Source: Acidobacteriota bacterium (GTDB taxonomy: Bacteria; Acidobacteriota; Aminicenantia; JBFLYD01). Taken from it: a stretch of DNA of 54,468 bases. How positions within the stretch are numbered: position 1 is the first letter of the stretch; each line of letters starts with the position of its first letter. Of the stretch, positions 1 through 54,468 are shown piece by piece. The translations under genes and the position numbers were made by a program. The notes beneath the pieces are model-generated. The model made no database searches. It worked only from the letters and a program-made list of their open reading frames with translations, and was not told the origin of the DNA. The stretch spans positions 1 to 54,468 of the forward strand of contig JBFLYD010000056.1 in assembly GCA_040756905.1 (NCBI GenBank), read 5' to 3'.

Positions 1-15
1 AAGTTGCTTAGCCAT
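1..15 (-). CDS. Start of the IS transposase gene, cut by window edge
   Basis: Only the first five codons are in the window (Met-Ala-Lys-Gln-Leu). The same start is seen at 54452 on the plus strand in the other copy. A GGAGG ribosome binding site lies just upstream, inside a hairpin. Too little sequence is present to confirm the family. Confidence 0.5.
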
Positions 16-16
16 A

Positions 17-50
17 ATTTAAACCTCCTTTATCGAAAGAAGGTTTAAAT
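17..50 (-). promoter_or_regulatory. Hairpin that sequesters the transposase ribosome binding site
   Basis: A 15-bp stem (17-31 with 36-50) closes over a 4-base loop (32-35). It has one G-U wobble on the transposase strand. The GGAGG of the transposase gene sits in the 3' arm, directly before the start codon. In a long transcript entering from outside, the stem would form and hide the site. This is a known way for insertion sequences to avoid expression by read-through. Confidence 0.65.
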
Positions 51-141
51 CATAGCGTGTCCAAAAAGTCCACTTTTAAACTTTAAATCATTGAATAATA
101 GTCCATTTTTAATTTTTAGTTGACATATTCCTTTTGAGCTG

Positions 142-170
142 TTGACATAAAAGGAAGATATAATGATAAT
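142..170 (+). promoter_or_regulatory. Sigma-70 type promoter for rpiB-hypF, -35 from IS end
   Basis: TTGACA (142-147), a 17-bp spacer and GATAAT (165-170) form a near-consensus promoter. The -35 box is the terminal TGTCAAC word of the IS read outward, while the -10 box is in flanking DNA. The expected transcription start, about 6-8 bases after the -10 box, is only a few bases before the rpiB ATG at 181, so the mRNA would be almost leaderless. Confidence 0.65.
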
Positions 171-180
171 AAATGTTTAA

Positions 181-630
181 ATGAAAATAGCAGTTGGTTC
201 GGATCATGCAGGGTATAGAATAAAAGAAGCCATAAAAAAATATCTACAAAACCACAACTATAAATTCTATGACTTCGGAACCCATGATGAACAACCAGTT
301 GATTATGTTGATTTTGGAGAATTTGTGGCCAAGAGTGTCTCAACTGGTAATTTTAGCAGAGGAATTCTAATATGCGGGACCGGAATCGGAATGAGCATTG
401 TTGCCAATAAATTCAAGGGAGTTAAAGCAGCATTATGCCATGATGAATTTACTGCAAAAATGAGCAGAGAACACAATGATTCAAATGTTTTGACAATTGG
501 TGGAAGAGTTGTTGATGAGGAGAAAGCATTAAAAATTGTTGATATCTGGCTTAAAACGCCTTTTTTAGGTGGGAGACACGAAAGAAGGGTTGACAAAATT
601 TCGTTAATCGATGAAAAAAATTTCAAATGA
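181..630 (+). CDS. rpiB: Ribose-5-phosphate isomerase B
   Basis: 149 aa, the normal length of RpiB. It interconverts ribose 5-phosphate and ribulose 5-phosphate in the cytosolic pentose phosphate pathway. The N-terminus MKIAVGSDHAGY is the family signature for phosphate binding. The catalytic Cys65 lies just before the GTGIGMS loop (66-72), with His87 and the REHND segment around 96-100. No Shine-Dalgarno sequence precedes the ATG, which fits the near-leaderless mRNA predicted from the promoter at 142-170. The stop overlaps the hypF start (ATGA), so the two genes are co-transcribed and probably translationally coupled. LacAB/RpiB-like sugar isomerases share the fold, but RpiB is the simplest call. 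Confidence 0.93.
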   Translation: MKIAVGSDHAGYRIKEAIKKYLQNHNYKFYDFGTHDEQPVDYVDFGEFVAKSVSTGNFSRGILICGTGIGMSIVANKFKGVKAALCHDEFTAKMSREHNDSNVLTIGGRVVDEEKALKIVDIWLKTPFLGGRHERRVDKISLIDEKNFK

Positions 631-2948
631 ATTATAGTGTCGAAAAAAAGGCTCTGAGAATCAGAGTATTTGGAGTTGTGCAGGGAGTTGGATTCAGACC
701 TTTCATATTCAGAATCGCGAAAAGATTTGGATATCATGGATGGGTAAAGAATTTTGGTAAAGGAGTAGAAATATTTTTAGAAAGAGAAAATAAAAATTAT
801 AAAGATTTCAATGATTTTCTTTCTGCCCTTGAAAACGAAAAGCCTCCTTTAGCGGAAATAAAATCAATAAAAATATACAATGAAAACATAAAACATTTTG
901 ATGATTTCACCATCCTTCCTTCTAAGGAAGAAGAATCTTTTGTTTTTATATCACCGGATATTTCTGTATGCGAAGATTGTCTCAGAGAATTGTTTAATCC
1001 CGATGACAGGCGTTACAGGTATCCCTTTATAAATTGCACAAATTGTGGACCTCGATACACTATTATAAAAAAACTTCCCTATGACAGGTCAAAGACAACA
1101 ATGGAGAACTTTAAGTTATGCGAAAAATGTAGCAAAGAATATTCATCTCCTGAAGACAGAAGGTTCCATGCCCAACCAGTTGCCTGTGATGAATGTGGTC
1201 CTCATGTTTCCCTTATCAATTCAAAAGATCGCTCGATTCTTTATGAAAAAGATTCCTCAATCTTTAAAGCTCAACAATTTTTAAGGGAAGGGTTTATTTT
1301 AGCTGTAAAAGGCCTTGGAGGTTTTCATCTTTTTTCAAACCCTTTTAATCTTGAAACAACTAATAGAATGAGACGATTTAAAAAAAGAGAAAGAAAGCCC
1401 TTTGCATTGATGGCAAAGGATATATACACGATAAAAAAATACTGCTATGTCTCTCCTGAAGAAGAAAAATTTCTTCTCTCTCCGAGAAGACCGATAGTTC
1501 TTTTAAAAAAGAAAAGAGACATTGAAAAAATTGCTCCTTTTCTTGACGAACTTGGCATCATGCTACCGTATACCCCTCTTCATCATCTCCTGATCAACAA
1601 TTTAGACCTGTTAATTGCAACCTCATCCAATTTTGCTGAAAGTCCTATCATAAAAGATGATAAAGAAAAAGAGCTCTATGAAATTTCAGACTTTGTGCTA
1701 ACTCACAATCGTCCAATTCATATGAGAGTGGATGATTCAGTTTTAAAAATATCAAATGGTAAGCCACTTTTCTTAAGAAGAGCAAGGGGTTATGTTTCTG
1801 AACCTCTTGAAGTCCCTGAAGAATTGAAAATTGAAAAACACTTAATTGCTCTCGGAGGGGAGCTGAAAAATACGATATCTTTTTATAAAAATGGATATAT
1901 AATCCCATCCCAGTATCTGGGAGATTTAAAGGATTGGAGAAATCAGAAATATTTAAGAGAAGCTCTTAATCATATAAAGAAATTATTTGAGGTAAATCCA
2001 GAAGTTGTAATCACAGACCTTCACCCTGATTTTTTCACAACGAACTACGCAGAAAAGATGGGAATAAGGCACTTAAAAGTTCAACATCATTTTGCCCATA
2101 TCCTTGCAACGATGGTAGAAAATCAAATCTCTCCAGATGAAAAAATACTGGGAGTAGCTCTTGATGGCGTGGGATTCGGAACCGACAACAGAATCTGGGG
2201 AGGTGAATTCCTCATCTGTGATTATCGAAACTTTAATAGATTTGCCCATTTTGAATACGTCCCGCAGCCAGGTGGAGATAAGGCAACAAAAGAGCCATGG
2301 CGGATGGCACTGAGTTATCTATTTCATAACAGTCCTGATAAAAATCTAAATTTAGATTTTATAAAAGCTATCGAATCCTTTAGATACATTGAAGATTCAA
2401 AAATTAAATCAGTCCTTGAAATATTAAAAAAAGAAATTTATTCTCCTCTTACATCAAGTGCTGGAAGATTATTCGATGCAGTTTCTTTCCTTATAGGAAC
2501 ATCACCAGAAACAACTGATTATGAAGCAGAAGCACCCATGAGAATGGAGTCCATCGTGGAAAATAATTTTTTTGAAAGTTATGACTTTGAAATAATAAAA
2601 AGAAAAGCAATTTCAATTTCTTTTAAAAAAACTATCCAGGGAATAATTTCAGATTTAAATAAAATAAACGCAGCCCGAATTGCATCAAAATTTCACAACA
2701 CTTTAGCAAAAACTGTTTTAGAGATTTCAAAAATCGCAGTGAACCAAGAGAAAATCAAAAAAGTTTTATTGGGAGGCGGTGTTTTTCTAAACCGAATATT
2801 GCTTGAAAGAACGATAAAATTGCTTTCAGACAATGGGATTAAAGTCATAAGACCTGAAAAATTCTCCCCAAATGACGAAAGCATATCTCTTGGCCAGATT
2901 GCCTATGGGTTAGGATTTTTTATTAATAATAAAAGTATTCATAAATGA
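627..2948 (+). CDS. hypF: Carbamoyltransferase HypF, [NiFe]-hydrogenase maturation
   Basis: 773 aa, full length. HypF uses carbamoyl phosphate and ATP to make the carbamoyl-AMP and thiocarbamate that become the cyanide ligands of [NiFe] hydrogenases. The domain order is complete: acylphosphatase (about 1-95, GVVQGVGFRPF), two C-x2-C...C-x2-C zinc fingers (about 110-190, CEDC/CTNC and CEKC/CDEC), a YrdC-like domain (about 205-390), and a Kae1-like C-terminal domain with the QHHFAH metal-binding motif and DGVGFG. It starts inside the rpiB stop (4-nt overlap). No hypABCDE or hydrogenase genes are in the window, so its partners must be elsewhere. Confidence 0.95.
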   Translation: MNYSVEKKALRIRVFGVVQGVGFRPFIFRIAKRFGYHGWVKNFGKGVEIFLERENKNYKDFNDFLSALENEKPPLAEIKSIKIYNENIKHFDDFTILPSKEEESFVFISPDISVCEDCLRELFNPDDRRYRYPFINCTNCGPRYTIIKKLPYDRSKTTMENFKLCEKCSKEYSSPEDRRFHAQPVACDECGPHVSLINSKDRSILYEKDSSIFKAQQFLREGFILAVKGLGGFHLFSNPFNLETTNRMRRFKKRERKPFALMAKDIYTIKKYCYVSPEEEKFLLSPRRPIVLLKKKRDIEKIAPFLDELGIMLPYTPLHHLLINNLDLLIATSSNFAESPIIKDDKEKELYEISDFVLTHNRPIHMRVDDSVLKISNGKPLFLRRARGYVSEPLEVPEELKIEKHLIALGGELKNTISFYKNGYIIPSQYLGDLKDWRNQKYLREALNHIKKLFEVNPEVVITDLHPDFFTTNYAEKMGIRHLKVQHHFAHILATMVENQISPDEKILGVALDGVGFGTDNRIWGGEFLICDYRNFNRFAHFEYVPQPGGDKATKEPWRMALSYLFHNSPDKNLNLDFIKAIESFRYIEDSKIKSVLEILKKEIYSPLTSSAGRLFDAVSFLIGTSPETTDYEAEAPMRMESIVENNFFESYDFEIIKRKAISISFKKTIQGIISDLNKINAARIASKFHNTLAKTVLEISKIAVNQEKIKKVLLGGGVFLNRILLERTIKLLSDNGIKVIRPEKFSPNDESISLGQIAYGLGFFINNKSIHK

Positions 2949-3026
2949 ATATTTTGAACAGGAATGATGAGATGAGAAACAGACCTCCCTTCTCAGAAAG
3001 ATTTACTTCAGGAGAAATAAAATTAG

Positions 3027-3746
3027 ATGAAAGAAGAAGGTAGACATACTTTCAATGGAATAAGAAAAGCTCTAAAAGAGAAAGAAAACCCGAAAAAGGC
3101 TCAAAAAATGAAAAGGTTTTTTAAAGAAGATGTTTTTTATTATGGAGTCGAAAGAAAAGATATTGCACAAATTGCAAAAGAATCATATAGATATTACAAA
3201 AAGAATGATGATTTTTCAGAAGCCTTCAAAATGTCTGAAAAATTATTCTCCACGGGAATAATGGAGGAAGCCACTGTGGCTGTTGATATGCTGAAAGGAT
3301 TTCAAAAGAAATTTGACCTTAATGTTTTTAAATCTCTTGATAAATGGATAGACTATATATCTAACTGGGCTCAGTGTGATTCTCTCTGTATGGCTCTAAT
3401 TGGCCCGATAATTTTTTATTATAACTCAACCATAGAGGATTTGATGAGATGGGCTGAATCAGAAAATCTATGGAGAAGAAGAGCTTCTGCTGTCTCGCTT
3501 ATATATTCAGTCAAAAAAGGAAGATACTTAGAAGAAACTTTCAAGTTAGCAAAAAAATTGATGTATGACAAAGAAGATATGGTGCAGAAAGGAGTTGGCT
3601 GGCTTCTTAAAGAAGCAGGAGGAAAATTTCCTGAAAGAGTTGCTGATTTTCTTTTAAAGCATAGAAATAATTTTTCAAGGCTCGTCCTCCGCTATTCTTG
3701 CGAAAAACTCCCCCTCAAACTAAAAAATAAAATTCTTTCAAAATAA
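3027..3746 (+). CDS. DNA alkylation repair protein, AlkD-like HEAT-repeat glycosylase
   Basis: 239 aa, matching the AlkC/AlkD family in length and in all-helical HEAT-like composition. Members remove N3- and N7-alkylpurines from DNA. The YYGVERKDI segment near residue 35 and the region with SNWAQCDSLC (about 112-121) followed by LWRRRASAVSLIY fit the family. The ATG at 3027 is the first of the frame that preserves the family N-terminus. It lies 78 bases after hypF on the same strand. A 32-codon frame (2945-3043) in the gap overlaps this start and is not called. The exact substrate cannot be judged from sequence. Confidence 0.8.
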   Translation: MKEEGRHTFNGIRKALKEKENPKKAQKMKRFFKEDVFYYGVERKDIAQIAKESYRYYKKNDDFSEAFKMSEKLFSTGIMEEATVAVDMLKGFQKKFDLNVFKSLDKWIDYISNWAQCDSLCMALIGPIIFYYNSTIEDLMRWAESENLWRRRASAVSLIYSVKKGRYLEETFKLAKKLMYDKEDMVQKGVGWLLKEAGGKFPERVADFLLKHRNNFSRLVLRYSCEKLPLKLKNKILSK

Positions 3747-3809
3747 TTATCTTATCCCTCTAAGAATCTTTTATTTCAACTATAACTTTACTTTTTTGTA
3801 ATTGATTCC

Positions 3810-4730
3810 TTATTTCAATTTCCAGTAGCCTGCCACAGCATCCCATACTTCATCCATTCTGGTCTTATCTTTGATTGAGATTACTACAGGTTTAAGGAAT
3901 GCGGTAATCTTTCTCATTATCTCATTAAATTCTCGATTTACATTATCAAGCCTCGACTTGCGCAGAAAAGCAATCCATTGCTGTTGTCTTCCTTTGTTCT
4001 TGTGGAATTCTAATCGAAAAACCAATGGATCATCAGGTATAGGAGTTTTTCTCCTCTCAAAGGTATTCTCAATTGCTTTTTTAAGTATGTTGCCTTGAAA
4101 ATTATGACTGACAGAAAGTGTATAAATATCGTAGAAATCTTTCATCCGACTGTTAGCCATAGCCAATTTGATCATAGCTTCAAATTTCTCTGAAATAATG
4201 CTTTCAATTGAATAAACTTTTATTCTTGGTGGTTCTTCCTCCAGCAAAGTTGGAAATTCCATTAAGTTAGCCTTGGGCCAGATTACACCACCAAAACCTA
4301 TGTCCAATTGTAATTTTTTTCTTGCATTACCAAGTGTAGCGTTTATCTTGAGACGTATTCCTTCATAGTCTGTGTCTTCTTTGATCTTTTCTGATACAAT
4401 AGATGAGGGTTCAAAATTAACCCCATCATCACAGAACAATCCAGCGATAACTCTAAAAATATGCTCAAGTTCAGCAGAGTCATTTTTTAGCCCCTCTGCT
4501 AAAAAATCTATATCTCTGGTTGGACGTGACTTTGGCACATTTAAACAGATTAAAAGAAGACCTCCTTTCAAAATAAAACTGTCGGAAAATTTGGAGATCG
4601 TTATGCGATATAAAAATCTTTCCTGAAAATAACGCAACAGAAGGGCATCAAAATCTGTCTTCTCGGCTCTTGCAAAATTCAAAAGTTTTGCTCTTACTGA
4701 AGCCGCTTTATTCTTAGTTTCCCCACCCAT
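3810..4730 (-). CDS. AbiEii-type nucleotidyltransferase toxin
   Basis: 306 aa. The segment with FILKGGLLL and, about 15 residues on, TRDIDF is the nucleotidyltransferase signature (GG...DxD) of the AbiEii/AbiGii toxin family (PF08843). These toxins act by transferring nucleotides to RNA acceptors such as tRNA 3' ends, and the systems give phage abortive infection. The KIYSIESIISEKFEAM segment and the MKDFYDIYTL motif further on are typical of the family. It lies 8 bp downstream of the AbiEi-like gene in the usual antitoxin-toxin order. The two genes form the right-hand neighbour of the cassette and IS island and look acquired. Toxicity is inferred from family. Confidence 0.85.
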   Translation of the reverse strand: MGGETKNKAASVRAKLLNFARAEKTDFDALLLRYFQERFLYRITISKFSDSFILKGGLLLICLNVPKSRPTRDIDFLAEGLKNDSAELEHIFRVIAGLFCDDGVNFEPSSIVSEKIKEDTDYEGIRLKINATLGNARKKLQLDIGFGGVIWPKANLMEFPTLLEEEPPRIKVYSIESIISEKFEAMIKLAMANSRMKDFYDIYTLSVSHNFQGNILKKAIENTFERRKTPIPDDPLVFRLEFHKNKGRQQQWIAFLRKSRLDNVNREFNEIMRKITAFLKPVVISIKDKTRMDEVWDAVAGYWKLK

Positions 4731-4738
4731 TTTTTTTC

Positions 4739-5341
4739 CTAAATCATAGCATTAAGCCAAGTCTGTATTAGAGGTTTGACTCGGCAAATTTCTGCATATT
4801 CAAGAAGCTTTTCTAGATTCCGATCCTTGCGTTTGAGATATTCCGACAGTCCTTCTTTGGCTACATCCAGTCCCAGTTTATTACGGTAGCGGAAACAATC
4901 ACATATCGTTTTTTCAGGGCAATATATACGGACTTTAAATGTTTCCATCTTTATCTCTTCAATACCTGCTTCAAATTGCTTTGGGGAAAAATAATAAAAT
5001 TCCACAGGAGGGTATTGGATTTTTGGTTGTCTCGATCCCCGAGGGATAGCCATTGATATAACTGAAGGATTGAAAGTGGTCAGTTCAAAATAAGATAGTG
5101 CTGAAAGCAAACATATAACCCCTTCTGGATCGGCACGGGAAAGATCAACAAAGCCTTGATTAGAAATCAAAGGCACTTCTATCAGGCGATAGAGTCCTCT
5201 CTTGACCCGTATTATTCGCCCTTCATCTGCCATTCTTCTGATATCGCGAGGATGAATGCCACCTTCCAGAATATCTTTTGTTCTGGCAAAACCATTATGA
5301 GCTCTAAATATTTTACTTATTCTTTTATCCTTCCCATTCAT
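4739..5341 (-). CDS. AbiEi-type antitoxin / transcriptional repressor
   Basis: 200 aa. The N-terminal winged-helix domain (about 5-55: NGFARTKDILEGGIHPRDIR, then RMADEGRIIRVKRGLYRL) is the AbiEi_4 type (PF13338). The C-terminal domain is the usual AbiEi partner. In characterised AbiE systems AbiEi neutralises AbiEii and represses its own promoter by binding inverted repeats. A suitable palindrome is present just upstream (5351-5400). Together with the gene at 3810-4730 this is a type IV toxin-antitoxin operon. Confidence 0.83.
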   Translation of the reverse strand: MNGKDKRISKIFRAHNGFARTKDILEGGIHPRDIRRMADEGRIIRVKRGLYRLIEVPLISNQGFVDLSRADPEGVICLLSALSYFELTTFNPSVISMAIPRGSRQPKIQYPPVEFYYFSPKQFEAGIEEIKMETFKVRIYCPEKTICDCFRYRNKLGLDVAKEGLSEYLKRKDRNLEKLLEYAEICRVKPLIQTWLNAMI

Positions 5342-5350
5342 AACACACCT

Positions 5351-5400
5351 CTGGATAAATGCGTATACATATTATAATAAATGCTAACGTTTTTATCCAG
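5351..5400 (-). promoter_or_regulatory. AbiE promoter with flanking inverted repeat, candidate AbiEi operator
   Basis: A perfect 9-bp inverted repeat, CTGGATAAA (5351-5359) and TTTATCCAG (5392-5400), brackets a minus-strand -10 box TATAAT (complement of 5371-5376). The -35-like TGGATA (5394-5399), 17 bp away, lies inside the right arm. Repressor bound to both arms would cover the promoter. Autoregulation is known for AbiEi; the site assignment is inference. Confidence 0.55.
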
Positions 5401-5759
5401 CTATTTATTCCTGATGTTTTCCTGAGTAGTACCAGAGTTTATAAAAGCACAATTATAATTTCTCCATATAAACTACACATTCAAATTCTTAGTTCTTGTG
5501 TTTTTGAGACTATTTTCGATCGATTTTCAGATGGATAGGCAGGGTTCATCTCATTTCATTTATCTCCTCTCCCTTTTTATCTTCCTTTCATCTTCAGAAA
5601 TTCTTTCTTGTTATAAAGCTTAGATAGATTTGCCGACCTAAAAAGATGTTTTGATTTTGAGGCAACATCTCTATGGAGTGCAAAGGAGAAAAGCCAACAA
5701 CCTCTCTAATAATTTCCAAAAGATACTTTTATCTTTATCGCTAATGCCCTCGCTCATAC
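5401..5759. other. Intergenic region, no gene recognised
   Basis: No supported reading frame, RNA gene or clear repeat is visible between the AbiE promoter and the short gene at 5760. The AT-rich sequence may be eroded DNA at the edge of the IS relics. Confidence 0.5.
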
Positions 5760-6106
5760 CTAATTCCTTTTAGCTCTCAGATCAAGCTTCTGTTCCACTT
5801 CTTTTGTAAGGAGTTCGGCCATATCTTCATCGTTAGTATATTTGAGAAAGAGAGTGAAACATTGATCCTTTATCTCTTGACAATATTTCTCATAACTTGT
5901 AACCGCTTTGAATACAGCCCGGTTGTCCTTCGGAATTTTAATCTTCTTCTGCCCTATCTTATGGGCGTAAATAATGTATTTTGCTCCTGGGGGATTTTTT
6001 GCTTCGTAGCGAAAATGTCGCCTTGGGGAAATAACGACAGTTTGGGAATTTAAATCAAGCTTAAGCGGAGTTCCAGGGATGGTTATCTCAAGCATTTCTT
6101 TTTCTC

Positions 6107-6880
<774 letters not shown>

Positions 6881-7042
6881 TATCTTTTTTTATAATTTTT
6901 CTTTCTTTTTTTATTTATTCTCTTTTTCCTAAAAATTTGACATTCATTTTTACCATGATATAAACTCTGAGGGTGTTAAAAAGGGAAATTCAGACAAAAA
7001 ATGCAGAAAATCGATGCAACCCAAAAAAGGAAATTCCTATCC

Positions 7043-7528
7043 CTAGGCAAAGGTCATTAATGCACCGAGCAGCGCACCAAAAGCCTGCATCAACAGGGCT
7101 TCTGCATAAGAGAAATATCTCAGCGATTCAAGGATGCCTGCTTTGAAAAAAGCTATCGACAGGATTGCATCCGTTAGACTATTGGGAGTGGTGATTTTGA
7201 AAACGGTCGCGCCTATTTTCGCAGCCTGGGGGAACATGGGCGTAAAGAGGTGGAGAAGAGAATAATAAGTCTGGACAACTATCCAGACGAGGATACCAAG
7301 CTTGATTTGCTGACCTACACTTCCACTGAATCCGTAATCAGATGGCTTCCATTTTGAAACGATGCTTCTGAAAAAAACTGCCACCATCAGAAAGATAATA
7401 TGTGGCAAAGCAAAAAAGCTAATACCGATGGTTTTCATCGCGAAACTCGCAACAAACCCGGATAGAATAACAATTCCAATCTCTATGAGCGAAAGGAACT
7501 GGACTTTTGTATTCACCATTTTATCCAT
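7043..7528 (-). CDS. Cassette membrane protein, CPBP-protease-like, probably truncated
   Basis: About 161 aa with four or five hydrophobic segments. The KPSDYGFSG turn after the third segment resembles CPBP (Abi) intramembrane proteases. The expected Glu-Glu-x3-Arg catalytic motif is not intact: only ILESLRYFSY is seen near the C-terminus. The reading frame extends upstream into the attC site, so I prefer the ATG at 7528 (7540 and 7519 are alternatives). There is no attC downstream, and the IS91 relic region follows, so the 3' end of the cassette was probably lost together with the end of the protein. Confidence 0.45.
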   Translation of the reverse strand: MDKMVNTKVQFLSLIEIGIVILSGFVASFAMKTIGISFFALPHIIFLMVAVFFRSIVSKWKPSDYGFSGSVGQQIKLGILVWIVVQTYYSLLHLFTPMFPQAAKIGATVFKITTPNSLTDAILSIAFFKAGILESLRYFSYAEALLMQAFGALLGALMTFA

Positions 7529-7536
7529 TTGTATAC

Positions 7537-7595
7537 GCATAACGCCTGAAATCAGCGGCGGCATTCACGCCGTCCGCTGTAGTGATTTGTTATGT
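7537..7595 (-). repeat. attC site 5
   Basis: Read on the minus strand, it goes from ACATAAC (complement of 7589-7595) to GTTATGC (complement of 7537-7543), 59 bp. The GC-rich imperfect palindrome AGCGGACGGCG...CGCCGCTG lies between. The outer arm GCCACATAAC matches the complement of the start of the 190-aa-gene cassette. Confidence 0.85.
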
Positions 7596-7612
7596 GGCAA
7601 TATTCATTATGA

Positions 7613-8185
7613 TCACCATGCATAGTAGGAAATAATAAGGAATGCTCCTAAAAGTATTGCGTGAGGGTAAAGAATGGAACGGGCAAGGAATCCGATGCCA
7701 CTTTCTTGGACCTCCTCATAACAAGCATTTATCAGTTGCTTTAGATTAGCTCTACCATGAGGATAGGGCAAAAAATAATAAGATCGCCAATCGGTGGGAT
7801 CTAAATCACCTTCAGCGATAACCGGTCTCACAACAAATGGTTTGAACCAGTATAGGAAAGGCGTCCAAAAAGAACTCCATTTGCGCGCGTTTACCCAAAG
7901 GGCAAGAAACAACAAACCAATACTATACAGCCACCAATTAGTTTTAATAATGAACCCAAGGCCTAGAAAAATAAGGAGGATCAGAACTGGCACATAATAT
8001 ATTAACTCAATACCTACATTGTGACGCAATCTAAAAGCCTCGAAAAAGAATCTATCACGCAACGCACTTGTACGTGCAAAGTTACGGGCTTCTTCTTCCG
8101 ATAGCTTTAACTTTTCCTTTGCGTATAAATAAGCTGCTGCGAGTCTCCACTTAACTGTAGGATCTTGATCATGCCATTGTTTCAT
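7613..8185 (-). CDS. Cassette-encoded membrane protein of unknown function
   Basis: 190 aa, sole gene of its cassette (8226-7543). An N-terminal charged region of about 55 residues precedes two adjacent hydrophobic segments (about 58-98) and a last one at the C-terminus (about 170-188). I do not recognise the family. The start ATG at 8185 follows the cassette boundary by about 40 bases, and the stop is just before the attC. Expression presumably depends on the promoter of the array. Confidence 0.6.
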   Translation of the reverse strand: MKQWHDQDPTVKWRLAAAYLYAKEKLKLSEEEARNFARTSALRDRFFFEAFRLRHNVGIELIYYVPVLILLIFLGLGFIIKTNWWLYSIGLLFLALWVNARKWSSFWTPFLYWFKPFVVRPVIAEGDLDPTDWRSYYFLPYPHGRANLKQLINACYEEVQESGIGFLARSILYPHAILLGAFLIISYYAW

Positions 8186-8220
8186 TTCGGAAGTCCCTTA
8201 AATTATCGTATTGCTATGCC

Positions 8221-8292
8221 ACATAACGACCAAGCTCACCTGCCGCTATGGAGCGCAGCGGAATAGCGGTCAGGTGCCGCGCCTTGTTAAGC
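8221..8292 (-). repeat. attC site 4
   Basis: Minus strand from GCTTAAC (complement of 8286-8292) to GTTATGT (complement of 8221-8227), 72 bp. The central palindrome CACCTGACCGCTATT...ATAGCGGCAGGTG is nearly identical to that of attC 1, with two base differences in the visible core. The outer arm GTCGCTTAAC matches the start of its cassette. Confidence 0.87.
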
Positions 8293-8308
8293 GACGTTCC
8301 TTTACCTA

Positions 8309-8713
8309 TCAACTCTGGCATATAAAAGCAATAATCGGGACAAGGCTGATAACAAGCCAAATTATCTGTTTGATAAACCCTTTCAATACTGGATTTCCAA
8401 AAATAGAAATTAGGGAATCACTCCTATATTTTTGCATCGTGCCCGGAAATATTTTCCATATTATCATAGGCATATTCATAAACACGATGGATTTACGGCC
8501 CAATATTAGAATCAAGCCCAAAGTAACCTTAGGCAAAAGGATAATTGAAGATAGCGCCCAAATGCCGAATAGCCATTGGCCATTTTTGAAATATAAAATA
8601 GCCACGCCTCCATTTAGAAATAACCCTATCAAGAACACAAGATAGACGATGTACCCACCATATTTAAAGATAAAAGTGTAATGTCGTTCCTCATTAGTCA
8701 TAGATCTTAACAT
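8309..8713 (-). CDS. Cassette membrane protein, second gene of a two-gene cassette
   Basis: About 135 aa with three or four hydrophobic segments and few charges between them. No family is recognised. The upstream gene ends at 8720. A GTG (8719), this ATG (8713) and an ATG at 8701 are possible starts; the GGAG at 8717-8714 favours the last of these or this one. It is coupled to the preceding gene by near-overlap, so the two proteins probably work together in the membrane. Confidence 0.5.
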   Translation of the reverse strand: MLRSMTNEERHYTFIFKYGGYIVYLVFLIGLFLNGGVAILYFKNGQWLFGIWALSSIILLPKVTLGLILILGRKSIVFMNMPMIIWKIFPGTMQKYRSDSLISIFGNPVLKGFIKQIIWLVISLVPIIAFICQS

Positions 8714-8719
8714 CTCCAC

Positions 8720-9115
8720 TTAGAATAAAAGTCGAAAACATCCTCTAATTAATAAGAATGCTCCTATCAAAATACCGATACCGACAACCCACATAAGAAA
8801 TTTTGCAGTGTAATACCTTCGTGTATATCCAGGGACAGTCAAGTGCGGGTTAGTTCTCTCATAACAATCCTTACACAAGTATTGGACAGCTTTTGAAAAT
8901 GCCATACCTCTGTAATATTCATTACCTATTGGCTCGTCACCACATAAAGGGCAAAAACCACGATTAATCAAACCTAAAGAATCAAGATAATCCCTTTGTT
9001 GACCCATAAACCTACCGAGAAAATAATCGGTATTCATATCCTCTTCCTTAAACTCAACATCTAAGGCTTCGCAAATATCTTTTCTATATTTCCTGACATT
9101 CTCAAGGTTTTTCAC
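8720..9115 (-). CDS. Cassette protein with zinc-ribbon and C-terminal membrane anchor
   Basis: 131 aa. A soluble N-terminal half precedes CPLCGDEP and, about 24 residues later, CKDC; together these form a four-Cys zinc-ribbon-like site. A single hydrophobic segment (about 106-129) ends the protein. It is the first gene of cassette 9148-8227, directly followed by a small membrane protein. The family is not recognised. Confidence 0.6.
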   Translation of the reverse strand: MKNLENVRKYRKDICEALDVEFKEEDMNTDYFLGRFMGQQRDYLDSLGLINRGFCPLCGDEPIGNEYYRGMAFSKAVQYLCKDCYERTNPHLTVPGYTRRYYTAKFLMWVVGIGILIGAFLLIRGCFRLLF

Positions 9116-9142
9116 ACATTTGCCTCCTTCTTTAGCAATGTC

Positions 9143-9201
9143 GCTTAACTACGAAGCTCAGCGGCGGGCGGTAGCCCGTCCGCTGGAGCGCCTTGTTATG
9201 T
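9143..9201 (-). repeat. attC site 3
   Basis: Minus strand from ACATAAC (complement of 9195-9201) to GTTAAGC (complement of 9143-9149), 59 bp. It has a GC-rich palindromic middle (AGCGGACGGGC...GCCCGCCGCT). The outer arm CACATAAC matches the start of the nuclease cassette. Confidence 0.87.
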
Positions 9202-9206
9202 GGGTT

Positions 9207-9896
9207 TCATCTCTTGGGTTTGCTTCGATAGTGCGGTTTGACATATGTTCCGTCCTTCCGATAGTAGCCTCTCACACGCACTTTGCCGCTTCCTAAATTT
9301 GACGAGCCAAATGAATATGAAGGTACAGTATATGATGATGAGGACGAAGAGGAAGAAGACGATTTGCGACGCCAGTGTCCTGAGACCCACGTTCCGTCTT
9401 TCCTATAATACCCATTGACCCAAGTCATCCCCGATGAAGGGTAACTGTATGGGTTTAAGGACTTGGGTTGTGAGGAACTTCCACCTAAGTAGTAACGAGA
9501 CGAGCCCGAGTATGAATAGAGGCTGTTGGATTTCTTGTCGTACCCGTGGGATCGAACAATATCGGCATATGATCCGCCACCTGGAAGTGTGACAGTTGCA
9601 AGGCGACGGCCGTACTTATCCTTGGCTTTCCCCTCAAGCCACACGTAGTTCCCCTCAAGGAAGAACTTAGCGATCTGCGTAGCCGCCTCGCCGCCTGGCT
9701 CTTTTCCCTTGGTGGGGTGCTTCGTTTCGGGCGTATCGATGTTTCTGATTCGGACCTTCGTACCATCTGAAGTAACAAAAGTATCACCGTCAATCACTCG
9801 GTCCACGCGTACCCATTCGGAGTGTATCGCTAACGGTAGCACGAAGGTCAAGGCCAAAGCTGTGACAAATGCAGTAATGATTGGTCTTTTCTTCAT
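9207..9896 (-). CDS. Secreted thermonuclease-like (SNase) protein
   Basis: 229 aa. A signal peptide (about 1-26) is followed by a staphylococcal-nuclease domain (about 28-120). Visible active-site features are VIDGDTF, VRIRNIDTPE and YGRRLA, which carry the Asp, Arg and Glu residues of the fold. The C-terminal part is low-complexity: a long serine run, and two copies of a GYYRKDGTxV motif ending in basic residues (about 162-175 and 210-223). Such repeats occur at the tail of many small exported proteins and may bind the cell wall or DNA. It probably degrades extracellular DNA or RNA. It is alone in its cassette. Confidence 0.8.
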   Translation of the reverse strand: MKKRPIITAFVTALALTFVLPLAIHSEWVRVDRVIDGDTFVTSDGTKVRIRNIDTPETKHPTKGKEPGGEAATQIAKFFLEGNYVWLEGKAKDKYGRRLATVTLPGGGSYADIVRSHGYDKKSNSLYSYSGSSRYYLGGSSSQPKSLNPYSYPSSGMTWVNGYYRKDGTWVSGHWRRKSSSSSSSSSSYTVPSYSFGSSNLGSGKVRVRGYYRKDGTYVKPHYRSKPKR

Positions 9897-9908
9897 TTTC
9901 TTGCTTCC

Positions 9909-9971
9909 ACATAACGCCCCGGTTGAGCCGCGTAAGCGGAGCGAGCGCCGGTCTCCAACCGTTTGTTAGAC
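9909..9971 (-). repeat. attC site 2
   Basis: Minus strand from GTCTAAC (complement of 9965-9971) to GTTATGT (complement of 9909-9915), 63 bp. The middle palindrome is GGTTGGAGACCGGCGC...GGCTCAACC. The outer arm TGTCTAAC is the complement of the start of the cupin cassette. Confidence 0.87.
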
Positions 9972-9993
9972 ATCCGAATTTTCCTCTCCACGC

Positions 9994-10524
9994 TCAAGAC
10001 CGATCCTCAGCGTACTTTCTCTGCCGAACCGCATCCTCGGTGTCGGTAGCCGCTCGTTCTTCGATAAGCTCGTGTTCAGCGGCAGTATGAAATGAAACCA
10101 CAACCCAATTCTCCCCTGGCACTATGCCCTGGTGCCATACATTCGGGGGAATCGAGATCCACCGCTGTTCAATCGGCAACGTTTGGTCACTCTTGAGAAA
10201 GTGCGAACGCCAATCGCCCTCTGTCTTGGTCTGAAAATCGCCGTGCCCCCGGTAAGACACCATCCGCTGATGGCTATTGGGGTGCCTCTCCGCTCCGGTG
10301 ATCGTATTGGCCCGCAAGATGAAAACCCAACTGGACCGGATTGTCTCCGGCAGGGGAGACGTGTAGAAGTCGAGGGGTATCGGCTCCCAGGCCAACACGT
10401 CATTAGGTCTTTCGCGCAACTTCTGCTCCACGCGAGCCACAAGCTCATCGATTCTGAGCGTGATCACTTTGGCTGTGACCGCGATATCAAGCGCTTCCAG
10501 AATTCTAGATTCCTCCTGGTCCAT
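9994..10524 (-). CDS. Cupin-fold protein, cassette-encoded
   Basis: 176 aa from the ATG at 10524, which has a GAGG 10 bases upstream. The longer frame runs back into the attC site and is rejected. The C-terminal half looks like a single cupin barrel: HPNSHQRMVSYRGHGDFQ gives the first metal-binding histidines, and PPNVWHQGIVPGENWVVVSFH the second motif. Substrate and metal are unknown. A ligand-binding or dioxygenase-type role is possible, and a sensory role cannot be excluded. Sole gene of cassette 10547-9915. Confidence 0.65.
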   Translation of the reverse strand: MDQEESRILEALDIAVTAKVITLRIDELVARVEQKLRERPNDVLAWEPIPLDFYTSPLPETIRSSWVFILRANTITGAERHPNSHQRMVSYRGHGDFQTKTEGDWRSHFLKSDQTLPIEQRWISIPPNVWHQGIVPGENWVVVSFHTAAEHELIEERAATDTEDAVRQRKYAEDRS

Positions 10525-10541
10525 TGTGATTTTCCTCGTAT

Positions 10542-10613
10542 GTCTAACGGTCGAGCTCACCTGCCGCTATGAAGCGCAGCAGAATAGCGGTCAGGTGCAG
10601 CGATTTGTTATAC
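10542..10613 (-). repeat. attC site 1
   Basis: Minus strand from GTATAAC (complement of 10607-10613) to GTTAGAC (complement of 10542-10548), 72 bp. The stem CACCTGACCGCTATT...ATAGCGGCAGGTG is shared with attC 4. The outer arm GCGTATAAC is the complement of GTTATACGC at the start of the arsM cassette, 1.1 kb upstream. Confidence 0.88.
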
Positions 10614-10649
10614 GCTTCTTGAGCAGATTGTTACCTTATATTAACTAAT

Positions 10650-11480
10650 CTACGGCTTTATGGCTATGAATTTAATGCTTGTCACTTTCCCTTGAACCAC
10701 ATCAAGATCCTCTTTTGCAGGAGCAGGAGTAAATTCAGGCCCAGGACAACATGCCATCGCTTCCAGTTCCTTCGGAGGCAATTGATGACGGGCCACAACC
10801 TCAACCTTCCTGAAACCGGCCTTCCGGACTATCTCGAAGTAACTATCATCATCTATCGCTCCGCCAACACATCCTGCCCAGGTTGATTGGAAGCGCTCCT
10901 GCACCTGGGGATCAACCCTTTCTGTATAGACAATATCAGAGATGGCCAGACGCCCACCGGGTTTCAGGATGCGAAAGGCTTCTCGATACACAGCCTCCTT
11001 ATCTTGACACAGGTTGATGACGCAATTGGACATCACCACGTCGGCAAAGCCATCGGGAAGCTCAAGTTGCTCCATGTCGGCAACAAGAAGCTCAACGGCA
11101 TCTTTCAAGCCCGCGTCAGCGACGGCCTGCTTTGCACGCATGATCATACAGGGAGAGAAATCCACTCCAACCACTTTTCCACTGGGCTTTATCTTGTGAG
11201 CAGCAAGAATGACATCTATTCCTGCCCCACAACCGAAATCCACAACCACCTCACCAGGTTGAAGATTAGCGAAACCTGTGGGGTTACCACATCCTTTAGA
11301 AAGTTTGAGAGCGGTTTCAGGGACGAAGGAGAGTTCTTCCTGCCCGTAAAGTCCGTGTTCAGCAGCAAAGCTCTTAGCTGTGGGAGCCATGCTGGGACAA
11401 CAGGGCTCCTCCCCGCCACCAGCCTCAGCGCACTTGCTATAGCGTTCCTTGACGATCTCTTTGATTTCCGCAATGTTCAT
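10650..11480 (-). CDS. arsM: Arsenite methyltransferase
   Basis: 276 aa, a class I SAM methyltransferase with the ArsM pattern. The SAM motif VVDFGCGAGIDV is at about 93-104. The conserved cysteines include those in CCPS near the N-terminus, KGCGNP, SNCVINLC and AGCVGG, which bind trivalent arsenic. ArsM methylates As(III) to mono-, di- and trimethylarsenicals using SAM and a thiol reductant. The gene follows a desulforedoxin-like gene in the first cassette of the array, closest to the promoter. A GGGGG ribosome binding site precedes the ATG. The closely related SAM methyltransferases of other function lack this set of cysteines. Confidence 0.88.
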   Translation of the reverse strand: MNIAEIKEIVKERYSKCAEAGGGEEPCCPSMAPTAKSFAAEHGLYGQEELSFVPETALKLSKGCGNPTGFANLQPGEVVVDFGCGAGIDVILAAHKIKPSGKVVGVDFSPCMIMRAKQAVADAGLKDAVELLVADMEQLELPDGFADVVMSNCVINLCQDKEAVYREAFRILKPGGRLAISDIVYTERVDPQVQERFQSTWAGCVGGAIDDDSYFEIVRKAGFRKVEVVARHQLPPKELEAMACCPGPEFTPAPAKEDLDVVQGKVTSIKFIAIKP

Positions 11481-11501
11481 GTTTTTGCACCCCCTTTCTT
11501 T

Positions 11502-11633
11502 TCAATCCTTTTCCTTCATTGCTTTTCCGCAGCATGTGAGAGTTGGGCATCTTGGATCGGGGACAGGCTTCTTGATAACTTTGACTTCAGCCCCACACAC
11601 TTCACACACATACGTTTTGCCTTCTTCAGCCAT
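11502..11633 (-). CDS. Desulforedoxin-like small iron or zinc protein
   Basis: 43 aa (MAEEGKTYVCEVCGAEVKVI, ending in a CCGKAMKEKD tail). The C-x2-C near residue 10 and Cys-Cys near 34 match the desulforedoxin fold and the N-terminal domain of desulfoferrodoxin, which binds one Fe(Cys)4. An AAGGAGGTG ribosome binding site is well placed. It is encoded 21 bases before arsM in the same cassette. A role as electron donor or metal-binding helper of ArsM is plausible but not shown. Confidence 0.75.
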   Translation of the reverse strand: MAEEGKTYVCEVCGAEVKVIKKPVPDPRCPTLTCCGKAMKEKD

Positions 11634-11720
11634 TTTGAACACCTCCTTTTAAGTCATTGTCTTTACCCGCATCAATAGCGTATAACATTCATTTTTATAT
11701 TTATTCCGCATTCTGGAAAA

Positions 11721-11749
11721 ATTATATTTAATAGTGCAGAGATAGTCAA
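11721..11749 (-). promoter_or_regulatory. Promoter driving the cassette array (Pc-like position)
   Basis: On the minus strand TTGACT (complement of 11744-11749), a 17-bp spacer and TATAAT (complement of 11721-11726) give a strong sigma-70 promoter. Transcription would start near 11714 and enter the first cassette at 11686. This is where an integron's Pc promoter would sit, although no integrase or certain attI remains. Confidence 0.7.
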
Positions 11750-12178
11750 GCAAAATGTGATGAAAACCTTAATTTTTGTCTTAACCATAAGATTATAATT
11801 CAATATAATGATAAATATTTATTAATATGCGTAGGCATTATAAGTTATGAAAAGCAATAATTTAAATGACTTTCAAAGCTATCTTGTCTCCAAATCGGCT
11901 GTTAATGAAAAATATGTTCCTTATTATATAAAGGGGTGCACTCCCTTCAATAAGTTTAACCTGCCTTTAAAACTCCTCATTTTACTCTGATTAAAAATTC
12001 TTTTAAATCTATTATTTCATGACACAATTTTATCTAAAATTTTAAATAAATGGAATAGGAGGTTTGAAAATAGAACCGTCCCATTTTTCTTAATCTCATT
12101 ATAAAATTTTAAATAAAAAGAATAGGTAGAAAATTGAAAATTTAGGGATTCAATGATAATATCCGAAAAAAGGAGAGA
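11750..12178. other. AT-rich intergenic region with an imperfect direct repeat
   Basis: No supported gene. Two related blocks, AAAATTTTAAATAAA plus a GAATAGG tail, occur at 12036-12063 and 12103-12130, offset by 67 bp. The region separates the cassette island from the rightward gene set and is where an integrase gene could have been; none is seen. Confidence 0.5.
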
Positions 12179-12181
12179 ATG

Positions 12182-13096
12182 ATGAAGGGCATTTCCTATG
12201 AGGCATTGAGAATTGAGGCTGAAGAAGCAGAGTTTTTATACAGAGAAATTCTTTCCGAGATCTCTGATGAAAAGAAAAAATTTTATAGTGAATCAATAAA
12301 AGAAGCAGGTGAATTTTTAGAGAAAGCAAAATCTGAAATTAATAAAAGAAGAAATTTTCTTTCCTCAAAAGACTTCAGTTTTTTCTGGTATTATCTTCAT
12401 AAAGCAAAACAGCTCTTTTTTCTTTTCTCACCAAAAAATATTCTCCTTCCAATGAGTGAGGAATTGCTGGCAAGGTTCAGGTCGATAAAAGATACAGAAT
12501 GGGGAAAAAAAATACAGAGTAGCATTTCGTTTTTATCCAACCTCAAAAATGAAGACCCTGAAGCTGAAAGAGAAACAAGGTGGACTCTCAGGATTGCAAG
12601 AAAAGTTTTGGATGAGAAAAATGATGATATATTCTACAGGTTGAAATCAATTCATTTATTTAATTCCACTGGAACTTTGATATTTATACTTTCTTTAGTT
12701 TTATGGGCCTTCGTGGAATTCTCTTCATTCTTCAATGACACAATTTTTAATATTATCTCAATATTCCTTCTTGGATGGTGTGGAGGAATAATAAGCTCTC
12801 TTTCGAAAAAAAATGGAAAACAAATTCCAAGAGGATTTTCTCGGGGATTTGTGATCTTTAGTTTTTTATACCGTGGGACCCTTGGAGGAGCAAGTGCACT
12901 TGTTCTTTATTTTCTTATAAATTCAGGATTCATAAATTTAAAAATAAATTCTGAAAAAAGAGAATTCATGATTTATTTGATCTCATTCCTTGGAGGATAC
13001 GGAGGAGATTTAATCCTTTCAAAGAGTTTCAGTCTTTTCAAGGAAAAATTATTCTCCGAAGCAGAGGAGACTTCAAATAAAATAAAAAGAGCTTAA
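12182..13096 (+). CDS. Membrane protein with N-terminal helical domain, unknown function
   Basis: 304 aa from the second of two tandem ATGs, which is better spaced from AGGAG (12171-12175). Residues 1-155 are charged and helical, likely coiled-coil. About four hydrophobic segments follow (about 160-182, 186-206, 230-250, 262-280), with glycine-rich turns such as GWCGGIISS and GGYGGD. I do not recognise the family. The stop shares a base with the start of the glycosyltransferase gene, so the two are co-expressed, perhaps for envelope assembly. Confidence 0.6.
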   Translation: MKGISYEALRIEAEEAEFLYREILSEISDEKKKFYSESIKEAGEFLEKAKSEINKRRNFLSSKDFSFFWYYLHKAKQLFFLFSPKNILLPMSEELLARFRSIKDTEWGKKIQSSISFLSNLKNEDPEAERETRWTLRIARKVLDEKNDDIFYRLKSIHLFNSTGTLIFILSLVLWAFVEFSSFFNDTIFNIISIFLLGWCGGIISSLSKKNGKQIPRGFSRGFVIFSFLYRGTLGGASALVLYFLINSGFINLKINSEKREFMIYLISFLGGYGGDLILSKSFSLFKEKLFSEAEETSNKIKRA

Positions 13097-14139
13097 TGAA
13101 AAGAATCCTTGTCTGCACTTCTCATGTTCCTTTTGTAAGGGGAGGCCATCTTGTTATCGCAGAGAATCTTGTCCAAGCTCTAAAAGAACATGGATTTGAT
13201 TCAGATTTAATGCTTACGCCCCAGAATCCCTTTGGAAAACAGATTAGTGCCTATTTAGCCACTTATCTCACTGACGTCTCCGAGGATGGAAGAGGAAGAA
13301 AAATCGACCAGCTTATAACACTCAGGTTTCCCTCTTATGTCCTCCGCCATAAAACAAATGTTGTGTGGCTCAATCACAGGATGAGAGAATATTATGACCT
13401 ATGGGAATTGTTTAAAAAGAATCTTTCAACAAAGAACAAAATAAAAGAAATGCTCAGAAGGTTTCTGATTCACAGGTTTGACAATTTTTTCCTCAAGAAG
13501 AAAGTTACAAAAATTTTTGCCCAGAGTAAGACTGTCCAAAGCAGACTAAGAAAATGGGGAAACATTTACTCTGAAGTTCTCTATCCCCCAGCTCCAAAAA
13601 GAAAATACAGAACTGAGACCTATGAAAATTTTATTTTTACAGCATCAAGACTTTATTTTTTAAAAAGAAATGACCTTTTGATTGAAAGCTTTTCTTACTT
13701 AAAGAATAAAGAAATCAAAGCATACATTGCAGGAGACGGAGAAGAAAGAGAAAATTTAAAAAATAAAATAAAGCAAAAAAAACTTGAAAATAGAGTTTTT
13801 TTACTCGGTGAAATCTCAGAGGAAGAACTTCTAAATTATTATTCTAAATCGAGAGCAATATTTTATGCTCCATATCTTGAAGATTTTGGATTTGTTACTA
13901 TAGAAGCTTTCTCATCAAGAAAACCAGTTATAACAACTTTTGATTCTGGTGGACCTTCTGAAATCGTGGAAGATGGAGAAAATGGATTTGTTGTTGAGCC
14001 AGATCCTGAGAGAATCGCAGAGAAAATAGATTATTTTGCTGAAAACAGAGATGAGGCTGAGAGAATGGGAGGTAAGGGATATAAATTTTCGAAAGAAAAT
14101 GATTGGGAAAAAGTTGTAAAAAAGCTTGTAATAGTTTAA
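13096..14139 (+). CDS. Glycosyltransferase family 4 protein
   Basis: 347 aa, GT-B fold. The N-terminal domain begins MKRILVCTSHVPFVRGGHLV with the nucleotide-sugar transferase loop. The C-terminal domain has AGDGEERENL, VFLLGEISEEELLNYY, and APYLEDFGFVTIEAF, the E-x7-E retaining motif of GT4. It probably adds a sugar to a lipid carrier or envelope glycan in the cytosol. It lacks membrane segments. It overlaps the preceding membrane-protein gene by one base and is followed 14 bases later by recO. Confidence 0.85.
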   Translation: MKRILVCTSHVPFVRGGHLVIAENLVQALKEHGFDSDLMLTPQNPFGKQISAYLATYLTDVSEDGRGRKIDQLITLRFPSYVLRHKTNVVWLNHRMREYYDLWELFKKNLSTKNKIKEMLRRFLIHRFDNFFLKKKVTKIFAQSKTVQSRLRKWGNIYSEVLYPPAPKRKYRTETYENFIFTASRLYFLKRNDLLIESFSYLKNKEIKAYIAGDGEERENLKNKIKQKKLENRVFLLGEISEEELLNYYSKSRAIFYAPYLEDFGFVTIEAFSSRKPVITTFDSGGPSEIVEDGENGFVVEPDPERIAEKIDYFAENRDEAERMGGKGYKFSKENDWEKVVKKLVIV

Positions 14140-14153
14140 CTTGTTAAATAGCT

Positions 14154-14873
14154 GTGTCAATTCAATCATCTGAAGCAATCGTTTTAAGAAGCTTCAACTT
14201 TGCTGAGCTTGATAAAATTGTTGTACTTTTTACCAAAGAAAAAGGAATAATCAGGGTCATAGCAAAAGGAGCGAAAAAATTTAAAAATAGATTTGGTTCT
14301 TCCCTTGAACCGATGTCTTACATAAAAATTGTCTATTACGAGAAAGAAACCAGAGACTTACTCGTTCTAAAAACTGCTGACTTAATAGAAAGCTTCTTTG
14401 AGATTCAGAAGGATTTTGATACAATTAAAGGACTTTCCTATATTTCCGAAGTAATCGAAGGATTTATCCCTCACCATCTAAAAGAAGACCTTGTATTTAG
14501 ACTGCTTCTTTCAATTCTCAGGGCTTTAAAAAATGAAGTTCCATTGCCACTCATTTTGAGATATTTTGAAGGATGGATTCTCAAATTAAGCGGCTTTCTT
14601 CCTAATTTCACTAAATGTAGAAATTGCAAGACTCTGATAGAAGAAGGATGGCTTTCCCAAAAAATGGATGGAATCTATTGTTCAGGGTGTTCTACTATGA
14701 AGAAATTTAAAATAAATTCAGATTTCAACCAGTTTATTGATTTTATAAAAAAGAATTCCCCTGAACACATGAAAAATTTAAATTATTCTGAAGAGAGATT
14801 AAAAATAATTGAAAATATTTTAAAACAGATGCTATTTTATCATCTTGAAAAAACCCCAAAATCTCTTCTTTAG
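14154..14873 (+). CDS. recO: DNA repair protein RecO
   Basis: 239 aa, standard length, with a GTG start. The N-terminal OB fold (SEAIVLRSFNFAELDKIV and IRVIAKGAKKFKN) binds DNA. The central part carries a Cys4 zinc finger (CRNC near 158 and CSGC near 178). RecO loads RecA with RecR in the RecFOR pathway. The TAG stop is made of a TA dinucleotide plus the first G of a MITE-like repeat, so that insertion lies exactly at the 3' end. Confidence 0.9.
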   Translation: MSIQSSEAIVLRSFNFAELDKIVVLFTKEKGIIRVIAKGAKKFKNRFGSSLEPMSYIKIVYYEKETRDLLVLKTADLIESFFEIQKDFDTIKGLSYISEVIEGFIPHHLKEDLVFRLLLSILRALKNEVPLPLILRYFEGWILKLSGFLPNFTKCRNCKTLIEEGWLSQKMDGIYCSGCSTMKKFKINSDFNQFIDFIKKNSPEHMKNLNYSEERLKIIENILKQMLFYHLEKTPKSLL

Positions 14874-15059
14874 TGTCATGTCACTTAAATACATTTTGTT
14901 ATATTATTGTGACATGACACTTTCCCTATGGGGGCAAGCCCCCCTTAGACGCTCCGCTGAGCACCCCCCCAGACATGGGGAAGATACCTTCCCCATATCC
15001 CCTTCAGTGTGCTTTAAGAGAAATTCTTTATTTACGAAGATATTTATGCGACAGCACAC
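14873..15059 (+). repeat. MITE-like repeat, copy 1
   Basis: 187 bp with imperfect terminal inverted repeats GTGTCATGTC and GACAGCACAC. It is nearly the same as the inverted copy at 17006-17190. A TA precedes it, fitting a TA target. Inside is a 9-bp hairpin (ATGGGGAAG...CTTCCCCAT). It has no coding capacity. TA targets suggest mobilisation by an IS630/Tc1-type transposase, but none is in the window. Confidence 0.65.
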
Positions 15060-15062
15060 TTA

Positions 15063-15402
15063 GTGTTGTGACACTCAAAATTGTCTTTGTTATTTATTTG
15101 TGTCATAACCTTTCCCTATGGGAGAAAGATCTCCTTAGACGCTTCTCTGAGCAAAGGGGCTGTCTAAAGAGGAGACAGCCCCTCCTTTGAGAGGATTTCC
15201 TCTCAAAATCTCCAAAGATAAAATTTGAGTATAAAGATAAAGAATTTAATTTTCTTTTTAGGTTATAAAGGGAGTATTTTAAATCCCCTTTTAAGAGAGG
15301 CTGTCCAGACTTTTTAGACAGCCTCAAGTCCCTTCCCCATACCTCTTCAGTGTGCTTTAAGAGAAATCTATTGTTTGTAAAAAAATTTATGTGACAGCAC
15401 AC
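15063..15402 (+). repeat. MITE-like repeat, enlarged copy 3
   Basis: 340 bp in direct orientation right after copy 1. It starts GTGTTGTGACAC and ends GACAGCACAC. The outer parts follow copy 1, but the middle holds an additional block with strong hairpins: GGGGCTGTCT/AGACAGCCCC (15156-15182), TTTGAGAGGA/TCCTCTCAAA (15186-15207) and GAGGCTGTC/GACAGCCTC. The hairpins may act as transcription terminators between recO and the convergent SDR gene. Confidence 0.55.
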
Positions 15403-15442
15403 TTGTTACAGTTCACTGGTAACAGCTTACAGTTCACGGTAT

Positions 15443-16180
15443 TTATACTTTCCACCCCCCTCCAACAATCAGGTTTGTTCCTGTAATGTATGAGGATGAA
15501 TCAGAACATAGAAATATCACAGCTTCAGATATATCTTTAAACCTTGCCTTTCTTCCTGCTGGAATCCGAACCTGATTGAAAGTCGAATCACTTTCCACGA
15601 TGCCTGGAGAAACCATGTTTGAAGTAATTCCATACCGAGCCTCTGATTGGGCAACAGATCTTGTAAATAATAATAGACCCACTTTTGCTATTGAGTAAGG
15701 AAGAATTTTCTGAAACCCAACAAGATTTTCGACTCTGCTGTATCCTATGTTAATTATTCTCCCCCATTTATTCTTTCTCATGTCAGGGAGAAATTTTTTT
15801 GTAAGAAAAACAGCACTCAAGAGGTTAGCCCGAAATAGATTTTCCCACTCATTATAGTCAATTTCCTCCCATTCCCTAAACACCAAAGGACCAAAATTAT
15901 TTACAAGAATATCTACATTTCCGAATTTTTTCTTTACATTCTCCGCAAGCAAATCAATCTCTTCTGCTTTCAAAAGGTCAGCCATAAAAACAGAGGAATT
16001 TCTTCCAAGTTCTTTTATTCTTTTTGATGTCTCCTTTGCAGATTCAAAGTCTTGGTAAAAATGGATTCCTACATTAGCTCCATTCTCTGCAAGAGATAAA
16101 GCAATTTCTTTTCCAATTCCACGACTGCTTCCTGTAACAAAAGCCTTTTTATTTTTAAGTTTAAGGTTATCGCTTTTCAA
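15443..16180 (-). CDS. Short-chain dehydrogenase/reductase
   Basis: 245 aa, classical SDR size. The nucleotide motif TGSSRGIG is near residue 16, NNFG replaces the usual NNAG near 89, and the active site is Ser in INIGYSR with YSIAK (Tyr-x3-Lys). It oxidises or reduces a hydroxyl or ketone with NAD(P)H. FabG-like enzymes are closest by size, but the substrate is open. It overlaps speE by 4 nt (ATGA), so it belongs to the polyamine operon. It could act on a polyamine-related or pterin-like substrate, which is inference. Confidence 0.8.
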   Translation of the reverse strand: MKSDNLKLKNKKAFVTGSSRGIGKEIALSLAENGANVGIHFYQDFESAKETSKRIKELGRNSSVFMADLLKAEEIDLLAENVKKKFGNVDILVNNFGPLVFREWEEIDYNEWENLFRANLLSAVFLTKKFLPDMRKNKWGRIINIGYSRVENLVGFQKILPYSIAKVGLLLFTRSVAQSEARYGITSNMVSPGIVESDSTFNQVRIPAGRKARFKDISEAVIFLCSDSSSYITGTNLIVGGGWKV

Positions 16181-16995
16181 TTTAATTCTTTCATGAAATT
16201 GGGAAGGATGAAGCAGGAATTATAAATTTCTAAATTGAAATATTTAAGATTTTCAGGGAGCTTTCTCTCAACTCTACCTGGTTCGATTGAATCCGAACAA
16301 AACATAAAAGACCATAATCCTCCAGGATATGTGGGTACAGGAGAAAGATATAGTTTGGCAATTTTAAACCTTTTCCTTGAAATAGAATGCATTTTTTTAA
16401 TCAAATCTAAATGGTACACAGGAGATTCTGACTGTAAGATGAGAATACCTAGGTTCCTTAGAGAATTTTTCAAATTACCAAAAAAATCCTCCCCATAGAG
16501 TGTTTTTGCTGGACCTATTGGGTCAGAAGAATCAACAAAAATTACATCAAATTTTTTACTCCTTTTGATAAACTTCGCTCCATCTTCATTCACTATCTCG
16601 ACTTTTGAATCATTGAAACCGAAAGATACGGAGGAAAAGAACTTTTTACATGTATCTATCACATCTTTATCTATCTCGACAATAACTATGCTTTTCACAT
16701 CTTTATATTTCAAAACTTCTTTCAATGCTCCACCATCTCCACCACCGATTATAAGAATTTCTTCAGGTTCAGGATGGGAAACCATTGCAGGATGAACCAT
16801 CATCTCATGATAAAAATGCTCATCTCTCTCAGTGGTCATAATCAGTCCATCCAAGAGTAAAATCTTACCCAGGTTTTTTGTTTCAATTATTTCAATTTTC
16901 TGAAATTTTGATTTTTTTGAATATAAAACTTTAGAGGGTTTTATAAAAAGTCCACTTTCTTTAGTATGATACTCATAAAAGACATTTTTTTTCAT
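16177..16995 (-). CDS. speE: Spermidine synthase-type aminopropyltransferase
   Basis: 272 aa from the ATG at 16995, preceded by AGGAAGG. An apparently longer frame upstream is only translated MITE sequence. Core motifs are IIGGGDGGALKEVLK (dcSAM binding), VEIDKDV and DSSDPIGPAKTLY, with the catalytic Asp in the last. It transfers the aminopropyl group from decarboxylated SAM to putrescine or a related amine. It follows a second aminopropyltransferase and speD in the same operon. The MITE copy at 17006-17190 now separates it from its upstream neighbour. Confidence 0.9.
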   Translation of the reverse strand: MKKNVFYEYHTKESGLFIKPSKVLYSKKSKFQKIEIIETKNLGKILLLDGLIMTTERDEHFYHEMMVHPAMVSHPEPEEILIIGGGDGGALKEVLKYKDVKSIVIVEIDKDVIDTCKKFFSSVSFGFNDSKVEIVNEDGAKFIKRSKKFDVIFVDSSDPIGPAKTLYGEDFFGNLKNSLRNLGILILQSESPVYHLDLIKKMHSISRKRFKIAKLYLSPVPTYPGGLWSFMFCSDSIEPGRVERKLPENLKYFNLEIYNSCFILPNFMKELN

Positions 16996-17005
16996 TTCCT
17001 TCCTA

Positions 17006-17190
17006 GTGTGCTGTCCCATAAATATCTTCATAAACAAACAATTTCTCATAAAGCACGCTGAAGGGGTATGGGGAAGGTATCTTCCCCATGTCTGGGGGGT
17101 GCTCAGCGAAGCGTCTAAGGAGATCTTTCTCCCATAAGGAAAGTGTCGTGTCACAATAATATAACGAAAGGTATTTAAGTGACATGACAC
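17006..17190 (-). repeat. MITE-like repeat, copy 2, inside the polyamine operon
   Basis: 185 bp, the inverted counterpart of copy 1. Its ends GTGTGCTGTC and GTGACATGACAC are both flanked by TA. Removing the element and one TA leaves speE2 ...TTC TAG GAAGG AAATG, that is, a stop, a ribosome binding site and the speE ATG within about 10 bases. That is a convincing empty site. The repeat has the same ATGGGGAAG/CTTCCCCAT hairpin as copy 1. Confidence 0.7.
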
Positions 17191-18101
17191 TAGAATTCCC
17201 AGATAAAAGGGCTTGTCTCTGTTATAATATTTGTACTTTCAACTGCTTTAGAGAGATAACCGGGAATGGCAAACAAAGATTTATGAATTGTATGGCTGTA
17301 AAAATTTATTTTTTTTATTAATTTTTCTTCGATGCTTTCCTTTAATTCATCTTCTTTTAATTTTAATGGGTCATGTATTTTAGATGCAATCGTAAACCCC
17401 CATGGAACTCTGAAAGAAGAAATGAAAGTCCAGTATGGCCTAATAACAGGAAATAATTCTTTTAAAGTTTTTATGATGGATGCAAAAAATTTACAATAAA
17501 ATGGGTCAGCAGAACCTGACTGTAAAACAAAAATACCATCCTCTTCAAGCTTATCGTATATCTTCTTAAAGGTTTCTCTTGTGAATAATTGAAGAGAAGG
17601 GCTTTCTTGAACGGGCTCAGACAGATCTGAAATAATTAGATCATATTTCTTTTTTGAATTCTCTAAAAATTTTTTCCCATCTTCATAATAAATTTTAGCC
17701 TTTGGATTATCAAAAGCTCCATCTGACCATTCAGGTAAGTATTTTTTACAAAGATTTACAAGTTCCCTGTCTATGTCAACCATATCCACATATTCGATAG
17801 TTTTAACTTTAAGGGTTTCTCTTAAAGTAGCTCCTTCCCCACCTCCAAGAATCAATGCTGCTTTTACATCTGGATGAGAAAATAATGCCGGAAAAACCAA
17901 GCATTCATGATAGATGTATTCATCTATTTCAGCTGATTGAATTTTTTGATTAAGAAAAAGAGTTTTTTTAAATATCTCAAGATTCAGAATATCAACTTTC
18001 TGATATTCTGTTTCCCCCCTGAAAATAATTTCCTTAACCTTGAATGAATGAATCTGGTTATCTGTAAATTTTTCTAAATACCATAATCCATCTTCATTCA
18101 T
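17190..18101 (-). CDS. Second aminopropyltransferase, thermospermine-synthase-like motif
   Basis: 303 aa. The dcSAM site LGGGEGATLRETL and MVDIDRELV are present. The catalytic segment reads SDLSEPVQESPSLQLFT, closer to the DLxDPxExGP pattern of thermospermine synthase (ACL5-type) and related triamine enzymes than to the DSSDP of spermidine synthases. It may extend spermidine to a longer polyamine. The gene lies 4 bp after speD. Its TAG stop uses the TA target plus the first base of the MITE. Confidence 0.8.
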   Translation of the reverse strand: MNEDGLWYLEKFTDNQIHSFKVKEIIFRGETEYQKVDILNLEIFKKTLFLNQKIQSAEIDEYIYHECLVFPALFSHPDVKAALILGGGEGATLRETLKVKTIEYVDMVDIDRELVNLCKKYLPEWSDGAFDNPKAKIYYEDGKKFLENSKKKYDLIISDLSEPVQESPSLQLFTRETFKKIYDKLEEDGIFVLQSGSADPFYCKFFASIIKTLKELFPVIRPYWTFISSFRVPWGFTIASKIHDPLKLKEDELKESIEEKLIKKINFYSHTIHKSLFAIPGYLSKAVESTNIITETSPFIWEF

Positions 18102-18105
18102 GTTC

Positions 18106-18498
18106 TCAATGAGCCGCTACCTCTTTTATCTCATCCTCTTCAACAGAGCCAAGAATTCCTCTTTTAATCTCAACCATTGATACATTTTCAGGCTTGAAAC
18201 CATTCTGAAGAACATCAACTGCTTTTTCAATCTTAACTTCATTACTACAATAAAAAAAGTCAATGGCTGCAAATTTGTGTTCCGGCCACGTATGAATCGT
18301 AAAATGACTCTCTTCAATCACTACAACTCCTGATACTCCGAATGGTTTAAATTGATGAAAAAATGTTTTTACAATCTTTGCTTTTGATTCAATAGCAGCT
18401 CTTCTCATTAACTCCTCAATCCAATTTTTATCTTTCAAACTCCCCGGGTTACACCCATACATCTCTACCAAAATATGGGTACCTAAGGCTTTTTTCAC
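18106..18498 (-). CDS. speD: S-adenosylmethionine decarboxylase proenzyme
   Basis: 130 aa, a short prokaryotic class 1B SpeD. The proenzyme self-cleaves at the Glu-Ser bond in EESHFTIHTWPE (about 61-72) to form the pyruvoyl cofactor. The downstream His and the conserved Cys of FFYCSNE are present. It supplies decarboxylated SAM for the two aminopropyltransferases encoded next. It starts with GTG behind two successive AAGGAGG-like sites. A promoter with a structured leader lies upstream. Confidence 0.93.
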   Translation of the reverse strand: MKKALGTHILVEMYGCNPGSLKDKNWIEELMRRAAIESKAKIVKTFFHQFKPFGVSGVVVIEESHFTIHTWPEHKFAAIDFFYCSNEVKIEKAVDVLQNGFKPENVSMVEIKRGILGSVEEDEIKEVAAH

Positions 18499-18632
18499 CT
18501 CCTTACCTCCTTAAAAAATTTGCTACCAATCATCAATTATCTGGGAGGATTTTTTACTCCCAATTTGCCTTAACAAGGCACACCTCCTAAAAAATTAAAT
18601 TAAATAATACATCTCACCCTTTTTCCTGTCAA
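18499..18632 (-). promoter_or_regulatory. speD promoter and structured leader
   Basis: TTGACA (complement of 18627-18632), a 17-bp spacer and TATTAT (complement of 18604-18609) form a near-consensus promoter. The ~100-base leader has two small hairpins, GCCTT-GTT-AAGGC and TGGGAG...CTCCCA. It also has a strong TAGGAGG not used by speD, followed after 6 bases by a TTG that opens a 17-codon frame. The leader could attenuate or sense polyamine/SAM levels. That reading is inference. Confidence 0.6.
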
Positions 18633-18643
18633 CAAATTTTATT

Positions 18644-18766
18644 GAGACCTCTGAAAAAGTCCATCTGCTGCGTTGCAGTCTCAACTTTATCGCTCCAACG
18701 TACAGGAAGTACTCCTTCACTCAAAGCTTCACTGCGCCTTGCATCTGGAGCTTTTTGAGAGGTCTC
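18644..18766. repeat. Small palindromic repeat with GAGACCTCT ends
   Basis: 123 bp bounded by inverted repeats GAGACCTCTGAAAAAGTCCA and TGGAGCTTTTTGAGAGGTCTC, with further dyad symmetry inside. An extra GAGACCTCT copy lies at 18836-18844. There is no coding capacity. It looks like a non-autonomous mobile repeat in the gap between speD and hutI. Confidence 0.6.
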
Positions 18767-18850
18767 TTATATATCCACAATATAAAGTATCAAATTCTAA
18801 AAAGTTATTTTATTGATACATAATTACTTTCTCAGAGACCTCTTATTATA

Positions 18851-18890
18851 TTGACCAATTGTTCACTGAGCGAAGGGAACAAGTGGTCAA
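18851..18890 (-). terminator. Hairpin at the 3' end of hutI
   Basis: A 14-bp stem with one mismatch, TTGACCAATTGTTC (18851-18864) with GAACAAGTGGTCAA (18877-18890). It overlaps the hutI stop codon. There is no long T-run after it on the minus strand, so it may be an mRNA-end stabiliser or a repeat end rather than a canonical intrinsic terminator. Confidence 0.4.
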
Positions 18891-20167
18891 TTTGTTTTTT
18901 TGACTAGACCTCTATCGAAAACCAATTTTCCATTTTTTACAACTTTTTCTACTGGATTTAATCCAAGTTGATATACTAAATGTATATATTTCGGTACATC
19001 AAGAATTAAAAGGTCCATTTTTTTATTCAGCTCCAGACTTCCCACATCAGTTTCTTCTTGAAGGCTGTAAGCTGAATTTACAGTTGATGCTGTAATAGCT
19101 TCTTCTATCTTCATATCCATCTCATACACAGCAAGTTGGATCGTAAACAACATGGAACAGTTCATCGAGCTTCCTGGGTTAAAATCTGTTCCAAGGGCTA
19201 CAATTGCACCTCTGTCGATTAATTTTCTTGCAGGAGCATATCTTCTAAGTTTGAGAGAAAAAGAAACTGATGGCATCAAAATCGCTGTTGTATTACTTTT
19301 TGAAAGTAAATCCACAGTCTCATCTTTGATATTAATTAAATGGTCAACCGAAATTGCACCCTCTTCAATCGCCAATTCTGTTGCTCCCATTGAAGAAAAC
19401 TCATCAGAATGTACCCTTATTAAAAACCCGTACTTTTTTGCTTCTTTTATAAGTTCTTCAGTTTCTTTTAAATTGAAAGCATTTTCTTCACAGAAAACAT
19501 CAAAAAATCTTGCCAGATTTCTCTCCCTCACTTCAGGGAATAATTTATTCATAAGAAGACTTAAATATTCTTCCCTTTTATCCTTATATTCATCTGGAAT
19601 CACATGGGCTCCCATAAAGGTAGGAATTAAATCTAAGGGATGAACATTGTTTAATTTTTTTATTATCCTGAGTTGTTTAATCTCATCCTTAAAATTCAAT
19701 CCATATCCACTTTTTGCTTCAGATGTTGTAGTTCCAGATTCAAGCATTCTGGTTAATCTTTTTATACATAATTCAGTTAACTTCTTTTCTGAAATCTCCC
19801 GGGTCTGCGTGACTGTCCTTTTTATTCCACCACCTGCTTCTGCAATCTCCTGGTAGCTTTTACCGTTTAATCTCATCAAAAACTCATCTTCCCTTGTACC
19901 TCCAAAAGGAAGATGATTATGGGGATCAACAAATCCGGGCATACAAACTTTACCCTTACAATCGATAAAAGTGCAATTTCTTAATTCCTTAACATTCTTA
20001 AGAAAATCTTTTTCTTTTCCGATAAAATTTATTTTTCCATTCAAAGAGGAAATCCACCCTTTTTCAATTATTCCAAGGTCACTCAGTTCAGCTCCTCGCC
20101 TTGGGATTTTGCCCCTCAGCGTTAAAACCTGCTCACAATTTGAAATTACTAAATCCGATTTAATCAT
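18887..20167 (-). CDS. hutI: Imidazolonepropionase
   Basis: 426 aa, an amidohydrolase of normal length. PGFVDPHNHLPFGGTREDEF carries the HxH metal site. GGGIKRTV, EAKSGYGL, HSDEF, DHLINI and LGTDFNPGS are HutI signatures, including the final metal Asp. It hydrolyses imidazolone-5-propionate to N-formimino-L-glutamate in histidine degradation. No other hut genes are in the window. It lies 67 bp behind ftsZ and may be read through from the division operon. Confidence 0.92.
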   Translation of the reverse strand: MIKSDLVISNCEQVLTLRGKIPRRGAELSDLGIIEKGWISSLNGKINFIGKEKDFLKNVKELRNCTFIDCKGKVCMPGFVDPHNHLPFGGTREDEFLMRLNGKSYQEIAEAGGGIKRTVTQTREISEKKLTELCIKRLTRMLESGTTTSEAKSGYGLNFKDEIKQLRIIKKLNNVHPLDLIPTFMGAHVIPDEYKDKREEYLSLLMNKLFPEVRERNLARFFDVFCEENAFNLKETEELIKEAKKYGFLIRVHSDEFSSMGATELAIEEGAISVDHLINIKDETVDLLSKSNTTAILMPSVSFSLKLRRYAPARKLIDRGAIVALGTDFNPGSSMNCSMLFTIQLAVYEMDMKIEEAITASTVNSAYSLQEETDVGSLELNKKMDLLILDVPKYIHLVYQLGLNPVEKVVKNGKLVFDRGLVKKTN

Positions 20168-20234
20168 TTAAAATCCGATTCATAACATTTATAAAGCTTG
20201 AAGACTAAATTTTTTTCCCTTTCGGAACAGCACA

Positions 20235-21386
20235 CTATTTAGGTTTTCTCCGATAAGATGGAGTGTTCATGTTTGCTAGGTCAGAAGGAGTGGTGAGATA
20301 GTTGGGGGTTGAAGAAACTACAGAAGGGTGGATAAAAAATGGATGTTGAGTTCTTTCAAAATTCAAAGATTGAACCAGTATTCTCTCTTCCATAACCGGG
20401 TCAAAACCAGCAGCGATAACAAGAATGACAACCTCATCTTCAAGTTTTTCATCTATCATAAGGCCAAAGATAAAAAATGCGTTAGGATCTGCATAATCTC
20501 TAATTAATTTTGCAGCATAATTCATCTCCTGGAATGAAAGATTTTTCCCTCCCTTGATGTTTAACAACAGAGATTTGGCTCCGTTTATTGTTATATCCTC
20601 AAGCATTGGATTCTTCAGAGCTGATTCAACTGCTAATTCCACTCTCCTCTCTCCTGAACCGAATCCCTTGCTAATTAAACCTATTCCTCTTTTCTTTACT
20701 ATTGTTTTTAAATCTGCAAAATCTAAATTAATTCTTCCTTTCTTTCTCATTATTTCCGATATCCCATTCACAGCTTGCATCAGCACATCGTCAGCCAGTT
20801 TAAATGCTTCTTCAACGGTTAAATTTTCTTTTTCATTGCACACATCCACAAGATTTTGATTTGAAATAGGGATTAGAATATCTGAACTCTCTTTGAGTTC
20901 TCTTAAAGCTTTCTCAGCTATCTTAGCTTTCTCAATCCCTTCAGTCTCAAGGGGTTTTATCACAATTGATATGGTTAAGATCTCCATTTGAGTTGAAAGA
21001 TTTGCTATGTAAGGAGCTGCTCCAGAACCAGTTCCTCCACCAAGGCATGCAGTTACAAAAACAAGGTCAGCCCCAGCTATAAGCTCGGTTAACCTATCGG
21101 TATCCTCTTCTGCAGCTTTTCTGCCAATTTCGGGGTCAGAACCAGCCCCGAGCCCTCGAGTTATTTTTTTCCCAATTTGATATTTAATAGGAGCTTTACA
21201 TTCCGATAAATCCTGAGAATCTGTATTTATTCCAATTAATTCAACACCTTCAATTCCCTCCTCAATTAGATTATTTACTGCATTTCCTCCTCCTCCTCCT
21301 ACTCCAATCACTTTAATCAATGGACCTCTATATTCTTCATCTACAAAAGAAAATTTTATATCTTTTGAAGACTCCTCTCTGTTCAT
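20235..21386 (-). CDS. ftsZ: Cell division GTPase FtsZ
   Basis: 383 aa. The tubulin signature GGGTGSG lies in ACLGGGTGSGAAP, and the N-terminal nucleotide loop GVGGGGGNAVNNL is intact. The C-terminal linker ends in TPSYRRKPK, a short conserved tail peptide that binds FtsA. FtsZ polymerises to the division ring. It is the last division gene of the cluster, 22 bp after ftsA. An ACAGCACAC word directly after the stop resembles the end of the MITE-like repeat. Confidence 0.97.
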   Translation of the reverse strand: MNREESSKDIKFSFVDEEYRGPLIKVIGVGGGGGNAVNNLIEEGIEGVELIGINTDSQDLSECKAPIKYQIGKKITRGLGAGSDPEIGRKAAEEDTDRLTELIAGADLVFVTACLGGGTGSGAAPYIANLSTQMEILTISIVIKPLETEGIEKAKIAEKALRELKESSDILIPISNQNLVDVCNEKENLTVEEAFKLADDVLMQAVNGISEIMRKKGRINLDFADLKTIVKKRGIGLISKGFGSGERRVELAVESALKNPMLEDITINGAKSLLLNIKGGKNLSFQEMNYAAKLIRDYADPNAFFIFGLMIDEKLEDEVVILVIAAGFDPVMEERILVQSLNFERTQHPFFIHPSVVSSTPNYLTTPSDLANMNTPSYRRKPK

Positions 21387-21408
21387 TTAACCTCCTGCTC
21401 AAATATCG

Positions 21409-22635
21409 TCATTTATTTTTATTTTTTTTTATTCCAATAAATTCCTTAAATTTCTCAAAAATTCCAGCTTTTATAATCTCTTTTCTTTTTGTGATAGAAT
21501 TTCCATATAGAATCAGTCCTACTGAAGTTGCAAATTCAGGTAAATTAACAGATTCATACAACCCTTTAACTCCTATCGGAGTTCCTCTTCTTACCGGAAG
21601 ATCAAAGACTTCTTCAGCAATTTCTATGATTCCTTCCAGTAATGAACAACCTCCAGTTATAACAACTCCTGTATTTAAAGATTTTTCTAACCCCATTTTT
21701 TTTATCTCAGAAAGAACAAGTTTAAAAATCTCCTCAGCCCTGGGTTGAATAATATCGCATAAAATCCTTCTTGAAAGAACTCTTGGTTTACCTCCACCGA
21801 CTTTTGGAATTTCTATACTCTCGTCTTCCTCTGAGATTGCGATAGGACATCCCCATCTTCTCTTTATCTTTTCAGCCTCAGGAATTGGAGTCCTCAAACC
21901 AATTGCAATATCATTCGTAAAATGATTTCCTCCTACCGGAAGAACAAATGTATGCCAAAGGGACCCTCTATCAAATATAGCGCAATCAGTAATTCCTGCT
22001 CCAATATCCAAAAGGGCCACTCCCAATTCTTTTTCATCCTCAGTCAAAGTAGCATCTGAGGAAGCGACTGAATTCAATACCAGTCCTTTTACTTCAATTT
22101 CTGCCTCATTAACACATTTCAGAAGGTTAGTGGTGGAAGTTATTAAATTTGTGATTATATGAACATTAACTTCCAGCCTTATTCCAGTCATTCCTAATGG
22201 ATCTCTGATGCCTGCCTGGTTATCCACGATAAATTCCTGAGGAAGAAATTGAATTATCTCAATATCAGGAGGGACGGAAAGGGCTTTTGCTGCCTCTACA
22301 ACTCTATTGATATCATCATATGAAATTTCTCTATCCTTTCCAGAAATTGCTACAACTCCCCTGCTGTTAAAACTTCTAATATGATTACCTGAAATTCCAA
22401 CCCATGCCGAATCTATATCAACCGCTGACATAATTTCAGCGTTTCTTATTGCCTCTTTTATTGATGACTGGGTCTTTTGCAAATTTACCACTGAACCCAT
22501 GTAAAGACCCTGAGAATCTGAGGTTCCTACCCCTACTATTTCAATTTCATTATTCTCATCCACTTTGCCAACAACAGCACAAACCTTTTTTGTACCCACA
22601 TCAAGTCCTACTATGCAATCATCTTTCTTAGCCAA
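21409..22635 (-). CDS. ftsA: Cell division protein FtsA
   Basis: 408 aa, actin-like ATPase. The phosphate loop VGLDVGTKKVCAVVG at the N-terminus, the 1C domain after about residue 85, LLDIGAGITDCAIF (phosphate 2) and ITGGCSLLEG (adenosine) are present. The C-terminus is basic (KEFIGIKKNKNK) and suited to membrane targeting. It tethers FtsZ to the membrane. It lies 17 bp after ftsQ. Confidence 0.95.
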   Translation of the reverse strand: MAKKDDCIVGLDVGTKKVCAVVGKVDENNEIEIVGVGTSDSQGLYMGSVVNLQKTQSSIKEAIRNAEIMSAVDIDSAWVGISGNHIRSFNSRGVVAISGKDREISYDDINRVVEAAKALSVPPDIEIIQFLPQEFIVDNQAGIRDPLGMTGIRLEVNVHIITNLITSTTNLLKCVNEAEIEVKGLVLNSVASSDATLTEDEKELGVALLDIGAGITDCAIFDRGSLWHTFVLPVGGNHFTNDIAIGLRTPIPEAEKIKRRWGCPIAISEEDESIEIPKVGGGKPRVLSRRILCDIIQPRAEEIFKLVLSEIKKMGLEKSLNTGVVITGGCSLLEGIIEIAEEVFDLPVRRGTPIGVKGLYESVNLPEFATSVGLILYGNSITKRKEIIKAGIFEKFKEFIGIKKNKNK

Positions 22636-22652
22636 CCTTCATCACCTCCTTT

Positions 22653-23489
22653 TCATCCTTTTTTCTTAATATAAATTCGGCCTATTATCTGTAAATCCAC
22701 AAATTCTAATTCGCCAAAATTTGTTACCAGTCCTTTTTCAATTTCATAGAAAAGCTTAATTTTAGAAACATAATTTTCTGTTCCTGCATACAGGAGAGTT
22801 TTCAAGTCTTTTAATCTTATGCAGAGATTATTCGGGTTTGTCGCATCAATGTATACGATTTTTTTGAATATGTCTTTTTCCTTTGAAATTTCAACCAATG
22901 CAGAAAAACTAACTTTAAAATGTAATGAATCTAAAAAGTTATCTTCCTTTATTCCAGAAATGATGGGCAGATTAAATATTTCTGGATTTTCCATTTGTTC
23001 TAAAACAGCACCTTCATTATTCAGAAGGAGATATCCTTCTTTTTTTAGAATACAAAATGGCTCTTTTTCAACAATGCTGACTTCCAATGTTGAAGGAAGA
23101 ATTCTTCTTATTTTTGCTTCTTTTACCCAATTCATTTTTTCGATTCTTTTCTTCAAATCATTCAACTGTAGAAATAAAATATTTTTTATTTTCATTTCTT
23201 CAATTGCACTCTCAACCACTGGGATAAGGTCTTCTTTATCAGTGTATATTCTTATTTCCTTTACACCCAATTTCTCCCATCCTTTTATGAGGGTGTACAG
23301 ACTATGAGTGCCAAAAACAAGTAAAGATGCCATTGCTGAGATCGTTAATAAAAAGAACAACTTTGTAATAATTATTCTGGATATTCTCTTCTTTCTAACC
23401 GAAATGTTTCTCTTTTTTCTCCAATAATAAAATTCATCTCTAAATAAAGCCGGATTTCCATTTAAAAAATTTCTCTCTTTAATAATCAT
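22653..23489 (-). CDS. ftsQ: Cell division protein FtsQ/DivIB
   Basis: 278 aa. A basic cytoplasmic N-terminus precedes a single membrane segment (about 45-67). A POTRA-like region (VKEIRIYTDKEDLIPVVE) and the FtsQ domain with WVKEAKIRRILPSTLEVSIVEKEPF follow in the periplasm. Sequence identity in this family is low, but the fold pattern and place between murC and ftsA are diagnostic. It overlaps murC by 4 nt. murB and ddl, often found here, are absent. Confidence 0.88.
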   Translation of the reverse strand: MIIKERNFLNGNPALFRDEFYYWRKKRNISVRKKRISRIIITKLFFLLTISAMASLLVFGTHSLYTLIKGWEKLGVKEIRIYTDKEDLIPVVESAIEEMKIKNILFLQLNDLKKRIEKMNWVKEAKIRRILPSTLEVSIVEKEPFCILKKEGYLLLNNEGAVLEQMENPEIFNLPIISGIKEDNFLDSLHFKVSFSALVEISKEKDIFKKIVYIDATNPNNLCIRLKDLKTLLYAGTENYVSKIKLFYEIEKGLVTNFGELEFVDLQIIGRIYIKKKG

Positions 23490-24865
23490 TTTCCTTTCTC
23501 GAGAAATTCCATGAACTTTTCTGCAACTATATTTATATTTCCTGCTCCAAGGGTAATAACTATATCTCCAGGTTTTGCTATTAATTTCAGCATATTTGGA
23601 ATTTCTTCCATGTCTTCAATTAAATGAACATTTTTGACTCCGTATTTCTGAAATTTTTCATAAAGAACTTGAGAGCTTACACCTTCTATTGAGTTTTCTC
23701 CTGCAGGATAAATAGATGTAATTATTACCTCGTCGGCTTGATAAAATGAGCGTGGAAAATCATCCATCAATTTCTGAAGCCTTGTGTATCTATGGGGCTG
23801 AAATACTGCAATCACTCTATTTCCCCACCCTTTTTTCAGAGCATCAAGAGTGACTCTTATTTCAGTAGGATGATGAGCATAATCATCTATCACAGTAATA
23901 TCATCAATCATCCCTTTTAATTGAAATCTTCTGTCTGCTCCTGGAAAATTTCTCAACGAATCTTTTATCACGGAAAGAGAAATTTCAAGTTCCATAGCCA
24001 CGCATATCGCCGCAAGGGAATTGTATATGCTGTGATATCCTGGAACCTGAAGGTTTATCTCTTCGACTTCCTTTCCTCCAAAACAAACGACATAATCAGA
24101 ATTGAATTTATTGAAAGATATTTTTGTTGCAAAGACATCGGATTGGGAACTCATGCCATAAGTTATAACTTTTCTCTCAAGTTCTGGTATTATGTTTTGA
24201 GTATGAAAATCATCAAGACAGACAATTACAGAGCCAAAAAATGGGATTCTATTTGCAAATTCAATAAATGTTTTTTCTATATCTTCAATATCCTTATATT
24301 GATCTAAATGTTCAGCATCTATATTTGTTATAACTGAAATCGAAGGAAATAATTTTAGAAAAGATCTATCGCTTTCGTCAGCCTCTGCTATCATAAACTC
24401 TCCTTTTCCCAGCTTTGCAGATGAACCAAGGGTCTTTAGCCTTCCTCCGATAATAATAGTAGGGTCAAGACCGGCATTTTCGAGAATAAGAGCTATCATC
24501 GATGTTGTCGATGTCTTCCCATGGGCACCTGCGATGGCTATTGAGTATTTCATTCTCATAAGTTCGCCCAGCATCTCAGCTCTTGGAATAATCGTTATTT
24601 TTCTCTTCTTGGCTTCAAGAATTTCACAATTTGCTTCTGAAATAGCTGAGGAGAACACAATCAGATCTGCATCATGGACATTTTCTTCTTTATGTCCTAT
24701 TTTTATATCTGCGCCAAGACTTTTAAGCCTTTTAATCGCTTCATTCTCTTTCAGGTCTGAACCGGAGATTTTATACCCTAAGTTCAAAAGTACTTCTGCA
24801 ATGCCACACATTCCAGTTCCTCCGATTCCAACAAAATGAACCTTTTTAATTTTTCCTATTCTCAA
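23486..24865 (-). CDS. murC: UDP-N-acetylmuramate--L-alanine ligase
   Basis: 459 aa. The N-terminal Rossmann motif HFVGIGGTGMCGIAEVLL, the ATP loop IAGAHGKTSTTSMIAL and the C-terminal VIDDYAHHPTEI are all MurC features. It adds L-alanine to UDP-MurNAc in the cytosol, the first amino-acid step of peptidoglycan precursor synthesis. It overlaps murG by 20 nt. Confidence 0.96.
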   Translation of the reverse strand: MRIGKIKKVHFVGIGGTGMCGIAEVLLNLGYKISGSDLKENEAIKRLKSLGADIKIGHKEENVHDADLIVFSSAISEANCEILEAKKRKITIIPRAEMLGELMRMKYSIAIAGAHGKTSTTSMIALILENAGLDPTIIIGGRLKTLGSSAKLGKGEFMIAEADESDRSFLKLFPSISVITNIDAEHLDQYKDIEDIEKTFIEFANRIPFFGSVIVCLDDFHTQNIIPELERKVITYGMSSQSDVFATKISFNKFNSDYVVCFGGKEVEEINLQVPGYHSIYNSLAAICVAMELEISLSVIKDSLRNFPGADRRFQLKGMIDDITVIDDYAHHPTEIRVTLDALKKGWGNRVIAVFQPHRYTRLQKLMDDFPRSFYQADEVIITSIYPAGENSIEGVSSQVLYEKFQKYGVKNVHLIEDMEEIPNMLKLIAKPGDIVITLGAGNINIVAEKFMEFLEKGK

Positions 24866-25940
24866 TTTTATATCTCTTTATATATCTTAATATTTCATCA
24901 ACCATTCTTTTCTCTGCACCCTCGATAAACATTTTCTTCGAATTCTCCTCCAGTCTGGTTATTTCTGATGGATTTAAGAGATAAAAAATTATCTTTTCAG
25001 CTAATTTTTTGCCGTTCAGTTCTTCCTCAAAGAGTAAATCCGCAGCTCCTGATTTTTTCATGTTTAAGGCATTTTCCACCTGATGCTGGGAAGCTGACTT
25101 GGAAAAAGGGATAAGAATCGATGCTTTCCCTGCTCCCATTATTTCAGATATTGTTGAAGCTCCTGCTCTAGTTATCAATAGATCTGCTTTTTCAAAATAT
25201 TCCCATATATTCCAGAAGTAGGACTTTACCTCTGATTTAATTCCAAGTTTTTCATACTTATCTTTTACAATTTGAAATTCCCTTTCACCTGTCTGATGAT
25301 AAAAATAAAGTATTTGAAAATATTCTTTTAAAAACTCCAGAGAATTAAGAAGATTATTGTTCAAAACAGATGAACCTTGACTCCCTCCAAAAATAAGAAG
25401 AGAAAATCTTTCTGAATTTCTCTTCTTTTTTATTATATTTAAAAATTCTTTTCTTACTGGATTGCCTGTGATCAGCCCTTTTTTCCCGCAGAAGATTCTG
25501 GAAGATGGATAAGAAAGAAATGCTTTTTTAACAGAAAATTTCAACAATTTATTGGCAAAGCCGGGTGTGAAATTCTGCTCATGGATGAAACACGGGATAC
25601 CAAGCAAAGCAGCTGTTAAAACAAACATCCCTGATGAATAACCTCCGACTCCAAGTACTCCATCCGGCTTAACTCGAATTATAATTTTTAACGATTCAAT
25701 AAATGTAACAGGTAGAATTAATGTAGAAACAAGAGATTTAATTCCCATTCCCTTTAGCGGAGTAGTATGAATTTTTTCCTGGTAGAAGCCCTCTTTTTCC
25801 AGAATTCTCCTTTCCAACTCTCTTCCCTCGCCGACAAAATGTATTTTTGTGTTTTTATTTGCTCTTAACATTTCTTTAGCTATCATTATTGAAGGATAGA
25901 TATGTCCTCCTGTTTTTCCTCCAGCGATAACGAATACCAT
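24846..25940 (-). CDS. murG: Lipid II synthase MurG
   Basis: 364 aa. The G-loop AGGKTGGHIYPS at the N-terminus, HEQNFTPGFANK, and the UDP-GlcNAc motif LLIFGGSQGS, with ITRAGASTISEI downstream, identify it. It transfers GlcNAc to lipid I at the inner face of the membrane. It follows ftsW by one base. Confidence 0.96.
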   Translation of the reverse strand: MVFVIAGGKTGGHIYPSIMIAKEMLRANKNTKIHFVGEGRELERRILEKEGFYQEKIHTTPLKGMGIKSLVSTLILPVTFIESLKIIIRVKPDGVLGVGGYSSGMFVLTAALLGIPCFIHEQNFTPGFANKLLKFSVKKAFLSYPSSRIFCGKKGLITGNPVRKEFLNIIKKKRNSERFSLLIFGGSQGSSVLNNNLLNSLEFLKEYFQILYFYHQTGEREFQIVKDKYEKLGIKSEVKSYFWNIWEYFEKADLLITRAGASTISEIMGAGKASILIPFSKSASQHQVENALNMKKSGAADLLFEEELNGKKLAEKIIFYLLNPSEITRLEENSKKMFIEGAEKRMVDEILRYIKRYKIENRKN

Positions 25941-25941
25941 C

Positions 25942-27006
25942 TCAATACCTTCTTTTTGAAGTGCTTAATACAATCCCTGATTCTATTAATAATACGAGAA
26001 GCGATGATCCACCATATCCTACAAAAGGTAATGGAAGACCTTTCGTTGGTAATAATTTTAAAACCATTGAAATGTTCAAAAAAGCCTGCAAAGCTACATG
26101 AATCCCTATTCCTGCTGAGAGCAGCATGAAAAAAAACTCTCTTGATTTCTTTGAGATAAGAAATATTCTCCAGAGAACTATAAAAATTAAACTTAAAACT
26201 GATATACACCCGACAAAGCCGAGCTCCTCACCTATCACAGCAAATATAAAATCTGTTTGCGCCTGGGGAAGATAGAATAGCTTCTGGACACTCTTACCCA
26301 AACCCACTCCAGTAAATCCTCCAGACCCCACAGCAAGTAAAGATTGATAAATTTGAAAATCTCTTCCTCTTATATCAGTAAAAGGGAACAAAAATGACAA
26401 TATTCTATCAAGCCTGTACTCTGAACTAACAGCTGAAAATACTAAAAAAGGTAAAATTGCAGCTAAGCCAATCCCAAGATATCTTATTTTTATCCCAGAA
26501 AAATAAAACATTCCCGCAGCAATTGCTAAAATCAATACCCCTGACCCAAAATCTGGTTCAGAAATGATAAGGAATGAAAAAACAATCACAATCACAGCGG
26601 GCACTGCATAAAAAGAGATTTTTTCTACTCTTTTCAGAGAAAAATAATAGGATAAGAAAAGAATGATACTCAATTTGGCTAATTCTGAGGGCTGGAATGT
26701 GAAACCAAAAAATTCTATCCATCGGCGGGTTCCATTTATTGGCTTTGAAAAAAGAGCAAGGATGAGCAGAATAAAGGAAAGGAACAGAAGAACATGAATA
26801 AAAATTACGTTACTGTAAAAAGGTTTTTTCTTGGAAACAATGTAGAATAAAATGATGAATCCGAATACATTAAAAAATAACTGCTTGATAAAAAACTTAA
26901 AAGGATTTCCAGAAATAACACCAGAGGAACTGAAAACCATAATCAATCCAATTAAAACTAAAAGTATGATACAGATAAGAAAAAGGCGATCGATCTTTCC
27001 TTCCAT
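25942..27006 (-). CDS. ftsW: Peptidoglycan glycosyltransferase FtsW
   Basis: 354 aa with about ten membrane segments, SEDS family. NGTRRWIEFFGFTFQPSELAKL and the C-terminal LPFVGYGGSSLL are the conserved loops. It polymerises lipid II at the septum with FtsI. Its partner gene ftsI is in the same cluster. It shares one base with murD. Confidence 0.95.
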   Translation of the reverse strand: MEGKIDRLFLICIILLVLIGLIMVFSSSGVISGNPFKFFIKQLFFNVFGFIILFYIVSKKKPFYSNVIFIHVLLFLSFILLILALFSKPINGTRRWIEFFGFTFQPSELAKLSIILFLSYYFSLKRVEKISFYAVPAVIVIVFSFLIISEPDFGSGVLILAIAAGMFYFSGIKIRYLGIGLAAILPFLVFSAVSSEYRLDRILSFLFPFTDIRGRDFQIYQSLLAVGSGGFTGVGLGKSVQKLFYLPQAQTDFIFAVIGEELGFVGCISVLSLIFIVLWRIFLISKKSREFFFMLLSAGIGIHVALQAFLNISMVLKLLPTKGLPLPFVGYGGSSLLVLLIESGIVLSTSKRRY

Positions 27007-28367
27007 TAAAAAGTCTTCCCTCTTCTTTTTAATTTAAAAACAGATTCCTTAAATTTCATTCCTCTATCTTCAAAATTTTTAAACATATCAAAACTGGCAC
27101 AGGCAGGTGCTAAAAGTACTACATCTCCAGGTAAACTTAACTCATAAGCTTTTTCCACTGCCTCATCCATCGATGTTCCTTCAAAAAATGAAGTTGTACC
27201 GTTTAATGCTTTCCGTATCTTATCCCTTGCTTCTCCTATCAGTATTATTGCTTTAGTACTTCCTCTCACAGTCTCTCTTAATTTAGTAAAATCCCCAGCT
27301 TTATCTCTTCCACCTAAGATTGCTACAACTTTCTTCTCGAAGCTCTGCAAAGACTTCAGAGCTGCATCTACATTGGTTGCTTTGGAATCATTATAGAATT
27401 CAACTCCATTTATTTCGTCCACAAATTCCATCCTATGCTCAAGTCCTCTAAAATCTGCTATTGCATTTCTTATCTTTTCATCGTCATCTACAAAAAGCGC
27501 TGAGATTGGAACAGCAGCGAGTACATTTTCTAAATTATGAATCCCCTTTAAAGGAATCTCTTTAATTGTTATTATTTCTCTTTCTTTTATCCCATCGGAA
27601 AAAATTATCTTTTCTTTCCTTACAAAGCTACCATACTCAACAACTCTTTCTCTTGAAAACATCATCAATTTAGCCCTGGATTCTTTAGAAAGACTGAAAG
27701 AAACTGGATCATCTGAGTTGAACAAAGAAAAATCCTCTTTTGTCTGGAAGAGAAAAATTCTTTTCTTTGCCATTACATATTCTTCAAAGGATCGATGTCT
27801 GTCTAAATGGTCAGGGGTTATATTTAAAATTGATGATAGTTTTATCCGAAAATTTTCAATTCCTTCGAGTTGAAAAGAGCTGAGTTCTGTTACGATTAAA
27901 TCTTTTTCACTAGATTTATCTACAAAAGATACAAGGGGATATCCGATATTTCCCGCCAAAAACGCTGGAATTCCTGAATAGTTTAATATTTTATGTACAA
28001 GAGCTGCGGTTGTGGACTTTCCATTTGAACCAGTGATTCCTATTATATTTCCCTTGATATTTTCATAAGCAAGTTGAACTTCAGGGATAACTCTAATTCC
28101 TTTTTCTCTTGCCACTCTCAATGGCTCTACATCCCAGGAAACACCAGGGCTTACCACAATCATATCCTTATTTATAAAATCCTCAACCTTGTGAGGCCCA
28201 AAGACAAATTTTACATTTTCTTTTAAATATTCATCTGGAACTATAATATTCTCATTTACATCAGATACTGTTATTGTAGCTCCTCTTTTTAAAAGGAATT
28301 TGAAAGATTCTTCTCCTGATTTCCCAAAACCAAGGATTAAAACATTCATTCCTTTATAGTCTTTCAT
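27006..28367 (-). CDS. murD: UDP-N-acetylmuramoylalanine--D-glutamate ligase
   Basis: 453 aa. The N-terminal GFGKSGEESFKFLLKRG, the ATP loop GITGSNGKSTTAAL, the HLDRH motif and EFYNDSKATNVDAA are typical of MurD. It adds D-glutamate in the cytosol. An internal ATG (residue 7, MNVLILGFG) is an alternative start. It overlaps mraY by 4 nt. Confidence 0.96.
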   Translation of the reverse strand: MKDYKGMNVLILGFGKSGEESFKFLLKRGATITVSDVNENIIVPDEYLKENVKFVFGPHKVEDFINKDMIVVSPGVSWDVEPLRVAREKGIRVIPEVQLAYENIKGNIIGITGSNGKSTTAALVHKILNYSGIPAFLAGNIGYPLVSFVDKSSEKDLIVTELSSFQLEGIENFRIKLSSILNITPDHLDRHRSFEEYVMAKKRIFLFQTKEDFSLFNSDDPVSFSLSKESRAKLMMFSRERVVEYGSFVRKEKIIFSDGIKEREIITIKEIPLKGIHNLENVLAAVPISALFVDDDEKIRNAIADFRGLEHRMEFVDEINGVEFYNDSKATNVDAALKSLQSFEKKVVAILGGRDKAGDFTKLRETVRGSTKAIILIGEARDKIRKALNGTTSFFEGTSMDEAVEKAYELSLPGDVVLLAPACASFDMFKNFEDRGMKFKESVFKLKRRGKTF

Positions 28368-29452
28368 CTTAACTTTAGAGTTGTTAAACTGAACAATGCA
28401 AAAACGATGGCTACAATCCAGAACCTTACTACAATTTGAGGTTCAGACCAGCCAATCATTTCAAAATGATGATGGAGAGGTGACATCCTGAAAACTCTCT
28501 TTCCTCCAGAAATTTTGAAATATAGAACCTGAAAAATTACAGAAAGTGCCTCTACTATAAACAATCCTCCGACGAACAAAAGGAGCAATTCTTGTTTAAT
28601 CAATATTGCTACCGTCCCAAGTAAAGCACCCATTGAAAGAGCACCAACGTCTCCCATAAAAATCTTTGCTGGAAAACAATTATACCAGAGAAACCCGAGA
28701 GAAGCTCCAACCATAGAGCCAACCATTATTGTTAATTCTCCTCCCAGGGGAACTTTTGGAATATTTAGATATGTGGCGAAAACTGCATGGCCTGAGACAT
28801 AAGAAAGAGCAGTGATGGCACTTGCAGCAATTAATGTTGTTCCTGTAGCCAGTCCATCAAGACCATCGGTCAGGTTTACTGCATTTGACGAACCAGCGAT
28901 TATTAAAATAATAAAAGGGAGATAAACCCATCCTAAATAAGGAGCCCATTTTTTAAAAAATGGAAAACTCAAATGAAGGTTAAAAAGACCATATTTTGCT
29001 AAGATTAAAAGCACCAGGCCAATAATAAATGCCATGAAAATTTCTAAAATTAACTTTGTTCTTTTTGAAATTCCTTTTGAATTCCTCCTTTTAATTTTCA
29101 TAAAATCATCCCAGAACCCTATCATTCCAAAAGAAACAAGGGAGAAAAGAGATATCCAGATGTAAGGATTTTTCAGATTTGCCCACAACAAGGTCTGAAT
29201 AATTGTGGAAAAAATGATTATAGTCCCTCCCATCGTGGGAGTATCTTTTTTTGAGATATGAGTGGGTGGACCTTCTTCTCGAATTTGCTGTCCTACGTGG
29301 AACTTTTTTAATTTATTTATCAGCCATGGAACAAGAATTAACGTCATTACAAGTGCTGAAAGGGAAGCTATTGCAGTCCTTACTGTGATATACCTGAATA
29401 CGTTAAAGAAAAAGAAATATTTATAGAGGGGAACTAGTAAAAAATATAACAT
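28364..29452 (-). CDS. mraY: Phospho-N-acetylmuramoyl-pentapeptide transferase
   Basis: 362 aa from the ATG at 29452, close to the usual 360. A longer frame starting at 29482 would overlap murF and is not preferred, since TGAGGA precedes this ATG. Around ten membrane segments carry KKDTPTMGG, NAVNLTDGLDGLA, FMGDVGALSMG and the SPLHHHFE loop with the active-site residues. It makes lipid I from UDP-MurNAc-pentapeptide and undecaprenyl phosphate. Confidence 0.96.
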   Translation of the reverse strand: MLYFLLVPLYKYFFFFNVFRYITVRTAIASLSALVMTLILVPWLINKLKKFHVGQQIREEGPPTHISKKDTPTMGGTIIIFSTIIQTLLWANLKNPYIWISLFSLVSFGMIGFWDDFMKIKRRNSKGISKRTKLILEIFMAFIIGLVLLILAKYGLFNLHLSFPFFKKWAPYLGWVYLPFIILIIAGSSNAVNLTDGLDGLATGTTLIAASAITALSYVSGHAVFATYLNIPKVPLGGELTIMVGSMVGASLGFLWYNCFPAKIFMGDVGALSMGALLGTVAILIKQELLLLFVGGLFIVEALSVIFQVLYFKISGGKRVFRMSPLHHHFEMIGWSEPQIVVRFWIVAIVFALFSLTTLKLR

Positions 29453-29453
29453 T

Positions 29454-30863
29454 TCAGAATTCCTCAGACTCTGTCTTTCCAAACTTCTTAACCAGTCTTT
29501 CTACTATTTTATCCATTCCAATTGCTCGCGAACCCTTTATGAGAATGAACGAATCGGATTCCAAAAATTTTTCAATTTCATTACTGGCTTCATCTGAATT
29601 TAAAAAATGAACTGTTCTATTAGGGGTTAATCCATTCTTAACAGCTTCTTCTGAAATAAGCATCGATGTTTCTCCTACTGTGATAAGCATGGAGATATGG
29701 AGATTACTTATCAGTTTACCTATTTCTCGGTGATATTTTTCAGAATCTTTACCGAGTTCAAGCATATCTCCCAGAACTGCAATCTTTTTTTTATTTTTCA
29801 TCTTTGAGAACTCATTAAGGGCCATCTCCAGAGCTTTCGGGTTTGAATTATAACTTTCATCTATTAAAAGAATACCATTCTCCAGTTCGATTATATTACC
29901 CCTCATCTCAAATGGTCTTAATCTTTCGATCTTTTTTTTCAATGAAGGAAATTCTATTCCAAGAATGTAACTCACTCCGAGAGCAGCGGCTAAATTCAAT
30001 ACCATTGAATAACTGAAATTATTCAGGTTCAAGGGATATTCTCCTCTCGAGCCATATCTTATGGAAAAAGAATAACTGTATGGCATCCAAGATCTTATAT
30101 TTTCTATACAGATATCGTTTTTTTCGCCTTCTCCAAAAAATATCCTTTCTCCTCTGAAATCATTGGATATTTTTTTTACAAGAATATCATCTCCATTCAA
30201 AACTGCTTTGCCGTTGATTTTGGTTCCTTCAAGAATTTCCTTTTTAGCTAAAGCAATCTGTTCGATTGAAGGAAAAAATTCTAAGTGCACTGGATTCACA
30301 TTTGTAATGACGGAAACATCGGGAGGAGCAATTTCTATCAATTTCCTTATCTCTCCAGGAGAACTCATTGCCATTTCAAGAACAATAGCTTCATCTTTTT
30401 CATCAAGCTCCATTATTGAAAGAGGAACTCCAATATGATTGTTGTAATTTGCATATGACTTTTTTGCTCTTAACCGCGATGATATAAGTTCATGGGTAAA
30501 TTCCTTTGTAGTAGTCTTCCCTATGCTTCCTGTAATAGCAATCACCAAAGGATTAAATTTCTCAATTATTTTCTTTGCAAGTTTCTGCAAGGATACAAGA
30601 GTATCATCCACAAAAATAACGCCTCTATCTTTAAAATCATTTAAAAAAATCTTTTGAGATACGACAACTCCTGAAGCTCCCTTTTCAAGGCCATCCCTTA
30701 AGAACTGGTGCCCATCTCTTTTTCCTCTGATTGCAAAAAAGAGCTCTCCTTCTACTGTCTTTCTTGTATCCACATTGAACTTTCGAAACCTCATGTTCCT
30801 ATCACCTTGCAAAATTTTCCCTTCCATGTATTCTGCAGCTTCATAAAGTGTCAGCTCACACAT
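29454..30863 (-). CDS. murF: UDP-MurNAc-tripeptide--D-alanyl-D-alanine ligase
   Basis: 469 aa. The N-terminal substrate domain (FNVDTRKTVEGELFFAIRG), the ATP loop AITGSIGKTTTKEF and the C-terminal LIDESYNSNPKALEMAL followed by AVLGDMLELG are MurF signatures. The ATP loop reads GSIGKT where GSVGKT or GSNGKT is more usual. It overlaps murE by 8 nt. Confidence 0.95.
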   Translation of the reverse strand: MCELTLYEAAEYMEGKILQGDRNMRFRKFNVDTRKTVEGELFFAIRGKRDGHQFLRDGLEKGASGVVVSQKIFLNDFKDRGVIFVDDTLVSLQKLAKKIIEKFNPLVIAITGSIGKTTTKEFTHELISSRLRAKKSYANYNNHIGVPLSIMELDEKDEAIVLEMAMSSPGEIRKLIEIAPPDVSVITNVNPVHLEFFPSIEQIALAKKEILEGTKINGKAVLNGDDILVKKISNDFRGERIFFGEGEKNDICIENIRSWMPYSYSFSIRYGSRGEYPLNLNNFSYSMVLNLAAALGVSYILGIEFPSLKKKIERLRPFEMRGNIIELENGILLIDESYNSNPKALEMALNEFSKMKNKKKIAVLGDMLELGKDSEKYHREIGKLISNLHISMLITVGETSMLISEEAVKNGLTPNRTVHFLNSDEASNEIEKFLESDSFILIKGSRAIGMDKIVERLVKKFGKTESEEF

Positions 30864-32322
30864 TTTCTCTCTTAACCTTCAATGCTCTCTCAGCTACTTC
30901 TCTATCACTAAACGGTAAAATTTTATCCTTGAAAACCTGATAATTCTCATGGCCTTTTCCTGCTATAATTACTGCATCTCCATCTTCTGCCATCTCAATC
31001 GCTTTAAAAATGGCCTCTTCTCTATCTGGAAGAATTGTGTAATCAGTACTTTTTATTTTATTAAACCCAACCTCAATATCCTTTATGATATCGATTGGAT
31101 TTTCAGACCTCGGATTATCTGAAGTGATAATTGTGAAATCAGCCGATTTCGCAGCTACCTCTCCCATTCTCGGTCTTTTTAAACGATCTCTATCGCCGCC
31201 AGCTCCAAAAACAAGGATTATTCTTTTTGGTTTCAATTCTCTTACAGTTTCCAGAATATTTCTTAAAGAATCATCAGAGTGAGCATAATCTACAAATACG
31301 TTAAGTCCGAGATCATTGGGCACAAGTTCCAATCTTCCCTTTATATCTCCAATTTTCCTTATTCCATAAGAAATTTTTTCCAGGGGAATTTTCAACGAAA
31401 GGCAGGCTCCAATACAGGCCAGCAAGTTATAAAGATTTGGTTTTCCCAGTAAAGAACTCTCAATCTCAAATTCTCCTAAAGGGGTATAAACTAAAGATTT
31501 GATTCCATCTTTTCCTAAATTATATTTTACAGGATAAACATCAGATTTTTCATTTACTGAATATAATAAATAGCAAGAATTTAGTTCAGTAATTAATCTT
31601 TTACCATATTGGTCATCCACATTTATGATTGCCCAACCATTTTTTTCATCCAGCAGAGAAAAAAGCTTCTTTTTTGCTCTGTAATAATTTTCCATCGTCC
31701 CATGATAGTCCAGATGATCTCCTGTCAGGTTTGTAAATATGGCAATCTTGAAATTCAAATCTTCAACTCTTTTTAGTTCCAGCGAATGGGAAGATACTTC
31801 CATAGCACAATGAGTTATTCCATCTGAGACCATTTCGTTTAAAATCTTGGTTATCTGGTCAGCCTCTGGAGTGGTTCTATCCGCAACTATTTCCTTATCG
31901 AGCCATTGATAGGATAAAGTTCCGATAATTCCTGGTAAAAGTCCTGCTTCTTCAAGAATGTCTTTCATCATAAATGTGACAGAAGTTTTCCCATTAGTTC
32001 CAGTTACACCGATCAGATTTAACTTTTCGCTTGGGTTCTCGAAGAAAATTTTACTCATTCTTGATAGAGCTGACCGGGAATCATTTACCTGAACCCATGT
32101 CATATTAGCCTTGGGAGGCATTTCACTAACTATACATCCAGCTCCTCGATTGATTGCTTCTTCTATGAAATTATTTCCATCAAAATTCATTCCCTTTATA
32201 GCTATGAATATAAAACCCTGCTTTACTTCTTTTGAGTTATGGGTGATTCCGGTAACTTCCTGCTCTAAATTTCCTTTAAAGCTTATAAAACTTAACTCTT
32301 CCAATAATTTTTTAATTTTCAT
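30856..32322 (-). CDS. murE: UDP-MurNAc-dipeptide--diamino acid ligase
   Basis: 488 aa. DSRSALSRMSKIFFENPSEK and VTGTNGKTSVTFM (ATP loop) are followed by the substrate motif SDNPRSENP near residue 405. DNPR is the meso-diaminopimelate selectivity motif, so the peptidoglycan most likely contains meso-DAP, as in Gram-negative bacteria. It overlaps ftsI by 11 nt. Confidence 0.95.
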   Translation of the reverse strand: MKIKKLLEELSFISFKGNLEQEVTGITHNSKEVKQGFIFIAIKGMNFDGNNFIEEAINRGAGCIVSEMPPKANMTWVQVNDSRSALSRMSKIFFENPSEKLNLIGVTGTNGKTSVTFMMKDILEEAGLLPGIIGTLSYQWLDKEIVADRTTPEADQITKILNEMVSDGITHCAMEVSSHSLELKRVEDLNFKIAIFTNLTGDHLDYHGTMENYYRAKKKLFSLLDEKNGWAIINVDDQYGKRLITELNSCYLLYSVNEKSDVYPVKYNLGKDGIKSLVYTPLGEFEIESSLLGKPNLYNLLACIGACLSLKIPLEKISYGIRKIGDIKGRLELVPNDLGLNVFVDYAHSDDSLRNILETVRELKPKRIILVFGAGGDRDRLKRPRMGEVAAKSADFTIITSDNPRSENPIDIIKDIEVGFNKIKSTDYTILPDREEAIFKAIEMAEDGDAVIIAGKGHENYQVFKDKILPFSDREVAERALKVKRENV

Positions 32323-34054
32323 AGCTTCTTCTCAATGAAACTAAATGGATGTTAATTCTTTCCTGAGAATTAGAGAACACGCCTAAATACATTAAAATCT
32401 TCTCTGTCATACTTCTAAAGATAGGTGCTGAAACTTTACCTCCGTAATGCTCACCTTCTGGTTCATCGATTACAACTATTAGAGAAAAAATCGGATTCTC
32501 AGCAGGCACATAGCCTATAAAAGATGAGATAAAATTTTCTGTTGAGTATTTCCCATCTTCTCCAATCTTCTGGGCAGTTCCAGTTTTTCCTGCAACTCTA
32601 AATCCCTTTAAAGAAGCCAGAGTTCCTGTGCCATCCTCTGGAATTTTTTCAAGAATTCCTTTCATTATGTTTACCGTATAATCTGTAAGAATTTTTTTAG
32701 AAGAATCGGATTTGATTAACTCTTCAGAATTCCATCCAGATATTTTCTTTACAATTCTTGGTTTAACAAGATATCCTCCATTTGCAATTGAAGAGAAAGC
32801 TCTTATCATCTGAATGGCTGTTACTCCAATTTCCTGACCCATCGATATTTCTCCTAATGATATATTCGACCATTTAGAAATATCTCTTAAGATCCCTCTT
32901 TCCTCTCCAGGAAGGTCTATTCCAGTTTTTTCTCCAAATTGAAATACATTTTTGATGTATCTGAAAAAATTCTCTTTACCTAAAAGAGATCCGACCTGAA
33001 TTATTCCGCTATTTGAGGAATATTTCAAAATCTCAGAAAAAGAAAGTATAGAAAAATTTTTATGATCTCTGATAAATATCCCGCTCAACTCAATGCCTCC
33101 TCCTCTACAGTCAAATTCATCAGTAGGTTTAACAAGTCTTTCCTCAAGCGCTGCGCAGGCAGTTATAATTTTAAACGTTGATCCTGGCTCAAATACCTTC
33201 TGGATTGCTCTATTTCTGATGAATCGTGAGTCAGTCTGGGAATAATTATTTGGATTATAGTCAGGAAAATTTGCCAATCCAAGAATTTCCCCTGAGTATG
33301 GATTCATTGCTATTGCAATTCCTTCTTTTGCCCTGAACCTATTCACTCCTTCCTTGAGCTCTTTTTCAAGGATAAACTGGATTACCTCATCAATTGTAAG
33401 ATATAAATCTCTTCCTTCCTCAGGCTCATCCATTAAAGAAACTAAATATTCTTTTTGTAAAGCATCAAGATAAAGAATCATCTTGCCAGGCTTTCCCAAA
33501 ACATGTCTGTCGTATTCCTTCTCCACTCCATCGAGACCTTGCTCATCTACTCCAACACCACCCAGGACATGAGAAGCCAAGTTATCGTTGGGGTATATTC
33601 TTTTGTATTCTTTTAAGACACCAACCCCTCTGAGTTTCATATTTTTCAATTCATAAATTCTCTCACTTTGAAATTTCCTCTTCACCCAGATAAACGGCTT
33701 TCCCTGCTTTATTTTTTCATAAATACTTCTTTCCTGGTCTTTAGAAATTTCTAAAGTATTCCTGAGAATAGAAATTACTCTATTTAAATCTTCAATCTGA
33801 GAGGGAATTATATAAACTGAATCAGTTTCAATACTTTCTCCGAGGATTCTCTCATTCCTATCAAATATTGAACCTCTCTTCGAATTTACTTCAACAACTC
33901 TCTGATTCTGGGATAAAACTTTCGATTTGAATTCTTTATGCTTGAATATCTGAAGCTCAGCCAACCTTATTACTATCAGGAAGGTCCATATTAAACACAG
34001 AATAAAAACATTTTCTAACCTTCTCTTAGAAATACTCATCAATACTTTAATCAT
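32312..34054 (-). CDS. ftsI: Septal penicillin-binding protein FtsI (PBP3)
   Basis: 580 aa. A short cytoplasmic start precedes one membrane helix (about 15-33), then a dimerisation domain and a transpeptidase domain. Active-site motifs are STFK (EPGSTFKIITACAAL), SSN (KYSSNSGIIQV) and KTGTAQK. It cross-links septal peptidoglycan in the periplasm with FtsW. It overlaps ftsL by 8 nt. Confidence 0.95.
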   Translation of the reverse strand: MIKVLMSISKRRLENVFILCLIWTFLIVIRLAELQIFKHKEFKSKVLSQNQRVVEVNSKRGSIFDRNERILGESIETDSVYIIPSQIEDLNRVISILRNTLEISKDQERSIYEKIKQGKPFIWVKRKFQSERIYELKNMKLRGVGVLKEYKRIYPNDNLASHVLGGVGVDEQGLDGVEKEYDRHVLGKPGKMILYLDALQKEYLVSLMDEPEEGRDLYLTIDEVIQFILEKELKEGVNRFRAKEGIAIAMNPYSGEILGLANFPDYNPNNYSQTDSRFIRNRAIQKVFEPGSTFKIITACAALEERLVKPTDEFDCRGGGIELSGIFIRDHKNFSILSFSEILKYSSNSGIIQVGSLLGKENFFRYIKNVFQFGEKTGIDLPGEERGILRDISKWSNISLGEISMGQEIGVTAIQMIRAFSSIANGGYLVKPRIVKKISGWNSEELIKSDSSKKILTDYTVNIMKGILEKIPEDGTGTLASLKGFRVAGKTGTAQKIGEDGKYSTENFISSFIGYVPAENPIFSLIVVIDEPEGEHYGGKVSAPIFRSMTEKILMYLGVFSNSQERINIHLVSLRRSYEN

Positions 34055-34355
34055 TTTTATTTAAATATTTACTATCAATTTTAAAATCCCATATAAATAT
34101 GTTGGATGAGTCTACTGGAACCATGCCAAGTTTTTCTTTTGCGATTTTTTCAACATTTTCTAAATTCAATAAATTAGTTTTTACAATTTCCAATCTCTTT
34201 ATTTCTTTTTCCAATTCATCCTTCTTCTTCTTCAAATCTTCAATTTTATATCCAAGCCTTATTATCTCTACATGAGTATATATATAAAAAATTGCTATTA
34301 AAAATATCAAAAATAATGTGACTATCGTTATTTTTAAATTCATGGAATTTTTCAT
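34047..34355 (-). CDS. ftsL: Cell division protein FtsL-like
   Basis: About 102 aa from the ATG at 34355, just after the rsmH stop. A frame starting at 34436 would overlap rsmH by 76 nt and is less likely. One membrane helix (about 8-27) is followed by a periplasmic coiled coil (IEDLKKKKDELEKEIKRLE) and the ENVEKIAKEKLGMVPVD segment usual in FtsL/DivIC. It stabilises the FtsQLB-type complex. Confidence 0.82.
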   Translation of the reverse strand: MKNSMNLKITIVTLFLIFLIAIFYIYTHVEIIRLGYKIEDLKKKKDELEKEIKRLEIVKTNLLNLENVEKIAKEKLGMVPVDSSNIFIWDFKIDSKYLNKND

Positions 34356-34360
34356 CAATC

Positions 34361-35242
34361 TTATATCCTGACTGCTGCCCTTAACTTTGATGACCTTGCT
34401 CTTGGATTTCTGATAACTTCCTCCTTTGATGGACATACAGGTTTTTTCGTAAGTATAGACAAGTAATTACTACTAAGCTCTTTAAAAGCATTTTTAACGA
34501 TTCTATCCTCAAGAGAATGGAAAGAAATTATTACTATCCTGCAACCTTCTTGTAAAGCTCTAAAAAAATCAATAAAAAATTTTCCTAAACTATCAAGTTC
34601 TCCGTTTACTTCATTTCTTATTGCCAGGAATACTTTTTGAGCTGGATGGGTCCTTCCTCTTTTTGGTTTCCAGTGAAAAACTTTTTCTATTATAAGCCTT
34701 AATTCTTCAGTACTTTCTATTCTTTTTTCCTTTCTCTTTTTTAAAATTTCCCTGACAACTTTATATATCCATCTTCTTTCCATGAATCCTTCAAAAATTT
34801 TTTTCAAATCCTTTTCTGAATAATGGTTAACAATTTCATAGGCAGTTTTTTTTTGATTCCTGTCTATTCTCATATCAAGGGGTCCATTGAAAGTATGACT
34901 GAATCCTCTCTCTGAAACTGAAAGTTGATATGAAGAGATTCCCAGATCGAAAAGAACGCCTTTTATTTTTGAAAGATTTAGATTTAAATTGAATACATCC
35001 CTGAAATCTCCTCTAAAAAGCGTTGCCCTATCTCCAAAATTTTCTAAATTTTTCTTGGCAATCAACAAAGATTCCTCATCCTTCTCGATCCCGATCAATT
35101 TTCCATCCGGAGAAGAAGCTTCAAGAATTTTTTTAGAATGACCTCCCAACCCTACTGTACAATCTAAATATATCCCTCCCCTTTCAGGATTTAGATGTTT
35201 CAAGGTTTCTTCAACCATTACAGGTACATGTTCCATAATCAA
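34361..35242 (-). CDS. rsmH: 16S rRNA m4C1402 methyltransferase RsmH
   Basis: 293 aa. The start EHVPVMVEETLKHLNPERGG, DCTVGLGGHSKKIL (SAM site), LFDLGISSYQLSVSERGFS and IISFHSLEDRIVK are RsmH (MraW) hallmarks. It methylates C1402 of 16S rRNA in the ribosomal P site. It overlaps mraZ by 4 nt, the conserved arrangement at the head of division clusters. Confidence 0.96.
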   Translation of the reverse strand: MIMEHVPVMVEETLKHLNPERGGIYLDCTVGLGGHSKKILEASSPDGKLIGIEKDEESLLIAKKNLENFGDRATLFRGDFRDVFNLNLNLSKIKGVLFDLGISSYQLSVSERGFSHTFNGPLDMRIDRNQKKTAYEIVNHYSEKDLKKIFEGFMERRWIYKVVREILKKRKEKRIESTEELRLIIEKVFHWKPKRGRTHPAQKVFLAIRNEVNGELDSLGKFFIDFFRALQEGCRIVIISFHSLEDRIVKNAFKELSSNYLSILTKKPVCPSKEEVIRNPRARSSKLRAAVRI

Positions 35243-35709
35243 TCTTTTCGATAAATTATTTCCAGCATTTCATTTTCATCAAATGGTTCATTCAATATCT
35301 TTTGATCCATTACTTCCTTGTTCCATATTTCTAAATAATCCACATTTCCGATAACGATAATTTCATTATCCAGTTTGGCAATCTTTCTTAAGTCAGATGG
35401 CAATAATATTCTTCCCTTACTGTCGATTCTTTCCGGCTTCCCCCAATAACTTGTTCTCTGGGAAAATTGCCGAGCTTTGGTATTAAAAGGCATATCAGCC
35501 CTAAATCTTTCCTCAATCTCCTGCCATCTCCTCATAGGATAAACCCACACACAATCACCGTTAACGGATGTAATGTATACCTGATCATCAAATTTCTCTC
35601 TGATAATGTCTAAAAATCTTTTTGGAATTTTCAGTCTCCCTCCGTCATCAATTTTAACTATCTCTTTTCCTCTTAACCGAGAATCAGAAGCTGGTTTTAT
35701 TTTTCCCAT
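35239..35709 (-). CDS. mraZ: Transcriptional regulator MraZ
   Basis: 156 aa, two AbrB-like MraZ half-domains. The Asp-x3-Arg signature appears as DDGGRLKIPKRF in the first half and as DSKGRILLPSDLR in the second. MraZ binds tandem repeats in front of its own operon and tunes division-gene expression. The ATG at 35709 lies inside the third repeat of the operator. Upstream in-frame ATGs of the same repeat do not yield a longer frame. Confidence 0.95.
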   Translation of the reverse strand: MGKIKPASDSRLRGKEIVKIDDGGRLKIPKRFLDIIREKFDDQVYITSVNGDCVWVYPMRRWQEIEERFRADMPFNTKARQFSQRTSYWGKPERIDSKGRILLPSDLRKIAKLDNEIIVIGNVDYLEIWNKEVMDQKILNEPFDENEMLEIIYRKD

Positions 35710-35729
35710 TTTTTCCCATTTTTTCCCAT
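35703..35729 (-). promoter_or_regulatory. MraZ operator: three 10-bp direct repeats
   Basis: On the minus strand ATGGGAAAAA occurs three times at an exact 10-bp period, with the ATGs at 35729, 35719 and 35709. This gives three TGGGA boxes separated by five A, the layout known for MraZ operators (TGGGN-N5). The last box contains the mraZ start codon, so MraZ binding would cover both the transcription start region and the translation start. Confidence 0.8.
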
Positions 35730-35737
35730 TTTCAAAA

Positions 35738-35766
35738 ATATTATTTTAATTTTTTTTCATTGTCAA
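35738..35766 (-). promoter_or_regulatory. Promoter of the division/cell-wall operon
   Basis: TTGACA (complement of 35761-35766), a 17-bp spacer and TAATAT (complement of 35738-35743) give a strong sigma-70 promoter. The predicted start near 35731 is immediately before the MraZ boxes. It can serve the whole tightly packed cluster down to ftsZ. Confidence 0.7.
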
Positions 35767-36066
35767 GCAAAATTTTTGAATCTGTCCCGAATTTGAGGCT
35801 AAAAAAATATGAAATATGTTAGTATTAAAGAAATTAAATTGGTAGATTTTTCAACAAGAGTATCTATCAATGAAGAAAAATATAATCAAAGTAATAAGTC
35901 CAAGGATAAGAAAGTACTGTGTATGTCCTTCATGTGTAATGAAGTAAAGATTTCACAAAAAAAGAGCATACAAAAAGAGTAAAAGATATAAATTTAGAAA
36001 GGGATGTTTTTCTTAAAGTCAGGGTTTCCTATGTTAAATGTTTTAATCCTTAAAATCTCTACATTT
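35767..36066. other. Intergenic region before the division operon
   Basis: Nothing is firmly supported. A plus-strand frame of 25 codons (35870-35947) contains a CVCPSC motif but lacks a clear ribosome binding site, so it is not called. The rest is AT-rich. Confidence 0.4.
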
Positions 36067-37071
36067 TTATTTCTTAAAAGGAAGAAATATTACCTGGCCT
36101 CCTGTTCCTTCATCATCATCTGAGATATCGGATTTGTCTATTTCAAATTCTGTTGAATGAGTCCACCAGTTATTCTTAGCATAGATTGAGGATGGAGATT
36201 GATTAAGGAGATCATACTTTCTGTTATTTCTTATTATATTTTCTCCTGGACTTCCCCTTCCTCCACCTCCTAAGTCTGCATTGCAGGGAAACATTGCAAT
36301 CCTTATTCCATAATCATCATTATTTTCAATTGTATTATTGGAAATTAAAGGAGAAGAGATAACATTTCCTACTGCCATGGAAATATCTATTCCTAATCGG
36401 CAATCTCGAATAGTATTATTTCTTATTATTGGAGAAGAACCGATGATACTTAAAGCATAACCTGATGAAAATATTAAGTTATTTTCTATAACAATCTCGT
36501 CAGATACGTTAATGCTTATCCCTCCTCCTACTTTATTCGATCCTGAGATTTGATTATTTGAAATCGACCCACTTGAACCTTCTAAAAAAATTGCTCTGTG
36601 GTCAGGATACTTAAATCTATTGTTTGAAATTCTTATATTTTTAACACCGCCTCCTTTGATTGCTGGATCTAAAACTGTTCCTGACCATTGAGACATTATC
36701 GTAAACCCTGATATCTCACATCCAGAGCTAAGTGTTATAAGTCCATACTTTGATCTTTCAATTGTTGTTGTCTCAGAGCCAGCTCCCTGTAGCTTCATCC
36801 CTTCTTTTAGATAAAGCTCTGGCTCTCTGTAATGGCCTTGTTTTACAATTATGAGTGTATTTTGTGTTCCCTTTGTTACAGCTTTTACGATGGATGTGTA
36901 AGGGTAGGTAATTGTTCCATCCTCTATTCCTGTTTTGTTGTTTATATCAACATAGATTGTTAGAGTTACAGGGTTGTTTTCATCAGGAGAGGTAGGAGAT
37001 TTACAGGATGAAATATTAATTGTTAAAAAAATTGAAATTAATATTACAAATAGTCTTTTCATTTTATTCAC
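36067..37071 (-). CDS. Beta-helix lipoprotein (DUF1565-like)
   Basis: 334 aa. A lipoprotein signal peptide ends in the lipobox ISSC at about residue 23. The start of the mature part, YVDINNKTGIEDGTITYPY, followed by SIVKAVTKG, matches DUF1565-type domains. The rest is a right-handed parallel beta-helix with repeated NN/IxxN turns (ISNNRF, ISNNQI, IENNLI, IRNNTI, ISNNTI), as in surface polysaccharide-binding or -cleaving proteins. No lyase active site can be named. It follows the GH99-like gene with 3 bp between, so both may act on the same glycan. Confidence 0.75.
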   Translation of the reverse strand: MNKMKRLFVILISIFLTINISSCKSPTSPDENNPVTLTIYVDINNKTGIEDGTITYPYTSIVKAVTKGTQNTLIIVKQGHYREPELYLKEGMKLQGAGSETTTIERSKYGLITLSSGCEISGFTIMSQWSGTVLDPAIKGGGVKNIRISNNRFKYPDHRAIFLEGSSGSISNNQISGSNKVGGGISINVSDEIVIENNLIFSSGYALSIIGSSPIIRNNTIRDCRLGIDISMAVGNVISSPLISNNTIENNDDYGIRIAMFPCNADLGGGGRGSPGENIIRNNRKYDLLNQSPSSIYAKNNWWTHSTEFEIDKSDISDDDEGTGGQVIFLPFKK

Positions 37072-37074
37072 TCC

Positions 37075-38206
37075 TTAAAAAAATATTTCTTTTATTACAT
37101 TTAAGAAATCCCATCCCCAGTTGTATATATATGGCTCTCCAGGTGTTGAGCAGGCTTCAACTGAGGTTGTTTCATACCATTCATTGAATGATGTAGTAGA
37201 GACATAAGGATTTCCCCTTGATGAAATGGAGTTTTTTATTCTCTGGGCAAAGTAGGAGAAGTCAGATTTAGAGAAAGAGTAAAATTCCCCATTCCATGGT
37301 CTTCCAGAGATATGATCATCATCATATTCTGCTTCCAACGGCCATACAAACCAGACTCCTAAGTCAGAAGCTTGATATTGCCAATATTCATAAACAGGTA
37401 TTGCAATGTCAGCTACATCTCTCACATTAGCTCCGTCAGAATAATAAGTAGGATCCAACCCAACTCCATAACAGCTTATAGCATCAAATTTCTCTATCCT
37501 TCTTGGGCGAAATAGTTTAGTATTGAATATCTCATCTCCTATAAAAAAGATATTTCCTCCTGCATGATCTCTTACAGTTTGAAGCGCTACCCACCAAGGA
37601 CCAGAAGTAATTCTCGAAAGATACCAGAATATAACAGGACTATAATCCATCTTAAAATATCCAAGATGACCGAAATATTTCTCCCTGATATGGTCTATAT
37701 CTGATATGAATTGGTTGTATACTCTGGAATCGTTAAAATTATAAGCTTCTTCAGGTATGGTTATTCCAAACTTTCTATTCATCCTTATAGCCTGATCATA
37801 GAACATATAGAACATAACATAAGCCTTCTGCCACCATGCAGGTAAAAATCCATTATCTATATCATACTCTGTCTCTGTGTATCCAGTATCAGAAGGATTA
37901 GGTCCTGTCCATTCTAATGAGAAAACATCTATTCCTCCTATTGCTGCTTGATCTAAATGCTGAGAAGCTACTGAAGGGTTAGATGTGTCATAGGCACCAA
38001 TCATGGGCATTGCTCTAACTGTTTGACCAAGCTGGAAATTCCATGTTCTATACCACGGATAGTAATGAGCGCTAACTGTTATACCACTTTGTGCTCGAAG
38101 AGAATCTCTTTTTTAATTCTCCAATTGAATTAAGGAGAAGAAAAGTTAAGATGATAGAAAGAATGATAACAAAAGACAACTTCTTCATTTTAGCTTTATT
38201 TTTCAT
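37075..38206 (-). pseudogene. GH99-like glycosidase, frameshifted after the signal peptide
   Basis: The frame from 38010 encodes 311 aa with IGAYDTSNPSVASQHLDQAA, FSLEWTGP and later FDAISCYG and TTSFNEWYETTSVE, the pattern of GH99-like glycosidases (endo-mannosidase type). The real start is upstream: an AAGGAGGGA and ATG at 38206 encode a membrane or signal sequence (KKLSFVIILSIILTFLLLN). The two parts are in different frames. Removing one base of the T6 run at 38109-38114 joins them into one protein, restoring SAHYYPWYRTW, the expected domain start. It may be a true mutation, a phase-variable tract or a sequencing error. Confidence 0.65.
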
Positions 38207-38397
38207 CTTCCCTCCTTATTATATCCTCTTTTATTTATATTTCCATATATAATATATTTAGTGTTGCATTTTTCAACTGCAGAAAATTTTGGTTTTTTTC
38301 TTAACTTATTTTCCCTACAAATTTTGAAAATAGTTGTTATTTTTTTCTTTTTATGTAAATATATGAAATCAATTTTTATTTTAGGAGGATGATGAAA

Positions 38398-39501
38398 ATG
38401 AAAATTACTGTAAGCGTCTTAAAAGCAGATATAGGAAGTATTGGAGGACATATAACACCCGGTCAGGAATTATTTAATGAAATAAAAAATTTTGTGAAAA
38501 AAAATGGAAAAGATCTTATAATCGATAGCTATATCAGCTTCACCGGGGATGATATTGCAATATTGATGACACATAAAAGAGGGGTTGCAAACCCAGAAAT
38601 TCACAAACTTGCATGGGATGCTTTTAAAACAGGGACTGAAGTTGCAAAAAAATTGGGACTTTATGGTGCTGGACAGGATCTTTTAAAAGATGCATTCTCG
38701 GGAAATGTAAAGGGACTAGGGCCTGGTGTCGCAGAGATGGAGTTTGAAGAAAGACCTAATGAACCATTTATCTTTTTCGCAGCTGATAAAACAGATCCAG
38801 GTGCTTTTAACTTACCTTTTTACTTAGCCTTTGCCGACCCCATGTACTGCTCAGGCCTTATATTAAGTCCTCAGATGACAAATGGGTTTAAATTCACGAT
38901 AATTGATGTTGACTATATTGAAAAAGATAAAGTTATTGAATTAAACTCTCCAGAAGATTTATACAGCATTGCAGCACTTCTAAGGGATAATGAAAGATTT
39001 GCCATAGAAAGCATTCACAGCAGGTCAACCGGAGAGCCAGCTGTATCAATAAGCACAACAAGACTTCATCACATTGCAGGGAAGTATACTGGAAAAGATG
39101 ATCCGATAGCAATAGTTAGAGTCCAGGGAGCTTTCCCTGCAACAGGAGAAGTATTAGCTCCTTATGAGATTGGCCATTTTGTTGCAGGTTTTATGAGGGG
39201 AAGCCATGCAGGACCACTTATGCCATGTAAACTTGGAACAACTGTTTCTTTCTTCGATGGACCTCCTCTTGTAACTGGAGCAGCATTCTCCATGAAGGAT
39301 GGAAAACTTACAGGACCGATAGATGTTTTTGACCATCCATTCTGGGACTATGTCAGAACCCAGATATCAGAAAAGGCTGTTTCTATAAGAAAACAGGGTT
39401 TTTCAGGGCCTGCGATGCTTCCATATTCAGAGTTAGAATATGGAGGTATTGTGAATATCCTCAATTCTTTAGACAAAAGATTTCAGCTGAGAGAAAAGTA
39501 A
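38398..39501 (+). CDS. fbp: Bifunctional fructose-1,6-bisphosphate aldolase/phosphatase
   Basis: 367 aa. MKITVSVLKADIGSIGGH is the family start, with the Asp and His used in metal binding. Of three close ATGs this one fits the AGGAGG at 38383-38388 and the family length. ADKTDPGAFNLPFYLAFADP, CKLGTTVSFFDGPP and the KGLGPGVAEMEFEERP segment are conserved in FBPA/P (class V FBPase). The enzyme condenses triose phosphates and removes phosphate, making gluconeogenesis unidirectional. It is typical of archaea and deep-branching thermophilic bacteria. Confidence 0.93.
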   Translation: MKITVSVLKADIGSIGGHITPGQELFNEIKNFVKKNGKDLIIDSYISFTGDDIAILMTHKRGVANPEIHKLAWDAFKTGTEVAKKLGLYGAGQDLLKDAFSGNVKGLGPGVAEMEFEERPNEPFIFFAADKTDPGAFNLPFYLAFADPMYCSGLILSPQMTNGFKFTIIDVDYIEKDKVIELNSPEDLYSIAALLRDNERFAIESIHSRSTGEPAVSISTTRLHHIAGKYTGKDDPIAIVRVQGAFPATGEVLAPYEIGHFVAGFMRGSHAGPLMPCKLGTTVSFFDGPPLVTGAAFSMKDGKLTGPIDVFDHPFWDYVRTQISEKAVSIRKQGFSGPAMLPYSELEYGGIVNILNSLDKRFQLREK

Positions 39502-39791
39502 GCGAGCAAAGTTTCTTATTGATATATTGGGTGATCCGAAAACATTAGTTTAAATTGAGAGACCAAGCATCTTCTGAGCGACATATCGACGAGCATCTAA
39601 AAATCTGCGAAGGGAGTGAGAATAATCTCCTATATTTAAGATTTCCGAAAGAGAAATGATGAAACGAACGAGAGCGAGAGAGGATTTAAAAGATAAGAGA
39701 AGATAAGACTCTGAGAGATAGGAGATTATTTGAGCGAAGGGGATGGTTGGTCTCGTAATTCCAAAGAAAAAATTAAGCAAAGGGGACTCGA
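39502..39791. other. Intergenic region with a doubtful minus-strand frame
   Basis: A 76-codon minus-strand frame (39550-39780) ends in a basic segment HSLRRFLDARRYVAQKM that resembles the tail of a transposase. It has no complete domain or ribosome binding site. I treat it as a possible relic, not a gene. Confidence 0.35.
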
Positions 39792-41306
39792 ATGCCTATT
39801 AAAATGAAAAGACTGAAAATAGTAATAGGTGCTATATTCTTATTTATCATTTCCTGCCGTCAAAGCATAAAAAATGAAGTTGTAGAATCAGCAAGGTCAT
39901 TTCCCATAACCCTTAATCCAATTCTTGCTACAGACGAAATATCTGCAGGAATTGTGGATAAAATATTCAGTGGGTTGTTCAGGTTCGACAGAAAGGGTTT
40001 TCCAGAAATGGACTTAGCTTCCTCTTACAAACTCAATGAAAATGAATTATCAATCAACCTTAAAGAAAACATTCTCTGGCACGATGGAAAACCATTTTCA
40101 TCAGAAGATGTAATTTTTACATTTAATCTAATGAAAGACCCTGATTCTCCATTTCCATATAAGTCTGACATTGAATTTATAGACAGAATTGAACAAATAA
40201 ATAAAAACACTCTGAAGATAACTTTTAAAAATAAATTTGCACCCTATCTCACATATCTTACTTTTAAAATTCTTCCTTCCCATATCCTTAGAAAAATAAA
40301 TTCCATCGAAAAATTCGGAGAAAATCCCATCGGCACAGGTCCATATAAGTTTGAAAAGATAATTCCAGAGAATAAAATTGTATTAAGTTCTTTTTCAAAA
40401 TATTTTGGGGGTGAACCAAATATAAAAAAATACACACTCGTATTGAATACAGACTCTCTCCTAACTCCACTCAAGTTACTCAACGAAGAGATTAATTTGG
40501 GAGAAATTGAACCAGAAGTTGCTCTCTCAATTATGAACAAAACTGAATTTTTTAAAAAAATTAATTTTAATTTCTACAAAAAAAATTCTTACACATATCT
40601 TGTTTTTAATCTGGAAAAACACCCTTTGAATTTAAGAGAAATCAGAATGGCAATCGTAAAATCAATTAATCGGGATTCTCTTTTAAAAAATATTCTGAGG
40701 AATTATGGAGAGATTCCTTATTCCCATATAATCTTAAAAGACTGGAAAAATAAAAATTTAAAAAGATACAAATTTGACCCGATTAATTCAAAAAAAGAAA
40801 TCGAAAAATATGGAAAAGAAATTAAATTAACTCTTTTAACAAATTCAGAAAGCTTATTGAGAAAAAATGTATCAACTTCGATTGCAAAATGCCTGGAAGA
40901 TATTGGAATTATTGTAAAACTTGAATTTATTGAATATCGAACATTCCTTCAAAAGTTAAAAAAAGGCAACTTCGATATGGCAATCTCCTCAGTTCTCTTC
41001 GATCTTGATCCAAACATTTCCGATGTATTTCATTCAGAAGGAGTTATGAATTATTCATCTTTTAAAAGCAGAGAGCTCGATAAACTCTTGATCATGGGAA
41101 AATTTACAATTGAATTAAGTCAGAGAAAAAAAATATATGATAAAGTTCAGGAAATACTCTGGGATGAGATGCCAATCTTTCCTCTTTTTTCTCCATTCTA
41201 CATTATGGGAAGTAGTAAAAAATTGGATTTAAAAATAACCCCGGAAATTATTGGTTCAACAAACTCTTTTTCTTCATTTCTAAATTTCTGGGAGATAAAA
41301 AATTAA
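39792..41306 (+). CDS. ABC transporter solute-binding lipoprotein, family 5
   Basis: 504 aa. A lipoprotein signal (lipobox FIISC, about residue 22) is followed by an SBP_bac_5 domain (PF00496). Signatures are the start NPILATDEISAGIVDKIFSG, LKENILWHDGKPFSSEDVIF and IGTGPYKFEKI. It captures peptides or similar solutes in the periplasm. No permease or ATPase genes are adjacent. An ATG at 39804 is an alternative start. The last codons lie in the left member of a 50-bp direct repeat. Confidence 0.86.
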   Translation: MPIKMKRLKIVIGAIFLFIISCRQSIKNEVVESARSFPITLNPILATDEISAGIVDKIFSGLFRFDRKGFPEMDLASSYKLNENELSINLKENILWHDGKPFSSEDVIFTFNLMKDPDSPFPYKSDIEFIDRIEQINKNTLKITFKNKFAPYLTYLTFKILPSHILRKINSIEKFGENPIGTGPYKFEKIIPENKIVLSSFSKYFGGEPNIKKYTLVLNTDSLLTPLKLLNEEINLGEIEPEVALSIMNKTEFFKKINFNFYKKNSYTYLVFNLEKHPLNLREIRMAIVKSINRDSLLKNILRNYGEIPYSHIILKDWKNKNLKRYKFDPINSKKEIEKYGKEIKLTLLTNSESLLRKNVSTSIAKCLEDIGIIVKLEFIEYRTFLQKLKKGNFDMAISSVLFDLDPNISDVFHSEGVMNYSSFKSRELDKLLIMGKFTIELSQRKKIYDKVQEILWDEMPIFPLFSPFYIMGSSKKLDLKITPEIIGSTNSFSSFLNFWEIKN

Positions 41307-41308
41307 TA
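41259..41308 (+). repeat. 50-bp direct repeat, left copy
   Basis: Identical to 42864-42913. It covers the last codons and stop of the binding-protein gene, so this copy is likely the native one. Confidence 0.9.
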
Positions 41309-41466
41309 TTGTTTTTAGGCTTTTTCACAATCCAAGAATCGATCTAAGGTGGAACAATTTCTCTGCACTTATTATGAAAAAATATCCATTTATTTTAGAC
41401 CTGGATGAATATATTTGCAGTTTTTCTCGAAAAATAAATTTTGAAAGAAAAAAATGGAATAATTCC

Positions 41467-42639
41467 CTATACAACCATCTTATTATAAAGATTATCTATC
41501 ATCTCTTCTATTATTTCACTATCTACTGCAGAGTAAGAGAGCCGTACGCAGGGCTTATACTCAGCCATATATTGTTTTGTAAAGGCAGTACCGGGGACGC
41601 CACATATCCGTGTTTTTTCAAGCATATAATTGTAACCATCCTCTGCAATTTTTGAGAGGTCGAGCCAGAAATAGAAGGCGCCCTCTGGTTTTGAACATGA
41701 GATTTTATCTATTCTAGCAATTGTTTCATATATCATATCCCTTCTTTTCTGTAGTTCATTTCTTCTATTTTTTATTTCATCTTCAAGATCATATGCGCCC
41801 ACAAGTCCATATTGTATGAAAGTCGATATGCCTGCAGTATGGGTATATTGGGTGTTTTTTATTACTTTGTTTAATTTTTCATTCTTGGTTACAATATAAC
41901 CTACGCGGCCGCCAGTCAGGGCGAATGTCTTTGAAAAAGTATAGACAGTTGCAATGGAATTTTCATAGTCCTTTGCTTCAGGTAGGGACGCAATGCTTAT
42001 ATGTTCTTTGTCATCAAATACAATATGTTCATATGCCTCGTCTGAGATAATAAATGTATTATTCTTTTTACACAATTCAAGGATTTTTCTCAGTTCGTCT
42101 TCTGAGAATACCTTTCCTGTAGGGTTATGGGGACTATTGAGATATAAAAACCTGCTTTTTGCTAAGGCATTTTCTGTCCTTTCCCAGTTAATAGACATAT
42201 CTTTGTTAAAAGGGATCTCATTTATATTTTGATGGGAATATTGATTGAAATCCTCTACAACAACACTCCATACAGGCGAGAAGGAAGCACATTCTCTACC
42301 ATAAAAAAGGTGGAATAAAATGTTGAGTGCCTCCTGGCCTCCTGCTGTTACAATTATATTATCAGTAATCAGACCATTTATTTTGTTATATTTTTTTAAT
42401 TTCTCAAGGATGTGCTGTTTTAGGGGCGGCTCACCAGCACTTTTTGGATATTTTGTTTTTCCCTCATCAAGCGCTTTTTTAATATTGTTTATTATCTGTT
42501 GGGGTGTGTTCAGGTTTATCTCTCCTCTATAAAAATGGAAAACGTCATTTCTCCCCTTCATCGCCTCACTTATTGCAACTATCGGGGATATCTCTATTTT
42601 AAGCAAATCCTGATTGAAATATTCTTTATCCTCTTCCAT
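41467..42639 (-). CDS. PLP-dependent aminotransferase, class I/II
   Basis: 390 aa, fold type I. NSPHNPTGKVFSEDEL, DEAYEHIVFDD (PLP-binding Asp and Tyr) and the Schiff-base lysine in FSKTFALTGGRVGYIV are intact, and the C-terminal VRLSYSA carries the carboxylate-binding Arg. It transfers an amino group between an amino acid and a 2-oxo acid. Aspartate- or aromatic-type cannot be decided. The gene lies on a segment between two 50-bp direct repeats and runs opposite to its neighbours, suggesting it was inserted as a unit. Confidence 0.88.
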   Translation of the reverse strand: MEEDKEYFNQDLLKIEISPIVAISEAMKGRNDVFHFYRGEINLNTPQQIINNIKKALDEGKTKYPKSAGEPPLKQHILEKLKKYNKINGLITDNIIVTAGGQEALNILFHLFYGRECASFSPVWSVVVEDFNQYSHQNINEIPFNKDMSINWERTENALAKSRFLYLNSPHNPTGKVFSEDELRKILELCKKNNTFIISDEAYEHIVFDDKEHISIASLPEAKDYENSIATVYTFSKTFALTGGRVGYIVTKNEKLNKVIKNTQYTHTAGISTFIQYGLVGAYDLEDEIKNRRNELQKRRDMIYETIARIDKISCSKPEGAFYFWLDLSKIAEDGYNYMLEKTRICGVPGTAFTKQYMAEYKPCVRLSYSAVDSEIIEEMIDNLYNKMVV

Positions 42640-42837
42640 CTAAACACCTTTATGGCATCGAGGGTCGGATTTAATTACAGAATTAATTTTATCCATCTTT
42701 CTCTATCCTAGCGGAACAATAGGGTCTATTTTTTATCACCATTTTCATAGAATGTCAAATTTTCAAATTGCCTCACAGCACGTCCGTATTATATGTTCTC
42801 GTGCTTGCAATACTTCCCACCAAATGGAGGGCTTCTT

Positions 42838-42863
42838 ATGACAACGTGCCCTAAATGTAGGTC
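42838..42863 (+). pseudogene. First codons of a truncated zinc-ribbon gene
   Basis: A GGAGG seven bases before the ATG opens a frame reading MTTCPKCRS that is cut after about nine codons by the right 50-bp repeat. A C-x2-C start is usual for small zinc-ribbon proteins and the InsA type of IS1. The rest is absent, so the inserted segment seems to end inside a gene. Confidence 0.35.
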
Positions 42864-42913
42864 ACAAACTCTTTTTCTTCATTTCTAAATTTCTGGGAGA
42901 TAAAAAATTAATA
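42864..42913 (+). repeat. 50-bp direct repeat, right copy
   Basis: An exact copy of 41259-41308, offset by 1605 bp. Between the copies lie the aminotransferase gene and the truncated zinc-ribbon start. After the repeat the sequences remain weakly similar for about 30 bp. Confidence 0.9.
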
Positions 42914-42961
42914 GTGCTAATTTTACTTTTAAGCTTTTTCTGTCACGATGTTAAAAATTAC

Positions 42962-42990
42962 TTGAATTTTAATTTAATAATTATTAATAT
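42962..42990 (+). promoter_or_regulatory. Sigma-70 promoter of the sigma-54 activator gene
   Basis: TTGAAT (42962-42967), 17 bp, TAATAT (42985-42990). The start codon follows after about 27 bases, with GGAGGTGAGG between. Confidence 0.55.
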
Positions 42991-43017
42991 ACTAAAAAGG
43001 TAAATTGGAGGTGAGGG

Positions 43018-43992
43018 GTGAGTAAGGAAAAAGAAATATTTAAATCCAAAGAAAAAATAAAATCAGCAGAATACACATTTGAAGATATCGTTGGATATGA
43101 TGATATAAAGGCGAAAGCTCAATTTCTCTCAAAAGCGGATGTAGATATTCTCCTCCAGGGTGAAACAGGTGTAGGAAAAGAAATGTTTGCAGAAGCAATT
43201 CACAATGAAAGTAAAAGGAAAGAGAAAAGATTTGTAGTAGTTGACTGTACATCAATTCCAGAGAAACTATTCGAATCAGAACTCTTCGGACATAAAAAAG
43301 GCTCATTCACAGATGCTCATGAAGATAAAGAAGGAAAAATTGAATATGCAGATGGAGGAACTATATTTTTAGATGAAATCTCTGAACTTCCTTTAGAATC
43401 CCAGGCAAAACTTCTAAGAGTTCTGGAGACAAAGAGATTCTCAAGAGTTGGAGAAAATAAAGAAAGAAAATTCAATGGGAGGTTTATTCTCTCAACAAAC
43501 AAAAACTTAGATAAATTAAGAAAAGAAGGAAAATTCAGAGAAGACCTTCTCTTCCGAATAAACTCCTTCTTTTTTTATATACCTCCCCTAAGGGAGAAGA
43601 AAAAAGAGATTCCTAAAATAGTAGATTACTACTGGATGAAATTAAATGAAGAGAGAAATACAACCATTGATCCACCCTCCAAACATGAAGTATCTCAAAT
43701 CTTAAAATACAACTTCCCAGGAAATGTAAGAGAACTTAAAAATTTCTTAAGCAGAGTCCATTTATATTCTTCATTAGAAAAAAATTACAAAAAAAGAAAA
43801 GAGATTCTTCAAAAAGAGATAAAGATTCTTCTCAGAGAAGAGAAAATAAAATCCTTAGATGAAATAATAGAGGAACATATTCGATATGTCCTTAATAGAA
43901 CAAATAGTATCAGAGAAGCAGCAAGGGTTCTTGGGATAAGCAGGATGACCCTTTATAGAAAAATAAAGAGATTTCACATAGATATCCTCTAA
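43018..43992 (+). CDS. Sigma-54-dependent transcription activator without sensor domain
   Basis: 324 aa, GTG start with GGAGGTGAGG upstream. Only about 20 residues precede the AAA+ domain, as in PspF, so activity must be controlled by a separate protein or by its level. Walker A is GETGVGKE (48-55) and Walker B GGTIFLDE (113-120). The sigma-54-contacting loop reads GSFTDA (95-100) in place of GAFTGA. The C-terminus has a Fis-type helix-turn-helix (SIREAARVLGISRMTLYRKI, about 296-315). A sigma-54 promoter with three upstream palindromes follows directly, the probable target. Confidence 0.92.
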   Translation: MSKEKEIFKSKEKIKSAEYTFEDIVGYDDIKAKAQFLSKADVDILLQGETGVGKEMFAEAIHNESKRKEKRFVVVDCTSIPEKLFESELFGHKKGSFTDAHEDKEGKIEYADGGTIFLDEISELPLESQAKLLRVLETKRFSRVGENKERKFNGRFILSTNKNLDKLRKEGKFREDLLFRINSFFFYIPPLREKKKEIPKIVDYYWMKLNEERNTTIDPPSKHEVSQILKYNFPGNVRELKNFLSRVHLYSSLEKNYKKRKEILQKEIKILLREEKIKSLDEIIEEHIRYVLNRTNSIREAARVLGISRMTLYRKIKRFHIDIL

Positions 43993-44026
43993 TATTTTAT
44001 AGAATAAATAAAAACATTTAAAAATA

Positions 44027-44043
44027 TGTAACATTTTGTTAAT
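44027..44043. promoter_or_regulatory. Enhancer-like palindrome 1
   Basis: TGTAACA-TTT-TGTTAAT, five of seven arm positions being complementary (5+5). It is 71 bp before the second site and about 210 bp before the -24 element, a usual enhancer distance for sigma-54 activators. Confidence 0.6.
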
Positions 44044-44097
44044 TTAATTGCTCTAAAGAACCTTTTAAATAAAGGATTTAAACTTAATATAAATAAG

Positions 44098-44114
44098 TGT
44101 CACATTTTGTTACA
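44098..44114. promoter_or_regulatory. Enhancer-like palindrome 2
   Basis: TGTCACA-TTT-TGTTACA, the best of the three sites: six of seven positions are complementary. Candidate binding site of the Fis-type domain of the neighbouring activator. Confidence 0.65.
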
Positions 44115-44167
44115 AATTTCCAGCTAAGAAGGCTCGTGAATAAAAGATTTATTATCTTCTCAAAATA

Positions 44168-44184
44168 TGTATTAAAATGTTACA
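44168..44184. promoter_or_regulatory. Enhancer-like palindrome 3
   Basis: TGTATTA-AAA-TGTTACA. The right arm equals that of site 2, the left is degenerate. It is 70 bp after site 2, so the three sites are nearly equally spaced. Confidence 0.5.
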
Positions 44185-44235
44185 ATTTTCGATTTTTAAA
44201 AAATTCTAAGTTATTGATAAATCTAACAAATCAAT

Positions 44236-44252
44236 TTGGCATATAATTTGCT
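44236..44252 (+). promoter_or_regulatory. Sigma-54 (-24/-12) promoter
   Basis: TTGGCATATAATTTGCT has GG (44238-44239) and GC (44250-44251) separated by exactly 10 bases, matching TGGCA(C/T)-N5-TTGCW. Transcription would start near 44263, just before the ribosome binding site of the first small ORF. Its position next to a sigma-54 activator gene supports it strongly. Confidence 0.85.
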
Positions 44253-44272
44253 TATTTTTAATTGAGGAAAAA

Positions 44273-44428
44273 ATGATTATATTAATTGAGGAAGTAAATA
44301 AATTGTTTGAATCACAAATACCATGTGATTGTCTTTATCGTTCTTGCTCATACTCCATTCAAGAAACATATTTTACAGATGTTTTGGCTCAAGTCATGAA
44401 TTTATATTTGGATCTTTATCTAAAATGA
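44273..44428 (+). CDS. Small 51-aa protein, first gene of the sigma-54 operon
   Basis: 51 codons from an ATG preceded by GAGGAAAAA and only about 10 bases after the predicted transcription start. The product has a CDCLYRSC cluster (Cys18, 20, 25) and no signal peptide. Its stop overlaps the next start as ATGA, a sign of translational coupling. It is not recognised. It could be a leader peptide or a small partner of the activator. Confidence 0.5.
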   Translation: MIILIEEVNKLFESQIPCDCLYRSCSYSIQETYFTDVLAQVMNLYLDLYLK

Positions 44429-44571
44429 AGAAAAAAATTGTATATTTTCTTTTATGGCTGTGTTTTACATTTCTTTTAATAGATATTTATTTACTCATTC
44501 AGAAAATAAATATCGAAAAAAAAATTGAACAACTTCAAATAACAATTAAAAATAGAATTTCGGGTGATTAA
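44425..44571 (+). CDS. Small 48-aa single-pass membrane protein
   Basis: MKKKIVYFLLWLCFTFLLID begins a membrane helix (about 5-25) followed by a short charged coiled-coil-like tail (KINIEKKIEQLQITI). A longer frame from an alternative start upstream would include the previous ORF's region and is not preferred. It lies between the 51-aa ORF (4-nt overlap) and the redoxin (6 nt), thus within the operon. Function unknown. Confidence 0.55.
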   Translation: MKKKIVYFLLWLCFTFLLIDIYLLIQKINIEKKIEQLQITIKNRISGD

Positions 44572-44577
44572 TCTGCT

Positions 44578-45192
44578 ATGGATAAACAAAGTATTAAAAT
44601 ATTAATATTAATCACATTTTGCTTTATTTTAGTTTTATGGGGAATTTCACTTCATAAAACAAATAAGTCAAATTCAAAAACCTTGGAAGAAAATATTCAA
44701 TATTTAAAGCTTTTAAAAGACCCAACATTAAATCCCGATGGAACCTCTCTTATAGGAACTCCATTCTTTAATTTTAGTTTGAAAGATTTAAATGGAAAAT
44801 ATTATCAATTAGCTTCCATTCAATCTTTATTAAAAATGATAATTTTTTTTGACGTAAATGATTGTGGCTTATGTCTAAATGAGTATCGACTGTGGAAAAA
44901 ATTGTATGAAACTTATCCCTCCAATAAATTAACGATATTTGCAATATGTACCACAAGAGAGAAACAATCTATAATAAATTTTATTGAGGATAGAAGAATA
45001 AAATTTCCAGTAATCTGGGATCCCGAAAGAAAAGTTAAAACCCATATGAAATTCCGTCAATCTCCTTTACGAATTCTTTTGGATCAAAATAATAGTATTA
45101 TTGACATTGAATATACTCTAACTACAACTGAACATCAGCAATATATCACTTCCATGATAGAGTCATTAATTATGAAAACTAAAAATAAATAA
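44578..45192 (+). CDS. Membrane-anchored thioredoxin-like (redoxin) protein
   Basis: 204 aa. One N-terminal membrane helix (about 7-24) places the domain in the periplasm. The segment GTPFFNFSLKDLNGKYY begins an AhpC/TSA-Redoxin domain, and the active site is CGLC (96-99) in FFDVNDCGLC. The rest follows the fold (FPVIWDPERKV, then the cis-Pro-like SPLRILLDQN). It is likely a TlpA/ResA-type thiol-disulphide enzyme. It precedes the Cys-rich exported peptide gene and shares the cluster with a MauE-like protein, as MauD does with MauE. Confidence 0.83.
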   Translation: MDKQSIKILILITFCFILVLWGISLHKTNKSNSKTLEENIQYLKLLKDPTLNPDGTSLIGTPFFNFSLKDLNGKYYQLASIQSLLKMIIFFDVNDCGLCLNEYRLWKKLYETYPSNKLTIFAICTTREKQSIINFIEDRRIKFPVIWDPERKVKTHMKFRQSPLRILLDQNNSIIDIEYTLTTTEHQQYITSMIESLIMKTKNK

Positions 45193-45242
45193 ATGATATT
45201 AGTAACATTTTTTAATTAATTAAATCAAAAAAGGAGGTCGAT

Positions 45243-45515
45243 ATGAAAAACCTGCTAAAGCGGCGAACAGTTCTTGTAACAACAACAGTTTTATTGTCAT
45301 TTTGCTTTCTCCTCGTATTTTCCTCTTATTACTCCAAACTTTTTGCAAATGTTACTATTTTAGGTGATTGTTGTCCACAATGTACTAACTACTGTGAGTG
45401 TGATGCTAGTTGTAGTGGAAGTTGCGTTGCAGAAGAGTATTGTGGTCAAGGCCTTCCCCTTTGCAGAGGTACAGGCACGAAATGTTGCATGTGCTATGAA
45501 GTTCCTATTTATTAA
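45243..45515 (+). CDS. Exported Cys-rich peptide (12 cysteines in the mature part)
   Basis: 90 aa with a very good AAAAAGGAGG ribosome binding site. Residues 9-28 form a signal or membrane segment after a basic start. The rest, about 43-84, carries Cys at 43, 44, 47, 51, 53, 57, 61, 67, 74, 81, 82 and 84 in a Gly/Ser/Pro-rich frame, so it must be folded by disulphides or bind metals. No family is recognised. The setting resembles the small NVEALA-type peptides of Bacteroidota, which also lie beside 6-bladed beta-propeller genes; this is an analogy. Confidence 0.75.
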   Translation: MKNLLKRRTVLVTTTVLLSFCFLLVFSSYYSKLFANVTILGDCCPQCTNYCECDASCSGSCVAEEYCGQGLPLCRGTGTKCCMCYEVPIY

Positions 45516-45586
45516 TTAGAAAAAGAAGTAGAGCATTATTTATTGTGTTTGATATCTAAAAAGGAAGAGGTATAATTTATATAAAA

Positions 45587-46702
45587 ATGATTATTAGAAA
45601 ATTTAAATTTATATCATTTATTCAGATAGTCTGTGTTTTTCTCTCTTTTGTTATTATAATTTATTGTTCAAAAGAGAAAACCAAGTATGTTCTTAATGAA
45701 AAGCCAATCTGGGAAAACAAAGTAGATGTTATCATTCATAAGATCCTTACTATTGGAACTGATGATTTTGGCAATCCAGAGTATTTATTTGGATTTATTT
45801 CAGATATCGCAATTGATAAGGAAAATAATGTATTTATCTTGGATCATGTGAATTTCAAAGTATCCAAGTATAATTCAAATGGTGTGTTTATAAAAAATTA
45901 TGGCTATGGAAAAGGACAGGGACCAGGCGAATTTGGAAGCCCGGCTAATCTATGTGTTGATAATCGTGGAAATGTCTATGTAAGTGATTCCTCTTATAGG
46001 AGAATCTCAATATTTGATCCAATGAATATATTTATTAAGTCATTTAGAACAGAAAAAAATACAATACCATTAAATGACATTGCTGTTTTCAAAAACTCAA
46101 TTTTATTTGTCGGAATATCACAATTAAATTTTTGGAATAAAGAGCTTGATGGAATTTTCCAAATGTATTCCCTTCCAGAGGGAAATTATGTTGGCTCTAT
46201 GGGTCGATCAGATTGGTTAAAAAAAAATTGGAGAATTCTTACGGGCGCAGATACCATTTGTATAAACAAAAAAAATGATGGAATAGTAATCTCTCATGCA
46301 TCTCCTTATGAAATTGAAGTTTTTTCAAAAGATAGCCGTTTATTAAGAAGATTTGGAAGAAAAACTGAATTTTTTCACAAAGTTTTAAGTGATCCTAATA
46401 ATAAAAAATCCCCGCTTTCGCTGTCAGAGGGGGGTAGTTTATGTATGACTTGTCTACCCGATGGTAAAATTGTAAACGTTATCCGGCATACGTATCCCTC
46501 TTTAGATATTGAGAGATTTTTTGACATTTTTGATATGCATGGAAATTACTTGATCACTATTCCAGAAAAGAAGTTTGGTGTTCAAGGAAAATATAATTTA
46601 AAAATTGAATCAGATAGTAAGGGATATATATGGTTAAATTTCGTAGAACCTTATCCCCACATTGCCAAGTTTAAAATTGAATTTAGAGAAAAAAAGTCTT
46701 AG
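45587..46702 (+). CDS. 6-bladed beta-propeller lipoprotein
   Basis: 371 aa. A signal peptide with a lipobox IIIYC (about residue 27) anchors it. NHL-like blades follow: SDIAIDKENNVFILDHVNFK, KNYGYGKGQGPGEFGSP, LCVDNRGNVYVSDSSYRRIS. The GKGQGPGEF motif is characteristic of 6-bladed propellers in this group. Such proteins are likely binding platforms rather than enzymes. It is 71 bp behind the Cys-rich peptide gene and may bind that product. Confidence 0.82.
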   Translation: MIIRKFKFISFIQIVCVFLSFVIIIYCSKEKTKYVLNEKPIWENKVDVIIHKILTIGTDDFGNPEYLFGFISDIAIDKENNVFILDHVNFKVSKYNSNGVFIKNYGYGKGQGPGEFGSPANLCVDNRGNVYVSDSSYRRISIFDPMNIFIKSFRTEKNTIPLNDIAVFKNSILFVGISQLNFWNKELDGIFQMYSLPEGNYVGSMGRSDWLKKNWRILTGADTICINKKNDGIVISHASPYEIEVFSKDSRLLRRFGRKTEFFHKVLSDPNNKKSPLSLSEGGSLCMTCLPDGKIVNVIRHTYPSLDIERFFDIFDMHGNYLITIPEKKFGVQGKYNLKIESDSKGYIWLNFVEPYPHIAKFKIEFREKKS

Positions 46703-46796
46703 CTTCAAGAGTTACTAAAATCAAATTTTTTTAAAGGAAAATTAATTGATTGAACACAAAAATAATAAGACCCATAAACGAAATAATAAGGAATAA

Positions 46797-47255
46797 ATGA
46801 AAGGATGGAAAGGTATAATAATAAAATCTTTGATTATAATAACATTTAGCACATTTATTGGTTTTCTCTTTAATCTTTTAACCAATGATAGCCTCTTTAT
46901 CCTTTCTACTAAAAGCCCATCCTACAGAGAAATAAGCCTCTCTCTGGCAAAGGAAAGGTTTGATAAAGGTGCTCATTTATTTTTAGATGCAAGAGAAGAG
47001 AGTCTCTACAGAATAGGTCATATAAAAGGCTCAGTAAATCTTCCTCTAGGAAACTTTAACCAAATGATAGAAGAGTTTGAGAGAGAATACCCAAAGGGTA
47101 AAAAAATCATTGTATACTGTGGTGGCTCTCATTGCTCATCAAGCTACACTTTGGCAAAAAAGCTAATGGAGAGAGGATACAGAGAGATAGAGGTTTTTTT
47201 CGGAGGATGGAATGATTGGATAAAATCTTCCTTCCCTTCTGAGAGAAGTAGATGA
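46797..47255 (+). CDS. Membrane-anchored rhodanese-like protein
   Basis: 152 aa. An N-terminal helix (about 8-28) is followed by a rhodanese domain (about 42-150): LFLDAREESLYRIGHIKGSV, then VYCGGSHCSSS with the active-site Cys108 and a second Cys113, and the closing FFGGWNDW. It could handle sulphane sulphur or persulphides at the membrane. It overlaps the MauE-like gene by 4 nt (ATGA). Confidence 0.87.
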   Translation: MKGWKGIIIKSLIIITFSTFIGFLFNLLTNDSLFILSTKSPSYREISLSLAKERFDKGAHLFLDAREESLYRIGHIKGSVNLPLGNFNQMIEEFEREYPKGKKIIVYCGGSHCSSSYTLAKKLMERGYREIEVFFGGWNDWIKSSFPSERSR

Positions 47256-47668
47256 AAATCTCAAATAAGTACATTCTTACAGGAATTAGATTGTTATTGG
47301 GTGGACTTTTTCTCTATGCAGGACTTTTTAAGATAAATCATCAAGAGGAATTTTTATCAGCGATTATAAATTATGGGATAATATCCAATCATCAATTCAT
47401 GATAAATCTTCTCTCAATTATACTTCCCTGGATAGAGATAACATCAGGAGTTTTTCTTTTAGCTGGGATATGGAAAAAAAGTAATGCATTGATCGTTTTT
47501 GTGCTTCTTTTAATTTTCTCTTCTGCAGTGCTTATGGCTATAAAAAAAGGACTTAGTGTAGATTGTGGATGTTTTGGTTTTGGAGTTAAAGTAGGCTGGG
47601 GTGTGTTTTTAAGAAACATCCTCTTACTATTCCTTTCATTTGAAATTCTTATAAATGAGAGTGTATGA
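47252..47668 (+). CDS. MauE/DoxX-like redox membrane protein
   Basis: 138 aa with four membrane helices. LLGGLFLYAGLFKINHQEEF is the DoxX-type start, and the cysteine motif VDCGCFGFG matches MauE (PF07291). MauE helps disulphide formation in the six-disulphide small subunit of methylamine dehydrogenase. Here it probably passes electrons between the membrane and the redoxin at 44578 or the rhodanese. It ends the cluster, facing purA. Confidence 0.85.
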   Translation: MKISNKYILTGIRLLLGGLFLYAGLFKINHQEEFLSAIINYGIISNHQFMINLLSIILPWIEITSGVFLLAGIWKKSNALIVFVLLLIFSSAVLMAIKKGLSVDCGCFGFGVKVGWGVFLRNILLLFLSFEILINESV

Positions 47669-47734
47669 AGAATAGCACACTGCATCCCTTGGATTTCATT
47701 ATCTTTTTTGATGTATAAGAAGAGAGCCAATATG

Positions 47735-49057
<1,323 letters not shown>

Positions 49058-49114
49058 TCAAAGTTATGTTTGATTTAAATTTATATCAAAGATAATCACA
49101 TAATTCAAATTTAT

Positions 49115-49143
49115 TTGATTTATTCTCTCATTTTTCTTATCAT
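49115..49143 (+). promoter_or_regulatory. Promoter of the LPS cluster
   Basis: TTGATT (49115-49120), 17 bp and TATCAT (49138-49143), followed by a ~38-base leader with GGAGGAG before the start at 49181. Confidence 0.5.
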
Positions 49144-49180
49144 ATTTAAGTTATGTAAAATTTGTAATATGGAGGAGAGA

Positions 49181-49369
49181 ATGACCATAGACCCAGAGCT
49201 CCTTGAAATACTTGCCTGCCCTTTGTGCAAAGAATCAGTCGAATTGATAAAAGAAGGAAAAGGGTTGAGATGTGTAAAATGCAAAAGAATTTATCCAATT
49301 CGTGATGAGATACCAGTGATGCTTATAGAAGAGGCCTATTTCGAAGAAGAAAAAGTTGAACAAAGTTGA
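49181..49369 (+). CDS. Trm112-like small zinc-ribbon protein
   Basis: 62 aa from the ATG at 49181, best spaced from GGAGGAG (49171-49177). ILACPLCKESVELI and CVKCKRIYPIRDEIPVML match Trm112/YcaR (PF03966), with two C-x2-C pairs. Bacterial members often lie beside lipid A and LPS genes, as here (lpxK region in E. coli). Role probably as an activator or chaperone of a methyltransferase, but unproven. Confidence 0.85.
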   Translation: MTIDPELLEILACPLCKESVELIKEGKGLRCVKCKRIYPIRDEIPVMLIEEAYFEEEKVEQS

Positions 49370-50390
49370 ACAAAAAAAACTCAAAAAAATTCTCCTCGTA
49401 AGATTAAGACTTATCGGAGACGTAATAATGACAACGCCTGCTCTAAGAATATTAAAAGAAACCTTCCCCAATTCATTTATATCTTATGTGGTGGAAACCG
49501 AACAGAAAGAAATAATTGAAGGAAATCCTTCGATAGATAAATTAATTGTGTTAAAAAGAAAGTCTTCCCTGATAGAATTTCTTAAATTTATAAAATCATT
49601 GAGAAAAGAAAGATATGATGTGGCAATAGATTTCCATGGAGGACCTAAAGCTTCCTTAATCGCATTCTTCTCAAGAGCAGATTTAAAAATCGGGTATAAT
49701 ATACCATACAGAAAATTATTATATGATATACACGTCAGAAGAAAAACAGATAAGCCAATTCATAGCATTGAATCTCAGATAAACCTTCTAAAACCAATGG
49801 GAATAGATATAAAAAGTATTCCTCCTGTATATATTCCTGATGCAAATTCAGAAGAAAAAATTCGAATTGAAAAAATATTAAATGATAATTATCTAAAAAA
49901 TTACAAAAGAGTTTTGCTTCATGTATCTGCAGGAAATGAATTCAGGGATTGGGGAATTGATAACATAAAAAAATTCATAAAGTATCTCTCCCAGGAAGAA
50001 TCGATGAAGGTAATCCTTGTTGGTTCAGAAAAAGATTTAGATAGAGTAGATTATTTAAAAAATGAAAAAAATGTATATTCTCTTGTGGGAAAATTAAATT
50101 TAAAGGAGTTAAGAGAAATCATTATCAAATCTGATGTCTTCGTGGGTCCGGATAGTGGACCAATGCATTTAGCCTCTACCACAAGAACCCCGATAATAGC
50201 TTTATTTGGTCCTACAATCCCAGAAATCTTTGGGCCATGGAGTGAAAATGCTTTCGTTATTCAAAAAAATTTCGATTGCAGGCCATGCAAACAGAAAAAG
50301 TGTGAAAAGGAATTCATATGTATTAGAAGCATTTCCCCTGAAGAGGTATTTGAGAAAGTAAAAAATACTTTAAACATAAATGGAAATTAA
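49356..50390 (+). CDS. Glycosyltransferase family 9, heptosyltransferase-like
   Basis: 344 aa, overlapping the Trm112-like gene by 14 nt. KKILLVRLRLIGDVIMTTPA is the GT9 start. VGPDSGPMHLAST and IALFGPTIPEIFGPW are the ADP-heptose binding region. The tail has a Cys-rich CRPCKQKKCEKEFIC, common in heptosyltransferases with a metal or structural cluster. It adds heptose to the LPS inner core at the cytoplasmic face. Confidence 0.9.
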   Translation: MNKVEQKKLKKILLVRLRLIGDVIMTTPALRILKETFPNSFISYVVETEQKEIIEGNPSIDKLIVLKRKSSLIEFLKFIKSLRKERYDVAIDFHGGPKASLIAFFSRADLKIGYNIPYRKLLYDIHVRRKTDKPIHSIESQINLLKPMGIDIKSIPPVYIPDANSEEKIRIEKILNDNYLKNYKRVLLHVSAGNEFRDWGIDNIKKFIKYLSQEESMKVILVGSEKDLDRVDYLKNEKNVYSLVGKLNLKELREIIIKSDVFVGPDSGPMHLASTTRTPIIALFGPTIPEIFGPWSENAFVIQKNFDCRPCKQKKCEKEFICIRSISPEEVFEKVKNTLNINGN

Positions 50391-51558
50391 AGATAGAAGT
50401 TTTATAGAGATATTCTTTTTCTTTTCGTTGTTGTTCTTCATTGTCTTCATCCCCATTTCAATTGCATCGTCTCAGGTTTTCTATACCCTCTCATCATTAC
50501 TTTTGATAATTATTTTAATAAAAAACAAGAAGAAAATAAGAATCCCTGCCTTCTTTATTCCCCTTGGAATCTATGCAATTTTAACCATTTTTTCTGCCAT
50601 ATTCTCAGTTAGAAGGGATGAAAGTCTTAAAGACATAAAAGAAATTCTTCTGTTTCTAATTGTGATCCTTATTTTTAACAGTATTAAAGATACATATGAA
50701 TTAAAAATTTTAAATTATGCGATTTCAATACCGATAATCTTAAGTTCAATTCTTTCTTTCCTTCAATTTTACGTATTTCCTTCAATAGAAAAAAGAGCTA
50801 CTGGATTTCTAAGTCACTACATGACTCAGGCAGGCATCATGCTCCTTATCTTCTCTGTTTCGTTAGGACTTTTCCTGGGGGAAAAGAAAAATAAAAAAAT
50901 ATACTGGCTTTTTATTTTCATACTATCTACCCTTGCATTAATTTTTACGATGACAAGAGGGGCATGGATAGGTGCCATATTTTCTGCTTTTTTAATATTC
51001 ATAATTTACAAACCAAAATTTGCCCTCTCAATTCCTATGGCTCTCGTGATATTTTTCCTGGTTTCTCCTGAAAATATTAAACAAAGAGCTCTGAGCACAT
51101 TCTCCCTTGAAGATGCTTCTAACAGGGACAGAATCTATATGCTTGAAGCAGGAATCAAAATAATTAAGTCATCCCCTGTTCTTGGGGGCGGACCTAATAC
51201 AATTAAATATCTATACGCTGATAAAAAATACAGGCCTGCTGGAGCAAAAAAAACAAACCCTCATCTTCACAACAATATAATTCAGATCTCAGCTGAAAGA
51301 GGAATCCCCGCTCTAATAACCTGGCTTTCATTCATTATTTTTTCTTTCATTCTTTTATATAAAAAATGGAAAAAATCCCAGGATCCTTATTTAAAACATC
51401 TATCTTTAGGAATTCTTGGCGGAGTTCTTGGCTTCTTTATTTCTGGCTTTTTCGAATACAATTTCGGAGATTCAGAAGTTAAAATGCTCTTTCTTTATCT
51501 TATCTCAGCACCTCTTGCCATTAAATATAACGGGGAAAATGGAAATAAAAAAGATTGA
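50380..51558 (+). CDS. O-antigen ligase-like membrane protein
   Basis: 392 aa with about eleven hydrophobic segments. The periplasmic loop GGGPNTIKYLYADKKYR and NPHLHNNIIQISAERGIPAL carry the conserved Arg and His of the WaaL/Wzy_C family (PF04932). It links polysaccharide to lipid A-core or polymerises it. It overlaps the GT9 gene by 11 nt. Confidence 0.86.
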   Translation: MEIKDRSFIEIFFFFSLLFFIVFIPISIASSQVFYTLSSLLLIIILIKNKKKIRIPAFFIPLGIYAILTIFSAIFSVRRDESLKDIKEILLFLIVILIFNSIKDTYELKILNYAISIPIILSSILSFLQFYVFPSIEKRATGFLSHYMTQAGIMLLIFSVSLGLFLGEKKNKKIYWLFIFILSTLALIFTMTRGAWIGAIFSAFLIFIIYKPKFALSIPMALVIFFLVSPENIKQRALSTFSLEDASNRDRIYMLEAGIKIIKSSPVLGGGPNTIKYLYADKKYRPAGAKKTNPHLHNNIIQISAERGIPALITWLSFIIFSFILLYKKWKKSQDPYLKHLSLGILGGVLGFFISGFFEYNFGDSEVKMLFLYLISAPLAIKYNGENGNKKD

Positions 51559-52510
51559 AAGACTTATAAAGAATTACTCTAACGTTAACGTGTCAATAAT
51601 CGGAGATGTTATGTTAGACAGGTTTATTTTTGGAAGGGTTTCACGTATTTCACCAGAGGCCCCAGTGCCTGTAGTAGAAATAGAGAAAGAAGAAATAAGA
51701 GCTGGAGGAGCAGGTAATGTTTCTCTCAATGTAAAAGCTCTTGGTGGGAAATGTATCCTCTACGGCATAATTGGCAATGATGATGACGGAAAATTACTCA
51801 GGAATTTAGTTAATGAAGATAAAGGCCTTGTATCCGACTTAAGAAGACCAACTACTTTAAAAACAAGAGTTATAGCTCATCAACAGCAGGTCGTAAGAGT
51901 GGACAGAGAAGTAACGACAAAAATATCTGGAGAAATAGAGAGTAGCCTTTTCAAGAAACTTAAGGAAAATAAAACTGATGGAATTATTGTATCTGACTAT
52001 AATAAAGGCATAATAACTAAAACTTTAATGGAAAAAATCGTAAATTTTTCCAAGGAAAAGGACATCCCCATATTTGTAGACCCAAAAGTTGAAAATATCG
52101 AGCTATATAGAGATACTTATTTAATAACGCCCAACCAGACGGAAGCAGAAGAAATAACAAGAATTAGATTGAAAAACGAAGGGGACATTGAAAAAGCAGC
52201 TATTAAGATTAAAGAAGAACTAAACTGCAAATATGTAGTAATAACCCGAGGAGAGAAAGGAATGAGTGTGCTCGAGGATGAAACCCGATTTTATCATCTT
52301 CCGGCCAAGGCAAAAGAGGTTTATGATGTAACCGGCGCAGGAGATACAGTAATTTCTATTTTAGCTCTCTCTTTGCTCTCAGGAGCAGACATTTATGAAG
52401 CCTCTAATCTGGCAAATTATGGAGCTGGTATTGTCGTGGGAAAGCTTGGAACTGCAACAGTTACTCAAAAAGAGCTATTCCTCTCAATAAAAAATAGTAT
52501 CAGGCGTTAA
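51539..52510 (+). CDS. hldA: D-glycero-beta-D-manno-heptose-7-phosphate kinase (HldA)
   Basis: 323 aa from the ATG at 51539; earlier starts would run through the end of the ligase gene. PfkB-type kinase: GDVMLDRFIFGRVSRISPEA, GAGNVSLNVKALGG, and the anion hole DVTGAGDTVIS with the catalytic Asp. It phosphorylates heptose-7-phosphate at C1. The adenylyltransferase domain of E. coli HldE is missing, so a separate HldC is expected. Confidence 0.92.
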   Translation: MEIKKIERLIKNYSNVNVSIIGDVMLDRFIFGRVSRISPEAPVPVVEIEKEEIRAGGAGNVSLNVKALGGKCILYGIIGNDDDGKLLRNLVNEDKGLVSDLRRPTTLKTRVIAHQQQVVRVDREVTTKISGEIESSLFKKLKENKTDGIIVSDYNKGIITKTLMEKIVNFSKEKDIPIFVDPKVENIELYRDTYLITPNQTEAEEITRIRLKNEGDIEKAAIKIKEELNCKYVVITRGEKGMSVLEDETRFYHLPAKAKEVYDVTGAGDTVISILALSLLSGADIYEASNLANYGAGIVVGKLGTATVTQKELFLSIKNSIRR

Positions 52511-52877
52511 ATTTAACAATTTTTTTCATTTCAAACATGATTTTTCCCATATCGGAAAGAGCATATAAAATTGCTTCGTCAATCGGATAGATTTTTATTT
52601 CGTAATCTCTTTTTATCTGTTCTAGATTAAAAAGAAATCCCTTCTCAAGCTCTTTAATCTCTTTCCCTATGTTATCCGTTAAAAATTTCCAAATTTCATA
52701 ATTGGTTAAAATAATAAAAAGAACTCTATTTGCCTCTAATTCCTTTTCATCTTCTGTCATAAAAACAACGGGACGGCAGAAATATTTCAGTCTCCATATC
52801 AAAACCCTTTTTAAAATTTCTTCCAGATTCTCCATTCCAAAAAATATAAGCAATACCGATGCCATTTTAGAAATCAT
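52500..52877 (-). CDS. Hypothetical protein of 125 aa
   Basis: Mixed alpha/beta composition without membrane segments or known motifs. YFCRPVVFMTEDE and an acidic middle are visible. Its 3' end overlaps hldA by 11 bases. An ATG at residue 15 (MENLEEILKRVL) may be the start. Conserved context is unknown. Confidence 0.45.
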   Translation of the reverse strand: MISKMASVLLIFFGMENLEEILKRVLIWRLKYFCRPVVFMTEDEKELEANRVLFIILTNYEIWKFLTDNIGKEIKELEKGFLFNLEQIKRDYEIKIYPIDEAILYALSDMGKIMFEMKKIVKFNA

Positions 52878-53188
52878 TGAATTATCGATATTTTTTTCTA
52901 ATATTTAGAAATAAAGTAAACAAAAGTTAACAATAAATTAACCCAAATAAGTAAACCAGCTTCTGAATTCCTCATTTCATTACTCTACACGATCTGTTAC
53001 CTGGATAACTCTGTCACAAAACTTTACTTGCTTCCGATAATCTATTTCTGTTGAATGGCTTGAGTTTCTGATGATATAATCTCCACGATGAAAAGGGATT
53101 TTCTTCCCATAACAATTGACCTCCGGAGTATTGGAACTTTTGAAGAAATGTGAAAAAGTGAGCATTGAAAGACTGGATTGAATCTTGA
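52878..53188. other. Intergenic region, no certain gene
   Basis: A minus-strand frame (52980-53222) overlaps the start of the phosphoesterase gene and resembles nothing known. Its local composition is richer in GC than the flanks, which could mark a relic of inserted DNA. No RNA gene is seen. Confidence 0.4.
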
Positions 53189-54295
53189 ATGAATAGAATA
53201 TATTTTGCCGTATTTTTTTCAATTACTCTTTCTATTTACTTCTTAATGCATTTTTATATTTTTACGAGGTTAGTCAGAGATTTTTCAATATCTTATCCAT
53301 TAAAAGGATACTTATTTTTTCTCTTCCTGATCGGGTCTATATCTTTTATAGGAGGAGAAATTCTAAACAGGCAATTCTCAATTCTTGTTAAATCTTTAAT
53401 CTATTTTGGACTAATCTGGCTTGGAGTAATCTCCATTACCCTTTCCATATTTCTTGTCTCTGAGATTTTCAGGGCTATTTTCCCTTCCTCAAAGCTTCTA
53501 ATCTCATATATTTCGTTATCTCTAATTATTGTATTAACAATCTTCTCAACCTATAACGCTCATCTTCCGCCCAAAGTAAAAGAAATTAGGGTTCGTTCGA
53601 GAAACTTAGCTAAGGAATCTAAAGAATTCACCATAGTCCAGCTTTCTGATTTACATCTTGGGGTCACATCACGCTTGAAATGGCTTGAGAAGGTTGTGGA
53701 TACAACTAACAACCTGAAACCTGACCTTATAGTAATAACAGGAGACCTCATTGACCAGGACATTTCTAATATTAATGGATTCAGTAAGTCTCTTAGAAGA
53801 CTTAAAGCTGAACATGGAGTAGTAGCTGTTACGGGAAATCATGAGTTTTATGCTGGAATCGATAAATTCTTAAAGATTACTGAAAAATCCAATATAAAAA
53901 TTTTAAGGAATGAAAAGCTTATATTGTCTAATAATCTGGAGATTATTGGAGTTGATGACGATACTTCAAGCAGATTTGAAGGTGAAAGACATGGTATTCA
54001 AAATCTATTAAGTGATGTGGATTCAAATAGATTCTCTATCCTTCTCTCCCACAGGCCTAAAAACTTTGAACTGGCAGCTAAATCAGGGGTAGATCTTCAA
54101 CTTTCAGGCCACTCCCATGCAGGTCAAATTCCTCCTATGGATTTGATCGTGTTCTTATCATTTAAATACCCTTATGGACTTTATTCCTACAAAAATTCTT
54201 ATCTTTACACAACCTCAGGAACTGGAACATGGGGTCCACCCATGAGGCTCTTTTCCCGCTCAGAAATTGTAAAACTAATTCTCGAACTTCCTTAA
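53189..54295 (+). CDS. Membrane metallophosphoesterase (YkuE/YaeI-like)
   Basis: 368 aa. Four hydrophobic segments (about 5-125) precede a calcineurin-like phosphoesterase domain: QLSDLHLG, VITGDLIDQD, VTGNHEFYAG, LLSHRP and LSGHSHAGQI give all five metal-binding motifs. Relatives hydrolyse envelope lipids such as UDP-2,3-diacylglucosamine or act on phospholipids. The substrate here is unknown. Confidence 0.9.
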   Translation: MNRIYFAVFFSITLSIYFLMHFYIFTRLVRDFSISYPLKGYLFFLFLIGSISFIGGEILNRQFSILVKSLIYFGLIWLGVISITLSIFLVSEIFRAIFPSSKLLISYISLSLIIVLTIFSTYNAHLPPKVKEIRVRSRNLAKESKEFTIVQLSDLHLGVTSRLKWLEKVVDTTNNLKPDLIVITGDLIDQDISNINGFSKSLRRLKAEHGVVAVTGNHEFYAGIDKFLKITEKSNIKILRNEKLILSNNLEIIGVDDDTSSRFEGERHGIQNLLSDVDSNRFSILLSHRPKNFELAAKSGVDLQLSGHSHAGQIPPMDLIVFLSFKYPYGLYSYKNSYLYTTSGTGTWGPPMRLFSRSEIVKLILELP

Positions 54296-54416
54296 CTGCT
54301 AATATAACTCAATGCGCCCTGTCAACTAAAAATTAAAAATGTGTCAACTAAAAATTAAAAATGGACTATTATTCAATGATTTAAAGTTTAAAAGTGGACT
54401 TTTTGGACACGCTATG

Positions 54417-54450
54417 ATTTAAACCTTCTTTCGATAAAGGAGGTTTAAAT
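54417..54450 (+). promoter_or_regulatory. Hairpin over the transposase ribosome binding site, right copy
   Basis: Same 15-bp stem and 4-base loop as at 17-50. The 3' arm contains GGAGG directly before the ATG at 54452. Confidence 0.65.
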
Positions 54451-54451
54451 T

Positions 54452-54468
54452 ATGGCTAAGCAACTTCA
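54452..54468 (+). CDS. Start of the IS transposase gene, cut by window edge
   Basis: Reads Met-Ala-Lys-Gln-Leu before the window ends. Identical to the start at 15 on the minus strand. Confidence 0.5.

Follow-up and report, generated by a model that had tools for sequence, protein, structure and literature searches.

A gene cassette of a ResA-like redoxin, a putatively exported Cys-rich peptide and a six-bladed propeller in Aminicenantia

Genes and control sites of the locus

The window, the whole stretch of 54,468 nucleotides that was analysed, is a contig (C56) from a genome of 2.56 Mb that belongs to the class Aminicenantia (Candidatus Aminicenantes). All features of the locus are on the forward (+) strand. 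The first gene (43018..43992) encodes a sigma-54 activator with an AAA+ domain (PF00158, 3e-62) and a Fis-type HTH (HTH_8, 2e-9); only about 30 residues precede the AAA+ domain and the protein has therefore no sensor domain, in agreement with a preliminary description of the locus made from the sequence. Downstream lie three imperfect palindromes, spaced by 70-71 bp, with the shared consensus TGTAACATTTTGTTACA: the upstream activator sites 1 (TGTAACATTTTGTTAAT, 44027..44043) and 3 (TGTATTAAAATGTTACA, 44168..44184) have two mismatches each to TGTAACA-N3-TGTTACA, and site 2 (TGTCACATTTTGTTACA, 44098..44114) is the best match genome-wide. A genome-wide search that allowed up to two mismatches yielded a single further match beyond these three, in front of a second cassette, C48. 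A sigma-54 -24/-12 promoter (TGGCATATAATTTGCT, 44237..44252) follows; no other exact match occurs in the window, for which 0.03 were expected. The genome also encodes RpoN, and all elements of a sigma-54-controlled operon (-24/-12 site, upstream activator sites, sigma factor) are hence present at the level of the sequence; the palindromes and the perfect promoter had been recognised in the preliminary description already.

Two tiny ORFs precede the first larger gene behind the promoter. Both had been reported and both are present, but only the second is conserved. ORF 1 (44273..44428, 51 aa), with a stop codon that overlaps the next start, had no homologue among the cassettes searched and was rejected as a conserved gene; it is a doubtful gene or a leader. 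ORF 2 (44425..44571, 48 aa) encodes a small membrane protein with a coiled tail and has homologues immediately 5' of the redoxin genes of UBA8522 (L118:1420-1644) and of cassette C19 (L041:8278-8421).

The next gene (44578..45192) encodes a membrane-anchored redoxin (Pfam AhpC-TSA) with a CGLC motif. The closest PDB match to its AlphaFold2 model (pLDDT 93.5) is ResA, with a TM score of 0.88 (target-normalised), and the protein combines the features that define ResA-like proteins: a thioredoxin fold in the model and, from the alignment, a CxxC motif and an N-terminal membrane anchor. The CxxC is invariant across 14 aligned cassette redoxins. A Glu three residues past the second Cys, the position of the functional Glu of ResA, is kept in most of the 14 and missing in some.

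A peptide of 90 amino acids is encoded at 45243..45515, at a suitable distance from a Shine-Dalgarno sequence (GGAGG, 45233-45237). Its N-terminus resembles a signal peptide, with a basic start and a hydrophobic core, and is likely cleaved after LFA (LFA/N). Twelve of its 13 cysteines lie within residues 43-84, in a mature part of about 55 residues, with spacings that include CC, CxC and CxxC. The combination of a Sec-type signal, recognised by a hydropathy-based detector, with a Cys-rich mature part suggests export by the Sec pathway.

The propeller gene (45587..46702) starts 71 bp 3' of the peptide gene and encodes a putatively exported NHL/DUF5128-type six-bladed propeller (NHL 2e-6, DUF5128 3e-5); the PDB matches of its model (pLDDT 90, pTM 0.88) are NHL six-bladed domains. 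The protein had been described as a propeller lipoprotein: the propeller stands, but the protein has no canonical lipobox, which leaves the lipoprotein assignment unsupported, and among 21 cassette propellers a lipobox was found in no more than 3. At a distance of 94 bp, two neighbours follow on the same strand: a membrane-anchored rhodanese (46797..47255, Pfam 3e-19) and a MauE-family membrane protein with a CGCFG motif (47252..47668, Pfam 6e-28), which also matches DoxX. Redoxin, peptide, rhodanese and MauE are all present as they had been listed, down to the CGLC and CGCFG motifs and the 12 clustered cysteines.

Homologous and sister cassettes

All relatives searched came from outside the family of the window, either from the same class or from further away. 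A profile of the cassette redoxins identified a homologous locus in UBA8522, which belongs to another family of the Aminicenantia (L118, DQHV01000308.1). This locus has two tandem homologues of the window peptide with 30-34% identity, and in both of them 12 of 12 mature cysteines can be aligned. The two loci share the order small membrane protein, redoxin, peptide, propeller, with identities of 49% for the redoxin and 44% for the propeller. The central claim of the preliminary description, a sigma-54-controlled set of redoxin, exported Cys-rich peptide and propeller, is supported by this conserved gene order, and the small Cys-rich ORFs between redoxin and propeller that it had proposed to look for in relatives were found here. 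When a profile of the peptide was searched against 142 genomes of the class, UBA8522 was the sole locus besides the window, and its peptides accompany both a redoxin and a propeller. A profile search of the PDB with the peptide gave no meaningful match.

The genome of the window contains about nine sister cassettes, the window locus included, and further ones occur in relatives. Redoxin and propeller genes are neighbours at C17, C19, C31, C48, C51, C57 and C64 as well as in the window, and C61 has one propeller with two peptides; the loci of the relatives come from several families of Aminicenantia. To count the peptides, we used a detector for ORFs of 45-115 aa with a basic start and a hydrophobic stretch followed by at least five Cys, not lying within a larger ORF. 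Because the detector was designed and tuned after the first cassettes and the loci of the relatives had been read, and only the 400-kb control was drawn later, the census is descriptive with a control rather than blind: 10 peptides were found in 340 kb of loci of the own genome, 13 in 164 kb from relatives and none in 400 kb of propeller-free control sequence of the own genome. All 23 detected peptides have a propeller on the same strand at a distance of at most 914 bp. Seen from the redoxins, an exported peptide with at least four Cys lies on the same strand beside 13 of 15 propeller-adjacent redoxins, versus none of 17 other redoxins (Fisher 3e-7); a fourteenth case, L121, was recognised by eye only. 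A contig scan with a narrower propeller alignment returned three loci, a broader alignment being too diverse for the scan, and a search of the phylum with the redoxin profile revealed no cassette at the three out-of-class matches inspected. The existence of the cassette is well supported, and the sequence shows its recurrence, gene order, conserved cysteines, control sites and predicted folds, while its function, from export and thiol chemistry to the binding of peptide and propeller and the co-regulation with C48, is a matter of inference.

Nearly all cassette peptides are preceded by a strong Shine-Dalgarno sequence. They fall into groups of unrelated-looking sequence with different Cys spacing, many of the sister peptides having only 4-8 widely spaced Cys and being rich in aromatic residues, and none matched a family of Pfam or NCBIfam. 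At C19, redoxin and propeller genes are present while a peptide cannot be recognised; this paralogous locus is the one case that resembles a loss of the peptide from among persisting neighbours. In the own genome, peptide-propeller pairs are also accompanied by radical SAM enzymes (C20, C58, C37).

Exact sigma-54 sites were found before the cassettes of the window, C57, C64 and G089, and sites with one mismatch before C48 and C17; the control rate is two exact sites per 400 kb on both strands. C48 repeats the array of three sites at 70-bp spacing together with its near-consensus sigma-54 site, in a stretch of about 300 bp where the two promoter regions are homologous, and has no activator gene nearby. 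Because the phased palindromes recur there, a single activator is suggested for the two loci: the activator of the window probably controls both cassettes, that of C48 in trans, and the two would be co-regulated. At the cassettes of UBA8522, C61 and C51 there is a regulator of the AraC type in which a C-x3-C-x4-C motif is invariant, and the regulator can thus be exchanged while the cassette persists.

The preliminary description had also counted rhodanese and MauE as members of the set. MauE is present in 93 of the 142 genomes, and in all 29 loci of relatives that were examined, the rhodanese gene lies directly upstream of MauE, often with an aminotransferase as a further neighbour; within about 1.5 kb, no redoxin or propeller of the cassette was seen at any of the 29. 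The peptide locus of UBA8522 has neither gene, the MauE of this organism being on another contig. The pair is thus an independent, class-wide unit, and both proteins were rejected as core parts: the rhodanese probably does not belong to the cassette core, MauE is a possible accessory, and on the redox side the core is the single ResA-like redoxin. MauE may nevertheless serve the cassette here, and a local functional link is possible, since the two MauE genes of the own genome, in the window and on C57, each come directly after a propeller gene of a cassette and a search of this genome revealed no VKOR.

Comparison with known systems

NVEALA peptides of Bacteroidota adjoin six-bladed propellers of the DUF5128 type. 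The likeness to these loci, pointed out in the preliminary description, holds for the layout of a short exported peptide beside such a propeller, but it does not extend to the peptide family: when the window peptide and ten of its sisters were scanned, none matched PF14055, and a search of the own genome with this family hit no peptide locus and gave only chance matches below cut-off elsewhere. Membership was therefore rejected. A further difference is the ResA-like redoxin, a near-constant partner in the cassettes of Aminicenantia.

MauD and MauE act in the disulphide maturation of the small subunit of methylamine dehydrogenase. The cassette likewise has a periplasmic redoxin and a Cys-dense partner with MauE nearby, but there is no methylamine dehydrogenase, and MauE is inconstant and part of the separate rhodanese-MauE unit: it is not linked to redoxin and Cys-dense substrate at the UBA8522 cassette or in the 29 relatives. 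With ResA, TlpA and CcmG the cassette redoxin shares fold, membrane anchor and CxxC; its genetic partners are, however, small exported peptides and propellers rather than genes for cytochrome c maturation, and cytochrome genes are absent at the cassette. ResA-type enzymes are usually reductants, so that the thiol chemistry of the cassette redoxin could run in either direction; this habit, the peptide-less C19 and the redoxins without the ResA-type Glu were all counted against the reading preferred below.

The peptide-propeller pairs with radical SAM enzymes in the own genome recall radical SAM/SPASM RiPP clusters (CA_C0660-like sactipeptides), but those peptides are leaderless Cys-motif types and no radical SAM enzyme is encoded at the window locus. 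Bufferins and oxazolins are Sec-exported, Cys-rich RiPPs that are modified by MNIO enzymes, often with a DoxX-like gene present (PMC12452194). The cassette peptide resembles them in its signal peptide and Cys-rich mature part; none of the neighbouring genes annotated at the window locus codes for an MNIO/DUF2063 partner, and propeller and redoxin are there instead. Open-access literature, covered in part (NVEALA, DUF5128, propellers with TlpA or radical SAM, RiPPs or propellers of Aminicenantes), describes no such cassette. The system looks like an undescribed peptide-export system, and there is a fair chance that these cassettes are a distinct class of their own.

Proposed function and alternatives

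Our preferred reading, to which we assign a probability of about 50%, is that hypervariable Cys-rich peptides are exported under regulation, matured by disulphide chemistry and partnered by the propeller. The activator encoded at 43018 would bind the three phased palindromes and thereby activate the sigma-54 promoter at 44237. The short precursor would be exported through its Sec-type signal, and the outward-facing, membrane-anchored oxidoreductase would handle its cysteines, with disulphides being formed or shuffled; oxidising power may be supplied locally by the separate rhodanese-MauE unit. The exported propeller may then bind or present the finished peptide, as suggested by gene neighbourhood. 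The strong variation of the peptides between cassettes would be expected of ligands with dedicated partners. A broader version is more tentative: Aminicenantia may possess previously undescribed, multi-copy and individually regulated peptide systems, in which a dedicated oxidoreductase matures each hypervariable peptide and a cognate NHL propeller recognises it, the propeller being common to peptides of the redoxin and the radical SAM type.

Alternatively, the 12-Cys peptide could act in the periplasm as a chelator of a metal such as Cu(I) or Zn, in the manner of a metallothionein or bufferin, with a redoxin that keeps the thiols reduced and a propeller that is accessory. The CC, CxC and CxxC spacing is metallothionein-like, the AraC-type regulators with their Cys motif (among them that of the UBA8522 homologue) would fit, and so would the DoxX match of MauE, given the DoxX genes of bufferin loci (PMC12452194). 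However, the few, spaced cysteines of many aromatic-rich sister peptides led us to reject metallothioneins as a general explanation, no MNIO enzyme is encoded among the adjacent genes examined and the peptides match no family of Pfam or NCBIfam, so that metal buffering appears rather unlikely. Quite unlikely, too, is a redox sensor or thiol buffer, in which the redoxin would reduce the peptide with electrons derived from CcdA and the thiol state of the peptide would report to the propeller. ResA as the nearest fold and the Glu of most cassette redoxins agree with this model, and a CcdA-like gene (recognised by eye) adjoins a redoxin, but this is a different one (C43), CcdA is absent at the cassettes, and hypervariable peptides poorly suit a common redox buffer.

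The full pathway of the preliminary description, with redoxin, rhodanese and MauE jointly oxidising the peptide or loading it with sulphur, is improbable: the common strand, the short gap and the position of both MauE copies behind cassettes speak for it, but the pair exists without the cassette in every relative's locus examined and the UBA8522 cassette exists without the pair. Loading of the peptide with sulphur or metal received no positive support. That the peptide ORF is spurious can be dismissed almost entirely: a single-sequence search of 100 relatives gave only noise and nothing convincing, but the GGAGG sequence and the two homologues that keep every mature Cys, together with the recurrence of exported Cys-rich ORFs at the sister cassettes, indicate from sequence that the ORF is genuine and not a product of chance.

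About nine variable copies of this putative export cassette, several of them behind sigma-54 promoters, reside in a 2.6-Mb genome of a group with few cultured members. They point to a class of peptides that annotation has overlooked because the ORFs are short and mutually dissimilar, and more of them can be sought simply by looking for genes of CxxC redoxins next to those of NHL propellers. The cassettes offer a testable role for the numerous six-bladed propellers of Aminicenantia.

Propellers beside radical SAM genes

At five loci of the same genome, a propeller adjoins a radical SAM/SPASM gene or a fragment of one, and these propellers belong to the same family as those of the peptide cassettes. 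Three of the five also encode short leaderless peptides with a Cys motif (contig C20, L083, 904-6001; C58, L082, 6610-9655; C37, L087, 5615-8312), the others being C69 (L074, 4220-7520) and C49 (L086, 6336-10382). C20 weakly matches the CA_C0660 sactipeptide family (E 0.001), and an ABC exporter gene comes after this set. The radical SAM-propeller loci look like RiPP clusters that employ the cassettes' propeller type.

Paralogous loci and mobile elements

The nearest paralogue of the window's redoxin and propeller within its own genome is found on C19 (L041, 6649-9740); no peptide is recognisable beside this pair and a transposase-like ORF lies immediately upstream. In the sister cassette on C64 (L079, 1435-4364), a Y1/IS200-like ORF lies between the peptide and propeller genes, and an IS3-type transposase adjoins a sigma-54 activator gene of which a C-terminal piece is left. 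In the window, the stretch ahead of the activator gene (42866-42914, caaactctttttcttcatttctaaatttctgggagataaaaaattaata) is, by eye, a near letter-for-letter copy of the end of the upstream solute-binding-protein gene (~41255-41307), and this near-identity suggests a local duplication.

Regulators and the rhodanese-MauE tandem

Three peptide cassettes have an AraC-type regulator: those of UBA8522, another Aminicenantia family (L118, 632-1327), C61 (L080, 13521-14249) and C51 (L081, 8501-9778). C-x3-C-x4-C is invariant across these regulators, the rest of the N-terminal part is poorly conserved, and this part is a candidate redox or metal sensor.

The rhodanese-MauE tandem (window 46797-47668; relatives' loci L187-L215) is a conserved pair, widespread in Aminicenantia and often preceded by an aminotransferase gene. 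In the window's genome, which has no detectable VKOR, it may act as the general membrane thiol oxidant.
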